DNA of 64,000 bases from Phocoena phocoena (lineage: Eukaryota; Chordata; Mammalia; Artiodactyla; Phocoenidae), in NCBI RefSeq assembly GCF_963924675.1, contig NC_089234.1, positions 22,969,668 to 23,033,667 on the forward strand, in the 5' to 3' direction. Under the pieces are notes generated by a model. It did not search any database, was not told the DNA's origin, and worked only from the letters and a program-made list of their open reading frames with translations. The translations under genes were made by a program, and so were the position numbers. Shown one piece after another: positions 1-64,000 of this stretch. The number at the start of each line of letters is the position of its first letter. Positions within the stretch are counted from its first letter, which is position 1.

Positions 1-2200
1 CTATCAAAAATTAAATACAAAGAAAAAATATTAAAAGCAGCAAGGGAAAAGCAACAAATAACATACAAGGGAATCCCCATGAGGTTAACAGCTGGTCTTT
101 CAGCAGAAATTATGCAAGCCAGAGGGAGTGGCAGGACATATTTAAAGTGATGACAGGAAAAAACATATAATCAAGATTACTCTACCCAGCAAGGATCTCA
201 TTCAGATTTGACAGAGAAATTAAAACCTTTGCAGATAAGCAGAAGTTAAGAGAATTCAGCACCACCAAACCAGCTTTACAGCAAATGCTAAAGGAACTTG
301 TCTAGGCAGAAAACACAAGAGGGAAAAGGCCTAAAGACCTGTATGCAGAAAATTATAAGACACTGATGAAAGAAATTAAAGATGATACAAATAGATGGAG
401 AGATATACCATGTTCTTGGATTGAATCAACATTGTGAAAATGACTATACTACCCAAAGCAATCCTTATTGCTTATCAAATGCAATCCCTATCAAATGCAA
501 TCCCTATCAAACTACCAATGGCATTTTTCACAGAACTAGAAAAAAAAAGTTCACAATTTGTATGGAAACACAAAAGACCCCAAATAGCCAAAGCAATCTT
601 GAGAAAGAAAAACGGAGTTGGAGGAATCAGGCTCCTGGACTTCAGACTATACCACAAAGCTACAGTAATCAAGACAGTATGGTACTCACACAAAAACAGA
701 AATACAGAGCAATGGAACAGGATAGAAAGCTCAGAGATAAACCCCCACACATATGGTCACCTTATCTTTTATAAAGGAGGCAAGAATATATAGTGGAGAA
801 AAGACAGCCTCTTCAATAAGTGATGCTGGGAAAACTGGATAGCTATATGTAAAAGAACGAAATTAGAACACTCCCTAACACCATACATAAAAATAAACTC
901 AAAATGGATTAAAAACCTAAATGTAAGACCAGACACTATAAGACTCTTAGAGGAAACCATAGGTAGACCACTCTATGACATAAATCACAGCAAGATCCTT
1001 TTTGACCCACCTCCTAGAGAAATGGAAATAAAAACAAAAATAAACAAATGGGACCTAATGAAACTTAAAAGCTTTTGCACAGCAAAGGAAACCATAAACA
1101 AGACAAAAAGACAACCCTCAGAATGGGAGAAAACAGTTGCAGATGAAGCAACTGACAAAGGATTAATCTCCAAAATATACAAGTAGGTCATGCCACTCCA
1201 TATCATAAAAAACAAACAACCCAATCCAAAAATGGGCAGAAGACCTAAACAGACATTTCTCCAAAGAAGATATACAGATTGCCAGCAAACACATGAAAGG
1301 ATGCTCAACATCACTAATCATTAGAGAAATGCAAATCAAATGAGGTATCATCTCACACTGGCCAGAATGGCCATCAGCCAAAAATCTAGAAACAATAAAT
1401 GCTGGAGAGGGTATGGAGAAAAGGGAACCCTTTTGCACTGTTGATGGGAATATAAATTGATATTGCCACTATGGAGAACAGTATGGAGATTCCTTAGAAA
1501 ACTAAAAATAGAACTACCATATGACCTAGCAATCCCACTATTGGGCATATATCCTGAGAAAACCGTAATTCAAAAAGAGACATGTACCACAATGTTTATT
1601 GCAGCACTATGTACAATAGCCAGGACATGGAAGCAACCTAAGTGTCCATTGACAGGTGAATAGATAAAGAAGATGTGGCACATATATACAATGGAATATT
1701 ACTCAGCCATAAAAAGAAACGAAATTGAGTTATTTGTAGTGAGGTGGGTAGACCTAGAGTCTTTCATACAGAGTGAAGTAAGTCAGAAAGAGAAAAATAA
1801 ATACCACAGGCTAACACATATATATGGAATATAAAAAAAAATGGTTCTGATGAACTTAGGGGAAGGACAGGAATAAAGACGCAGACATAGAGAATGGACT
1901 TGAGGACACAGAGAGGGGGAAGGGTAAGCTGGGACGAAGTGAGAGAGTAGCATTAACATATATACATTACCAAATGTAAAATAGATAGCTAGTGGGAAGC
2001 AGCCGCACAGCACAGGGAGATCAGCTCAGTGCTTTGTGACCACCTAGAAGGGTGGGAGGGAGGCACAAGAGGGAGGAGATATGGGGATATATGTATACAT
2101 ATAGATGATTTACTTTGTTATACAGCAGAAACTAACACAACATTGTAAAGCAATTATACTCCAATAAGGATGTTAAAAAAAATTAAAGTCCTAAGAAAAA
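1..2200 (+). mobile_element. L1 LINE, 3' part with internal deletion; continues left of window
   Basis: Positions 1-330 match the end of L1 ORF1 (compare 54,495-54,820 in the fuller copy of this window). At about 329-336 the sequence jumps to late ORF2, matching 57,170 onward. About 2.35 kb covering the ORF1/ORF2 spacer, endonuclease and most of the reverse transcriptase is therefore missing. The rest is the ORF2 C-terminal region, broken by stops and frameshifts, then a 3' UTR (about 1,835-2,170) and an A-rich tail ending near 2,205. The last coding stretches (434-793 and 1,457-1,663) keep recognisable L1 C-terminal sequence such as [20 protein letters not shown]. The copy is inactive. Its left end and target-site duplication lie outside the window. 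Confidence 0.93.
434..1830 (+). pseudogene. L1 ORF2 C-terminal remnant
   Basis: This is the remains of the C-terminal third of L1 ORF2p, downstream of the reverse transcriptase. In the intact protein this region helps bind L1 RNA for target-primed reverse transcription. The reading frame survives only in short pieces (434-793, then 1,457-1,663), separated by stops and frame changes. The end of the frame resembles the typical L1 terminus found at 39,840-39,900. It cannot encode a working protein. Assignment rests on direct similarity to the other L1 copies in this window. Confidence 0.85.
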
Positions 2201-2205
2201 AAATG

Positions 2206-2515
2206 AATCTTTCATAGTATAATTTTAGTGTTTATGAACCTCAGTATATTGAAATGTAGATTACAAAGTTTTCTTTTATAGGTACTACCTCAAAAATATT
2301 TTTGATCTTTAAGTTATTTCCCTAGACAGGAAAATGCTGGATCAATGTGTATGAGCATTTTAATAGCTTTTGATATGCCTTGATATAATTTTGTCTAAAC
2401 AATCTGTATTAATTTTCAAGATCATCGGTACTGAAAATATGTAGAAATTTCATCAAAAATTTGCCAGTATTGAGTTTTATTTTGTAAGAGAAATGTTAAT
2501 GAGTGAGTATTCAAG
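2206..2515. other. Unassigned AT-rich spacer
   Basis: AT-rich sequence between two L1 bodies. I see no repeat family, reading frame or RNA gene in it. Confidence 0.5.
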
Positions 2516-4019
2516 AAGGTGGTATGGAGAAACCCTAAACTTACCTCCTTTCATGGACACAACGAATCCACAACTACATATGGAATAATTATCTCTGAAA
2601 GGGACCAGAAAACTGGATGAACAGAGCCTCCACAACTATGGGTAAAAGTATAGCACTGAGATGGGTAGGAGAAGCCAAAATACGGTTTTGCCAAGGGAAA
2701 AAAATTTAAAAAATAGACACACCCAGCCACAGCAATCCACAATTGAGAGAGATGAAAAAGGTACAGATGTTTTTTCCATGAGGAGAGAGGTATTCAAGCT
2801 CCACATCAGGTACCCTAAGCATGAGATCCTATATAGGACAAAAGAACCCACAAAACACCTGAATTTGGAAATCAACAAGAAACTCTAGGGAATGCATGAT
2901 GAGGAAAGAAACAGAGGGACTACAAAAACAGCCAGAAAGCAATGAACAAAATGGCAATGTGTGCATACCTATTAATAATTACCTTAAATGTAAGTGGATT
3001 AAATTTGTTATTCAAAAGGCAGAGTGGCTGAATGGATCAAAAACACAAGACACATTTACATACTGTCTACAGGAGACTCAAGTCAAGAGAAAGGACACAG
3101 ACTGAAAGTGAAGGGGTGGAAAAAGATATTCCATATGAATGGAAATAAAAAGAAAGCAGAAGTAGCTATAGTTATATCAGACAAAATAGACTTTAAAACA
3201 AAGACTGTAATAAAATATGAAGAAGGACATTAAATAATGGTAAAGGGATATAACAGCAAGAAGGAATAACATTTATAATGTATATACACTCAACATAGGA
3301 GAACTAAGATATATAGAGCAAATATTAATTGAATTAAAGGGAGCAACTGAAAGTAATACAAATAATAGGGGATTTTAACACTCCACTTACATCACAGATA
3401 AATTATCCAGACAGAAAATCAGTAAGGAAACCTGGGACTTAACACTTTAGACCAAATTAACTTGATATATTCAGAATATAACTTGATATATTCCACCCAA
3501 AGCCACAGAATACACATTCTTCTCAACTGCACATAGAACATTCCTAAGGATATATTACATGTTAGGTCACAAAAGAAGCCTCAATAAATTCAAGAACATT
3601 GAAATCATATAAAGAATCTTCTCTGACCATAATCATATGAAACTAGAAATCAATTAGAAAAAATATGAAAGCATACAAAAAGCATGGAGATTAAACAATA
3701 TGGTACTGAACAACAATGGGTTATCAAAAAAAATCAAAGGATAAGTTTTAAAAAAGAGAGACAAATTAAAACAGAAATAAAATGTACTAAAATCTAATAG
3801 ATGTTGCAAAAGTTGTTCTAAGAGGGAAATTCACAGCAATACAGGCCTACTTCAAGAAACAAGAAAAATCCCAAAAAAACAATCTAAAGGAACTAAAAGG
3901 AAAGAAAAAACAGAACACAGCCCAAATTAGTAAAAGAAGAGAAATAAAAAAATCATAGAGGAAATAAATGAAATAGAAAAAAATAGAAAAGATCAATGAA
4001 ACTAAGAGCTGGTTCTTTG

Positions 4020-4062
4020 AAAAAAAAGAATATTGACAAAAAAAAAAAAGAATATTGACAAA
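4020..4062 (+). repeat. Small tandem duplication in L1 ORF2
   Basis: The stretch AGAATATTGACAAA appears twice, separated by an A-run, inside the older L1. This looks like replication slippage in an A-rich segment. Confidence 0.7.
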
Positions 4063-4496
4063 CCTTTAGGTACACTAACGAAGAAGAAAGGGGAGAGGCT
4101 GCAAATAAATAAAATCAGAAATGAAAAAGAAGTTACAACTGATACTACAGAAATAAAGGATCATAAGAGACAACTATGAACAATTATACACCAAAAATTG
4201 AACGACCTAGAAGAAATGGATAAATTTCTAGAAACATATCTTCCAAAACTGAATCATGAAGAAACACAAAATCTGAATAGATTGACTACTAGTAAGGAGA
4301 CTGAAACAGAAATAAAAATCACCCAACAATCAAAATCTAGGACCAGACAGCTTCACTGGTAAATTTAGCAAAAGATTCAAAAAATGTTAACACCTATTCT
4401 TCTCAAATTCTTCAAAAAATAATGAAGAGGGTGGGAAACCTTCCAAACACATTTTATGAAGCCAGCATTACCCTGATACCAAAATCAGACAAGGAC

Positions 4497-4502
4497 ACCA
4501 CA

Positions 4503-4545
<43 letters not shown>

Positions 4546-4557
4546 ACACACACACAA
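4497..4557 (+). repeat. (CA)n microsatellite inside L1
   Basis: About 60 bp of nearly pure CA/AC dinucleotides with two TA interruptions, within the RT region of the old L1. It probably expanded after insertion and is likely length-polymorphic. Confidence 0.95.
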
Positions 4558-5988
4558 ATTACAGGTCAATATCCTTGATAAACATGGATGCAAAATCCTC
4601 AACAAAGTACTAGCAAACCAAATTCAACAATACATAAATAGGATCATAGACCAAGATCAATAAGATTTATTCCAGGGATGCAAGGACATTTCAACATTCA
4701 CAATTAACAAAATGAAGAATAAGAATCACATGATCATCTCAATAGATGCTGAAAAAGCATGTGACAAAATTTTCAACAAAGTGGGTATAGAGGGAACATA
4801 CTTCATCATACTAAAGGCCATAACCGACAAGCTCACAGTTAACATCATACTCAACAATGTAAATCTGAAAGCTTTTCCTCTAAGATCAGGAACAAGACAA
4901 GGATGCCCACTCTCACCACTTTTATTCAACATAGTATTGGAAGTCCTAGCCACAGCAATTAGGCAAGAAAAGAAAGAGAAGTCATCAAAATTTAAAAAAT
5001 GTCACTATTTGCAGATACCAAAATACTATATGTAGAAAATCCTAAAAATTCCATCAAAAAACTGTTACAGTGAATTCAGTTAAGTTACAGGATACAAAAT
5101 CAATACACAGAAATCTGGGTTGTTTCTTTACACTAATAATGAACTATAAGAAAGAGAAAATAAGAAAGCAATCCTATTTACAACTGCATGAAAAAGAATA
5201 AAATACGTAGGAATAAATTTAACCAATGAGGTGAAAAACTTGTAACTTGAAAACTATAAAAAACATTGATGAAAGAAACTGAAGAAGAAACAAATAAATG
5301 GAAAAATATGTCATGTTCATGGATTGACAGAATCAATATTGTTAAAATATCTATAGTATTCAAAGCAATCTATAGAGTCAATGCAATCCCTATCAAAATT
5401 CCAATGCCACATTTCACAGGATTTTAACAATTCTAAAGTTTATATGGAACCACAAAAGATTCTAAATAGCAAAAACAATCTTGAGAAAAAAAGAACAAAA
5501 CTGGAGATATCACAATCCCTGATTTCCAACTATACTACAAAGATATAGTAATCAAAACGTTATGGTACTGACACAATAATAGACACACAGGTCAATGAAC
5601 AGAATTTAGAACCCAGAAGTAAACCCACATATGTATGGACAATTAATTTATAACAAAGAAGCAAAGAACATATAATGGAGAAAGGACAATATCTTCAATA
5701 CACCATACACACAAATGAACTCAAAATGAATTAAAGACTTGAATAAAAGACCTGAAACTATAAAATTCCTAGAAGAATACACAGGTGATAACCTCATGAA
5801 CATTGGTCTCAGTGTTGTTTTTTGTGGATCTGACTGTAAAGGCAAGGAAACAAAAGCAGAAATAAACAAACAGGACAAAGCTTCAAATCTACAAAGCTTC
5901 TACACATGAGGGAAACTACCATCAAAATGAAAGGGAAACCTACTGAATGGGAGAAGGTATTTGCAAATTGTATATCCAATAAGGGGAT

Positions 5989-6036
5989 TATATATATATA
6001 TATATACACACACACATATATACACATATATATGTA
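5989..6036 (+). repeat. (TA)n/(CA)n compound microsatellite
   Basis: TATATATA followed by ACACACAC and further TATA runs, inside the 3' part of the old L1. Confidence 0.9.
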
Positions 6037-6838
6037 ATATAATATCCAAAATATATAAAGAACTCATACAACTCAACAAGAAAAAGAACCTGGCTAAAAA
6101 TAGGCACAAGATGTGAATAGATATTTTTCCAAAGAAGATATATAGATGGCCAAAAGGAACGTGAAAAATGTTCAACATTACTAATTATTAGGAAAATACA
6201 AATCAAACCACAAAAAGATATTGCCTCACACGTATTAAAATTGCTGTTATCAAAAAGATAAGAAATAACAAATGTTGGAGGGGATGTGGAGAAAAGGGAA
6301 CCCTCATACACTGTTGGTAGAACTATAAACTTGAACAGATACTCTGGAAAACAGTATGGAGATTCCTCAAAAAATTAAGAATAGAACCATCATATGATCC
6401 AGCTTTACCTCTGGGTATTTATCTAAAGAACATAAAAACACTCATTTGGAAAGATATATGCATGCCCATTCATAATTGGGGTGCATTTGTGACAGAAATA
6501 CTGTCATTTGTGATGATGTGTATGGACCTTGAAGGTATTACGCTAAGTGCAATAAGTCAGACAGAGTAAGACAAATACCATATGATTTCACTCATATGTG
6601 GACTCTAAAAATATAAAACAAACAAAAAACAAAACCAAAAACAAACTCATAGATTTAGAGAATAGATTAGTGGTTACCAGAGGGGAAGGGGGTTGAGAGA
6701 AGGTGAAATGGAGGAAGGGGTCAGCTGTATGATGATGCATGATGACTAGACTTTTGGTGGTGGTCACTTTGTAATGTGTACAAATGTTGAATTATAATGA
6801 TGCACACCTGAAATTTATATAATAAAAAGAGGAATTAC

Positions 6839-7495
6839 GAACTAAACTTTTGGTTAAATTCAGTTCTCATATTTGAATAACAAGTAACATATTCCTAGAT
6901 GCTTTGAAGATTTTTATTTAAAATGCATGGAAATTTTAAGATTCTCAGAACTCCTGATTTACCAAGTATCATAAATCCCAAGATTAGAAGAACTAAAATC
7001 AATCATTAAATACTTCTATTATTCTGAAGTTGTGAATTATAATTGTTGTGTCTTTTAACATTTATTTTATTGTTCTTTAGTCATAGGATGATTTTGAATA
7101 CTTTAAAATACACTTTAAAACTCAGTAACTATGATTCTTTACCATGATCAAAGGTGTATAAAAATAAAATCATACAGTATACATAATTTACTGTTATTTA
7201 CGTTCTATCATAGGTGGCTTAAAATAGAGTTCCTTGTAACAAAATACATTAACTACAAACTACCTAATCAATGTCTCAAATGATTTCAGATTAGTTAATA
7301 TAGGTATATTACTATCAAAGATATACTTATCAGGTATTAAAATTTATAAGTAATGTAAAAATCTGAAATAGCATGAATTACTCTTGCTAATTCTATTTTC
7401 TTGTATAAATTAAAATGAAATAAATTTTAATTTAAAAAATATAATTTAATGTATATAGAAATTCATAATTATATTAATAAATATAATTAAATCAT
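6839..7495. other. Unassigned AT-rich DNA
   Basis: Very AT-rich sequence with no recognisable repeat, reading frame or RNA gene. Confidence 0.5.
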
Positions 7496-7499
7496 GACT

Positions 7500-7690
7500 T
7501 GAATATTCGCTGTGTGCTGGGGCCTTGGGCAAATAACTTCTCTGCCCCTTGTTTCTCTCATATATAATCTGAAGATAGTTTTAATAATTCTCTAACAGGG
7601 TTATTATGAGAATCAAATGAGATAGTATGGACAAGTATTTAGAATGAGGCCTAGTATGTAGTAAATAATAAATAATGGCTATTGTGACTA
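7500..7690 (+). mobile_element. MIR SINE relic
   Basis: Old tRNA-derived MIR in forward orientation. The CTTGGGCAAATAACTTCTCTG core is visible, then a degenerate TCATATATAATCTGAAGATAG segment, GGGTTATTATGAGAATCAAA, and a GCCTAGTATGTAGTAAATAAT end. It is highly diverged, as expected for a family that predates placental mammals. Confidence 0.8.
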
Positions 7691-7694
7691 TAAT

Positions 7695-9835
7695 GACATT
7701 AGTTAATTTAAATTTTAAATCTCCTCTTTTCTTTTTTTCAATTTAATTCTCATCTTTGTTCCCAGATGCAACCACTATCACAACTTTGGTAAAAAATTTG
7801 TAGACCATGTTTTAATAACTATACTACATATTTATAGCATTGTGAATGTGATACAGTATAACAATCAAGGCGTCATTCTATGTGTGCATTTACTGTCTAT
7901 ATTTCCCCTATAATTTGACTATAATTATTACCCATTAATTTATTTCTATCTTGATTTCTTCCTATCAGGCTTTATTGATGTGTAAAGCCTACATCTTTGT
8001 AGGCTGTATATAATCACTATTTTCCATGTTTAATGAAAATATTTTTTCTAAACTCATCTTCCTTGCTTTGCTCTGGCTTGTTGGTTTTTATCTAAAGAGG
8101 TTTTTTAATGTTATGTATTAGAATCTATCAATCTTTCTCTTTGAGACTTTTTTTGTGTTAAATATTTTTATTTCTTTGTAACTTTGATAAATATCCCATA
8201 TTTTATTAATTTTTTAAAATTAATTTTAATCCTCCCGTATATTATATGGGTTTTGGCATAAAACCAAGAGCCAAATGTCATAATTTAACTAACATATTTC
8301 TACCTAGTTATTAATTTTTTAAACTTATAGTCAACCCAAATTTCAATGGCCTTTCCTGATGTTCATCCACATATTATAAATTTAATAAATGGACAATTTC
8401 TTGATGGTTATAATTCTGGAGTAAAATATGATTTGCATATATGTTTTATGATTTGTTTATGTTTCACTAGGTCTTAGGAATGAAGATTGAACTTGTAACT
8501 TTCAGCCATTTTTTTTCTCTATAGTAAAAAATATTCATGGTCTTAGCTTTTTCACAAGTATGAATATGCCAGAGTGCATGATCCTCATTGGTAGTCTAAT
8601 TGTTTTCTCATCAAAAGTTGGTTTAGAAAGATAAATATGGGATAAGTAACTTGCAGAATTCTCTTCACCTTTGAAAGGGTAATAAAAACAAAAAATTACC
8701 CCAAATAGCCTTGCTTTCTTGGGACCCAATCATTACCATCACAGAAGGATTTATTTAGTAGCTGTATTATCCAGGATTTTATCCAATTAAGAAACTCTAT
8801 ATAAATGTAAAATTAACCTACACTCTCTTGTTTTCCCCTTCCAGTCTTTAAATGAAGAGAATTATCAAAACCTAGAAATTAGGGAATAGATATTTTTAAA
8901 GAAAATATTAAACTACCTATCAATTCTCTGCAGCCTCCTTATTATAAATCAGGTGCTGCTTACAAAAATTCATTTGTATATATTATGGAGTGTAAGGCAA
9001 ACTTCACACAAAAAGAACAACCCCACACAATATATTTGACACAGTCTTCAGATAGAAATGATTAAATAAATTATAAAAACCTCCATAAAGTGGCTGCGTT
9101 GATGATTTAACAGGCGTTGGAGTCTGTCCTCATTTTCTTTATAGCTCAAATCATGCCTACTGCTCACATCAGAAATAGCTTAATTATCAGGGCTAATCTT
9201 GGGCTTGAATTCTTTAAAAACAAGGAGGGCTAAGAATAAGGTTTGGGTCATTTATTGACACCATTTCAATCAGTCACTTTATTGACATCTCCAGGTTCTG
9301 AGCCATGCTCAGAATAGATATCATTGTGGGTAACACAATTTCTGCCACAAGCCAGGGGATCCACTTTATGCTGCACTGGTTTTGGATGGTTGAAGCAAAC
9401 TTTGTATTATAGACAATGTGGTAGCATAGAGAAGCACTAGATACAATTATTAACTTCCACATTCTGGGGGACATGCCACCTGTTATGGTCACACAGATGA
9501 ATGAAATATGCCTTGTCATTGAGGAAAGTCGAGTGTAGAAGGAGAGAGAGAGGAATAAACAAATAGCTGAGAGTATAATTTATGGTTTAATATACAGATG
9601 CACAAACTGATACAAGCCTATAGGAAGACATTTCAACACTTCATGGGAAAATTCAAGATTTCGTGAATAGCCAATATTGAAAGAGGAGTGGAAATTTCAC
9701 TGAGGGAGAAAAACAACAATAGTTCTAGTAAGAAGTCGGTGGAAAAAAAAAAGCCTGGAGGCTTGAACGTTTATAAAATTTGGGGTTCTCAATTGTAATT
9801 CAGTGTGATCATTGAAACCAGGAAGGAAAATAGAT
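7695..9835. other. Unassigned AT-rich DNA
   Basis: No gene or confident repeat seen. The stretch around 7,970-8,500 is T-rich on the + strand and could be a very old antisense LINE remnant, but I could not match it. Confidence 0.4.
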
Positions 9836-9839
9836 GAAG

Positions 9840-10335
9840 CCAGATGTTAGCTTGGGAATGGATTATGAAGAGCTATGCATATATGTGATGATTAGGAGTA
9901 TGGTAGCAAGTTATTGAAGGCTTTTGTCTCGAAAGAAATTTTTTTAATTGGTTTCAGAGACATAATATTAGTGTGAAGAGTGGATTATAGAAGGAAAAAA
10001 ATGAAACGGTAATAAATGAAGGTTGTTTTAGTCATCTAGGCTGGAAAAGATGGTGGCCTGAATCCTAGCAGTGAGAATAGAGGACCAAATTTTTAAGGAA
10101 GTATTCAGGAAATTAATCTGCTGGGCTTATAATGATTTATTGTGAGAAAGATGGAGAGATCTGTTTGGGGCTAGGAATAATGGCATAGGGGAAAACAGAG
10201 GAAAAATGGAAGAAAGACAGTTCAGTTGCAGAAGGACTGCATTTGAAATTCTATAGGAATATCTACAGAAAAAAATATATTCTAGGCAGTTAGAAATCTG
10301 GATGTGGAACTCCAGAGATGGCTTATGTTAGTGTT
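9840..10335 (+). repeat. Possible ancient interspersed repeat, family not named
   Basis: The order of motifs (loss of AGGC-type words, GTCATCTAGGCTGGAAAAGA, GATGGTGGCCTGAATCCTAG, then CAGTTAGAAATCTGGATGTGG) resembles a common old mammalian repeat. The region at about 31,500-32,110 appears to be another part of the same family. I could not assign a name with confidence. Confidence 0.35.
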
Positions 10336-10421
10336 ATTGATTTTTAGGTACCCAGTGAAAGGAATGGGGTTCCCCAGGGACAGCAGAAAGAGAAAGAACA
10401 TTATCAGTATGACTTTCTGGT

Positions 10422-10500
10422 AGAGTCCAGGTTTGAATGCCAGGTTCTGCCATTAATTAGCTCTGTGATCTTGGCCTTATATATTTCATAGACAGAGTCA
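10422..10500 (+). mobile_element. MIR SINE fragment
   Basis: AGAGTCCAGGTTTGAATGCC followed by TTCTGCCATTAATTAGCTCTG and GTGATCTTGG matches the tRNA-like and core part of MIR, forward orientation. Confidence 0.65.
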
Positions 10501-11554
10501 ACAACAGTCACATTCCTGATAGCTCAATTACTTAAAACATCAGTGAAAGGTGAATGTGCTTTGGTAACCCTTAAAACATTTTCTATACTTTTGATCATAA
10601 CATATTTCCAACAGCACCTATAGATTAAGATGTTCACTGCAGCATTTTAAGGAAAAATTGGAAATGGCCTAAATAACTGTAGCTAGTGATCACTTATATT
10701 AAAAAATAAAAAAAAACCTCATCAATTTACATGCAATTATTATCATGATGCCAGTAATCTGGGTTGCTACAGAGATTGTAAAATCACAGTAATAGTTTAC
10801 ATTGTTCCATCAAGTAAAAAAAGGTACAAAACTGTATATATAGCATATTCATTATTATCTAAACATCTATACAGAGAAGATAAAAGCTGGAAAGAAGATT
10901 TCTAAAGTCTTAGCAATTGTTGTTTTGAAGGGATGATACTATGGCTGATGTCTTTCCATTTTACTGCTATAACTATTTTGGGAGGAGAACTTAAATGTTT
11001 CTTGAGTAGTTAATCCACTTGTGAAGCAAATAAGCAAGTCTACTTTTGTCATGTAAAATCTTTTTTTTACATTTGGTAGCATGTAGAATCTGAACCCTGA
11101 AAAGAAATTTAAAATGATCACACATCAATTACAGATAGATAATTTGAAGCCCCAATAAAGGACATTATACCTTTCACAGATTTCATGGCAGAGCTGAGCT
11201 ATAACCTCAGGAGTCCTGGACTCTTATTGCAGAACTAAAGCAGGTTAGGTTAAAACTCCCAAATAAGGCTCCCTGTACTGCAGCCAGTTGTTGAGTAGAC
11301 GGGACGAAAGCAATTGCAGGCTGTGCCACAAGGTAGGGATAGGGATTTGATTTCCACATAACAGTTGTGGAGGTGGGCAATAGATCAGAGGGAAGAAAGA
11401 AGACACACATAGAGAGTTTTTTCAAGGTGGTTTCTTCTCTCTGAGTCACCTTGCCAAAAGATACACTGTCTTGTGCAGTTCTGGTTCTGAAGGATCAAAT
11501 CCAATTAGGAGTTTTCTAGAAAGGACTTGAACAGCTCAAGAAGATAATACTGTG

Positions 11555-11930
11555 TTGTCAGGAGGCCTAGCTCTTTTACTTAATCTTCTGTGTGGACTTG
11601 GACAAATTATTAAAACCATTTATCATTTCATCTTTAAAGTATAGCAATAATACCTACTTTGTTGAGATTTCAAAGATCATTTCTGGGCTTCCCTGGTGGC
11701 GCAGTGGTTGAGAGTCCGCCTGCCGATGCAAGGGACACGGGTTTGTGCCCCGGTCTGGGAAGATCCCACATACCGCGGAGCGGCTAGACCCGTGAGCCAT
11801 GGCCGCTGAGCCTGCGCGTCCGGAGCCTGTGCTCCGCAACGGGAGAGGCCACAACAGTGAGAGGCCCACGTACCGCAAAAAAAAAAAAAAGATCATTTCT
11901 GTAAAGTGCTGAACAGAAGGGATTATTGTG
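11555..11930 (+). mobile_element. MIR SINE relic split by a CHR SINE
   Basis: The left part (11,555-11,684) shows CTTCTGTGTGGACTTGGACA and TAGCAATAATACCTACTTTG. The right part resumes at 11,901 with GTAAAGTGCTGAACAGAAGG. Both fit forward MIR. The interruption is the CHR SINE at 11,685-11,890, with target duplication AAAGATCATTTCT on both sides. Confidence 0.7.
11685..11890 (+). mobile_element. CHR-type cetacean SINE (copy 1)
   Basis: A complete copy begins GGGCTTCCCTGGTGGCGCAG at 11,685 and ends in a 14-base poly(A). The tRNA-related 5' part contains pol III A-box-like (TGGCGCAGTGGTTGAGAG) and B-box-like (GGTTTGTGCCC) elements, one changed from the usual GGTTCGTGCCC. Target-site duplications AAAGATCATTTCT lie at 11,672-11,684 and 11,888-11,900. 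It is the short form without a distal 3' segment. High similarity to copies 2 and 3 points to recent activity. Confidence 0.95.
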
Positions 11931-12065
11931 GTGTCGTGGTGATTATTGTGGTTGTGGTGAAGGTGATGATGGTGAAAAGGAGGAGGAGGGAGTAATAGTA
12001 ACAAAAATAGTAAAGATGACGAAGTTGACAACAATAACAAAGGTGATGGGGAAGATGGAGAGGAG
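11930..12065 (+). repeat. Low-complexity GT/GA-rich tract
   Basis: Degenerate GGTGATGATGGTG and GGAGGAGGAGGG runs. On the opposite strand they give an artificial His/Ser/Leu-rich reading frame. Confidence 0.75.
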
Positions 12066-13519
12066 GATAACTGCATGATGATGAGAATGCCTGATGACAA
12101 TGAGGAAAAGGATAAACAGCCTGTTCTCTTAAATTTGTAAAGAGGTTCTCAGAGATAACTCTGTGTTTTACTTATGCGTGTCGATGGCTCTCCTGTCTGC
12201 CTGATGGTAAACTTCAAGAGTACAAGGTCTTTCCTTCTTAGATATTCATTCTGTGCTTATTGACAGATGAATAGACTGCAGTAACTCACAACTGCTTGTA
12301 TGTATTACAGCAGAAAAGAAAGCAAGCTGCTTTCTGCAAGAGGCCATTTCACTTTCTCCTGCAGGGGACAGATGGGGAAAACACTGCATTTAATTTAGCT
12401 GGCTGCTTCTGATTTCTTTTTCATGGAGGTTTTTTTTTTTTTTTCTTGAGGGAAAAAAATGGTTTTCTTTTATATTTCTTTGATGGATTCATTCTGGTGT
12501 TCTCTTTAAGGTTTTTAAACTTGGGTCTTGGTACAGCAGAATTGCCCTCCAGACTTTTTAAGAAGGCTGACTGATAACATTTGGGAAGAACTATCACTCT
12601 GCGTCTTGACAAAGAAAAGGAATGATTTTTAGTAAATGTGATGGGCCGTGGTCAAAGGATTAAGTTAAAAGAATGTATTTGAGGTACACTTGGCAACATG
12701 CATGATGTATGTTACTACAGCCTTGGTGCCAGGAGTGTGCCTGTAGAACTTAAACTAAAGATGTCTGTCCTCATGTTCACAGATCTGTAAGAAAATAAAA
12801 GCCATAAAAATTGCATCTATAAATGGCATGTAATTTATTTTTATGGCTGTCGCTTCAGAGATACTGATATTCAATAAAGGAAAATTTACTGGATGAATTA
12901 TAATTCTGTTCCTCTGCCTTTATAACATGGACGTGTGAAGAGCTAAAAGGCACATGTTTTGCAGATTTTCTGCATTAGTACCCAGGAGGGACATGGGTTT
13001 CCTGCAGTGTAACAAGTCCATGCCTCAGTACGATGCTTCAGAGCAGTACTTTTACTATAGTAGCTCTTGGTTGATGACTTAAATCACACGCTGAAACAGA
13101 AAATTAAATAACAGAACACCAGCTCTCAAATCTTTAAAGATTTATACATGACAACTTTAGAGTAGGTAACCTTCAATATCACGTAGTTATCAAAGAAACA
13201 GCATTTTTCTCTAATGTCTTCAATAGAATCAAACAGCAACTTCCATTTTACAGGTGAAAAAAAAAGCTGAGGTAATCACTGCAGTCTGTTTTCATAATTT
13301 ATGGGGAATCATAATTGGAAGATCAATTCTCAGTTCCCCTGATCCAGAGTAATTTAAAAATTGGATCCATTATTTTAGAATTCTATGGATTTATTGCCTC
13401 TTATTTTAGTCATTCATTCTTTCCAACAAGTAATTATTGAGATCGTGCTATGTGCAAATTACTTAGCCTTCTAGGGATTTGGATATTTATGTTCTTACCG
13501 ATGATCTAATTCACAAAGC
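12066..13519. other. Unassigned host DNA
   Basis: No gene, RNA or confident repeat family identified. It contains a T12 run near 12,430. Confidence 0.45.
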
Positions 13520-13581
13520 TTATTATTGTTTAATATTTAAATGTTGTGGTTTATTATTGTTTAATATTTAAATGTTGTGGT
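13520..13581 (+). repeat. 31-bp tandem duplication
   Basis: The unit at 13,520-13,550 is repeated exactly at 13,551-13,581. It contains TTTAATATTTAAATGTTGTG. The absence of differences suggests a recent event. Confidence 0.9.
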
Positions 13582-14125
13582 TAAAATAATGTTTGTTGTA
13601 AAAAATTCGAGTGGTACATCATTATAAAATTAAAAATAATAGCCCTTCCCCTATCTCTATTCCCATAATTAATTTTTATTAAAACATTTATATAACGTTT
13701 TATCCTAATGGTATCATATGATACATACTATTTTGCCTACTGCATTTCTTCTCTTAATAGTAAGTGATGGATGTAGATAGGATTCTCTTGCTATTTTTAA
13801 TAGCTGACTAGTGTTTCTTTTTATAATAACTACATGAATTTTACAAGTCCCTTATTGATGGATTTTTTCTTTTTCACATTTTAATGTCTCTAGATTTAAT
13901 CTCCTATGTTTAGTTCCTAGTTCAGGCCAGCATTATTTCAAGATCAGATTACCTCAAATGTGTATGGACTACAGTTTTTCCTGCTGATCTACTGCCCTCT
14001 GAAATCTTACCACCATCCTGCCTGCACATAGCTAACAAGGTCATCATATAGACCCCCAGGCTAATCAATTTCTCCTCACTCACCACTAAGTGAAGTTCAC
14101 ACCCCTAGTGTAAGATTCAGTGCCT
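13582..14125. other. Mostly unassigned; possible old antisense LINE 3' end
   Basis: Positions 13,600-13,920 have the flavour of an old antisense L1 3' end (CCCTTATTGATGGATTTTTT near 13,850). I could not confirm it. Nothing else is seen. Confidence 0.3.
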
Positions 14126-14129
14126 TCTA

Positions 14130-14245
14130 AACTCACACAACTAAATAGAAAAGCAAACAAGCAAACAAATAATCCAATGAAAAAATTGGAAGAGGATCTG
14201 AATAGGTATTTTTTCAAAGAAAACATACAAATGACTAACAGGTGC
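14130..14245 (+). mobile_element. Older L1, left piece (interrupted)
   Basis: ORF2 C-terminal L1 sequence (GGAAGAGGATCTGAATAGG, ACATACAAATGACTAACAGG) stops near 14,245 and appears to continue at about 15,495 with GGTGCTCAACATCACTAG. The two pieces are adjacent in ordinary L1 ORF2. Confidence 0.7.
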
Positions 14246-15490
14246 AATTAATCTATGACAAAGGAGGCAAGACTAGAAAATGGAGGAAAGACAGCCTCTT
14301 CAATAAATTGTGCTGAGAAAACTGTACAGGTACCTGTAAAAAAATGAAATTAGAACATTCTTTAACACCACACACAAAAATAAACTCAAAATGGATTAAA
14401 GACCTAAAAGACTAGATACTGTAAAACTCTTAGAGGAAAACATAGACAGAACATTCTTTGACATAAATCGTAGCAAGATCTTTTTCGATCCATCTCCCAG
14501 AGTAATGGAAATAAAAACAGAAATAAAAAAGTGGGACCTAATTAAACGGAAAAGTTTTTGCACAGCAAAGGAAACCAGAAACAAAATGAAAAGACAACCC
14601 ACAGAATGGGAGAAAATATTTGCAAACAAGGCAAGGGATTAGTTTCCAAAATTTACAAACAGCTCATGCAGCTTAATATCAAAAAAAAAAAAAAAAAACA
14701 CACAATCAAAAAATGGACAGAAGACCTAAAGAGACATTTCTCCAAAGAAGACATACAAATGGCCAAGAGGCACATGAAAAGATTCTCAACATTGCTAATT
14801 ATTAGAGAAATTCAAATCAAAACTACAGTGAGGTATCACCTCACACCAGTCAGAAGGGCCATCATCAAAAAAATCTACAAACAATAAATGCTGGAGGGAG
14901 CGTGGAGAAAAGGGAACCCTCTTGCATTGTTGGTGGGAATGTAAAATTGGTACAGCCACTATGGAGAACAGTATGGAGGTTCCTTAAAAAACTGAAAATA
15001 GAGCTACTGTATGATTGAGCAATACCACTCTTGGGCATATATCCTGAGAAAAACATGGTCCGAAAGGATACATGCACCCTAATGTTCAGTGCAGCACTGT
15101 TTACAATGGTCAAGACATGGAAGCAACCTAAATGTTCATTGACAGATGAATGGATAAAGAAAATGTAGTACATGTATACAATAGAATATTACTCAGCCAT
15201 TAAAAAGAATGAAATAATGGCATTTGCAGCAATATGGATGGACTGGAGATTATCATACTAAGTGAAGTAAGTCAGACAAAGATAAGTACCATATGATATC
15301 GCTTATATGTAGAATCTAAAAAAAAAAAAAGGATACAAATGAACTTATTTACAAAACAGAAACAGACTCACAGACTTAAGAGAATGAACTTATGGTTAAC
15401 AGTGGGGAAGGGGGGGGAGAGGGATAGACTGGGAGTTTGGGATTGACGTGTATACACTGCTATATTTAAAACAAAATGCCTTTCCATGAA
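14246..15490 (+). mobile_element. L1 fragment inserted in an older L1
   Basis: L1 ORF2 C-terminal region from AATTAATCTATGACAAAGGA to an incomplete 3' UTR that stops near CACTGCTATATTTAAAACA (about 15,475). It is less diverged than the flanking L1. Reading pieces such as 14,558-14,887 are in the L1 frame, with an A17 run at 14,682-14,698. The usual 3' UTR end and poly(A) are missing, and I found no target-site duplication. Insertion followed by deletion, or recombination between L1s, are both possible. Confidence 0.75.
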
Positions 15491-16175
15491 GAAAAAATAA
15501 GGTGCTCAACATCACTAGTTATTAGGGAAATGCAAATAAAACCACAATGAGATATTACCACATACCTGTTAGAATGGCTGTTTTCAAAATGACAAAAAAT
15601 AATAAGTGTTGCCAAGGATGTGGAGAAAAGGGAATATTGCTGCACTGTTGGTGGGAATATAAAATGGTACAGCCACTATGGAAAACAGTATGGAGGTTCC
15701 AAAAAAAATTAAATAATAGAGGTACCATATGGTCCAGTAGTTCCACTTGTGGGTATTTATGTAAAGGAAATAAAATCACTATCTCAAGAAGATATCTTCA
15801 CCCCCATGTCTATGGCAGCATTATTTACTATAGCCACGACAGAAACAAACTTAAGTGTCCATCAACAGATGAATGGATAAAGACAATGTGAATATATATA
15901 AATATCACTCAGCCAGAAAAAAGAAGGAAATACCGCTATTTGCAACAACATGGATAGGCCTTGAGGACATTATGCTAAGTGAAATAAGTCAGGGAGAGAA
16001 AGACAAATACCATAGGATCTCATATGTAGAATCTAAACAAATAAAAAAACGTATAGGTACAGAGAACAGACTGGCAGTTGCCAGAAACAGGGGACAGGGA
16101 ATGGGCAAGATGTGAAAAAGTACTCAAAAGGTACAAATTTCTAGTTATAAGATAAATAAGTCCTTAAAAAAAAAA
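15491..16175 (+). mobile_element. Older L1, right piece
   Basis: This continues the older L1 from GGTGCTCAACATCACTAGTT through the ORF2 end (a reading piece at 15,547-15,891 contains [19 protein letters not shown], a degenerate form of the L1 C-terminal cysteine motif) into a short 3' UTR ending in an A10 run at 16,166-16,175. Confidence 0.8.
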
Positions 16176-16635
16176 GATTTTTGTCTTCTGAAAACTATCA
16201 ATTTGATGTCTCATCACTCACCCTCATAAGAACATTCTACATTTTATTCAAACTAAATTCTATCCCCACCTTTAAAAACATTTTAATTTTTCTCCCAAAA
16301 TTCTTCTCTTGAACACTCTCTTCTGTCTCTGAAATCTTTACTGTCTGTCAAACTACAGTTCAAATTATAGACCCTTCGGAATTCTTTCTTCCTCTACCTC
16401 ACATTTTGTACCAAAAAAGCAAGGACTCAGTCTTTATCTTTCCGGCCTATCTGGAAAACTGTTTGGTACCACATAGTCTCTGTCTACTGCCTAGGAACAT
16501 GAAATTTAGTAGAGGAGGACAGCAATATTGCACATAACTGTAATTCAACACTCAGAATGTCACGTGTTTCACGTATCTCCCATCAACTTTTTAGTGCCAC
16601 CTCCTGCCATATGCTTGTGCATGTATTAAACATTA
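16176..16635. other. Unassigned host DNA
   Basis: CT-rich on the + strand. No gene or repeat family recognised. Confidence 0.4.
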
Positions 16636-16637
16636 TA

Positions 16638-16865
16638 GTGATAACAATTAAAATTTACTGAATGCTTATTACATGTACTAGACATCACATCCAATATGTA
16701 AAGTAACCATCTTATTTAATCCTCCCAACAAGCACACAGGATAGGTACTATCAGTATTCTTAACTTACAAATGAGAAAACAGCCTGAGAAGGTTCAGCTA
16801 CAAAGTCATTGAGCTACTTCTTAGTAAAACCAGAATTTGAAGCCAGGTTGTCAGAATTTCTACGC
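16638..16865 (-). mobile_element. MIR SINE relic
   Basis: The + strand shows the reverse complement of MIR: GAATGCTTATTACATGTACT, TTATTTAATCCTCCCAACAA, GATAGGTACTATCAGTATTC, ACAAATGAGAAAACAGCCTG, then a degenerate gene-box end at CCAGAATTTGAAGCCAGG. Confidence 0.85.
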
Positions 16866-17433
16866 TTTATTATATTTCTTTCCTTAAAATCTGTAAATTG
16901 AATCAACAAAATAGTCTTTGGCAGAATTAAATTGGTAGTTTATGACCTTAGGTTCATGACACAAAATGTATGGAAACTCCTTTAAAGGCAAGCAACTGGA
17001 AAATATTAGCCTTTACAGACTGATGATTAACCAATAATGACATGCCTTTGCTTAATAGCTAATTAGAAGAATTATATCTTTAAAAGATCAGTTAAATTGC
17101 CAACTAATTCGATTAGAAAGCATTTCCTTCTAGGCCTCAACGATCTAGATAGCTTGTCATTTTTTTCCTGCTGCCCCATTCATTCTAGATCTAAAAGAGC
17201 ATTCTTCTTCATTGAAGGATATTGACAAATGGGTAATTCATCTTTGCTCGAAGCAAATTATGTTTCATGTCCTTCTGGAAAATGAAATCATTAGGGCAAA
17301 TTCTGCCTGGATTTACTCTTTCTAAGGAAACCTTACATTTGTCAAAATGAATGACCATTTTTAATGAAATATTTACTTTGATATGGATTATAGTAACTTC
17401 CTCATTTGTCTCTCTGCCAGCAGTTTCATCATC

Positions 17434-17886
17434 TGTATTAGTTGTCTGTGGCTGCTGTAACAAATTACCACAAACTAAGGCTTAAAAACCCCCAAATTTA
17501 TTTCCTTACAGTTCTTTAGGTTAAAGTCCAACATCCATCTCACTGGGCTAAATTCAAGGTTTCAGGAGGGCTGCTTCCTTTCTGGAGGCTCCAGCAAAGA
17601 ATCTCTTTCCTTGCCTTTTCAACTATGTAGAGGGCATGTGCATTCCTTGTCTCATGGCTCTCTGGCTCCTTCTTAAACTCCAGCAACAATAAGTTGAATG
17701 CTTTTCACATCACATTACTCTTATATCCTCTTTTTCCCACCTGGATAGTCCAGAATAATTTCCCCATTTCAAGGTCCTTAACGTAACAACATCTGCAAAG
17801 TTGCTTTTGCCATGTAAGGTAACATAGTCACAGGTTCAGGGGACTAGGATGTGGATATCTTTGGCCATTATTCTGCCCACCATACT
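17434..17886 (-). repeat. Ancient LTR-like repeat (MLT/ERVL-class resemblance)
   Basis: It begins TGTATTAGTTGTCTGTGGCT and ends CTGCCCACCATACT. Within it are GCTGTAACAAATTACCACAA, TTTATTTCCTTACAGTTCTT and TTCAGGAGGGCTGCTTCC. The same architecture occurs at 50,648-51,103, so this is a dispersed family. I read it as an old LTR in reverse orientation. The exact family name is not certain. Confidence 0.6.
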
Positions 17887-17889
17887 ACC

Positions 17890-18215
17890 CCTTATTCCCA
17901 TTCATTCTCCAAACCATTATCAGAGTAAACTTTCTCAAATGCGTATATGAATATTCATGTCTCTGTGAAAAATTCTTTAATAGCTCACTTTTGTACACAT
18001 GACAAACAAGGTACTTCAAAATTTGGCTTTTGTTTACTAGGTCATTCTCACACTTACCTATTTTGCTTCCACTTTTATTCTATTCTACTACTGAACTTCT
18101 CATAAGCTGCTTCCTTTACCAAGCATTCCCTCCTCTTGTGACCAACTCAAAAGTCCGTATTCTTTCTTCAATTCTTAGTCCAAGGCTTACCTTTTCCATA
18201 AATCTTTCTCCGACT
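17890..18215 (+). mobile_element. L2 LINE 3' fragment
   Basis: AATAGCTCACTTTTGTACAC, CAAGGTACTTCAAAATTTGG, CAAGCATTCCCTCCTCTTGTG and CCATAAATCTTTCTCCGACT follow the order of the L2 3' end in sense orientation. Strongly diverged. Confidence 0.6.
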
Positions 18216-19435
18216 CTTCCCAGGGAGTTTTTAGGAGCACCAATAAAAGGTTTCTCCTGCTGTTCAGGTGTTAGGGAATGCTGATGGCTGAGTCACAGCT
18301 GGTTTGGGGAGGATATATTCAAAGACCTACCCGGAAGACATAATTTTATTCTGTGCCTGATGATTAGCTGTTAATATAAGAGGGATCTTTACAGACAAAT
18401 ACAGCCACTGATCAGAGGTAGGAAGGTCATCTGGAGTTACCTACTCCTGTTCCTGTCTTGATGCTACTGGTTCAGGACCTATTCAAAGAAGTCCATCTTT
18501 CATTCACAAGACAACTTACTACAGCACTGGGGATAGAATTCAGAATTGAGGACTGGGTATGTGTATGTGGTAACAGAACTCTAACCTCCTGTCCTTTGTT
18601 CCACTTTTCCTATGGGCCTGGGATCTCTTCTCTTTGGACCCTTGAATACTAAGGATAGTTGCCTTATTGCCTTCAGTCTGGATGTTTCCCTTTCTTAAAC
18701 TTCAAAGTGAAGGGATGGTTAGACTCCATTTTCTGGAAGGTAGAGTCATTTGCCTACATTCCTATGGTCAGTTATTCTCACTGCTCTCCAACAGGCTCAC
18801 AACATCAAGATTACTAGCCATGGCTAGGGCTGGAGGTTATTTTGTGTTTTTCAAATAATCAAGGCAAATTTTTGGAAACAATCTGGCTATAGCAAAAAAC
18901 ACAAAGCAACAACAAAACAGCACAAATCGCAATCTTTTTAGGGCCTCTCAGTATGATACCATAAATTGGTTCATCAACAACTCGTAGATTGTGAGTTCCT
19001 TTAGGTAATATAACTTGTTTTCTTTGTTAGAAATCTTTAGACTCTAGCAACGTATCTAAAACAAAGAATGAGACCAGGAAAAAAAAAGAGGTACAAATAT
19101 AAATGACTTATTTAGAAACAAGTAATTAAGTAATGGACAGAGACCACAATTCTCTCCCTAGATGATCTTTAACATTTCTATTTTTAAGGGTCTATCCTAT
19201 GACAGCCTTTAACTTGTAATACATAGCCACCTTGAATGAGAACTATCCTGATTTGTTTAATCCCACCACTTGCAGCAGATTTGTAATATAGCTGACTAAA
19301 AATTAAAGTAGTATCTCAGTCCAAGTAGACTGGTAGGGAAATATGGATGTATTATATATAAAGGTTTACTTAGAAAGAAAAAGGCAAAAAAGAGCCAACG
19401 TAATCCTAATGAAGAAAAATAAGGTAAAATGATTT
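18216..19435. other. Unassigned host DNA
   Basis: Short open frames at 18,458-18,652 and 18,667-18,858 have no recognisable domains, and I do not treat them as genes. No repeat family recognised. Confidence 0.4.
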
Positions 19436-19439
19436 GTTC

Positions 19440-19890
19440 TATTGGATAACAAGACTATTATAAATTTATCAGTATCAAGATAGCCTGTTACCACAGGTAT
19501 AGACAGATAGAGCACACGTACATAGAAACTTGACATATTTTAGGATATCACTAAGGATAAGTGAGAAAGAGATTATCTATTCACAAATGATTTTGCAACA
19601 CTTGGCTATCCTAATGAGAAAAGACACTGGGCCCCTACTTCACAGCATACATAAAATTTATTACCACGTGAGTCAAATGCTTAAAGATAAAAGGTAAACA
19701 ATAAAACTTGTAATGTAAAAGATGAGATGTCTCTATGAACCTGGAGTATGGAAGGAATTCTTATCCAAGGCATATACACACACACAATGACTAACCAAAA
19801 AAGGAAAGATCAATGCATTATAACATATTAAGAATTTGAGAGAACGCAGGCAACCACAGAGCCCATCCTACAGCCTCACTTAGGGAGAGA
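19440..19890 (+). mobile_element. Ancient L1 ORF2 fragment
   Basis: Degenerate but ordered L1 ORF2 C-terminal words, for example GACACTGGGCCCCTACTTCAC, GTCAAATGCTTAAAGATAAA and GGAAGGAATTCTTATCC. Much older than the L1 that follows. Confidence 0.5.
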
Positions 19891-20705
19891 ACAAAGCCAG
19901 CATTCTTCTTAGGGCAACATGGAATATTTCCTATGATAGACCATATATTAGGTCACAAAACATTTCTTAGCAAATTCAAGAGGATTGAAACTATACAAAG
20001 TGTCTTCGCTGACTACAGTGATATGAAGCTAGAAATCAATATCAGGATGAACACTGGAAAATGTATGAATACACGGAAATTGAACTCTCCTCATCAACCA
20101 ATGGATCAGAGAAGAAATTAAAAGGGAAATGAAGTATCTTGAGAAAAACAAAAAAGGAAAAGCAGCATAGCAAAACTGATGGGATGTAGCAAAAGTGTAA
20201 CTAAGAGAGAAGTTCATAGCAATAAACACCTACATCAAGAAACAAGACAGATTTCAAACAACCTAACTCTGACTTAAGAAACTAAAACAAAAACAAAAAC
20301 TGAGCCCAAAGTAAGGAGAAGGAAGAAAATAATAAAGATTAGAGCACAAGTGAAATAGAGAACAGGAAAACAATATAAAAAGATGAACAAAACTAAGAGT
20401 ATGGTCTTCAAAGAAATAAACATAGTTGACAAATGTTTAGCCAGACTAAACAAGGAAAAAAGAGAGAGGACCCAAATCAACAACATTATAATGAAAAAGG
20501 AGACATTTCAACTGATACCATAGACATACAAAGGCTAATAAGAAGCTACTATAAACAATACACCAACAAACTGGACAACCTAGAAGAAACGTAAAAATTC
20601 TCAGAAATATTCAACATTTCAAAACTGAATCAGGAAGAGATACAAAATCTGAACAGGCCAATTACTAGCAAGGAGATTGAATCAGTAATCAAAAATCTCC
20701 CACCA

Positions 20706-20915
20706 GGGCTTCCCTGGTGGCGCAGTGGTTGAGAGTCCGCCTGCCGATGCAGGGGACACAGGTTCGTGCCCCGGTCCAGGAAGATCCCACATGCTGCGGA
20801 GCGGCTGGGCCCGTGAGCCATGGCCGCTGAGCTTGTGCATCTGGAGCCTGTGCTCCGCAACGGGAGAGGCCACAACAGGGAGAGGCCCGAGTACCGCAAA
20901 AAAAAAAAAAAAAAA
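20706..20915 (+). mobile_element. CHR-type cetacean SINE (copy 2)
   Basis: A complete short-form CHR SINE begins GGGCTTCCCTGGTGGCGCAG and ends in about 18 A. Target duplications are AAAAATCTCCCACCA at 20,691-20,705 and AAAAAACTCCCACCA at 20,911-20,925 (one mismatch). It sits in L1 ORF2, so it is younger than that L1. A B-box-like GGTTCGTGCCC is present. Confidence 0.95.
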
Positions 20916-21837
20916 ACTCCCACCAAAGAAAAGCCCAGGACCAAGTGGCTTCACCATTTATTTTACAAAATATTAAAAGAATTAATGTCAATCCTTCTCA
21001 AACTCTTCCAAAACATCCGAAGAGAATACTCCCAAACTCATTTTACAAGGTCAGCATTACCCTGATACCAAAGCAAGAAAAGGACACTACCAGAAAAGAA
21101 AACTACAGGCTAGTATCCTTGATGAAGATAGATGTAAAAATTATCGATAAAATACTATCAAACCAAATTCAGCAGCACATAAAAAAAAATACACAAGTGG
21201 AACTACATCAACCTGAAAAGGTTCTGTACGGCAGAAGAAATAATCAACAAAATGAAAGGACAAACTACAGAATGGGAAAAAATATTTACAAATCATACCT
21301 CATAAGAAGTTAATATCTAAAACATATAAAGAACTCACACAAATCAATAGCAAAAAACACAAATAATCCAACTGAAAAATGGGCAAAGGATCTGAATAGA
21401 CATTTTTCCAGAGAAGATATATGAATAGCCAATAGGTATATGGAAAGTTGCTCAACATTACTAGTCATAGGGGAAATGCAAATCAAAATCACAATGAGAT
21501 ATCACCTCATACATGTTGACATGGCTAGCATCAAAAAGACAATAGGTGGCAGACAAGTGTTGGCAAGGATGTGGAGAAAAAGGAACCCCTGTGCACCACT
21601 GGTGGGATTGTCTGCCAGCACAGCCACTATGGACAACAGTATAGAGGTTTCTCAAAAAATTAAAAATAGAACAATCATAGGATCCAGCAATTCCACCTCT
21701 GGGAATATATCCAAACTACATGAAAACACTATGTCAAAGGGATATCTGCACCCTCATGTTCATAGTAATATTATTTACAACAACCAAGACATGGATACAA
21801 CCTAAGTGTTCACCAACAGATGAACAGATAAAGAAGT

Positions 21838-21892
21838 TACATACATACATATACATACACACACACACCACCCCCACATACACATACGCACA
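21838..21892 (+). repeat. CA/TACA-rich microsatellite in L1
   Basis: Degenerate ACATACATACATATACATAC then ACACACACACACCACC, within the L1 3' region. Confidence 0.8.
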
Positions 21893-22435
21893 GTGGAATA
21901 TTAATCAGCCATTGAGAAGGAGAAAATCCTGCCATTTGTGACAGCACGGATGGACTTTGAGGGCACTATGCTAAGTGAAATAAGTCAGACAGAAAATGAT
22001 AAATACCGCATCATCTTACTTGTATGTGGAACCTAAAACAAGTAAATTAACTCATAAAAAAGAGATCATACCTGTGGTTACCAGAGGCCAGGGGTGGGGG
22101 AAGGGGAAATTGAATGAACTTGGTCAAAAGTAAAAACTTTCAATTATAAGATAAATAAAGACTAGGGACATAATGTACAATATGATGACTATAGTTAACA
22201 TTGCTATATGGTATGTATGAAAGTTATTAAGATCAAAAATCCTAAGAGTTCTCATTGAAAAGAAAAATTATTTTTTCTTTTTTTGTGTTTATATGAGATA
22301 AAGGATATTAACTAAACTTGTGTTACCATTTCATGGTATATGTAAGTCAAATCATTATGCTGTACACCTTAAACTTATACAGTGAGACTTGTCAATTATA
22401 TCTCAATAAAACTGGACAAAACATTTCTGTACATC

Positions 22436-22562
22436 AAAAAAAAAAGTGAAAAGAAGCAACAAACTGGGAGTGCAAAGATTTGGAACTCAGAATAAATAAA
22501 GAACTCCCATAAATTCATAAGAAAAGGACATCCTATCCAATAGAAAAAGATGGCAAATATCT
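22436..22562 (+). mobile_element. Ancient L1 fragment
   Basis: AAGTGAAAAGAAGCAACAAAC, AATAAATAAAGAACTCCC and TATCCAATAGAAAAAGATGG correspond to L1 ORF2 C-terminal text in diverged form. It probably belongs with 22,985-23,700. Confidence 0.5.
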
Positions 22563-22984
22563 ATCAGTCACAGCTTCAATAATACTGTATAACAAACAGG
22601 TGTCAGATCACAATGGCATACAAGAATAACTTTATTTCTCACTCTCATCTCTGGGTTAGCTGGGCCAACTCTGCACTATGTGTTTCATTCTAGGGCTCAA
22701 GCCGGTAAACGATAAACAATGGCTACTTGCAGTTTTTATCTCATGGCATGGCTGAATGCTCAAGTGGATCAGCTCAAACACAAAAGCATATTTCAAGTTG
22801 TTAGTCACATTACTTTCATTCATATCCCATTGGTCAAAACAAAACACTGACCAAGCCCACAGTCAAGAGAGAGAATAAAACACAGTCCATCCACCAAGAG
22901 GCTATATACATCTAACAAGGACATCTATAACGTTATTACAGGGGAGTGAAAAACTGAAGCAAAAACCAATCAGCTACACACAAG
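22563..22984. repeat. Unclassified old interspersed repeat
   Basis: The sequence ACTGTATAACAAACAGGTGT ... CAAGAATAACTTTATTTCTCA ... GGGTTAGCTGGGCCAACTC resembles a common mammalian element, and it separates two pieces of ancient L1. The family was not determined. Confidence 0.35.
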
Positions 22985-23700
22985 AACCGGACTTTTACAA
23001 AATAACAAATCAAATGAGGAAATACATGAAAAGTTGCTCAAAACAATTAGCAACATGAAAAAGTGAATTCAAAATCAAAATAAGATAGAAACTTACATCT
23101 ATCAACTTGGTACAAAATGAAAAGTTAAACAGCAAGTGCCGGCAAGGATGAAGAACAATGGAAGCTTTTGGACCTTGCTGCTCAGGGTGTAAAGTTTCTC
23201 AGTCTTGGGAAAATAATTTGGCATTATCTACCAAAAGTTGAGGCTGCACATATTCTACATTCCCACAGTAATACTTCTGGGTGTATATGCTGGAAAAAAT
23301 GTATCTCTGGAAACATATACTATAAGAAATGTTACCGTACTTGTGTTTATATTATACATACACACAAGCACAGCAAAACAAAAATACTGGGAACACACTA
23401 GGCGTTCATCATGGAAAAGTAGATGAACAGATAAACATACTATGGCAAATTAATATAAAATTCTATTCAGGAAGTGAAAATGGAGAACTGCTTCTTCACA
23501 TATCAGCATGGGTGTAACTCAATATAATACTGAGTAATAAAGTGATAAAGTAACATCTAAAGTTAAAAACATAGAAAAGTAAAGAATCTATCATTCAGGA
23601 ATATATAAAGTGAAATATTACACATATACATATCTTATACAGAGAGTAAAATGTAATAAGATGTTTATATCATATTGAACACACATAACTACTCTTACAC
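22985..23700 (+). mobile_element. Ancient L1 (L1ME-like) 3' region
   Basis: GGCAAGGATGAAGAACAATGG, GAAAATAATTTGGCATTATC and TACCAAAAGTTGAGGCTGCA follow the order of the 3' ORF2/UTR of old L1M/L1ME elements. Reading pieces are short and shifted. Confidence 0.6.
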
Positions 23701-23812
23701 TACCAAATAAGAAACACAAAAATCAAGTGGGAGCTGAAACAAAATCAGGGAGAAGCACATGGTGGATGTGTTGCTGATGTTTATTTTCATTAAGTGAGGG
23801 GATATATGCTTA

Positions 23813-23836
23813 TCATTATTATTATTATTATTAATA
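23813..23836 (+). repeat. (ATT)n microsatellite
   Basis: Seven to eight ATT units, TCATTATTATTATTATTATT and following bases. Confidence 0.9.
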
Positions 23837-25438
23837 CAATTAATTGTGTCTTACATATGTTATAGATCTTCATTTGTATCTTATAATTTAAAATATGTAA
23901 ATATATGAGGTGTTGGACATGTAATTCATTTATCCCTTTAAAGGATATCTAAAAGTTATTTTCTAAAGAGTTCTTTTGAATTTATTTATATTTGTACAAA
24001 TTATTCCATGTAATATCAAATAAAAGCTGATTGAAATATAAATTTACATCTAGTAAATTAATAATCAGGGAGTTAAAAATCCCACTTATTAAAAATAATC
24101 AAATGCAAATATCAACTCAGTTCATTACGTGTTTCCACTTGAAATGTACAGCACTTCTTAATTTGAGGACTCCTGGTTATTCCTCTGTGCCTTATTGTCA
24201 TGGTCCCCAATTACAGCTACCTCTTCCCTTTCTTTTATGGTCTTTGAAATTTTATGTCAAATGTGTCCTTCTATCCTTTCCCAGTGGATCTTTCAGTCCC
24301 ACAGGTAAGTTGTTCCCACTCTATGAACTACATTTTCAGAGGCCTCAATGCTCCTTAATGGGCTTGCAGGACCAGCCATTTCATAAGAGGGCACCAAACT
24401 CATTAGGGAAGGGGAATTGTTCCTACTGTGGTTCTGATAGTCAAAATTTATAGAGTCTACTTTGCAGGTCACAGATCCATCACCTCATGTACGCACTATC
24501 CTCTCTCCCAGAGTTTTATTATCCCCCAGGGCATTTTGCTGATGGCTTCAGTCTTCCAAAGAGTACTTGTCACATCAAGCCTGGATGCTAGAGTGCAAGT
24601 TCCAAACCATATATAATGTGAGATTTATCTGGAGTCCCCTTTTTATTCTTATTGTATAATCATCATAAATAAACTTTCATGTGGAAAAGAAAACAATTAA
24701 TGGTATAGTTTTCAATGCTAAGAAAGAAAACAAATCAAACAACATACACAGACATGCTTATAGATAAATACCAGACAAACCAGAGACCAAAAGGAACATC
24801 CTTTCAGAAAATTTCTTCCAGCACAGCTTTACTTATATTGAAAAGTGTTAGCAACACAAAAATGCATTCGCTTTGCTATGCTCAAACTTACTTTGAAGAT
24901 ATACCATTATACAAATGAGCTAGAAGTTCTTGAATATGTAAGAGTTCATGAAAGCACATTAATGAACATACATGCAAATTTTTAAAATGAGATTCACATT
25001 ATGAATTTCTACGTTGATGCTCTAGATCGACATTATCATTGAACTAGCAACAGGATCATAAAAATTTGTCTGAAAGACCAGCAGAGGAATGAGGCTAATT
25101 ATTTACCCTAAATTTTAAAAAAAGGTGCTTACCTATTAAAAATGTCCTTTCTGAGGGATCAATAAGCACATAAGCCTGTTTAATCATGTTTATATTGTTA
25201 GCGACGGACAGATCAATTAGAGCCAAAGCACCTATGCCTTTTCTTCTAATCAGTGAAAGTGACTATCTTTTCCTAATCACGTTCTAGGAAACGCAGAGTT
25301 TTTCTCTCTGTATTCAATCAAGCAGTAAAAAGCTCCATGCCCTTCCAGTACAGTCCTATGTGTGTTGGTTGGCTACACTGTGTTTTCTGGTTCTATAAAC
25401 CAGAGTGAAATCAAAGTGCAGCAGAAACACGGAACTCT
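23837..25438. other. Unassigned host DNA
   Basis: A 140-codon open frame at 24,031-24,453 has no recognisable domain, and I see no supporting splice signals, so I do not call it a gene. No repeat family recognised. Confidence 0.4.
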
Positions 25439-25439
25439 A

Positions 25440-25612
25440 GAAAGCACATCATTTGTCAGGGGTCTGGGTCCAAACCCTGTCTCACATTTCAGCCATGAGA
25501 CCGCAGGCAATTTACCAAACCTATACAGGCTTCTGTCTTCTCATCTTTAAAAGAAGCTGTGTGGATTAAACGATCTCTACGTTCCCTCCAGAACTAAATG
25601 CTTAAGATCATC
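25440..25612 (+). mobile_element. MIR SINE relic
   Basis: GGTCTGGGTCCAAACCCTGTC, GAGACCGCAGGCAATTTACC, CTTCTCATCTTTAAAAGAAG and GGATTAAACGATCTCTACG match forward MIR in order. Confidence 0.75.
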
Positions 25613-26047
25613 ATCTCTGTGTTTCTAAGTAGAGTCCTGGTTCTAACCAATGGAAACCTTTCTGATGTTTACACATCCCATCATACCTATCCATTATATA
25701 ATTATTTAAAAATTCATTATCTGTGAAATGTGACTTTATTTTTGAAGGGGCTGAAGCCCCTGCCCTGAACGAACACGGTCATCACACATCTACCTTTAAA
25801 ACAAGTGTGTGATATAACTTTGGAGATTTCTCTACCATCCTTCTGTCTTTTCCTTCCTGGGTATCTGGTAGTTCTATGAATTCTGTTCTATTTGCATAGA
25901 ATACATGCATGAGCGGGTAGCCAGGTTATCCACAAGACACAGAGCGATACACTCACAAGAGCAAACAAGACACAAGAAGACCTTTGTAACTGCTTGTTCT
26001 TTTGAGAAAAACTATTGCATTTGATCATCTCCAAAAGGCCCCTTGCA

Positions 26048-27489
26048 TAATAGATAACTATCCCTACCTAAATAATAGATAACTATCCCTACCTAAATAA
26101 TAGATAACTATCCCTACCTAAATAATTAATAGATAACTATCCCTACCTAAATAATTAATAGATAACTATCCCTACCTAAATAATAGATAACTATCCCTAC
26201 CTAAATAATTAATAGATAACTATCCCTACCTAAATAATAACTATCCCTACCTAAATAATAACTATCCCTACCTAAATAAGAGATAACTATCCCTACCTAA
26301 ATAATTAATAACTATCTCTACTTAAATAATAGATAACTATCCCTACCTAAATAATAGATAACTATCCCTACCTAAATAAGAGATAACTATCCCTACCTAA
26401 ATAATTAATAGATAACTATCCCTACCTAAATAATTAATAGATAACTATCCCTACCTAAATAATAGATAACTATCCCTACCTAAATAATAGATAACTATCC
26501 CTACCTAAATAATTAATAGATAACTATCCCTACCTAAATAATTAATAGATAACTATCCCTACCTAAATAATTAATAGATAACTATCCCTACCTAAATAAT
26601 AGATAACTATCCCTACCTAAATAATAGATAACTATCCCTACCTAAATAATTAATAGATAACTATCTCTACTTAAATAATAGATAACTATCCCTACCTAAA
26701 TAATAGATAACTATCCCTACCGAAATAATAGATAACTATCCCTACCTAAATAATTAATAGATAACTATCCCTACCTAAATAATTAATAGATAACTATCCC
26801 TACCTAAATAATAGATAACTATCCCTACCTAAATAATTAATAGATAACTATCCCTACCTAAATAATTAATAGATAACTATCCCTACCTAAATAATAGATA
26901 ACTATCCCTACCTAAATAAGAGATAACTATCCCTACCTAAATAATTAATAGATAACTATCCCTACCTAAATAATTAATAGATAACTATCTTTACCTAAAT
27001 AATTAATAGATAACTATCCCTACCTAAATAATAGATAACTATCCCTACCTAAATAATAGATAACTATCCCTACCTAAATAATTAATAGATAACTATCTCT
27101 ACTTAAATAATAGATAACTATCCCTACCTAAATAATAGATAACTATCCCTACCGAAATAATAGATAACTATCCCTACCTAAATAATTAATAGATAACTAT
27201 CCCTACCTAAATAATTAATAGATAACTATCCCTACCTAAATAATAGATAACTACCCCTACCTAAATAATTAATAGATAACTATCCCTACCTAAATAATTA
27301 ATAGATAACTATCCCTACCTAAATAATAGATAACTATCCCTACCGAAATAATTAATAGATAACTATCCCTACCTAAATAATTAATAGATAACTATCCCTA
27401 CCTAAATAATTAATAGATAACTATCCCTACCTAAATAAGAGATAACTATCCCTACCTAAATAATAGATAACTAACTATCCCTACCTAAA
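26048..27489 (+). repeat. AT-rich minisatellite, 25/29-bp units, about 50+ copies
   Basis: About 1.44 kb of head-to-tail units. The short unit (25 bp) is TAATAGATAACTATCCCTAC plus CTAAA. The long unit (29 bp) has an extra TAAT at its start. Rarer forms lack TAGA (21 bp) or have TAAGAGA. Single-base variants mark individual units: TCTCTACTTAAA at about 26,312, 26,661 and 27,093; CTACCGAAA at about 26,721, 27,153 and 27,344; CTTTACC near 26,990; CCCCTAC near 27,254. The variant pair at 26,661/26,721 recurs exactly 432 bp later, showing that a block of about ten units was duplicated. The edges are abrupt, and no other repeat or gene is inside. Confidence 0.97.
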
Positions 27490-30390
27490 CAAAAATGGGA
27501 AGGAATTCCTACTATTTGACTTATCACTCTTCAACAGCTTTGGTTATAACTTTTGAATTTATAGATGTTTTCCATTAGTTAATCTCCTTTTCCTATTATA
27601 AAATATGTCCTTTTGATTTTAAGCTGCTCTTATGTAATCTTAGAGAAGGCAATGCTTTTGTGGAATTCAGTGTATTTGTACTGCAAGGATATCCTTTAAA
27701 TCCCTCTTATCAAGGAATGTTGGATTTTCCTTCCCAGTCTAAAAATGTAAATGAATGCCTGTTCAAGGCCAGGAAGGGTAGTGGAAGCCTGTTTCTGTTT
27801 CTGGCTCTGAGTGTGAGCAAGTCTGGAAACACTTTAATCACAAAGTAATACAGCATGTTTGGGGGAGACTTAACTCCCCAGACTCTTGTAAAGTTACTGC
27901 TCCAACTCAGCCTCTGGTGTGTAGAGAAAATGCCTCTGGAAAACAAGAATATTGCTTTCAATTAGACCTTACAAATTGGGAAAGCCAGAAAATCTGTACT
28001 AGCAGGCAGGTTTACTATGGGTGATTGTGGACTACATCTGTGCTATGCACTAAATAGTAACTTCCAAAATAAAGAAAAAGAAAACCAAGAAAATCTCACA
28101 CATTTAAAGACATTTGAGAATCCTGGCCTGACTGGCCCACTGTAGGAATAGATTTTTTTGAGCCGCCCATGACTGTATGACCAGCAGGATCTTTCCTTGG
28201 AATAGAACATTTTCTTGTTATGGGTATGAAGAAGGAGACTCCCCTCCCCTTGCTTTTGTCTCTATAAAGGACTTTCAGGAGTCCTCTGAGACCAAGAAGA
28301 TGGCTGAAGGCCAGGAACAGAATCCCTAGTTGCTCACCCAGGACAGGAGCCTTTATTATCCCCAAGATTACAAACATGTATTCAAACAGCCACTTGCTAC
28401 TTCTGAGTTTTCCACTCTACAACTGTCCTTCTGACTCTCACTGGGGTGGGAGAGAAGGAAGGGTCCTGAAGAAGGGACTTCCTATGGTCATCGCATGACA
28501 CATGAAACAGTGTTCACTTCTTGATCTATGGGCTGTAACACACTGATGGGGCACACTGGGTCTCTGGATTGATCTCCTGCAGGAGTCAGACTGAGGCCAA
28601 AATGAACTCCATGAAGAGGGAAAACAACTGTCAGTGTCAGGGGAGGTTCATTCCAGAGTGTTGGACTGAATTCCCAAGGGTTTGCTCTGTCCCACTTCAG
28701 AGCTTTTGAACCATGCAGTTGTCTAAAACTTATTGCTGACAAATAAACTTTTTTAATTGGCCAACTGTTGCCTTTTTTCCCATGTGGTTTAACTGAGAAT
28801 GGCATGAGGAACTTAATCATTTCTTTAGATAAGATTTTTGAGCGATTACTAGATGAAAATGTGGAGAGTAAGTGAAACTCTCTAGGAAGCACATTAAAGC
28901 TGATACATGAGCAGGAGGTGAACATCCCACATGGTTTGAGCCACCTCTTCTTTCTTTTTCTTGTTCCCACTTTCATCTCAAAGAGACATTTTTGGTTTCT
29001 GTGTGTTCCTGTGTTTCAATGTGTTGCTATATAAAGTTCCAAGGCTGAACAGTGCGTCTCATGTGTCAGAGAGTACAATGCAGATGGGAAGCTGGTACTC
29101 TGTCCAGACTGGTTTGGCTCGTCTCTAAATGCCATGAAATTGAACCTCAGTTCCTAAAACAGAGGGAGAACTGATATCCCCACTCCTGAAAGGTAAGAAT
29201 TTTTAGCAAAACAATACTCTCCCTAGGCTTCTTGGCAACAAAGTGGCCTTCCCAGTTAAGACAGATGAGTGATTCGCATAAGTAAATCTGTAGACACCCA
29301 GGCAATCACCCTGTCAGCCAACTGCTATTTCCCTGTGCCTACCTGCAACTGTCAGCCATCTATCTTATGTCAAATTGTCTAATTTAATTGCCCAGGTAGG
29401 TTTGTTTGTGAGCTGCGTTCACTGTGACGGAGGCTGAATGCTGTGGGGAGTCATAGAACACAACACGGAGAAAGAACGTAGCAGGTCCAGCTTGAGCCAC
29501 AGCTGGATTCTACTTCTGATGGGCTTGGTAGTGAGTCTAAGGTGGTACCTACCCTCCTTCATCATTTAATCCTTATAAATTATGTATTACATTATCAGTT
29601 CATTTCTTCCTAACACAAATTTATATAAAATACTACTCTATAAAATACTGCATTAGGCCCTTCTGGGAATTTAAGGATTTATTTGTTAAAGGAAAGGTAC
29701 ATAGATAACTCTTAATATAAAACAGAATTAATGTGGGCTAGAATGGCATAATAGGCTTAATGCCTAGAGAAAGCCTCCTGGAAAAGATAACGTTGACCAG
29801 GGTCTTAAGAGATGAGTAAACATCTTGAATATAGAGGGGTGTAAGGCGTGACACTTCAGGCAGTGCTAGTATGAACACAGACCTAAAGATAGAAAAGCAC
29901 ATGCTTTGTTGCTACTATAACAGAGAAAAATAAAACTACTCGCTTTAAAAGACCTCCAAGAAGACAAAGTTCAAGATCCCCACTGTGCTAGATATAGAAG
30001 TTTCCCAAAATCAGAATTCCAGTCTGCAGAAGGCCCCAGTGAATGAATTCACACTGATGAAACTGAATATTATTCTGACATGCTCCTTGTTTTTTTTTTT
30101 TTTTTAACCCCAAATTGAAGTGCTCTTCTTGACTAGCCAATCAATAATGATCCCTTCTGGTGTGACTTGATTTGGGAAGCATGTTAAGAGAAGGCTTGTC
30201 CTGTTCCATAAAGGAGTCAGAGATTGACTATGGATTAGGAGTCAGCAAAACTATTGTTCTGGTCTTAATACTCGCCGTTGTATGAAAACTCCACAGTACT
30301 TTAGAATGACAATCACAGAATGTAAGAACAGGAAGAAGCTCTTGTTTTTTAAACTTTCATATATGCAGTTATCATTATATAACCTTTGGA
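27490..30390. other. Unassigned host DNA
   Basis: The longest minus-strand frame (28,488-28,976, 162 codons) shows no domain and has no support as an exon. The text at 28,230-28,270 (CCCCTTGCTTTTGTCTCTATAAAGG) is promoter-like and could be part of an old LTR. I could not place it. A T17 run lies near 30,090. Confidence 0.35.
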
Positions 30391-30391
30391 T

Positions 30392-30600
30392 TTAGATTGA
30401 CCAGAATTCAGATTTGCCATTTATCTCACACAACCTTGGGAATATGACATAGCTTTCTGAACCCCAATCTTGTTATCTGTAAAATGGACATAATAATATA
30501 TCACTGAAAAGCTTAGTAGCAGAAAAGTTTGGCAAAGTGTTTTGTATAAAGTAGGCACGTAATTCATAATAGGCTTGTCCCTTTTCTCTCTATCATTGCA
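30392..30600 (+). mobile_element. MIR SINE relic
   Basis: ACAACCTTGGGAATATGACA, AACCCCAATCTTGTTATCTG, TAAAATGGACATAATAATAT and TAAAGTAGGCACGTAATTCA match forward MIR. Confidence 0.75.
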
Positions 30601-31495
30601 TATATAAAGGGTCAGAGACATGATGAGCGAGGTTGAGAAACTCACACCAGCTAATGAAACTAATTAGCAGCAAAAATAGAATGAGAATCAGGTAGTCTTG
30701 TCCCGATACGGCATTCTCTCCTTTCTAACATGATGCTTCTTGAGCCATATTTTCAGCAAAATTTTCATTTTCAGCATGTCAGAGCCCAAGTGGAGTTCAT
30801 TAAACATGTGTCTACAGAACATTAGGAAAAAGGCACCCTTACCTATGACATTCAAGTGAAGGACACATTCTTTTGAAGTTTTTTATATTTAAAATAAGAG
30901 TAAAACCAGGGTGGCCTGATTTTCCTTATCCTACACTTTAACTTTATTCAGTGCTGCTCAGTTAATAATATGGATACGATAAGAACACATCTGTATGCGT
31001 GAACTTAGTTTGTTCTGAATCAGATACCTTCCCCCTTATTTGCAAATTCAGACTAGGAAAGCACAGTGGGTGTCTGATTATCTGATTTTTTTTCACAGAT
31101 ACTGCTTCTGCCGTCCTAATCTCAGGCAGAAAGGAAGGCAACACAGATTCACATGGAACAAGGATAACCAGGGTTAACTGTAACTCAGACCATCAATCAC
31201 TTTGATTGCCCCCAAGGCAGTGTTTTCATTATTTATGCTGCTGGGTGATCTGCTATATTTATAACACAGCAAGTTGTCATGCCTTTAAAAATATGATGGA
31301 TTCCTAAATTAATCCCGTATTCCTTGTCTTGAACTTGAAGCATGGGCAGTCATAAAGAGCACAGAGGTTTCTGTAATCACAAAGTTGAATGCCCATGGGT
31401 CATGATGGAGGACTGATCATTATGTCCAGAATGGGTTTGTGTCAATAATGCTAAAAACTCCCTATATATGCTTACAGATTGAGTGCTGAAATTCA
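30601..31495. other. Unassigned host DNA
   Basis: No gene or repeat recognised. Confidence 0.4.
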
Positions 31496-31499
31496 TTCT

Positions 31500-32110
31500 A
31501 TCAATATTTATCAATGCACTGATATTTCCATGTTCTGTGGGGAATAAAAACATGAATAAGACACGGATTTAACTCCCAGTGGGTTTTGAGTCCACTTACA
31601 ATTAATATTTGAGAACACAGTTTCTGTCTTAGGAGAAGTAAAAGTAAAGTGCTGGAGATTTTGAAAAGTGAGATGCCACTTGTTGCTGAGATTAGGGGTG
31701 ATGATAAAGGTGGCCATGGCATTAGGGGAGATATGAAGAATGGAAAGGTGTTGAGAAGATGTTTACAAAGTGCCATGAGCAAAGAGATAGAAATTGGAGA
31801 GAACAATTGAATAGTGCACAGGAAACTTTTTTTTTGAAGAGAAGGTAGAAGCCAGATCCTGCGAGGTCAAGAGAGAAGTTTTGACTTAATTCTAATGACA
31901 AGCGTATATGATATTTTTATAAGGAAAACTCCCTGTACTGTAAGAAAACAAATTTGCCCATAGAGTTTAGTGTGAATTGGAATGAGCAAAGACATAAATC
32001 AGGTTTATTCTTATTGCAAGAGCACAGATAGTAAGAAAAGACACAGTAGAAGCAGGACTGGAAGATATTGTCATGTTAAAAGGAATGATAAAAGGAAGTA
32101 CAGAGAGAAT
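31500..32110 (+). repeat. Possible ancient interspersed repeat, family not named
   Basis: Words such as GAATAAAAACATGAATAAGA, GAGATGCCACTTGTTGC and GTAGAAGCCAGATCCTGCGA follow an order I associate with a common old mammalian repeat, possibly the same as at 9,840-10,335. Not confirmed. Confidence 0.35.
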
Positions 32111-32139
32111 GAAAACTAAGATTGATGTTGAAATCTGAC

Positions 32140-32705
32140 CCTGTGTCAAGTAGCCAAAGCCCTTACTTTGGCCTACAATGACCTACATGATATGAGCATC
32201 TTTTGCATTGATAAACCCATGTCCTATGATTTTTCCCGCATGCCGACTCCACACTAGACCCACAGGCTTCCCTGAAGACCCTGGAATGAGGCAAGCATAC
32301 TCTAGCATTAGGGATTTGCACCAGAGAAGAGAAAGCTCTTTCCCCTAATAGCTGTGTGGCTCATTCCCTCGCTTTTTGTGAGTCTTTTTTCAAATACCCT
32401 TTTCTCGATGAGGATTACTCTGACACCTTTACTTAAAATTGCAACCCACCTCACTCCCATCCCATAACTAGTGCTTGCCATCTTCCTACTCTCCTTTTAT
32501 CTATATCACTTATTTCCTCACATACAAAAATATAATTTACCTACTTATCTGGTATACCATTTCCTATCTTCCTGTATCTGCTTGCATATAAACTCCACAA
32601 AGGTAGGAATACGTCCATTTTATTTATTGATGTATGCCAGGTACCTAGAAGAGTACCTGACATCTAATATGCGGCTAGTAAATATTTGCTGAATGAATCA
32701 CCAGT
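32140..32705 (+). mobile_element. L2 LINE 3' end
   Basis: Long ordered match to the L2 3' end: GGCCTACAATGACCTACATG, CTCTGACACCTTTACTTAAA, AACTCCACAAAGGTAGGAAT, CAGGTACCTAGAAGAGTACC, and the terminal TAAATATTTGCTGAATGAAT. Sense orientation. Confidence 0.8.
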
Positions 32706-34350
32706 GCAACTTGTTGACTGCTTATCCCTGTCGGTGATTCTTGGATCCCATCATGTTCTGCCAGTCTATGTGTGTATTATGCACAACACGTGGGTCTCCA
32801 CCAGTTTTTTGGATCACTCACAGCGGTTCCACGTTTGATTTTGTTGTATTTACCACTAGGATAAGAATGGCTTGTTCCAACGGATGGAGACTCTGAGAAC
32901 AGTTTAAACAAGAACCTACTTTTCTGTATGTTTGGGAATATCCCTTCCTCCTTGATGCTTTGTAGGCCATTCTAGAGAAATCCTCTGTGTTGCCTCATCA
33001 TTCTAGTCTTACATTATACCTAGGATACTTTGAAATTTTAATTAGGAAATCACTTTAAATTTAGTCATTGGTAATTAATCGCTGTGATTAGAAACTGTTT
33101 TCCATTTTCATCATATGTCCTTTAAATCAAGATGAACATAATGGCAGAAATTTGGCAGAAACAAAGAAAATGATATTTAGTGCGATTTTCAGCTACCCCA
33201 AGTAATTTTCATCTTTTCTCTAGCATCTTCTCCAGGATGGAAACATTTAATTTGTCATCCCAGAACCTGCTCAGTGCCAGACCATCAATACTCTAGACCA
33301 GTCAGAAATATGGTCATTTCTATGTGCGCAGACAGGTGCGTTAAGAGATGAGAAGTTATCAGTAATACTCACTAAATTTTTCTATGTGGATTTCCATTGA
33401 TATCTTGCCTTGTATTTTCTCTTGGCATGTACTAAGCCATAGGACTATGCTCTTACTTGGGATGTAAACTTCAATATTTATGTAAACCTGTATAACAATA
33501 TCAGACACCTTTGGTGATTTTAAGCTATTTGATTTGATGTGTTAAACTTCTTTTCATACAGTCTATATGCAAATTCAGTAAAGCCAGAAAATTGATGATC
33601 AATCAACAGGTAGATCCTGAGTATATACCATGTCACTAACAAAGGGCTGAGAAATGTGGAGTTATAAAAATGTCTCTCCAGTGAGTATTGCTAGACAAAT
33701 AAGCAAAATGTGACAAATAACAAGGGAACAAGGCATAACAAATCATGGCAAATAGCCAAGTTGTGGGTATTTTCCATGAGGTTTAGAAGAAAAAAGATAC
33801 AAGATATTCTGGGATTTTAAAAGTTCATAATGATTACTTTATAATAAGAGTAATACATGTGAACAATAAAACGTTTAGGAAAACATAGATTTTTAAATGA
33901 AGAAAATAAGGTTGTTATTATAACACCTCCCAGAAATCTTCAATTTCAATGTTTCGGTGAATATCATTTCAGTATATTGTATCTCATTCTCCTTTTGTCT
34001 TTCCATGCTTATTGAATGCTCTCAGAAGTAAACAACAACAGCAATAATGTCTAAGATAGTCTTTAAAAATCTCTGAAGGATGACAAAGATTTGGCACACT
34101 TATTGTGCTGACATTCTTCCAAGATCAGTTCATGATCACAAGGTGTTTTCTTGGAAGTAGATTTTAGAGATTAAAAATGTTTAATGACTATAGAGTTGAT
34201 GTCAAGTACCTTATTGTCATCAGCAATGAGAATTTTATGAGGAGATTGCCACACTCATGGGAAATATATACAGTTGAGTATATAGTGTATATGTCTGGAA
34301 ATATGATCAATAACAGATTGTAGCACTTGGCAAAAGCCAAATGTGCAGTG
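32706..34350. other. Unassigned host DNA
   Basis: No gene, RNA or confident repeat recognised. Confidence 0.4.
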
Positions 34351-34351
34351 T

Positions 34352-34515
34352 AGAACTCTTGGTTCACAGATTGGCAGCAACAAGCATATGGCTGGGAGCT
34401 TGTTAGAAATACATGAACTCCGTCCCTGTTTCAGATTCAATGAGTAAACATCTTTTTTTTTCCCCCAAAATTCATAAGTGATTCTTTTGCACATCAATTT
34501 TGAAATCACTTGCAA
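34352..34515 (+). mobile_element. MER5-type hAT DNA transposon relic
   Basis: TTGGTTCACAGATTGGCAGC, GCTGGGAGCTTGTTAGAAAT, then a gap, AAGTGATTCTTTTGCACATC and TTTTGAAATCACTTG follow the MER5 order. The terminal inverted repeats are eroded. Confidence 0.65.
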
Positions 34516-35640
34516 ATATATATTGAGACTGTTCATTGGAGAAAGTACTCAATGAAGCCAGGGAGGTTAGAGACTCTTAGAGGAGCCTCCAGGTATACCA
34601 AAGAATTTCAATATGAGTTATAAAGAAAACAACCAATGACATCGAACTACAACGAAATCAAAACAGGATCCTGAGATGTACATGCATACTTTGGAGACAA
34701 TCAAATAGATGAGCACCACAAAGGGACCAGTGGTTTAAATACAAATTATGGATGAAAGACTTGAAATTGAGGACAGTCTATCCATTAATGCATTTTTCCC
34801 TGCCATTTTGGGGAAAGGTAGCCCAAAAACTATTTTAAAGATGTACCTGGAAATACCAACAAAAATCACTGTTTGAGAAATATTAGCTAATGTCAGAGCT
34901 GAAAGAGAACATTCTTGTTTCACTTTTAGGAAATTATTTATTCTTTAATTATGTACCAGCTAAGAACTTTCCACCTAAGAGAGAGTCAGTCAAAATTTGC
35001 AAACCAGGCTAGACAAACAAGACTACTAGGACAGTTGAGAATATAACACTTATGATTTGTTGGTATATGTGGGAAGAAAATATTGAATCTCTAGTTTTTA
35101 AAATTTATCCTATTTTAAATTTATAATAGTGTTCCTACTGTTTAATATATATGACATTAGTAATATTTAATGCCTATATAGTCTTTAATAAACAATGCAT
35201 TGAGTTTCATATTGAAAAATGTTTTACTGATCAGGATACACTTACCACAAAATTATATATTAACTGATTTCACTATATATATCAGTCTTCCTTTATTAGT
35301 AAATAAACTGTAATGATTTTTTTGCATTTATATTTAAGAGAAGGCTATGTCTCCAAGTATGAGCAATTATTTTAAGAGATATTTAAAATAATCATCATTG
35401 ATAAATTATGCCAATGAGCTTTGTTCTTACATTATTCAATCTCATATGTAAGATTCAAAAGTTACCATTTTACTAGCTAGAGCAGAGCAGCAACAGAAAA
35501 AGTACAAGTGAGTACTTCATAATGGCTTTATGACCATATTGTTATGAACTAGTTGTCTCTAAATAAATGTTGGTTAGTTGATGGGTTGATTACTTAAGTA
35601 ATCACATACCCCCCAGGCACAATGAATAGCAGTACAGTTT
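34516..35640. other. Unassigned AT-rich DNA
   Basis: No gene or repeat family recognised. Confidence 0.4.
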
Positions 35641-35642
35641 AT

Positions 35643-35826
35643 ATCAGTGTTTCTCAAAGATACGTTCCCTATTTTGTCTGTGTCAGATTCATCTAGTGTT
35701 TTCTGAAACACTAGATGGGCACAAGACCATACCTATTCATCATAATATGGGTGGAATCTAGGAATCTGTATTTAACTAAAATGCCCCAAGTTATTCTAAT
35801 GTATATTAAAGTTTGAAAACCAATGA
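35643..35826 (+). mobile_element. MER5A-type hAT DNA transposon relic
   Basis: It opens CAGTGTTTCTCAAAGATACG and closes TTAAAGTTTGAAAACCAATG, eroded forms of the MER5 terminal inverted repeats. GGAATCTGTATTTAACTAAA lies between. Confidence 0.65.
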
Positions 35827-35829
35827 GAT

Positions 35830-36414
35830 TCTAGATCTTTACCTTGATATAAAGGATGACTGTCTTTTAGGACCAAAAGCATACCACAAAATTATTGGAA
35901 GCTTTATTCCCAGAATTTCCATAACTCTCAAATGAAACTATTCTGGAAGGCTACAGCACATCACCCTGATTATTGACATCTTGTTTTGGTAGTTATCCAG
36001 TTATCAAGATTTATTGTAGCATGCGGTAAATATTGACCTCATCATTGGCCTATCATTTACACATTAACTCTGTTCATCTTCTCTGCCTCAGCAGGAAACA
36101 TCTGATGCATCTTTGACTGTGGACACACTGATTTGACCATTTACCTGAAATATGTTGGAGGAATTGAAAGGCAACACTATCGATGAGGAGAGGAGTAGGA
36201 AAAAAATTGATTCATGTAGCAAGATAAATGGGCAGCATTTAAAAAATCAAATGCACTTGCATTTTGAGAAACAAGCTTAAATCATAACATTCAGATGCCA
36301 AAAACACATGTGCAAGAAAACTGTGAATGTAGAAAGTCTGTCTTTATGATGGCAGTATACTGAGCTTTACAATTAAGGTCAGTGTATCTTTATGGAATAA
36401 GTGAAACAATTTTC
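35830..36414. other. Unassigned host DNA
   Basis: No gene or repeat recognised up to the L1 target site. Confidence 0.4.
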
Positions 36415-36429
36415 AAAGGACATAGTGTC
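36415..36429 (+). repeat. Left target-site duplication of L1
   Basis: AAAGGACATAGTGTC, repeated perfectly at 40,805-40,819. It defines the L1 insertion between them. Confidence 0.96.
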
Positions 36430-36541
36430 TGCACCCAACACAGAAGCACCTCAATACATAAGGTAAATACCAACAGTCATAAAAGGGGAAATCGACAGTA
36501 ACACATTCATAGTAGGGGACTTTAACACCCCAATTTCACCA

Positions 36542-39500
36542 ATGGACAGATCATCCAAAATGAAAATTAATAGGGAAACACAAGCTTTAAATGATACATT
36601 AAACAAGATGGACTTAATTGATATTTATAGGACATTCCATCCAAAAACAACAGAATACACTCTCTTCTCAAGTGCTCATGGAACATTCTCCAGGATAGAT
36701 CATATCATGGGTCACAAATCAAGCCTTGGTAAATTTAAGAAAATTGAAATTGTATCAAGTATCTTTGCCAACCACAATGCTATAAGACTAGATATCAATT
36801 ACAGGAAAAAACCTGCAAGAAATACAAACACATGGAGGCTAAAAAACACACTACTTAATAACCAAGAGATCACTGAAGAAATCAAAGAGGAAATCAAAAA
36901 ATACCTAAACAAATGACAATGAAAACATGACGACCCAAAACCTATGGGATGCAGCAAAAGTAGTTCTAAGAGGGAATTTTATAGCAATACAATCCTACCT
37001 TAAGGAACAAGAAACATCTCAAATAAACAACCTAACCTTACACCTAAAGCAATTAGAGAAAGAAGAACAAAAAAACCCCAAGGTTAGCAGAAGGAAAGAA
37101 ATCATAAAGATCAGATCAGAAATAAATGAAAAAGAAATGAAGGAAATGATAGCAAAGATCAATAAAGTTAAAAGCTGGTTCTTTGAGAAGATAAACAAAA
37201 TTGATAAACCATTAGTCAGACTCATCAAGAAAAAAAGGGAGAAGACTCAAATCAATACAATTAGAAATGAAAAAGGAGAAGTAACAACTGACACTGCAGA
37301 AATAAAAAAAAATCATGAGAGATTACTACAAGCAACTCTATGCCAATAAAATGGACAACATGGAAGAAATGGACAAATTCTTAGAAATGCACGACCTGCC
37401 GAGACTGAACCAGGAAGAAATAGAAAATATGAACAGACCAATCACAAGCACTGAAATTGAAACTGTGATTAAAAACCTTGCAACAAACAAAAGCCCAGGA
37501 CCAGATGGCTTCACAGGCAGATTCTATCAAACATTTAGAGAAGACCTAACACCTATCCTTCTCAAACTCTTCCAAAATATAGCAGCAGGAGGAACACTCC
37601 CAAACTCATTCTACAAGGCCACCATCACCCTGATACCCAAACCAGACAAGGATGTCACAAAGAAAGGAAACTACAGGCCAATATCACCGATGAACATAGA
37701 TGCAAAAATCCTCAACAAAATACTAGGAAGCAGAATCCACATCACATTAAAAGGATCATACACCATGATCAAGTGGGGTTTATCCCAAGAATGCAAGGAT
37801 TCTTCAATATATGCAAATCAATCAATGTGATACACCATATTAACAAATTGAAGGAGAAAAACCAAACGGTCATCTCAATAGATGCAGAGAAAGCTTTTGA
37901 CAAAATTCAACACCCATTTATGATAAAAACCCTGCAGAAAGTAGGCATAGAGGGAACATTCCTCAACATAATAAAGGCCATATATGACAAACCCACAGCC
38001 AACATCATCCTCAATGGTGAAAAACTGAAAGCATTTCCACTAAGATCAGGAACAAGACAAGGTTGCCCACTCTCACCACCCTTACTCAACATAGTTTTGG
38101 AAGTTTTAGCCACAGCAATCAGAGAAGAAAAGGAAATAAAAGGAATCCAAATCGGAAAAGAAGAAGTAAAGCTGTCACTGTTTGCAGATGACATGATACT
38201 ATACATAGAGAATCCTAAAGATGCTACTAGAAAACTCCTAGAGCTAATCAATGAATTTGGTAAAGTAGCAGGATACAAAATGCACAGAAATCTCTGGCAT
38301 TCCTATACACTAATGATGAAAAATCTGAAAGTGAAATCAAGAAAACACTCCCATTGACCACAGCAACAAAAAGAATAAAATACCTAGGAATAAACCTACC
38401 TAAGGAGACAAAAGACCTGTATGCAGCAAATTATAAGACACTGATGAAAAAAATTAAAGATGTTATAAATAGATGGAGAGATATATCATGTTCTTGGATT
38501 GGAAGAATCAACCTTGTGAAAATGACTCTATGACCCAAAGCAATCTACAGATTCAATGCAATCCCTATCAAATTACTACTGGCATTTTTCACAGAACTAG
38601 AACAAAATATTTCACAATTTGTATGGAAACACAAAAGACCCCAAAGAGCCAAAGCACTCTTGAGAAAGAAACACGGAGCTGGAGGAATCAGGCTCCCTGA
38701 TTTCAGACTATACTACAAATCTACAGTAATCAAGACAGTATGGTACTGGCACAGAAACAGAAATATAGATCAATGGAACAGGATAGAAAGCCCAGAGATA
38801 AACCCACGCATGTATGGTCAACCTTATCTTTGTTAAAGGAGGAAAGAATATACAGTGGAGAAAAGACATCCTCTTCAATAAGTGGTGCTGGGAAAATTGG
38901 ACAGCTACATGTAAAAGAATGAAATTAGAACACTCTCTAACACCATACACAAAAATAAACTCAAAATGGATTAAAGACCTAAATGTAAGGCCAGACACTA
39001 TCAAACTCTTAGAGGAAAACACAGGCAGAACACTATGACATAAATCACAGCAAGATCCTTTTTGACTCACCTCCTAGAGAAATGGAAATAAAAACAAAAA
39101 TAAACAAATGGGACCTTATGAAACTTAAAAGCTTTTGCACAGCAAAGGAAACCATAAACAAGACCAAAAGACAACACTCAGATTGGGAGAAAATATTTGC
39201 AAATGAAGCAACTGACAAAGGATTAATCTGCAAGATTTATAAGCAGCTCATGAACCTCAATAACAAAAAATCAAACAACCCAATCCAAAAATGAGCAGAA
39301 AACCTAAACAGACATTTCCCCAAAGAAGATGTACAGATTGTCAACAAACACATGAAAGAATGCTCAACATCACTAATCATTAGAGAAATGCAAATCAAAA
39401 CTACAGTGAGATATCATCTCACACCAGTCATAATGGCCATCATCAAAAAATCTAGAAACAATAAATGCTGGAGAGGGTGTGGAGAAAAGGGAACACTCTT

Positions 39501-39900
39501 GCACTGTTGGTGGGAATGTAAATTGATACAGCCATTATGGAGAACAGTATGGAGGTTCCTTATAAAACTAAAAATAGAACTACCATATGACCCAGCAATC
39601 CCAATACTGGGCATATACCCTGAGAAAACCATAATTCAAAAAGAGTCATGTACCAAAATGTTCATTGCAGCTCTATTTACAATAGTCCGGAGATGGAAAC
39701 AACCTAAGTGTCCATCATCGGATGAATAGATAAAAAAGATGTGGCACATTTATACAATGGAATATTACTCAGTCATAAAAAGAAACGAAATTGAGTTATC
39801 TGTAGTGAGGTGGATGGACACAGAGTCTGTCATACAGAGTGAAGTAAGTCAGAAAGAGAAAAACAAATACCGTATGCTAACACATATATATGGAATCTAA
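36542..39900 (+). pseudogene. L1 ORF2 pseudogene (endonuclease part, RT, C-terminal domain)
   Basis: L1 ORF2p nicks DNA and reverse-transcribes L1 RNA. Readable pieces in several frames are 36,542-36,916 (end of endonuclease, with NHNAIRLDI where the family usually has an Asp-His catalytic pair), 36,927-37,349, 37,315-37,830, 37,773-38,357 (RT core with the FADD catalytic box at 38,181-38,192 and the [20 protein letters not shown] block at about 38,044), and 39,352-39,729 (C-terminal cysteine motif [19 protein letters not shown] intact). The family-typical stop TAA is at 39,898-39,900. Frame changes between pieces and the 5' truncation make it non-functional, although the RT active-site residues survive. 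Confidence 0.9.
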
Positions 39901-40273
39901 AAAAAAAAAAGGTACCAATGAACCTAGTGGCAGGGCAGGAATAAAGACGTAGACATAGAGAAACCACTTGAGGACATGGGGTGGGGAGCGGGAAGCTGGG
40001 GCAAAGTGAGAGTAGCATCAACAGATATACACTATCCAATGTAAACTAGTTAGCTAGTGGGAAGCAGCAGCATAGCACAGGGAGATCAGCTCGGTGCTTT
40101 GCCATGACCTAGAGGGCTGGGATAGGGAGGGTAGTGGTGGAGCCTGAAGAGGGAGGGGATATGGGGATATATGTGTGCATATGGCTGATTCACTTTGTTG
40201 TACAACAGAAACTAAAACAGTATTGTGAAGCAATTATACTTCAATAAAGATCTATTAAAAAGAAAAAAGAAAA

Positions 40274-40804
40274 TGTGGCACATATATACAATGGAATATT
40301 ACTCAGCTCTAAAAAGGAATGAAAATGAGTTATCTGTGGTGAGGAGGATGGACCTAGAGACTGTCATTCAGAGTGAAGTAAGTCAGAAAGAGAAAATCAA
40401 ATACTGTATGCTAACACACATATATGGAATCTAAAAAAAAAAAAGGTCATGAAGAATCTAGGGGCAAGACGGGAATAAAGATGCAGACCTACTAGAGAAT
40501 GGACCTGAGGATACGGGGTGGGGGAAGGGTAAGCTGGGACAAAGGGAGAGAGTGGCATGGACATATATACACTACCAGACGTAAAATAGATAGCTAGTGG
40601 GAAGCAGCCGCATAGCGCAGGGAGATCAGCCTGGTGCTTTGTGACCACGTAAAAGGGTGGGATAGGGAGGGTGGGAGGGAGGAACATGCAAGAGGGAAGA
40701 GATATGGGGACATATGTATATGTATAACTGATTCACTTTGTTATAAAGCAGAAACTAACACACCTTTGTAAAGCAATTATACTCCAATAAAGATGTTAAA
40801 AAAA
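40274..40804 (+). mobile_element. Second L1 3' end (terminal ORF2 plus 3' UTR)
   Basis: It repeats the text of 39,739-40,250 with scattered differences (for example ACTCAGCTCTAAAAAGGAAT here against ACTCAGTCATAAAAAGAAAC), so it is not a perfect recent tandem copy. It starts immediately after an A-rich stretch. It is either a severely 5'-truncated L1 that landed in the first element's poly(A), or L1 sequence carried along as a 3' transduction. Confidence 0.85.
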
Positions 40805-40819
40805 AAAGGACATAGTGTC
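40805..40819 (+). repeat. Right target-site duplication of L1
   Basis: AAAGGACATAGTGTC, identical to 36,415-36,429. Confidence 0.96.
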
Positions 40820-42305
40820 GGTTCATATAAGCAATTACAGGTTTACTGGGAGGCCATCTTACAGGGAGAAACTGAAAAATAAAGGAAAACAATGTAGATG
40901 GTGGCCACTATAGGCTTCTGGCAGAGTCTCCTGGGGAAACGAAGAAAAGGGCTCTTCATCTGAAATAAATCTGAGCAGAGTAGGAGGCGGCTCAGTGTGA
41001 GGATTAACGTATCACAACACCTTGGGAAGTGAAAAGAGGTGGAGACTGCAATTCAGCAATGCAAAGTCCCCAGCCCATGCTGGTACATCCTCACGTAAGC
41101 CATTTTCTTCAGACGAAACGTAACCTTCCATTCTGAAGACACAGAAACACTTTGCAGGGATGTTTTGACTGTGGGTCTGGGTTTGGGGGTATTATTTGGG
41201 GGGTATTTTGTTTTGCATTTACCCCAATAAAAATCCACATTAGCCTCTTGTACATTAAACATCAGCAAAGGAGCCCAGGTAGTTTATAAACTTCCTTTTG
41301 CAAAAGAGTGCATCCAAAACCTACGGCATCATTCTCAAAAGCATATTAAACACCCTTCAAGGACAGAGTTTCACCCTTTGCTTTCTGCAGTAATGTCCCA
41401 GCTTCCCTTTGTGACAGCATGATTTGTCCTAATGGTTCTTGAGAGACATTTGGGAAATCTGACTTTCTCTCTGGGTGAAGCTGCCACACAAGGAAGTCAC
41501 CTGCATGTGACATGATAGAGGGGCCCTGCGCTTGAGAAAAGGCTAAAGCTGCCATGTCTCTTGGAAGTTTCCCCACTGGTATTTGACTAACTTTTTGTGA
41601 GCTGCTCCCAAGGGTCAGTGTTTAAGCAGTATGTTCCCGGCTGTCAAGCCCCAATGCTGCCTAAATTACTCTGATAAGGAGTTCTAATAAGATACTTTAG
41701 AAAGTCACTTATGCCATAAGGTATTCATATTATCTCAAGACATTTCTATTTGGGTAATAGGAAATGAAAGTGTGGATTAATGTCTTTCGCATGCCATTAA
41801 AAAAACTGAGAGGCAGAAGCCTCCTTTCAGCCACCAGGGGCCTCTTCCTCATGTCTGTTCACTGCTGTCTCAGCTAATCACTTTTAGTGCTTTCAAAAGC
41901 AAAGGATACATTTTGATTTCATAGAAAATGAGTTTAAACCAGAAAGTCCATGTGACCTCCAAACTTTGGATTACTGCCATGGCATGCTACATTTCACCTC
42001 TGATTTAAAGACAGGGAACTTGTGGCTTCCTAAAAATGAAAAACTCTTCTGCACAATTCCCGAAAGGCTAATGCAAGCAACTGGTAAAGGAGAAATAAAG
42101 AGACGGACACCAGAAGTCCAAAGAAGAAAAACTCAGTGAAACTGGGTCACCAATCACCTCCCTGTAACCCTGAGGAGTCAGGGTGGCAAATATGTCCACT
42201 TCTCTCTTTATCTGACCCATGATCAGATATAAAATTGTTGAGTGTTGCCATAAGTATAAATCCTATAGAATGTGAGCTTGGTAAAATTAAGAGCAACGGG
42301 AACAA
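40820..42305. other. Unassigned host DNA
   Basis: Less AT-rich than the left part of the window. No exon, RNA gene or repeat family recognised. Confidence 0.4.
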
Positions 42306-42309
42306 TAAT

Positions 42310-42465
42310 AATATGATAAACTAACATTTAGTGATTAAGAGCCAGGCACTGTGCTAAGGGTCTTACATGTACTATTTCACTAAATCTCACTAAACTTACG
42401 AGGTAGGAACTAGTATTCTTATTCTATTAGACTTGCTAACTTAAGTCTCCATTACTGGCGGGTGA
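42310..42465 (-). mobile_element. MIR SINE relic
   Basis: Reverse-complement MIR on the + strand: GAGCCAGGCACTGTGCTAAG, TCTTACATGTACTATTTCAC and TTACGAGGTAGGAACTAGTA. Confidence 0.85.
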
Positions 42466-43975
42466 TAGAGGTGGCCTTAGGAGAAAAACAGTCTGATTCT
42501 TTAGACCACATCTTTAACTGCACTTGAAAAAATAAAGGTGACCAGCAATTCATTTTCTTCAGTTAATTCTTGCATTGGAAAAATGCTTCAATACTTCTAA
42601 ATAAAGAATTTCTCAAATAATATCAAGAGACCTGAATGTTTTGGTAATGAAACTGTTACAGCCCTAAGAAGCTCTTTCAGGAAAGCAGGTGGTGCTGACT
42701 CAGAAGAGCAGCCCACCTCTCAGCAGAGGTCAGCCACCTCCAGATGAAGGTGGAAAGTCCATTCAATGACGCGAAATACCTCTCCAAGATTATACATCAT
42801 GTGGGCATGAAATGTAAGAAGGATGCCATTTAGATTAGGACAGGGGGTGGAGCTACACTGCTTTCAAATAGGACGGTCTTCTTTTCCTTTCAGGGAACAT
42901 GCAAGTCATAACCTGCCTTTTTCTCTTCTATGAAATAGTGTTTTAGTTGATGGATTCCAAAGACGAGCTTCACCAAGTGAAAACTCACCCTGCTCTTCCT
43001 AGAACCTAAATTAATGCCTACGCTTTCCCCAGAGCTCTCGTTTATGGACTCCAAAGGACTGGAGATTTGAAGACCACCTGCCACAAGCGGAATTTAGCTT
43101 CCCCAAGATCTGTTTTCTTCCTTTTCCCACCCTGGAGCTCCCCACCTCTTTCCAGCAGCCAGCCATCCCAGCAAAGCAGAATTATCACCGACAGTGAAAG
43201 AGAAAGGCCTCAGAGTTAGGCTGTGGGCAGAGCATGCCATAAAGTTACCAGCTTAATTAAGCCATTACAGTTTTTAGGGGGTCTTAAAGACAGGAAATTT
43301 GAATGTATAATCGAGCCTGAGTACAGTCTCATTCTATGTTTTCCTTGGTCTGCTCAGAACCAGATTGCGAATGGGAAATAGCTGGGATAACATCCTGGGG
43401 CAACAAGGTCAGTTGCTCATTTTTACTGTGATCTCCACAAGAAAGTTATGAAGGTTTATTTCTATCGGCTTGGTCCGGGAGTGAAGGGCTTGGACCCTTG
43501 AAGTGCCAAGCAGACAGGCCAACCACACAGAGAGTGCTTTGACTGTCAGCCTGTCCCCAGTGTTCTCAGGGACAATATCCCACACTTCCTTGTACAGAGA
43601 AGCTACAGAATATGGTTAGAGGAAACATTCTCTTTGGAAAAATGATTCTGAACTTCAGCCCTGAATTTAGATAGGGGAAACTAAGAAAGATTACAAACCC
43701 ATGTTCTTCAACTTTGACCAGTAGAGGAGAAGGCCAATTTCCCCCCACTTGGGGGGAAGTGGATATTTAGGGAAAGCACACGAAGCCCACTGCTTATGCC
43801 GTGAACATAGCTCAGCACTTCACAGATTAGGCAGTTTTACTAGTTGACAGCTGTTTATTCCAACGGCATATATTTTACGTAGCAGTACATTCAATACATT
43901 AAGTTGTATTTCAGATGTACTCTAATCCCCACTGCCACCCTACCATATATAAATAAAAGTGCACATACACACTGA
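42466..43975. other. Unassigned host DNA
   Basis: No gene or repeat family recognised. Short open frames here carry no recognisable domain. Confidence 0.4.
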
Positions 43976-43996
43976 GATGCTAAAAGAAAGTTTGCT

Positions 43997-44098
43997 TTGT
44001 TCGCTTCAGCAGCACATATACTAAAACCGGAATGATACAGATAAGATTAGCATGGCCCCGAGCAAGATGCACACAGATTCATGAAGTGATCAAATATA
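43997..44098 (+). pseudogene. RNU6 pseudogene: U6 snRNA pseudogene, 5' half of a U6-L1 chimera
   Basis: The sequence follows U6 spliceosomal RNA almost end to end: TTCGCTTCAGCAGCACATAT, ACTAAAACCGGAATGATACA, AGATTAGCATGGCCCCGAGC, then CACACAGATTCATGAAGTGA. Differences include CAGC for CGGC near the start, small deletions in the GCGCAAGGATGACACGC region, and an altered 3' end (CAAATATA instead of CCATATTTT). There is no terminal T-run: the U6 text is followed directly by L1 ORF2 text (AAGACCTGAAACCA). I see no pol III promoter elements upstream at the U6-typical spacing (no clear TATA at about -30 or proximal sequence element). It is a processed retrocopy and not a working U6 gene. Confidence 0.93.
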
Positions 44099-44111
44099 AG
44101 ACCTGAAACCA

Positions 44112-44323
44112 GGGCTTCCCTGGTGGCGCAGTGGTTGGGAGTCCACCTGCCGATGCAGGGGACACGGGTTCGTGCCCCGGTCCGGGAAGATCCCACATGC
44201 CGCAGAGCGGCTGGGCCCGTGAGCCATGGCCGCTGAGCCTGCGCGTCCGGAGCCTGTGCTCCGCAACGGGAGAGGCCACAGCAGTGAGAGGCCCGTGTAC
44301 CGAAAAAAAAAAAAAAAAAAAAA
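44112..44323 (+). mobile_element. CHR-type cetacean SINE (copy 3)
   Basis: A complete short-form CHR SINE begins GGGCTTCCCTGGTGGCGCAG and ends in about 21 A. Perfect 14-bp target duplications AAGACCTGAAACCA lie at 44,098-44,111 and 44,324-44,337. It sits within a few bases of the U6/L1 junction. A B-box-like GGTTCGTGCCC is present. Confidence 0.97.
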
Positions 44324-45067
44324 AAGACCTGAAACCATAAAACTCCTAGAAAAAAACATAAGCATAAGCAACTTGCCATCAGTCTTGATGATGATTTTTT
44401 GGATTTGATACCAAAAGCTATGGCAACAAAAGCCAAAATAAACATGTGGGATTACATCAAACTAAAAAGCTTCTGTAAAACAAAGGAAACCATCAACAAA
44501 ACAAAAAGCAACCTACAGAATGGGAGAAAATACTTACAAACCATATTTCTGATGAGTTAATATTTGAAATATATAAAGAACTCAAACAACTTAATAGTAA
44601 GAACAAAGCATCTAATTCAAAAATGAGAATATCTGAATAGACTTTTTTTTAAAGGACACATACAGATAGCTAACAGCTATATGAAAAGGTACTGAACATC
44701 ACTACTCATCAGAGAAATGCAAATCAAAACCACAATGAGATATCACCTCCCACCTGTCAGAATGACTATCATCAAAAAGCCAAGAAATAACAAGAGTTGG
44801 CAAGGACAGAAAGGGAACTCTGGTGCACTGTTGATGCGAATGTAAATTGGTGCAGCAACTATGGAAAACAATACGGAGATTTCTCAAAAAGTTAAAGTAG
44901 ATACATGTGATACAGAAATTCCACTTCTGAGTATTTATCCAAAGGGCATGAAAATGCCATGTTGAAGAGATATCTGCATCCCATGTTCATTGCAACACTA
45001 TTTAGAATAGCCAAGATATGAAAACAAACTGCGTCCACCAATGAATGAATGGATAGGCAAATGTCTC

Positions 45068-45102
45068 TCTCACACACACACACACATTCACACACACACA
45101 GG
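45068..45102 (+). repeat. (CA)n microsatellite in L1
   Basis: TCTCTCTCACACACACACAC and a second CACACACACACAGG run. Confidence 0.9.
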
Positions 45103-45690
45103 AATATCATTCAGCCATAAAAGAAGAAAATCTTGCTATTTACAACAGCATGGATGGACCTTTAGGACATTATGCTAAGTGAAGTAAGTCGGACAGAGGA
45201 AGACAAATACCATAAGATGTCACTTATATTTAGGATCCAAAAACAAAACAAAAACAACCCGCCAAAAAAAAACAAAAAATGAACTTATAGACACAGAGAA
45301 CAGATCAGTGTTGTTGCCGGAGGTTGGGGGAACAAATGTGTAAAGGGGGTCAAAAGGTACAAACTTCCAGTTCTAACATAAATAAGTCATGGGGATGTAA
45401 TGTACAACATGGTGACTGTAGTTAATAATACTGTATAGCATATTTAAAAGTTACTAAGAAAATAGATTTTAAAAAGTTCTCATCAGAAGACAAATAATAT
45501 GTAAGCATGTATGGTGACCGACATTAACTAGCCTTGTTGTAGTGATCATTTCTCAATATATATACATATATTTATATATACACACACACAAGTATTGAAT
45601 CATTATGTTGTATACCTGAAGCTAATATAATGTCATATGTCAATTATACCTCAAAAAGTTTTTTAAATAAAAAATATTTTTTGTTGGGTA

Positions 45691-46084
45691 TGTGCTCATG
45701 GTAAAAGAGTCCCAAATCCCATACCCACCCTTTCAGCCTCTGACAATTGTATCTCCTCTCCTTAAAACTAGTTCAACCTGATAGAGAGGTAGGGGTGGAA
45801 CTGAGCAAGCAGAGGGGTGGGATGATATGGGTTGGGGGAGGTGCGCTGTAATGGGTCACAAAGGAGAATATGAAGTATCCGTGATCTAAGGATACCTGTG
45901 GGTTTCCTCCAGTTCTAGTAATTCTTTACATCGACAGAATACTGGCACAGTGATCAAGCAGTTTGTATTGTTAGATCGTGCTAATAAGACACTGAACTTG
46001 GCATTAGATCATATGTCTAATTTATCAGTGAAGAAAAAAAATCTCAGAGAAGAAAGTATGCATTTTAGGTCAAATTATATAAAT

Positions 46085-46123
<39 letters not shown>

Positions 46124-47135
46124 ATAGAGAGATTCTCAAAGGATTAGAACCCAAATCCTCTACTTCTAATACAATGCTAAGCTAACTTGGACTTTAATTT
46201 CACTTGTGTTTGTGTACAGGATTGCGGTCTGCCTTCCCAAACGGCAGACTCCCAGAAAAAGTTTCTATAAACCCCCCATCATGTGTCCATCTGCTGTGCT
46301 TCTTTCCTGTTAAATGTTAACTCAGCTGAATCCTACTTTATGTAAACGTGGTTGTATGAAGACTTAAATTTGTTAAAATAAAACATACACCGTTAAGGGA
46401 ATTTCAAACAGATTCTCTGGAGCTTTTCTTTAGAGAATGAGTTCCTCTAATGAGCTTAAATGTTTGGATTAAAAGAAACCGAAAATGGCTGCCCCGTTTT
46501 CTGAGTATATATCCTACATTTTAGGAAGGTAACTTTGCCAGCATTGTGCAGTTTCTGCAGCAGAGGAAGGTGCCCAGTGAAGATGTTCATTCTTGTTCAG
46601 GAGGTTGAATTCAAAAGAAACTTTCCCTGAGACATATTTGCATACAGTAGGTAACTTCTTGTTTGTCTTCAAGTTAGGCCCAGTGTTCCCCCCGCTTTTT
46701 TTTATAAGATATTTTCTTTTGCTGTATACCTTACAGTAAGACTTCATAAATCTTTGTTTCGAATCACCCCTGATGAGAGAAACACTCGAAAGCAAAATCT
46801 ATGTGATAAAATGAAAGGAAGAAAACAAACGCTGAGTATGGATAGTCAAATCTAAAAAGATAAAGTAACTTCAGTCCCTCCTTTGACAGCCCCAGGTTTT
46901 ACCAACTCACATTTAGAATTCTCTGATTTTCTTCATCTTTCTTGGGCCACATGGAAAGAGAATACTGTATATTTCCAAATGCACACAGCCAGCTATCCAA
47001 GCGCCTGCAAAGTTGAGTATGGTTCCTTTGAAACGAGCTCACCAACTCCCACAACTCCTGAGACCAAGGGTAACAACTGCTCCTTGGTTTTATAAATTAC
47101 CCAATGGCTTACAGCCAAATGCTATTGGTTCGATT
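45691..47135. other. Mostly unassigned host DNA
   Basis: Apart from a CT microsatellite, no gene or confident repeat is seen. The stretch 45,690-45,780 may be an old antisense LINE fragment. Confidence 0.35.
46088..46120 (+). repeat. (CT)n microsatellite
   Basis: About 16 CT units with no interruption, followed by CCCTATAGAGAG. Confidence 0.95.
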
Positions 47136-47142
47136 TCCCAGA

Positions 47143-47332
47143 GCAGTTCTCAAACTTTAGCCAGCATCAGAATCACCTGGAGGGCTTGTTGAGCCACAGA
47201 GTGATGTGTTCCATCCCTACAGTTTCTGATTCGGGAGCCCAGCAATTTCATATCTAACAAATTTCCGGGTGATGCTGTTGCTACTGTTGCTGCTAGTATA
47301 GGTATGGTGACTACTCTTTGAGGACCTCTGAC
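47143..47332 (+). mobile_element. MER5A hAT DNA transposon relic
   Basis: CAGTTCTCAAACTTTAGCCA, GCATCAGAATCACCTGGAGG, GGCTTGTTGAGCCACAGAG, TTCTGATTCGGGAGCCCAG and GGTGATGCTGTTGCTACTG, ending ACTCTTTGAGGACCTCTG. The inverted ends (CTCAAACTTTAG against CTTTGAGGACC) are still recognisable. It is the best-preserved MER5 copy here. Confidence 0.88.
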
Positions 47333-47335
47333 TTG

Positions 47336-50090
47336 GAAAGCCCAAGTACCCGTGAGATGAACAGTAGCTGACGTGTGTCAGCAAAGTCCTTCGTACTTCT
47401 GGCTTCAGTGAGATTTGAAGGGGGCGTAATGGAAGGCATGGGCTATGAGCAGGTGGTGAGAAGGTCAAATGCATTCGATTTTTATTCCATCCATTCTCTA
47501 TGGCTGAGAACTACAGGTATTCCGGGTGCCCGGTGGGTTTTCAGGTTATAAAGCTTTTAAAGGATGAAGTCTGCCAGCTTACAGTTTGAAAGCAAAGCAG
47601 CCAAAAACTTGTGAGAGGATAAACGATATGGCCTTAAGGTGCTTGCCCAGAAGCTTTGAATTTATCTGATATAACCAGATCATAATTTGAGGGGGAATAA
47701 ATTCTCCTTGTTAAAATAATCAGTTACATTCCCTAACACTTGGGGAAAAGACCCCAGGGAAAGGTAGTTCTCTTTAAACTCTATAGACTTGTGGATTGCT
47801 TCCCCTCACAGGTGTAGCCCTTTGATACCGTGTAATTAAGAAGAACGGAATAGTTTAGGAACATCTGCATAAGGAATTAGGATGATTGGAATGGATCACA
47901 CATCTTTCATGGTGGAACTGATGTTAGCATATGCAATCATAGCTTGATTATCAAGCTATCATAAACAGAAATGGAGCACATATTAAAGAGAGATTTCTGA
48001 GCTGAGGGTTGAAGGACAAATAGAATGCAGGTGTTCCATTTATCTGTGGTACTCAAGTAATTTGGAAAGAGATACTTTTCATTGTGCAGTCTTTGTTGTA
48101 GTATGGTTTTATTTCCCTGTCCTTGCCCTCCTTTCCTCTTTCAGTTTTACAGATACAACCTGAGTCCCTACTATGTGCAAAGCAGTGTACCAGATCCTTT
48201 GTTTGATGCAAAATTCAGTAGAACATGTAAGCCTCTACTCTTAAGAGGCTATGATGCCTATTAGATTACAAAGTGTAGAAGAATGCCATCAGCACATACA
48301 GAGGTACAGAAGGCATTATCTGAGGAATATTGAGAAAGTCATATTATGCTTCCCTCTTACAATAATCCTCCACTAAAAGAATCACTCTGCCTCGCCAAGA
48401 GGTTCAATGAGACTAGAACCAGTTGTGATGGTCTCAATGAAATTAACGATGGAGATTCCTGTTGACTTCACAATTAGTGGGAGAGCCAGTTAGGCCCAAG
48501 ATTCAGAAACAGGAGGTAGTATACCCTCCTCCTTAGAGTTAATCCCCATGACCCTGGACTTTGATTCACACAGGCATCCTAATCCTGTAGCCAACCTCTT
48601 CACACTACAGCCTGTTACACTCTAATCTAGTTCCTTAACCCAGGTACCTGGGCTATATTTATGCACATAACGTGTTTCTTCATGCTAGCCTTCCTTCTTC
48701 CTTTTCAGGATAGCTTGTCTATTTCTTTCTTCGAAAGGCAAGCCACAAGACTTTCTTTTCTCAGAAACAAAACTTAAATTCAATTGCTTGTTCATGAGAT
48801 CTAAAATGAATAATCCTAAATACAGATATTAGAGGATGAGCCCCCTTGACAATTTGGAATGATCTGGAGTCCTGAAGAGACAGTGATAGAAGGTGCAAGT
48901 AATCACTCCAACACACTTTGTAACTGTGTGCTCAAGAGAGCTGGGATTTGAAAAAAACCTTCCAATGGTTAATGGCATTTGAAATAATTTTAAAATACAC
49001 AGGGGTGGGGATGTTTGCATAGGCAAATAGACTTATCCATAAAGCAAGGTGGAGGTTTCTAGAAGCTGAGAGTATTGTGATATTTACCTAATCTACCCTT
49101 CTGGCATGGGCTACTCAAATGTCCTCAGCTCAGTGTATGCCCAAAGCTTCTGTCTCTGCTGCTTGAGGCATTCATTTATATGAGCTATTTGATCAGTTTA
49201 TTCTGTTTCCAGTCTTCAATTAAAAAAAAAAAAGATCAGTCTCACTTTCTAACATTCTACATAGGGTTTTAATTTTCTTGTGCTATTTTAGGAATTGGAT
49301 TAAACTTAAGTCAATGGCAAATCTTTTTTGGGATAATTGAAAAGGTTTCTGCAAGAAAAAGGTTGTATGGAACCAATCTATTTCTCCATTACATCGTTAT
49401 TTTTGAGAAAAGAGGGCAAATGAGTTTCATTAGCTGACTCAGTGACCAGCACTGTCAGCTGGCTAGACAATGTCCAGTAATTAAAGTTGTTTCCCAAGTA
49501 TTTCCTGACAATCAACCACAAAATCATCATCAGTGATTCTCACGCATTCATTTTGTTAGGGAGCAACTGGGGCTAGTCCAAAACTTTAGAACTAAACACT
49601 GGAAGTTATTTCTCTTCACCACCTAATTTATTACAAAATAGTCTTGTGTGAAAAGAGGTGCCATCCAATGTGAACAGTTTTTGCAAGGCATATGCCTGGG
49701 GCATAATCCTCAGAAATAGAGTTGTGTAGTTGAGCCAGATTTAGAGAGATAACCTATCAGTGAGGTCCTCCTCCCTGTTCCAGCTGCATTCTGATCACTT
49801 CGTTTTGAGTTCATTGAGTACTTCATCAATAGGATCCAAGAGACAACCTCAAATACTCAGAATAAAATTGGCTTTACCACCCCTAGACAACAAGCTTCCA
49901 TATATGCCGGTGAAGAGCTGAGCTTCAGATCTAGGGCCCTCCTTCAGATCTAAAGCTCCAAAATTATAGCCTCACCATGACTATATACCTTGAAAGCATC
50001 AAGATAATTTTATTATTCCCTTCGGCTCTGTTCATTTCAGTTACCAGAAGAAACCCTAGGCTTCCTGGTCATACCCTAGCATAAACCATT
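47336..50090. other. Unassigned host DNA
   Basis: No exon, RNA gene or confident repeat recognised. The segment 48,140-48,260 has weak resemblance to an old MIR/L2-type end. Confidence 0.35.
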
Positions 50091-50097
50091 ATCATTT

Positions 50098-50335
50098 CAC
50101 CTGGATGATAGGAATAGCCTCCAAACTCTTCTACCTGGTTTCGCTTTATTCACACCAGTGGCTACACACAGCATCCAGAACAATCCTTTTAAAATGAAGT
50201 TACCTATGCCTCTGTTCAAAACTATGGTTTTCTCCATAAGACAGAGCTTTATTTATTTTCTTTGTTACATTCACTGCTGTCTCTACAATGCCTAAAACAG
50301 CATATAGTGAGCGCTCAGAAAATATTTGTCAGATA
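50098..50335 (+). mobile_element. L2 LINE fragment (left of LTR-like insert)
   Basis: AGCCTCCAAACTCTTCTACC, AGCATCCAGAACAATCCTTT and CTGTTCAAAACTATGGTTTT follow L2 order in sense orientation. The end is also L2-like (GAGCGCTCAGAAAATATTTG). Confidence 0.6.
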
Positions 50336-50647
50336 GATAGAGAGAGAGATAAATAGGGAATATTTCCTCTTTTCAATGCTCTCTTCTACTGCCTTTGCTC
50401 AAGTCCTTATTATTTCATTTGGGTTATTTTTTATTTATCATAATACAGTAGTATATGCATATAGTTCTATAAAAACAGGAAACATAAATAAAAATAAAGA
50501 GGAAAATAAAAGTTATATAATCCACCATCCAAAGTTAACATTTTGGTTTATATTCTTCTAGATATTTTCTATAGTAGTAGTTTCTTCCATTATATTCCAG
50601 CCCAGGTCCTACTCCTATACCAAACACAGTCTTAATGTTGTCACCAG

Positions 50648-51103
50648 TTGCATTTGTTTCCTGTGGCTGCCGTAACAAACTGATCCCAAGCTGGTGGCTT
50701 AAAACAAGATAAATCTATTCTCTCACAGTTCTGGAGGCCAGAAGTCAGAAGCCCAGGTGCTGTCAGTGTTACACTCCCTCTGGGACTCTGGGGGAAAAGC
50801 CTTTCTTTACCTCCTCTAGTTTCTTGTGGTTTCTGGCCTCTTGGCTTATAGCAACACCCTTCTGGGAAGTCTTCATGTTGACTTCTCTTGTATTTGTGTG
50901 TTATCCTCTTTCTGTCTCTTATAAAGACACCTGTCATTGGATTTATTCCCCCACCCAGATAATCCAGGATAAACGCATCTCAAGACCCTTAACTTAATTA
51001 TATCTGCAAATACTCTTTTTTCCAAATAAGCTCACATTCACAGATTCTAGGGATTTGGTGTGGACATGTCTTTGATGGGGGTTCACCATTCAACCTACTA
51101 CAC
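50648..51103 (-). repeat. Ancient LTR-like repeat, second copy of the family at 17.4 kb
   Basis: TGCATTTGTTTCCTGTGGCT ... CCGTAACAAACTGATCCCAA ... ATTCTCTCACAGTTCTGGAG ... CCCAGATAATCCAGGATAAA ... AACTTAATTATATCTGCAAA ... ACCATTCAACCTACTACA. The features occur in the same order as at 17,434-17,886. I read it as an old MLT/ERVL-class LTR in reverse orientation. The name is not certain. Confidence 0.65.
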
Positions 51104-51107
51104 CAAT

Positions 51108-51330
51108 GTTAAATTCCTCAGACAAAATAAATTTGTTTGTGTCACCGCTGTGTGTTAAAAATCCTTCAGTGGTTCCCCATTATCTATGCCAGACTCCTTT
51201 GGATGGCATGAAAAGCATTTATGATCCTTGCCTAATCTTCCAAGAAAACAGACTTCATAATGCAGACAATCCATCATGGCCACTCCATCCCAATGATGTG
51301 TAGAGAGAAAAACAGTCTCCTCAGGAAAAC
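51108..51330 (+). mobile_element. L2 LINE fragment (right of LTR-like insert)
   Basis: AAAAATCCTTCAGTGGTTCC, CCATTATCTATGCCAGACTC and GATCCTTGCCTAATCTTCCA resemble the L2 3' region. Confidence 0.5.
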
Positions 51331-51334
51331 TGGA

Positions 51335-52305
51335 CCGTGTCCTAATTAAACAGCTAGAGGTACACAACACTGAGATGTGGTATTTAGTGTAAATGTGACA
51401 GTTTGAATTCAGCAGTGAGTCAGAGCATGGTTCATAGAGATTAGTTTACACTTGTATTTTTTCATCACCTGGAAAATATGTGACATCAATAAATTATTAA
51501 TTTGTTTTGATAAAAGGAGTGAATAGATGCAAGTATTAAATTCATGGTTCAAGGACTCAAATACTCTTTTCCCTCAACCAGTGTTTGTCTCTTTGTTGCC
51601 CCTCCTAGCTGAAGATTTTTTCTATGCATTTGCTTTTGAATCTCTCTTTTAGAAGAGTATACTTAATTTATGTCGCATTGAATTAATTTCTCCAAAAAAG
51701 GAGCCCATCATTCCTGTCTCTCTCTATTGTTCAGATGTTGTATCAGTGCAGGATGATAGGAGCAAGGCAGAAGCTATGCTAAGTGACAAAGTGTGAAGTG
51801 TGAAATTCACATGTATTAGTCATTTTCCTTCTTCTGTCTCTTTATCTTAATGTATTAAAGGTAATAGTCTGAATCAAGCCTCGGCAGTTGTTTACTTTTT
51901 TCTGACAGAATTAGCTGGGGCAGTTCAGTCTCTCCAATTTATTGTTGAGCCTCATCCAATTTCCATCACTTCCAGGTGTAATTTTTCCTTTCATTTTCTT
52001 TAAAAAAAATTAAAATTGCCCACAATCCTCCTTCATGGTTACTTGGTTTGACAAATTTATCAGAAAATGTAGAGAATGGCTTAGAGTAGATCATATCAGA
52101 CCTGGTGTATTTGTGATACAAGATCATTAAGTTTACAGGGAATTGTTCTGAGATGGCGGGAGATGAAGCCCCAAAAAGAAGCAGAGCAGTGGCTGGGTAC
52201 CAAGGGCAGTAGTGGGAGTGGTCTATCCTACTGCAGGCAAAATTGGGGGTGGAGGATGTTGTCCTTGAAGAATTTTAAAACAGTAAGAAAACCAAATAAT
52301 GTCAG
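51335..52305. other. Unassigned host DNA
   Basis: No gene or repeat family recognised. Confidence 0.4.
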
Positions 52306-52311
52306 TTCTAA

Positions 52312-53218
52312 ATTTTTAAAATTAAAACTTAATTTTTTAGAGCAGTTTTAGGTTTACAGTTGAATTAAAGGGGAGTAATAGAGATTTCTTATTATACTTC
52401 CTGCCACACCCACACACACACACTCACAGCTTCCCCCATTATGAGCATCCTCCGCCAGAGAGGTATAACTCTTATAACTGATGAACCTACATTGCTATGA
52501 TATAATCATCCAGAGTTTATATTTCAGTTCACTTTTGCTGTTGTACATTCTATGGGTTTGGACAAAGATATAATGACATGTATCCATCATTATGGTATCA
52601 TACAGAATATTTCCACTGCCCTAAAAATTGTGTGCACTCTGCTTATTCAGTCCTTCACCTGCCCCTTAATACTTGTCAAGCACTGACCTTTTTACTGTCT
52701 CCATAGTTTTTAATTTTCTAGCATGTCATATAATTAGAATCATACAGTATGTGTATCCTTTTCAGGTTGGCTTCTTTCACTTTAATAATAGAAATTTAAG
52801 TTTCCACCATATCTTTTCATGACTTGATAGCTCATTTCATTTGAGCACTGAATAATATTCCATTGTCTGTATGTCTCACAGTTTGTTTATCCATTTACCC
52901 ACTGAAGAACATCTTGGTTGCTTCTAAGTTTGGGCAATTATGAATAAAGCTGCTGTTAATCTATGTGCAAGCTTTTGTGTGGACATACGTTTTCAACTCC
53001 TTTGAGTAAACACTAAGGAGTATGATTTCTGGATCATAATGATTGTAAGAATATGTTCAGTTTTGTAAGAAACTGCCACATTGTCTTCCAAAAGTGTACC
53101 GTTTTGCTTTCCCACAGCAATGAAACAGAGTTCCTGTTGCCCACATCCTCACACATCCTTACCAACATTTGCTGGTGTCAGTTTCTGGATTTTGGTCATT
53201 CTAATAGGTGAGTAGTGG
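52312..53218 (-). mobile_element. Antisense L1M 3' end
   Basis: The + strand carries the reverse complement of an old L1M 3' region in clear order: GAGCAGTTTTAGGTTTACAG, GATGAACCTACATTGCTATG, TACATTCTATGGGTTTGGAC, GAATAATATTCCATTGTCTG, AATTATGAATAAAGCTGCTG, TTTTGTAAGAAACTGCCACA and TTTTGGTCATTCTAATAGGT. It is the only clear L1 on the minus strand in this window. Confidence 0.85.
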
Positions 53219-53277
53219 GATCTCTCAGTCTACTTCTTATTATGACTCTGAACCAATAATTCTAAAAGATGTCAGTG

Positions 53278-53293
53278 ATAAAATACTCCCAGA
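53278..53293 (+). repeat. Left target-site duplication of near-full-length L1
   Basis: ATAAAATACTCCCAGA, repeated perfectly at 59,043-59,058. Confidence 0.95.
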
Positions 53294-53903
53294 GGAGAAA
53301 GGAAAACCAAATTGAAGAGGCTCAATGATTGTTCTCAAAGGTATTTCTAAATGGGCTTAGGAGATTAGCAAGCTTCATTTCCAGAATGTTTCTGCAGTGG
53401 TTCAGCCATATGGCTGACAGGGCTTTGGTGCTCTGACCAGGTGTCAGGCCTGAGCCTTGAGGTGGAAGAGCTGAGTTCAGGACATTGGGCCACCAGAGAC
53501 CTCCCAGCCCCACATAATATCAATTGGCAAGAGCTCTCCCAGATACCTCCATTTCAACGCAATGACCCAGCTATACTCAATGACCAGCAAGCTCCAGTGC
53601 TGGACGCCTGATGCCAAAAAACTAGCAAGACAGGATCACAACCCCACCCGATAGCAGAGAGGCTGCCTAAAATCATAATAAGTTCACAGACACCCCAAAA
53701 CACACCACTGGACATGGTCCTGCCCACCAGAAAGACAAGATCCAGCCTCATCCACCAGGACACAGGCACAAGTCCCCTCCACCAAGAAACCTACACAACC
53801 CACTGAACCAACCTTAGCCACTGGGGGCAGACACCAAAAACAACAGGAACGATGAACCTGCAGCCTGTGAAAAGGAGACCCCAAACACAGTAAGTTAAGC
53901 AAA
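53294..53903 (+). promoter_or_regulatory. L1 5' UTR (internal promoter region), incomplete
   Basis: Relatively GC-rich for the window (CCCTCCACCAAGAAACCTAC, CCTTAGCCACTGGGGGCAGA) and directly upstream of ORF1. In L1 this region holds the internal pol II promoter. No transcription-factor sites were called. The length, about 610 bp, is probably shorter than a complete 5' UTR, so promoter activity is uncertain. Confidence 0.7.
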
Positions 53904-54832
53904 ATGAGAAGACAGACACATATGCAGCAGATGAAGAAGCAAGGTGAAAACCCACCAGACCAAACAAATGAAGAGGAAATAGGCAGTCTACCTGGAAAAG
54001 AATTCAGAGTAATGATAGTAAAGATGATCCAAAATCTTGGAAAAAGAATGGAGAAAATAAAAGAAACGTTTAACAAGGACCTAGAAAAAATAAAGAGCAA
54101 AAAAAAAAAAATGATGAACAACACAATAAATGAAATTAAGAATTGTCTAGAAGGAATCAATAGCAGAATAACTGAGGCAGAAGAACGGATAAGTGACCTG
54201 GAAGATAAAATAGTGGAAATAAATATTGCAGACAAGAATAAAGAAAATAGAATGAAAGAATTGAAGACAGTCTCAGAGACTTCTGAGACAACATTAAACG
54301 CACCAGCATTCGAATTATAGTGATCCCGGAAGAAGAAGAGAAAAAGAAAGGGACTGAGAAAATATTTGAAGAGATTACACTTGAAAACTTCCCTACTATG
54401 GGAAAGGAAATAGTCAATAAAATTCAGGAAGCGCAGAGAGTCCCAACCAGGATAAATACAAAGAGAAATGCTCCAAGACACATATTAAACAAACTATAAA
54501 AAATTAAATACAAAGAAAAAATATTAAAAGCAGCAAGGGAAAAGCAACAAATAACATACAAGGGAATCCCCATAAAGTTAACAGCTGATCTTTCAGCAGA
54601 AACTCTGCAAGCCAGAAGGTGGTGGCAGGACACATTTAAAGTGATGAAAGGGAAAAACCTACAACCAAGATTACTCTACCCAGCAAGGTTCTCATTCAGA
54701 TTCAAAGAGAAATTAAAACCCTTACAGACTAGCAAAAGGTAAGAGAATTCAGCACCAACAACAGCTTTACAACAAATGCTAAAGGAACTACTCTGGGCAG
54801 GAAACACAAGAGAAGGAAAAGACCTACAATAA
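53904..54832 (+). pseudogene. L1 ORF1 pseudogene (RNA-binding chaperone)
   Basis: ORF1p is an RNA-binding protein that coats L1 RNA. The frame opens at ATG 53,904 and runs 138 codons to a stop at 54,318-54,320. This N-terminal part contains a strongly charged coiled-coil region (residues about 45-125, with EEIGSLPGKEFRVMIVKMIQ near the start). After a frame change (about 54,250-54,290) the text continues as the RRM and C-terminal domains, with IRIIVIPEEEEKKKGTEK, a further stop around 54,496 and another frame change near 54,735. The family-typical end LKELLWAGNTREGKDLQ stops with TAA at 54,830-54,832. Length to that stop is 929 bp, consistent with a net frameshift. Not translatable into full ORF1p. 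Confidence 0.92.
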
Positions 54833-54854
54833 CAAACCCAAAACAATTAAGAAA

Positions 54855-57800
54855 ATGGTAATAAGAACATACATATCGATAATTACCTTAAATGTAAATG
54901 GATTAAATGCTCCAACCAAAAGACATAGACTGGCTGAATGGATACAAAAACAAGACCTGTATATATGCTGTCTACAAGAAACCCACCTCAGACCTAGGGA
55001 TACATACAGACTGAAAGTAGGGGATGGAAAAAGATATTCCATGAAAATGGAAATCAAAAGAAAGCTGGAGTAGCAATTCTCATATCAGACAAAATAGACT
55101 TTAAAACAAAGACTATTACAAGAGACAAAGAAGGACACTACATAATGATCAAGGGATCAATCCAAGAAGAAGATATAACAATTGTAAATATTTATGCACC
55201 CAACATAGGAGCACCTCAATACATAAGGCAAATGCTATTAGCCAAAAAAGGGGAAATAGACAGTAGCACAATAATAGTAGGAGACTTTAACACCCCACTT
55301 TCACCAATGGACAGATCATCCAAAATGAAAATAAATAAGGAAACACAAGCTTTAAATGATACATTAAACAAGATGGACTTAATTGATATTTATAGTACAT
55401 TCCATCCAAAAACAACAGAATAAACTTTCTTCTCAAGTGCTCACGGAACACTCTCCAGGACAGATCACATCTTGTTGTGTCACAAAACAAACCTTGGTAA
55501 ATTTAAGAAAACTGAAGTCGTATCAAGTATCTTTTCTGACCAAAACACTACGCGACTAGATATCAATTATAGGAAAAAATCTGTAAAAACTACAAACACA
55601 TGAAGGCTAAAAAATACACTACTAAATAACCAAGAGATCACTGAGGAATTCAAAGAGTAAATGAAAAATTACCTAGAAACAAATCACAATGAAAACACAA
55701 TGACCCAAAACCTATGGGATGCAGCAAAAACAGTTCTAAGAGGGAAGTTTATAGCAATACAATCCTACCTCAAGAAACAAGAAACATGTCAAATAGACAA
55801 CCTAGCCTTACACCTAAAGCAATTAGAGAAAGAAGGACAGAAAAAGTTAGCAGAGGGAAAGAAATCATAAAGATTAGATCAGACATCAATGAAAAAGAAA
55901 TGAAGGAAACGATAGCAAAGATCAATAAAATTAAAAGCTGGTTCTTTGAGAAGATAAACAAAATTGATAAACCATTAGCCAGACTCATCAAGAAAAAAAG
56001 GGAGAAGACTCAAATCAATACAAGTAGAAATGAAAAAGAAGTAACAACTGACACTACAGAAATACAAAGGATCATGAGAGATTACTACAAGCAACTATAG
56101 GCCAATAAAATGGACAACCTGGAAGAAATGGACAAATTCTTAGAAAAGCACAACCTTCCAAGACTGAGCTAGGAAGAAATAGAAAATATAAACAGACCAA
56201 TCACAAGCACTGAAATTAAAACTGTGATTAAAAATCTTGCAACAAACAAAAGTCCAGGACCAGATGGATTCAAAGGCAGATTCTATCAAACATTTAAAAA
56301 AGAGCTAACACCTATCCTTTTCAAACTCTTCCAAAATATAGCAGAGGGAGGAACACTCCCAAACTCATTCTACGAGGCCACCATCGCCTGATACCAAAAC
56401 CAGACAAAGATGTCACAAATAAGGAAAACTAGAGACCCATATCACTGATGAACACAGATGCAAAAATGCTCCACAAAATACTAGCAAAGAGAAACCGGCA
56501 CCACATTAAAAGGATCATATACCATGATCAAGTGGGGGTTTTCCCAGCAATACAAGGATTCTTCAATATATGTAAATCAATCAATGTGATACACCATATT
56601 AACAAACTGAAGGAGAAAAACTGTATGATAATCTCAATAGATGCAGAAAAAACTTTCAACAAAATTCAACATCTGTTTATGATAAAAACTCTCTAGAAAG
56701 TAGACATAGAGGGAACCTACCTCAACATAATAAAGGTCATATATGACAAACCCACAGTCAACATTGTTCTCAATGGTGAAAAACTGAAACCATTTCCACT
56801 AAAATCAGGAAAAAGACAAGGTTGCCCACTCTCACCACTGTTATTCAACATAGTTTTGGAAGTTTCAGCCACAGCAATCAGAGACAAAAAAGAAATAAAA
56901 GGAATCCAAATGGAAAAGAAGAAGTAAAACTGTCACTCTTTGCAGATGACATGATACTATACATAGAGAATCCTAAAGATGCTACCAGAAAACTATGAGA
57001 GCTAATCAATGAATTTGGTAAAGTAGCAGGATACAAAATTAATGCACAGAAACCTCTTGCATTTCTATATACTAATGATGAAAAATCTGAAAGAGAAATT
57101 AAGGAAACACTCCCGTTTACCACTGCAACAAAAAGAATAAAATACCTAGGAATAAATACCTAAGGAGACAAAAGACCTGTATGCAGAAAATTATAAGACT
57201 GATGAAAGAAATTAAAGATGACTGAAACAGATGGAGAGATGTACCATGTTCTTGGATTGGAAGAATCAACCTTGTGAAAATGACTCTACTACCCAAAGCA
57301 ATCTACGGATTCAATGCAATCCCTATCAAACTACCAATGGCATTTTTCACAGAACTAGAGCAAAAAATTTCACAATTTGTATGGAAACACAAAAGACCTC
57401 GAATAGCCAAAGCAATCTTGAGAACGAAAAACGGAGGTGGAGGAATCAGGCTCCCTGACTTCGGACTATACTACAAAGCTTCAGTGATCAAGACAGTATG
57501 GTACTGGCACAAAAACAGAAAGATAGATCAATGGAACAGGATAGAAAGCCCAGAGATAAACCCACACACATATGGTCACCTTATCTTTGATAAAGGAGGC
57601 AAGAATATACAATGGAGTAAAGACAACCACTTCAATAAGTGGTGCTGGGAAAACTGCACAGCTACATGTAAAAGAATGAAATTAGAACACTCCCTAACAC
57701 CACACACAAAAGTAAACTCAAAGTGGATTAAAGACCTACATGTAAGGCCAGGCACTATAAAACTCTTAGAGGAAAACATAGGCAGAACACTCTATGACAT

Positions 57801-58627
57801 AAATCACAGCAAGATCCTTTTTGACCCACCTCCTAGAGAAATGGGAATAAAGACAAAAATAAACAAATGGGACCTAAAGAAACTTAGAAGCCTTTGCACA
57901 GCAAAGGAAGCCATAAACAAGACGAAAAGACAACCCCAGAATGTGAGAAAATATTTGCAAATGAAGCAACTGACAAAGGGTTTATCTCTAAAATATGCAA
58001 GCAGTTCATGCAGCTCAATATCAAAAAACAGACAACCCTATCCAAAAATGGGCAGAAGACCTAAATAGACATTTCTCCAGAGAAGGTATACAGATTGCCA
58101 ACAAACACCTGAAAGGATGCTCAACATCACTAATCATTAGAGAAATGCAAATCAAAACTACACTGATGTATCATCTCACACTAGTCAGAATGGCCATCAT
58201 CAAAAAATCTACAAACAGTAAATGTTGGAGGAGGTGTGGAGAAAAGTGAACCTTCTTGTAGTGTTGGTGGGAATGTGAATTGATACAGGCATTATGGAGA
58301 ACAGTATGGAGGTTCCTTATAAAACTAAAAATAGAACTACCATACGACCCAGCAATCCCTCTACTGGGCATATACCCAGAGAAAACCATAATTCAAAAAG
58401 AGTCATGTACCACACTGTTCATTGCAGCACTATTTACAATAGCCAGGACATGGAAGCAACCTAAGTGTCCACTGACAGAAGAATGGATAAAGAAGGTTTG
58501 GCACATATATACAATGGAATATTACTCAGCCATGAAAAGAAATGAAATTGAGTTACTTGTAGTGAGGTGGATAGACCTAGAGTCTGTCACACAGAGTGAA
58601 GTAAGTCAGAAAGGGAATAACAAATAG
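54855..58627 (+). pseudogene. L1 ORF2 pseudogene (endonuclease, RT, C-terminal domain)
   Basis: ORF2p supplies endonuclease and reverse transcriptase. ATG at 54,855. The first piece (to 55,073) has TLNVNGLNAPTKRHRLAEW and QETHLRP, which hold endonuclease active-site Asn and Glu positions. 55,145-55,423 has VNIYAPNIGAPQYI and VGDFNTPLSP, with the Asp/Asn catalytic pair, then a stop. RT text is broken in several frames but keeps FADD at 56,939-56,950. The text where the family has RSGTRQG reads as KSGKRQG here. The C-terminal part is open over 57,274-58,068 (264 codons), and the cysteine motif at about 58,230 is cut by a stop after CWRRCGEK. The last frame ends at 58,627, slightly before the family-typical stop. 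Multiple frameshifts exclude function. Confidence 0.92.
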
Positions 58628-58946
58628 CATATGCTAACACATGTATATGGAATCTTAAAAGAAAAGGTTCTGAAGAACCGAGGGTCAGGACAGGAATAAA
58701 GACGCAGTCATAGAGAACCGACTTGAGGACATGGTTGGGGGGGAAGGGTAAGCTGGGATGAAGTAAGAGAGTGACATTGACAGATATACACTACCAAATG
58801 TAAAATAGATAGCTAGTGGGAAGCAGCCGCATAGCAAAGGGAGATCAGCTCGGTGCTTTTTGACCAAAGAGGGGTGGGATAGGGAGGGTGGGAGTGAGAC
58901 GCAAAAGGGAAGGGATATGGGGTTATATGCATACGTACAGCTGATT

Positions 58947-58998
58947 TACTTTGTTATGCAGCAGAAACTAACTACTTTGTTATGCAGCAGAAACTAAC
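58947..58998 (+). repeat. 26-bp tandem duplication in L1 3' UTR
   Basis: TACTTTGTTATGCAGCAGAA plus CTAAC occurs at 58,947-58,972 and again at 58,973-58,998 without differences. The other young L1s here have it once. Confidence 0.92.
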
Positions 58999-59042
58999 AC
59001 AACAATATAAAGCAACTATACTCCAATAAAGTTAATAATAAA

Positions 59043-59058
59043 ATAAAATACTCCCAGA
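59043..59058 (+). repeat. Right target-site duplication of near-full-length L1
   Basis: ATAAAATACTCCCAGA, identical to 53,278-53,293. Confidence 0.95.
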
Positions 59059-61390
59059 AAAATATTATGTTGATCTAAGTTCTAAACAATTCCGCCAATT
59101 TTTGCTATATTTTTAAATATATGTACAAGATCCAAATTATTATATGTTTATTATATATTCTTTAATAAACATTGTGTTCTGCATGGAAGGTAGTCATACT
59201 CACCCCCACATATTACTTCTGCCTTTTTAATGTTCACAGTTGTTTAAGCTTGTTTCGGGCACAGATCATCTGTAGCTTCTATGTCACCATATACTCCTGC
59301 ATTTAAAAAGTAGATTAAACGTTATAACCCAGGGATTACAAAGACCAAGATACAGAACATGAGTTACTTTAATTATGTTATTCTATTTGACCGCTTGGAA
59401 TTTTTCATTTGTGTTTAAAATTTTTCTAATGAAGAAACATTTGAAAGCTCACAGAATCCATTTGAAAAAAATGACATGAAATTATGGTGATTTCTGGAAT
59501 TTATTATGTAAAGAAATTTGTATGACTTTGACAAACTTATCCTGGAGTTTAAAACTTTTCTTAATTATTTGTATGTATATTGCTTCATGTGAAAGAAGAT
59601 TTGGAAATTAAAATTAATACAATGTGTTCTTCAACTAGCCTACTGAGCAAGAATATGTGAAAGGATCAATTCTGATGAGATCATTTACTAATTTGCAGAA
59701 GGTAGGTGTAAAAACAGAAACCGTAACATTATTATTTATTACCATATCCAATATGTAGGTATACATTTTACTCCTTTTTCTAAAAACATAAAGTAGTGTA
59801 CTTAAAATTAATTATTACTATTTTCCTTTTTTAATATTTCACTACATTTAATTATTTTTGTTTGTTAACTGCCATGATTATATATATGAATTTCCATAAA
59901 AGAAATATTCAGTTTGCATTTTCCTCTCTACTCCCAGCTATTATTATTTCTGGCTAATCTTTTCATTTCATGATTATTACTCAAATTATATCTATTATTG
60001 TATGGAAGAGGGAAGTGTTAAAAAAATGATCTGTCTGGCTTTCAAGTATATTAGATATACCATTTAATCAATGAAGTTAACTTGGTTGGTAAAATGTTGC
60101 GCTGAGAAGGTATAGGTTTCAAAGAATGTCAGTGCACAAAGAAGTTACGAGAACATCCCAACCTAAGTTCAGTAAGAAAGAGCCAAACGTGAGCTATGGC
60201 AGGAGATTTCATTTCTTATCTGAAGCCCTACCTTTAAACAAATGATTATCTTCAGGACTCTGTCTCCCTGATGGTATCATCCTATTTCCTTCTGCAGTAC
60301 AAAGCTTTCCGGAATACTGTTTTGATAAGCAACTGACTTTAGACTGCTTACCTACAGTTGTGTAGCTCTCTACTTTTTGAGACAATGAGAATCACTTGGT
60401 AAATATAAAATATTAATTATGTGAACAGCTATCTAAAATTAATGATGGGTCTTGCTTTCAATCAAGACTAAAGGAATTTTTTTTAAAAAGTAAGAAGACA
60501 CTGGAAGATTTTTAAAACACACATTTTTGATGTGTCTATAAGTAGTTAACAATAAGTAGTTTCTATGTAATGGAGAATTACTCTCTATATGCCAGCAAGC
60601 TGGGGCTGGTTCATCTAACACCTCCTTTGAGGACCTGGAGATGCTCTGTAAAGGGTCTAGTGATGTGGGTGAGGTGATAAAGACATCATCCCCTACCTCA
60701 GAGATTACCTGAGTTACTTTAAAATTAATCTTAATACTTGGCTGGTTTTTAGAAGAGCTAATGAATATAAACCAACCAGCTTGTCAGCATCTGGGAGGAA
60801 GCGGCTGAAAGAATTTGCTGAACCCATAAAACAAGTAAATCTTTGCTTACGCCTTGCACATGCCATTAATTAAACATTTTTGTTGTGTGGCTCATTTAAA
60901 GAAAGGAAAAGAAACATCTTTCATTATGTGAACAGGTCTGTAAATAATGAATGGATTATCCAATTTCAGCTCAATGTCAACAAATCTTAGTGGGGTCCGG
61001 CAGAAACACAGTGCCCTTTTCACTGCCTGTCATGAAAAGAAAAGGGTTTTAACACTTTCCTAAAGGAGGAGACAAACAAGAGAGAGAGTATAGGTGCTAG
61101 AAAGAATTGGTTAAAAAGCAAACCACTGAAACAAATTTCTACATCTGAAAAATGTACCAGTTCCCTTTTTCCTAGGTTCCAAGTACAGAGCTTGACTGTG
61201 AACTTTTATCAAGATGAGTTGAGAGTCTGTTTTAAGCACTATAAAATATCGGAGATAAGTTCCCTGAGGACAAATATTAGGTTAGGTAGTCCTCGATTAT
61301 ATGCTCTATTACTTATTACCATTATCACTACCACTGCTTGCCCAAGTTGATTGCCCTGCCCTTGATAAATGCTTCCTAATAATTCTAATA
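59059..61390. other. Unassigned AT-rich host DNA
   Basis: No gene, RNA or confident repeat recognised. The 60,780-61,060 part is less AT-rich, but I cannot assign it. Confidence 0.4.
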
Positions 61391-61392
61391 AC

Positions 61393-61512
61393 CAATAAAT
61401 ATTTATATTCACCTTGTACCATGCATTGTGCTGAGCACTTTAAATACTGTGTCTTGTTTAGTTCTCGCAACAAGGCTATGAGTTAGGCAGGATTATTATG
61501 TTCCTTTAACAA
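61393..61512 (-). mobile_element. MIR SINE relic
   Basis: Reverse-complement MIR on the + strand: CATGCATTGTGCTGAGCACT, TTAGTTCTCGCAACAAGGCT and ATGAGTTAGGCAGGATTATT. Confidence 0.8.
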
Positions 61513-62095
61513 TTCATGAGAAGCAGTTGCTTTATAAGCTTGTGCCAGTTAGGTTAACTCCTACGTCTAAGATCTGACTTGGGATTCACAAACGAGCCTA
61601 CCTGACGACAGAACTATCTTTATTCTGCTTCCATTCGTTATACAATCATCAATAAGTATTTTCCCACTGCTCCTCTCAATGTCCACTGGGGTTGCCCAGA
61701 ACTCCCCACCCTAATCTCTTGTTTGAGTCAGTTCATCTATTTTCCCTCAACCTTCTTACTCCTCCTAGAATCCAGACAGCCATCCTTATTTATAACCTAT
61801 GGCTTGGGAATTGTCCATAAGATGGTGGTGCTAGACTGTCATATATGTCTATACACTTCTGTAAACACCTCCCAATTAATATGGCAAGATGGTAGAAAGA
61901 AGTTTCTTAAAGGAAACTTCTGGAGTTGGTCCTCACTAATGTCACTTCTATTCATTTAGGGATTCTCTTAGGTAACAAGTTGAATTATGTAAGACAACTT
62001 AATGAGGATTACTTAATGCAGCAGGGAATGCCCAATCTCTCTTTAAGCTTATACCTTTATAACTCAGGTACCTCATGGTTAGTATTATTATTAAA
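61513..62095. other. Unassigned host DNA
   Basis: Two overlapping open frames (61,723-61,959 and 61,926-62,171) have no recognisable domain. No repeat recognised. Confidence 0.4.
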
Positions 62096-62097
62096 AC

Positions 62098-62258
62098 ACT
62101 ATCATATTTTGTTGGAACCTAACATTTTCTTGAATGCTTACTATACACTAGTGGGCACTTTACATGAATAAAATTACCTAATCTTTTTAAAAACCTGGTG
62201 AGGTTGGTCCTGCTTTCTTAAATTTATAGCTAAGGAAAAAAGACACAAAGACAAGGAC
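62098..62258 (-). mobile_element. MIR SINE relic
   Basis: Reverse-complement MIR on the + strand: TTGAATGCTTACTATACACT, GTGGGCACTTTACATGAATA, and a degenerate AGCTAAGGAAAAAAGACACA. Confidence 0.7.
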
Positions 62259-62675
62259 AGTCTGTACTGAATACCTTCAGGAATAAGATCGTCTTTCCCC
62301 CAGCTTTTGAGAGCATTTGTGACTGACTGCTCACAGCTGAGTTCCTCTCTGAGTATTATCCTCATCAGAGAAGCCACCAAGCTCAAAGTCACGTCCTCTC
62401 CTTGGAGGCAGCCTACTACCAATGCCTTGTTGGTGACAGCCTATGAAATTCTGGTCCCCTTACCCTAAGAGATGCATCTGTGTAGATCTGTCCCAGCACC
62501 AGAGCTCCCAGTGGGATTGACTGAGGCCTCTGTTACGAACGCATACAGTCCAACTCTTCCTTCTCCTCAGTCCTAGAGCCTTCACACCCTATGGGTACTC
62601 CCTAATAAACTTCTTGCACCCAAGTCTTCGTCTCAAAGTCTGTTTCTGAGATATCGATCTAAGACAACTGGTAAA
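62259..62675. other. Unassigned; possible retroviral LTR remains
   Basis: ACTCCCTAATAAACTTCTTG near 62,600 contains an AATAAA signal and is followed by text like a common old mammalian LTR or element end. It lies just upstream of the pol relic. Family not assigned. Confidence 0.3.
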
Positions 62676-62679
62676 TCCT

Positions 62680-63835
62680 GCAGGTCCAATGGCATTAGAA
62701 ATATCTATGGTGGGAATATATGTCATATGTAATTTTTTGAAGGCTCCAATTTTAAGAAGAATCACAATATAAGGTTGTGGAGCACTGCTAGTGCTCTGGA
62801 GCAAGGGCATGTCATGTACAGTAGAAAATTACACATTTGAAAAATATCTCCTGCTGTGTAACTAGGACTTAATAGCTACAGAGATCCTGACAAGTAGGGC
62901 TTCAAGTAAACATGTGTCCATAATTATCCATCATGAGCTGAGCTCTATCAAAACCACCAAGTCATAACATAGAAGTAATACATCTGGGAGAGGGCACAAG
63001 TAAGCTGAGTATGCAGGCCATTGAGACACCGTATCAACCACCACTGTTAAATGGATTTCTCTCCTTTAGCTCACCCCTATGGCTTCAGGGAGGAAGTCAC
63101 TTATACCTCCTGACAGAGGAGAAGTAAAGCCAAGTTGCAGCCACACCCAGCAGCGATGTTAAAGGGTAACAGTGAAGTGAAATACTCCCAGTGGGCAAAA
63201 CTTTGTCCAGTGTGCCCTTTCCTCTTTGTATGGAGACAGAAGTGGCCTGGCAGAGGAATAAACACAGACTCAAGGGCAGTGACAAATAGCTTGGCTAGTT
63301 GCTTAGGACTTTGAAGAAGAAGGACTGAAAGGTTGGTGACAATGAATTCAAGTAAGAGGACTGTGGATGGACCTATGAGAGCAGACATGAAGTGTAAAAT
63401 TCCTGCCATCACATGTTAATGCCAACACTCACCAGAGGGCATCTATTGCAAAAGAGACAACAAACAACCAAGTAGACAGAATAACCTGGCCAGTTAATAG
63501 CAATGTATCTGTAATTGGGCACTCCTGTAATTGGGCACTCCTGCGCTAGCACAATGGACTTACAAACAAGGTAGACATAGTAGCAGAAATGGAGAATAGG
63601 CATGGGCCCAGTAGCATAAGCTGACTCAGCTACTGTGAATGCCAAAAGTCTACACCTCCAACAACAGAGAGCAAGATCAACCAGCCACTTGATGACAAGT
63701 TGATTACTATTGGACATTTTTCACCCTAGAAAGCAAGCACAAGGATTCATCCTGACTAGAATAAACATATAAGCTGGTTATGGATTTGCCTTTCCTGCTC
63801 TTAGGGGCTCAACCAGCATCATGATCTCTGGGATA
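62680..63835 (+). pseudogene. Endogenous retrovirus pol relic (RT end, RNase H, start of integrase)
   Basis: Plus-strand translation in shifting frames gives ordered retroviral pol landmarks. The RT/RNase H connection at about 62,775-62,920 reads LWSKGMSCTVENYTFEKYLL. RNase H text YSQWAKL lies near 63,190. The RNase H TDS motif with a catalytic-type Asp lies near 63,267, followed by RAVTNSLASC. Near 63,412 is HVNANTHQRASIAKETTNNQ, and VDRITWPVN follows. Text like the integrase N-terminal and early core continues to about 63,830, ending near HISWLWICLSC. In-frame stops and frame changes are frequent, so nothing can be made from it. LTRs, gag and env were not found. Class is not settled (ERVL/ERV3-like or ERV1-like). 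Further sequence is replaced by a SINE tail and L1. Confidence 0.75.
63512..63543 (+). repeat. 16-bp tandem duplication in pol relic
   Basis: GTAATTGGGCACTCCT occurs twice in direct succession. Confidence 0.9.
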
Positions 63836-63857
63836 GAAAGCATTTTCTTTGCATACC

Positions 63858-63950
63858 ACAACAAAGAATAGCCCCCTCTTGACGCAACTAGAGAAAGCCT
63901 GTGTGCAGCAACAAAGACCCAATGCAGCCAAAAAAAAAAAAAAAAAAAAA
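63858..63950 (+). mobile_element. CHR-family SINE 3' segment (long form, 5' truncated)
   Basis: AACAAAGAATAGCCCCCTCT, GACGCAACTAGAGAAAGCCT and AAAGACCCAATGCAGCCAAA match the distal 3' segment of the longer CHR-type SINE, which the three short copies here lack. It ends in a 22-base A run. The 5' tRNA-like part is absent. Confidence 0.8.
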
Positions 63951-64000
63951 AGACTTAGGAATAAACTTAACCAAAAGAAGTGAAAGATCTGTACACTGAA
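63951..64000 (+). mobile_element. L1 ORF2 fragment running off the window
   Basis: GACTTAGGAATAAACTTAACC, GTGAAAGATCTGTACACTGAA: late RT-region ORF2 text (compare 38,380-38,425). It starts immediately after the SINE poly(A), so it is 5'-truncated there or recombined. Confidence 0.85.

What the first reader, a model, noticed from the sequence alone, without database searches (positions are those of the whole stretch)
43997..45690. U6 snRNA-L1 chimeric retrocopy, later split by a CHR SINE at its junction
A near-complete U6 sequence (43,997-44,098) is joined without its normal T-run to L1 ORF2 C-terminal text. A CHR SINE landed within about 14 bp of the fusion point and carries perfect 14-bp target duplications (AAGACCTGAAACCA), which lets the original order be read: U6, then L1, with no gap. 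U6-L1 fusions are known from primates and rodents and are explained by RT template switching from L1 RNA to U6 RNA during target-primed reverse transcription. This would be a cetacean example. I found no clear target-site duplication around the whole unit; a weak candidate is ATGCTAAAAGA at 43,977 against ATGGTAAAAGA near 45,696.
Basis: partly seen in the sequence, partly recalled or inferred. Interest (0 to 1): 0.75.

Follow-up and report, generated by a model that had tools for sequence, protein, structure and literature searches.

The report
Old U6-LINE-1 fused retrocopy, SINE-split
This stretch holds an old, decayed fusion of the splicing RNA U6 with the tail of a LINE-1 jumping element, later interrupted by a small SINE; such fusions are well known in mammals, and the one unusual feature is that the U6 part seems to stop a few bases short of its normal end.

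Summary
Rfam finds U6 at 43,997-44,100. A CHR-type SINE with a perfect 14-bp duplication follows, then a 5'-truncated L1 from ORF2 codon ~968 to near its 3' end. With SINE and one duplication set aside, U6 runs straight into sense L1. The 600 bp upstream of U6 shows no L1, although the same test finds upstream L1 text in three control copies. A single insertion event is the best reading.

The best-fitting U6 end is nt ~94-98 (94 is the edge of one scan); models with the normal end fit worse. Doucet et al. 2015 say internal switching was never observed for U6/L1, so this may be a variant. A later small deletion could mimic it.

No convincing target duplication surrounds the unit. No orthologue or empty site was examined: the genome search did not complete eight times. 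The kind is well known, and repeat-associated U6 copies are already tabulated for dolphin. Ordinary, with a mildly unusual junction.

The parts
43982..43996 (+). inferred 5' target-site sequence between a CT/AAAA endonuclease-like site and the U6 start; its 3' counterpart is not convincingly found
   Evidence: sequence; the last 10 bases have only an 8/10 partner in the 3' zone, reached by 288 of 5000 shuffles
43997..44091 (+). U6 snRNA retrocopy, nt 1 to ~98, with 13 substitutions and 3 one-base deletions
   Evidence: Rfam RF00026; alignment to a recalled U6 sequence
44092..44111 (+). start of 5'-truncated L1 ORF2 text; 44,098-44,111 is the left copy of the SINE target duplication
   Evidence: AAATATAAG against AAATGTAAG in two window L1 copies
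44112..44323 (+). CHR-type SINE with 21-A tail, inserted later
   Evidence: 93-94% identical to copies at 20,705 and 11,685; perfect 14-bp duplication; family name recalled
44324..44337 (+). right copy of the SINE target duplication, where L1 resumes
   Evidence: exact word search
44338..45657 (+). rest of the L1: ORF2 C-terminal part (residue ~968 on) and 3' part, with broken frames
   Evidence: PDB sequence match to LINE-1 ORF2 protein; stops in all three frames; alignment to the L1 at 21,177-22,409 reaches 45,657

Best explanation
An old L1 retrotransposition event inserted one bipartite copy: the 5' 94-98 nt of U6 snRNA fused in sense to a 5'-truncated L1 (ORF2 C-terminus to near the 3' end). 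Most likely the L1 reverse transcriptase, copying L1 RNA from its 3' end at the target, jumped from ORF2 text onto U6 RNA close to the U6 3' end and ran to the U6 5' end. The locus has decayed since. A CHR-type SINE later inserted about 20 bp downstream of the fusion point and made the 14-bp duplication. Shown: the order, the orientation, the direct join, the SINE insertion, and that no normal U6 tail is there now. Inferred: a single event, template switching, and that the tail was missing from the start.
For: The U6 match begins at model position 1 and is in sense with L1. The SINE duplication is perfect, so U6 and L1 were contiguous before it. The 600 bp upstream of U6 match nothing else in the window, while the three control copies tested find L1 upstream of the same point, including a divergent copy at 72-74%. 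L1 identity continues 5' of AAGACC: AAATATAAG matches 8 of 9 bases in the copies at 925 and 38,987, and 7 of 9 in those at 57,744 and 5747. Join models: with linear gaps the best U6 end is nt 98 for 3 of 4 L1 references, tied 98/100 for the fourth. With affine gaps, U6 ends at 103-107 lie 4.2-8.9 log units below the best for all 4. Published chimeras have the same order and sense orientation (PMC4476161 section 6, PMC13174262 section 10).
Against: No convincing target-site duplication around the whole unit. No orthologue or empty site. Published U6/L1 chimeras have typically full-length U6. The join models rest on four divergent L1 copies and rates I chose. For the copies at 5747 and 57,744, U6 end 98 beats 103 by only 2.1-2.6 log units. 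The affine model's margin against a full-length join comes largely from the price I set on one deletion event (about 4.6), so it does not by itself exclude a later deletion. Its best U6 end for 3 of 4 references is 94, the lower edge of that scan; shorter ends were not scored, and the scan began at 96.
Confidence: 0.62

Rival explanations
1. A standard full-length U6 with its T-run was joined to L1, by RNA ligation before reverse transcription or by end-to-end switching, and a small later deletion removed the T-run and last few bases.
For: Published U6/L1 chimeras are typically full-length; this copy has lost three other single bases in U6, so small deletions did occur.
Against: It needs an extra deletion exactly at the join. 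Models with U6 ends 103-107 fit 4.2-8.9 log units worse with affine gaps and 2-16 worse with linear gaps at the ends compared (103, 104, 105, 107), though part of this is the assumed price of a deletion. The bases AAATATAAG match L1 better than U6.
Confidence: 0.27
2. Two separate insertions: a 3'-truncated (tailless) U6 retrocopy, and an independent 5'-truncated L1 that landed exactly at its 3' edge.
For: Tailless 3'-truncated U6 copies are common in many mammals (PMC4476161 section 8 and Table 2), and no duplication convincingly brackets the whole unit.
Against: Needs a coincidence of both ends. A separate L1 insertion would leave a copy of the U6 end after the L1 tail; by eye none is there. 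Table 2 lists 0 truncated U6 copies among 31 analysed in dolphin, young copies only.
Confidence: 0.08
3. U6 retrocopy inserted into an already present, longer L1.
For: U6 and L1 are directly adjacent.
Against: No L1 text found in 600 bp upstream of U6, with a working positive control.
Confidence: 0.02

Closest known systems
U6/L1 chimeric retrocopies of mammals (Doucet et al. 2015, PMC4476161; Law and Burns 2026, PMC13174262)
   Same: 5' U6 in sense, joined to a 5'-truncated L1; U6 5' end complete; read as one bipartite unit
   Different: the U6 3' end seems to lack about 9-13 nt, where published ones are typically full-length; whole-unit target duplication not found; split by a later SINE
U5/L1 and U3/L1 chimeras (same papers)
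   Same: a join point inside the small RNA, as in these truncated chimeras
   Different: the RNA here is U6, and the missing part is small
Tailless 3'-truncated U6 retropseudogenes (Doucet et al. 2015, section 8)
   Same: U6 without its 3' end
   Different: those are not followed by a retrotransposon and are explained by priming at the target site

Membership tests
U6/L1 chimeric retrocopy | U6 snRNA copy in sense at the 5' side of an L1 | tested here: met
U6/L1 chimeric retrocopy | direct join without intervening sequence | tested here: met
   after setting the SINE and one duplication aside
U6/L1 chimeric retrocopy | L1 5'-truncated (frequent, not strictly defining) | tested here: met
   starts at about ORF2 residue 968; no L1 in 600 bp upstream of U6
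U6/L1 chimeric retrocopy | U6 full-length (typical, not strictly defining) | tested here: inconclusive
   5' end complete; 3' end best fits nt 94-98 of 107, but a later deletion cannot be excluded
U6/L1 chimeric retrocopy | target-site duplication bracketing the whole unit | tested here: inconclusive
   two weak candidates; 2.7% of 2000 and 288 of 5000 shuffles reach them
U6/L1 chimeric retrocopy | both parts present or absent together across species | not tested
   needs other mammal genomes, which I had none of; the genome search on the window's own assembly was unanswered
CHR SINE | family sequence and target duplication | tested here: inconclusive
   duplication and two further window copies shown; the family name is recalled, no repeat library was at hand

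The most novel reading that the evidence does not exclude
A U6/L1 chimera formed by an internal jump of the L1 reverse transcriptase, about 9-13 nt inside U6, near an A/T-rich stretch where U6 and L1 text partly agree. Doucet et al. 2015 write that internal initiation was never observed for U6/L1. It would argue for template switching, because ligation of mature U6 would be expected to leave its U-tract at the join (my inference).
Probability: 0.4. Interest if true: 0.4.

Novelty: new member of a known kind. Interest (0 to 1): 0.25.

Why it matters
Two mechanisms are published for U6/L1 chimeras: ligation of U6 RNA to L1 RNA before reverse transcription, and template switching during it. A join inside U6 without the U-tract would favour switching. 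One decayed locus is weak evidence, but it suggests a simple census: the U6 end position at the join across cetartiodactyl chimeras.

Tried and rejected
Neither is accepted. A repeat search within 43,940-44,010 found nothing.

U6 inserted into an older L1: rejected by the upstream test.

Better L1 reference from public contigs: one IUPAC pattern scan of viral contigs gave 0 matches.

Search of the window's own genome: eight identical requests unanswered.

Papers not held: PMC6789731 (Moldovan 2019), PMC169886 (Buzdin 2003), doi 10.1101/gr.5870107 (Garcia-Perez 2007). The search on the CHR-1 SINE listed 8 of 234 papers, none useful. One search failed in my script and was rerun corrected.

In the join models 4 of the 5 window L1 copies that reach this point were used; the copy at 14,408 was left out because it lacks several bases exactly there.

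On checking, I found that the affine scan began at U6 nt 94, its best value for 3 of 4 references, and that its margin leans on the assumed price of a deletion. I lowered the main confidence from 0.7 to 0.62 and raised the deletion rival from 0.22 to 0.27, the two-insertion rival from 0.07 to 0.08 and the insertion-into-L1 rival from 0.01 to 0.02.

Full report
What is there. The window holds one U6-like sequence at Rfam's gathering threshold, 43,997-44,100 on the + strand (RF00026, 51.8 bits, cut-off 44). The model match starts at position 1. Six of the 13 lie at CpG sites; the other seven are 7 of 81 non-CpG sites. A shuffle control gave a maximum score of 18 against 65 (500 shuffles). The divergence makes it a decayed retrocopy rather than a working gene (inference).

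The SINE. AAGACCTGAAACCA occurs twice on the + strand of the window, at 44,098-44,111 and 44,324-44,337. Between the copies lies a SINE of the kind I recall as CHR, with a 21-A tail. It is 93-94% identical to copies at 20,705 and 11,685. The three copies differ pairwise by 12-16 mismatches and up to 2 gaps over about 192 bases, so each is some 3-4% from a common source and looks younger than the U6 copy, whose non-CpG divergence from U6 itself is about 9%. ARAGORN found no tRNA in the window.

The L1. From 44,324 the sequence matches L1 copies elsewhere in the window at 66-70% over the longer matches, the longest alignment reaching 45,657. The ORF2 text lies in broken frames. An 80-residue piece joined across frames matches LINE-1 ORF2 protein residues 968-1028 of 1275 (E 1.1e-13).

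The join. Setting aside the SINE and one duplication, the sequence reads GAAGTGATC AAATATAAGACCTGAAACCATAAAACTCC. Five other L1 copies in the window reach this point. Two read AAATGTAAG before the shared text, one ACATGTAAG, one GAATAAAAG, and one (14,408) lacks several bases there. AAATATAAG (44,092-44,100) therefore matches 8 of 9 bases in two copies and 7 of 9 in two others. Rfam spreads its U6 match over these bases; a local alignment to U6 needs a one-base insertion to reach CATAT.

I scored joins of U6[1..k] with L1[j..] against the observed bases for four of the five copies. With linear gaps the best k was 98 for three and tied between 98 and 100 for the fourth; k=103 was 2.1-5.4 log units lower and k=107 12-16 lower. 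With an affine model the best k was 94 for three references and 95/96 for the fourth; k=98 was 0.2-2.3 lower and k=103-107 4.2-8.9 lower. Two cautions. The affine scan began at 94 and the linear one at 96, so shorter U6 ends were not scored. And in the affine model a full-length join can always be rescued by one deletion, whose price (about 4.6) I set; the margin against it is largely that price. What the bases show is that the normal U6 end is not there now. Whether it was absent from the start is inferred.

One event or two. The 600 bases before U6 match nothing else in the window, while the same stretch before the L1 point in the three control copies tested (925, 38,987, 57,744) finds the other L1 copies, including a divergent one at 72-74%. 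So U6 was probably not dropped into a longer L1. A separate L1 landing on the edge of a U6 copy would leave a copy of the U6 end after the L1 tail; by eye none is there. A single bipartite insertion is the simplest reading. A duplication around the whole unit would settle it, but both candidates are weak. The U6 start sits 15 bases after a CT/AAAA site, where an L1 endonuclease cut could be expected; that is suggestive only.

What is known. I read sections 6, 8 and 9 and passages of Doucet et al. 2015 (PMC4476161), and section 10 and passages of Law and Burns 2026 (PMC13174262). U6 at the 5' side, in sense, joined to a 5'-truncated L1 is the standard form. Law and Burns list 180 such loci, with U6 typically full-length and 98.3% in sense. 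Doucet et al. Table 2 gives dolphin 10 retrotransposon-associated U6 copies among 31 analysed; that table counts only copies at least 97.5% identical to U6, so a copy as old as this one would be outside it. [quoted passage not shown] Law and Burns name two mechanisms, RNA ligation before reverse transcription and template switching. Moldovan et al. 2019, the ligation paper, was not held; I know it from the citing paper and recall. Five paper searches of an open-licence library listed no paper devoted to cetacean U6/L1 chimeras; two searches listed 10 of 20 and 10 of 12 papers, the other three all they found.

Verdict. The kind is well known. The one point that could interest a specialist is the join inside U6. 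It has a plain rival, a small deletion after insertion, and only orthologues can tell. The genome search that might have helped was unanswered in eight tries.

Noticed in passing
window 20,901-22,409: An L1 copy whose ORF2 text jumps from the part equivalent to ~37,763 to the part equivalent to ~39,092 of other L1 text in the window, so about 1.3 kb seems to be missing inside it; the break is near 21,180.
   Followed up: partly
window 925, 38,987 and 57,744: Three closely similar L1 copies (87-91% to each other over about 600 bases before these points), all on the + strand, in one 64-kb window.
   Followed up: no
window 45,063-45,099: A CA-rich run (TCTCTCACACAC...) lies inside the L1 part of the chimera, possibly grown after insertion.
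   Followed up: no
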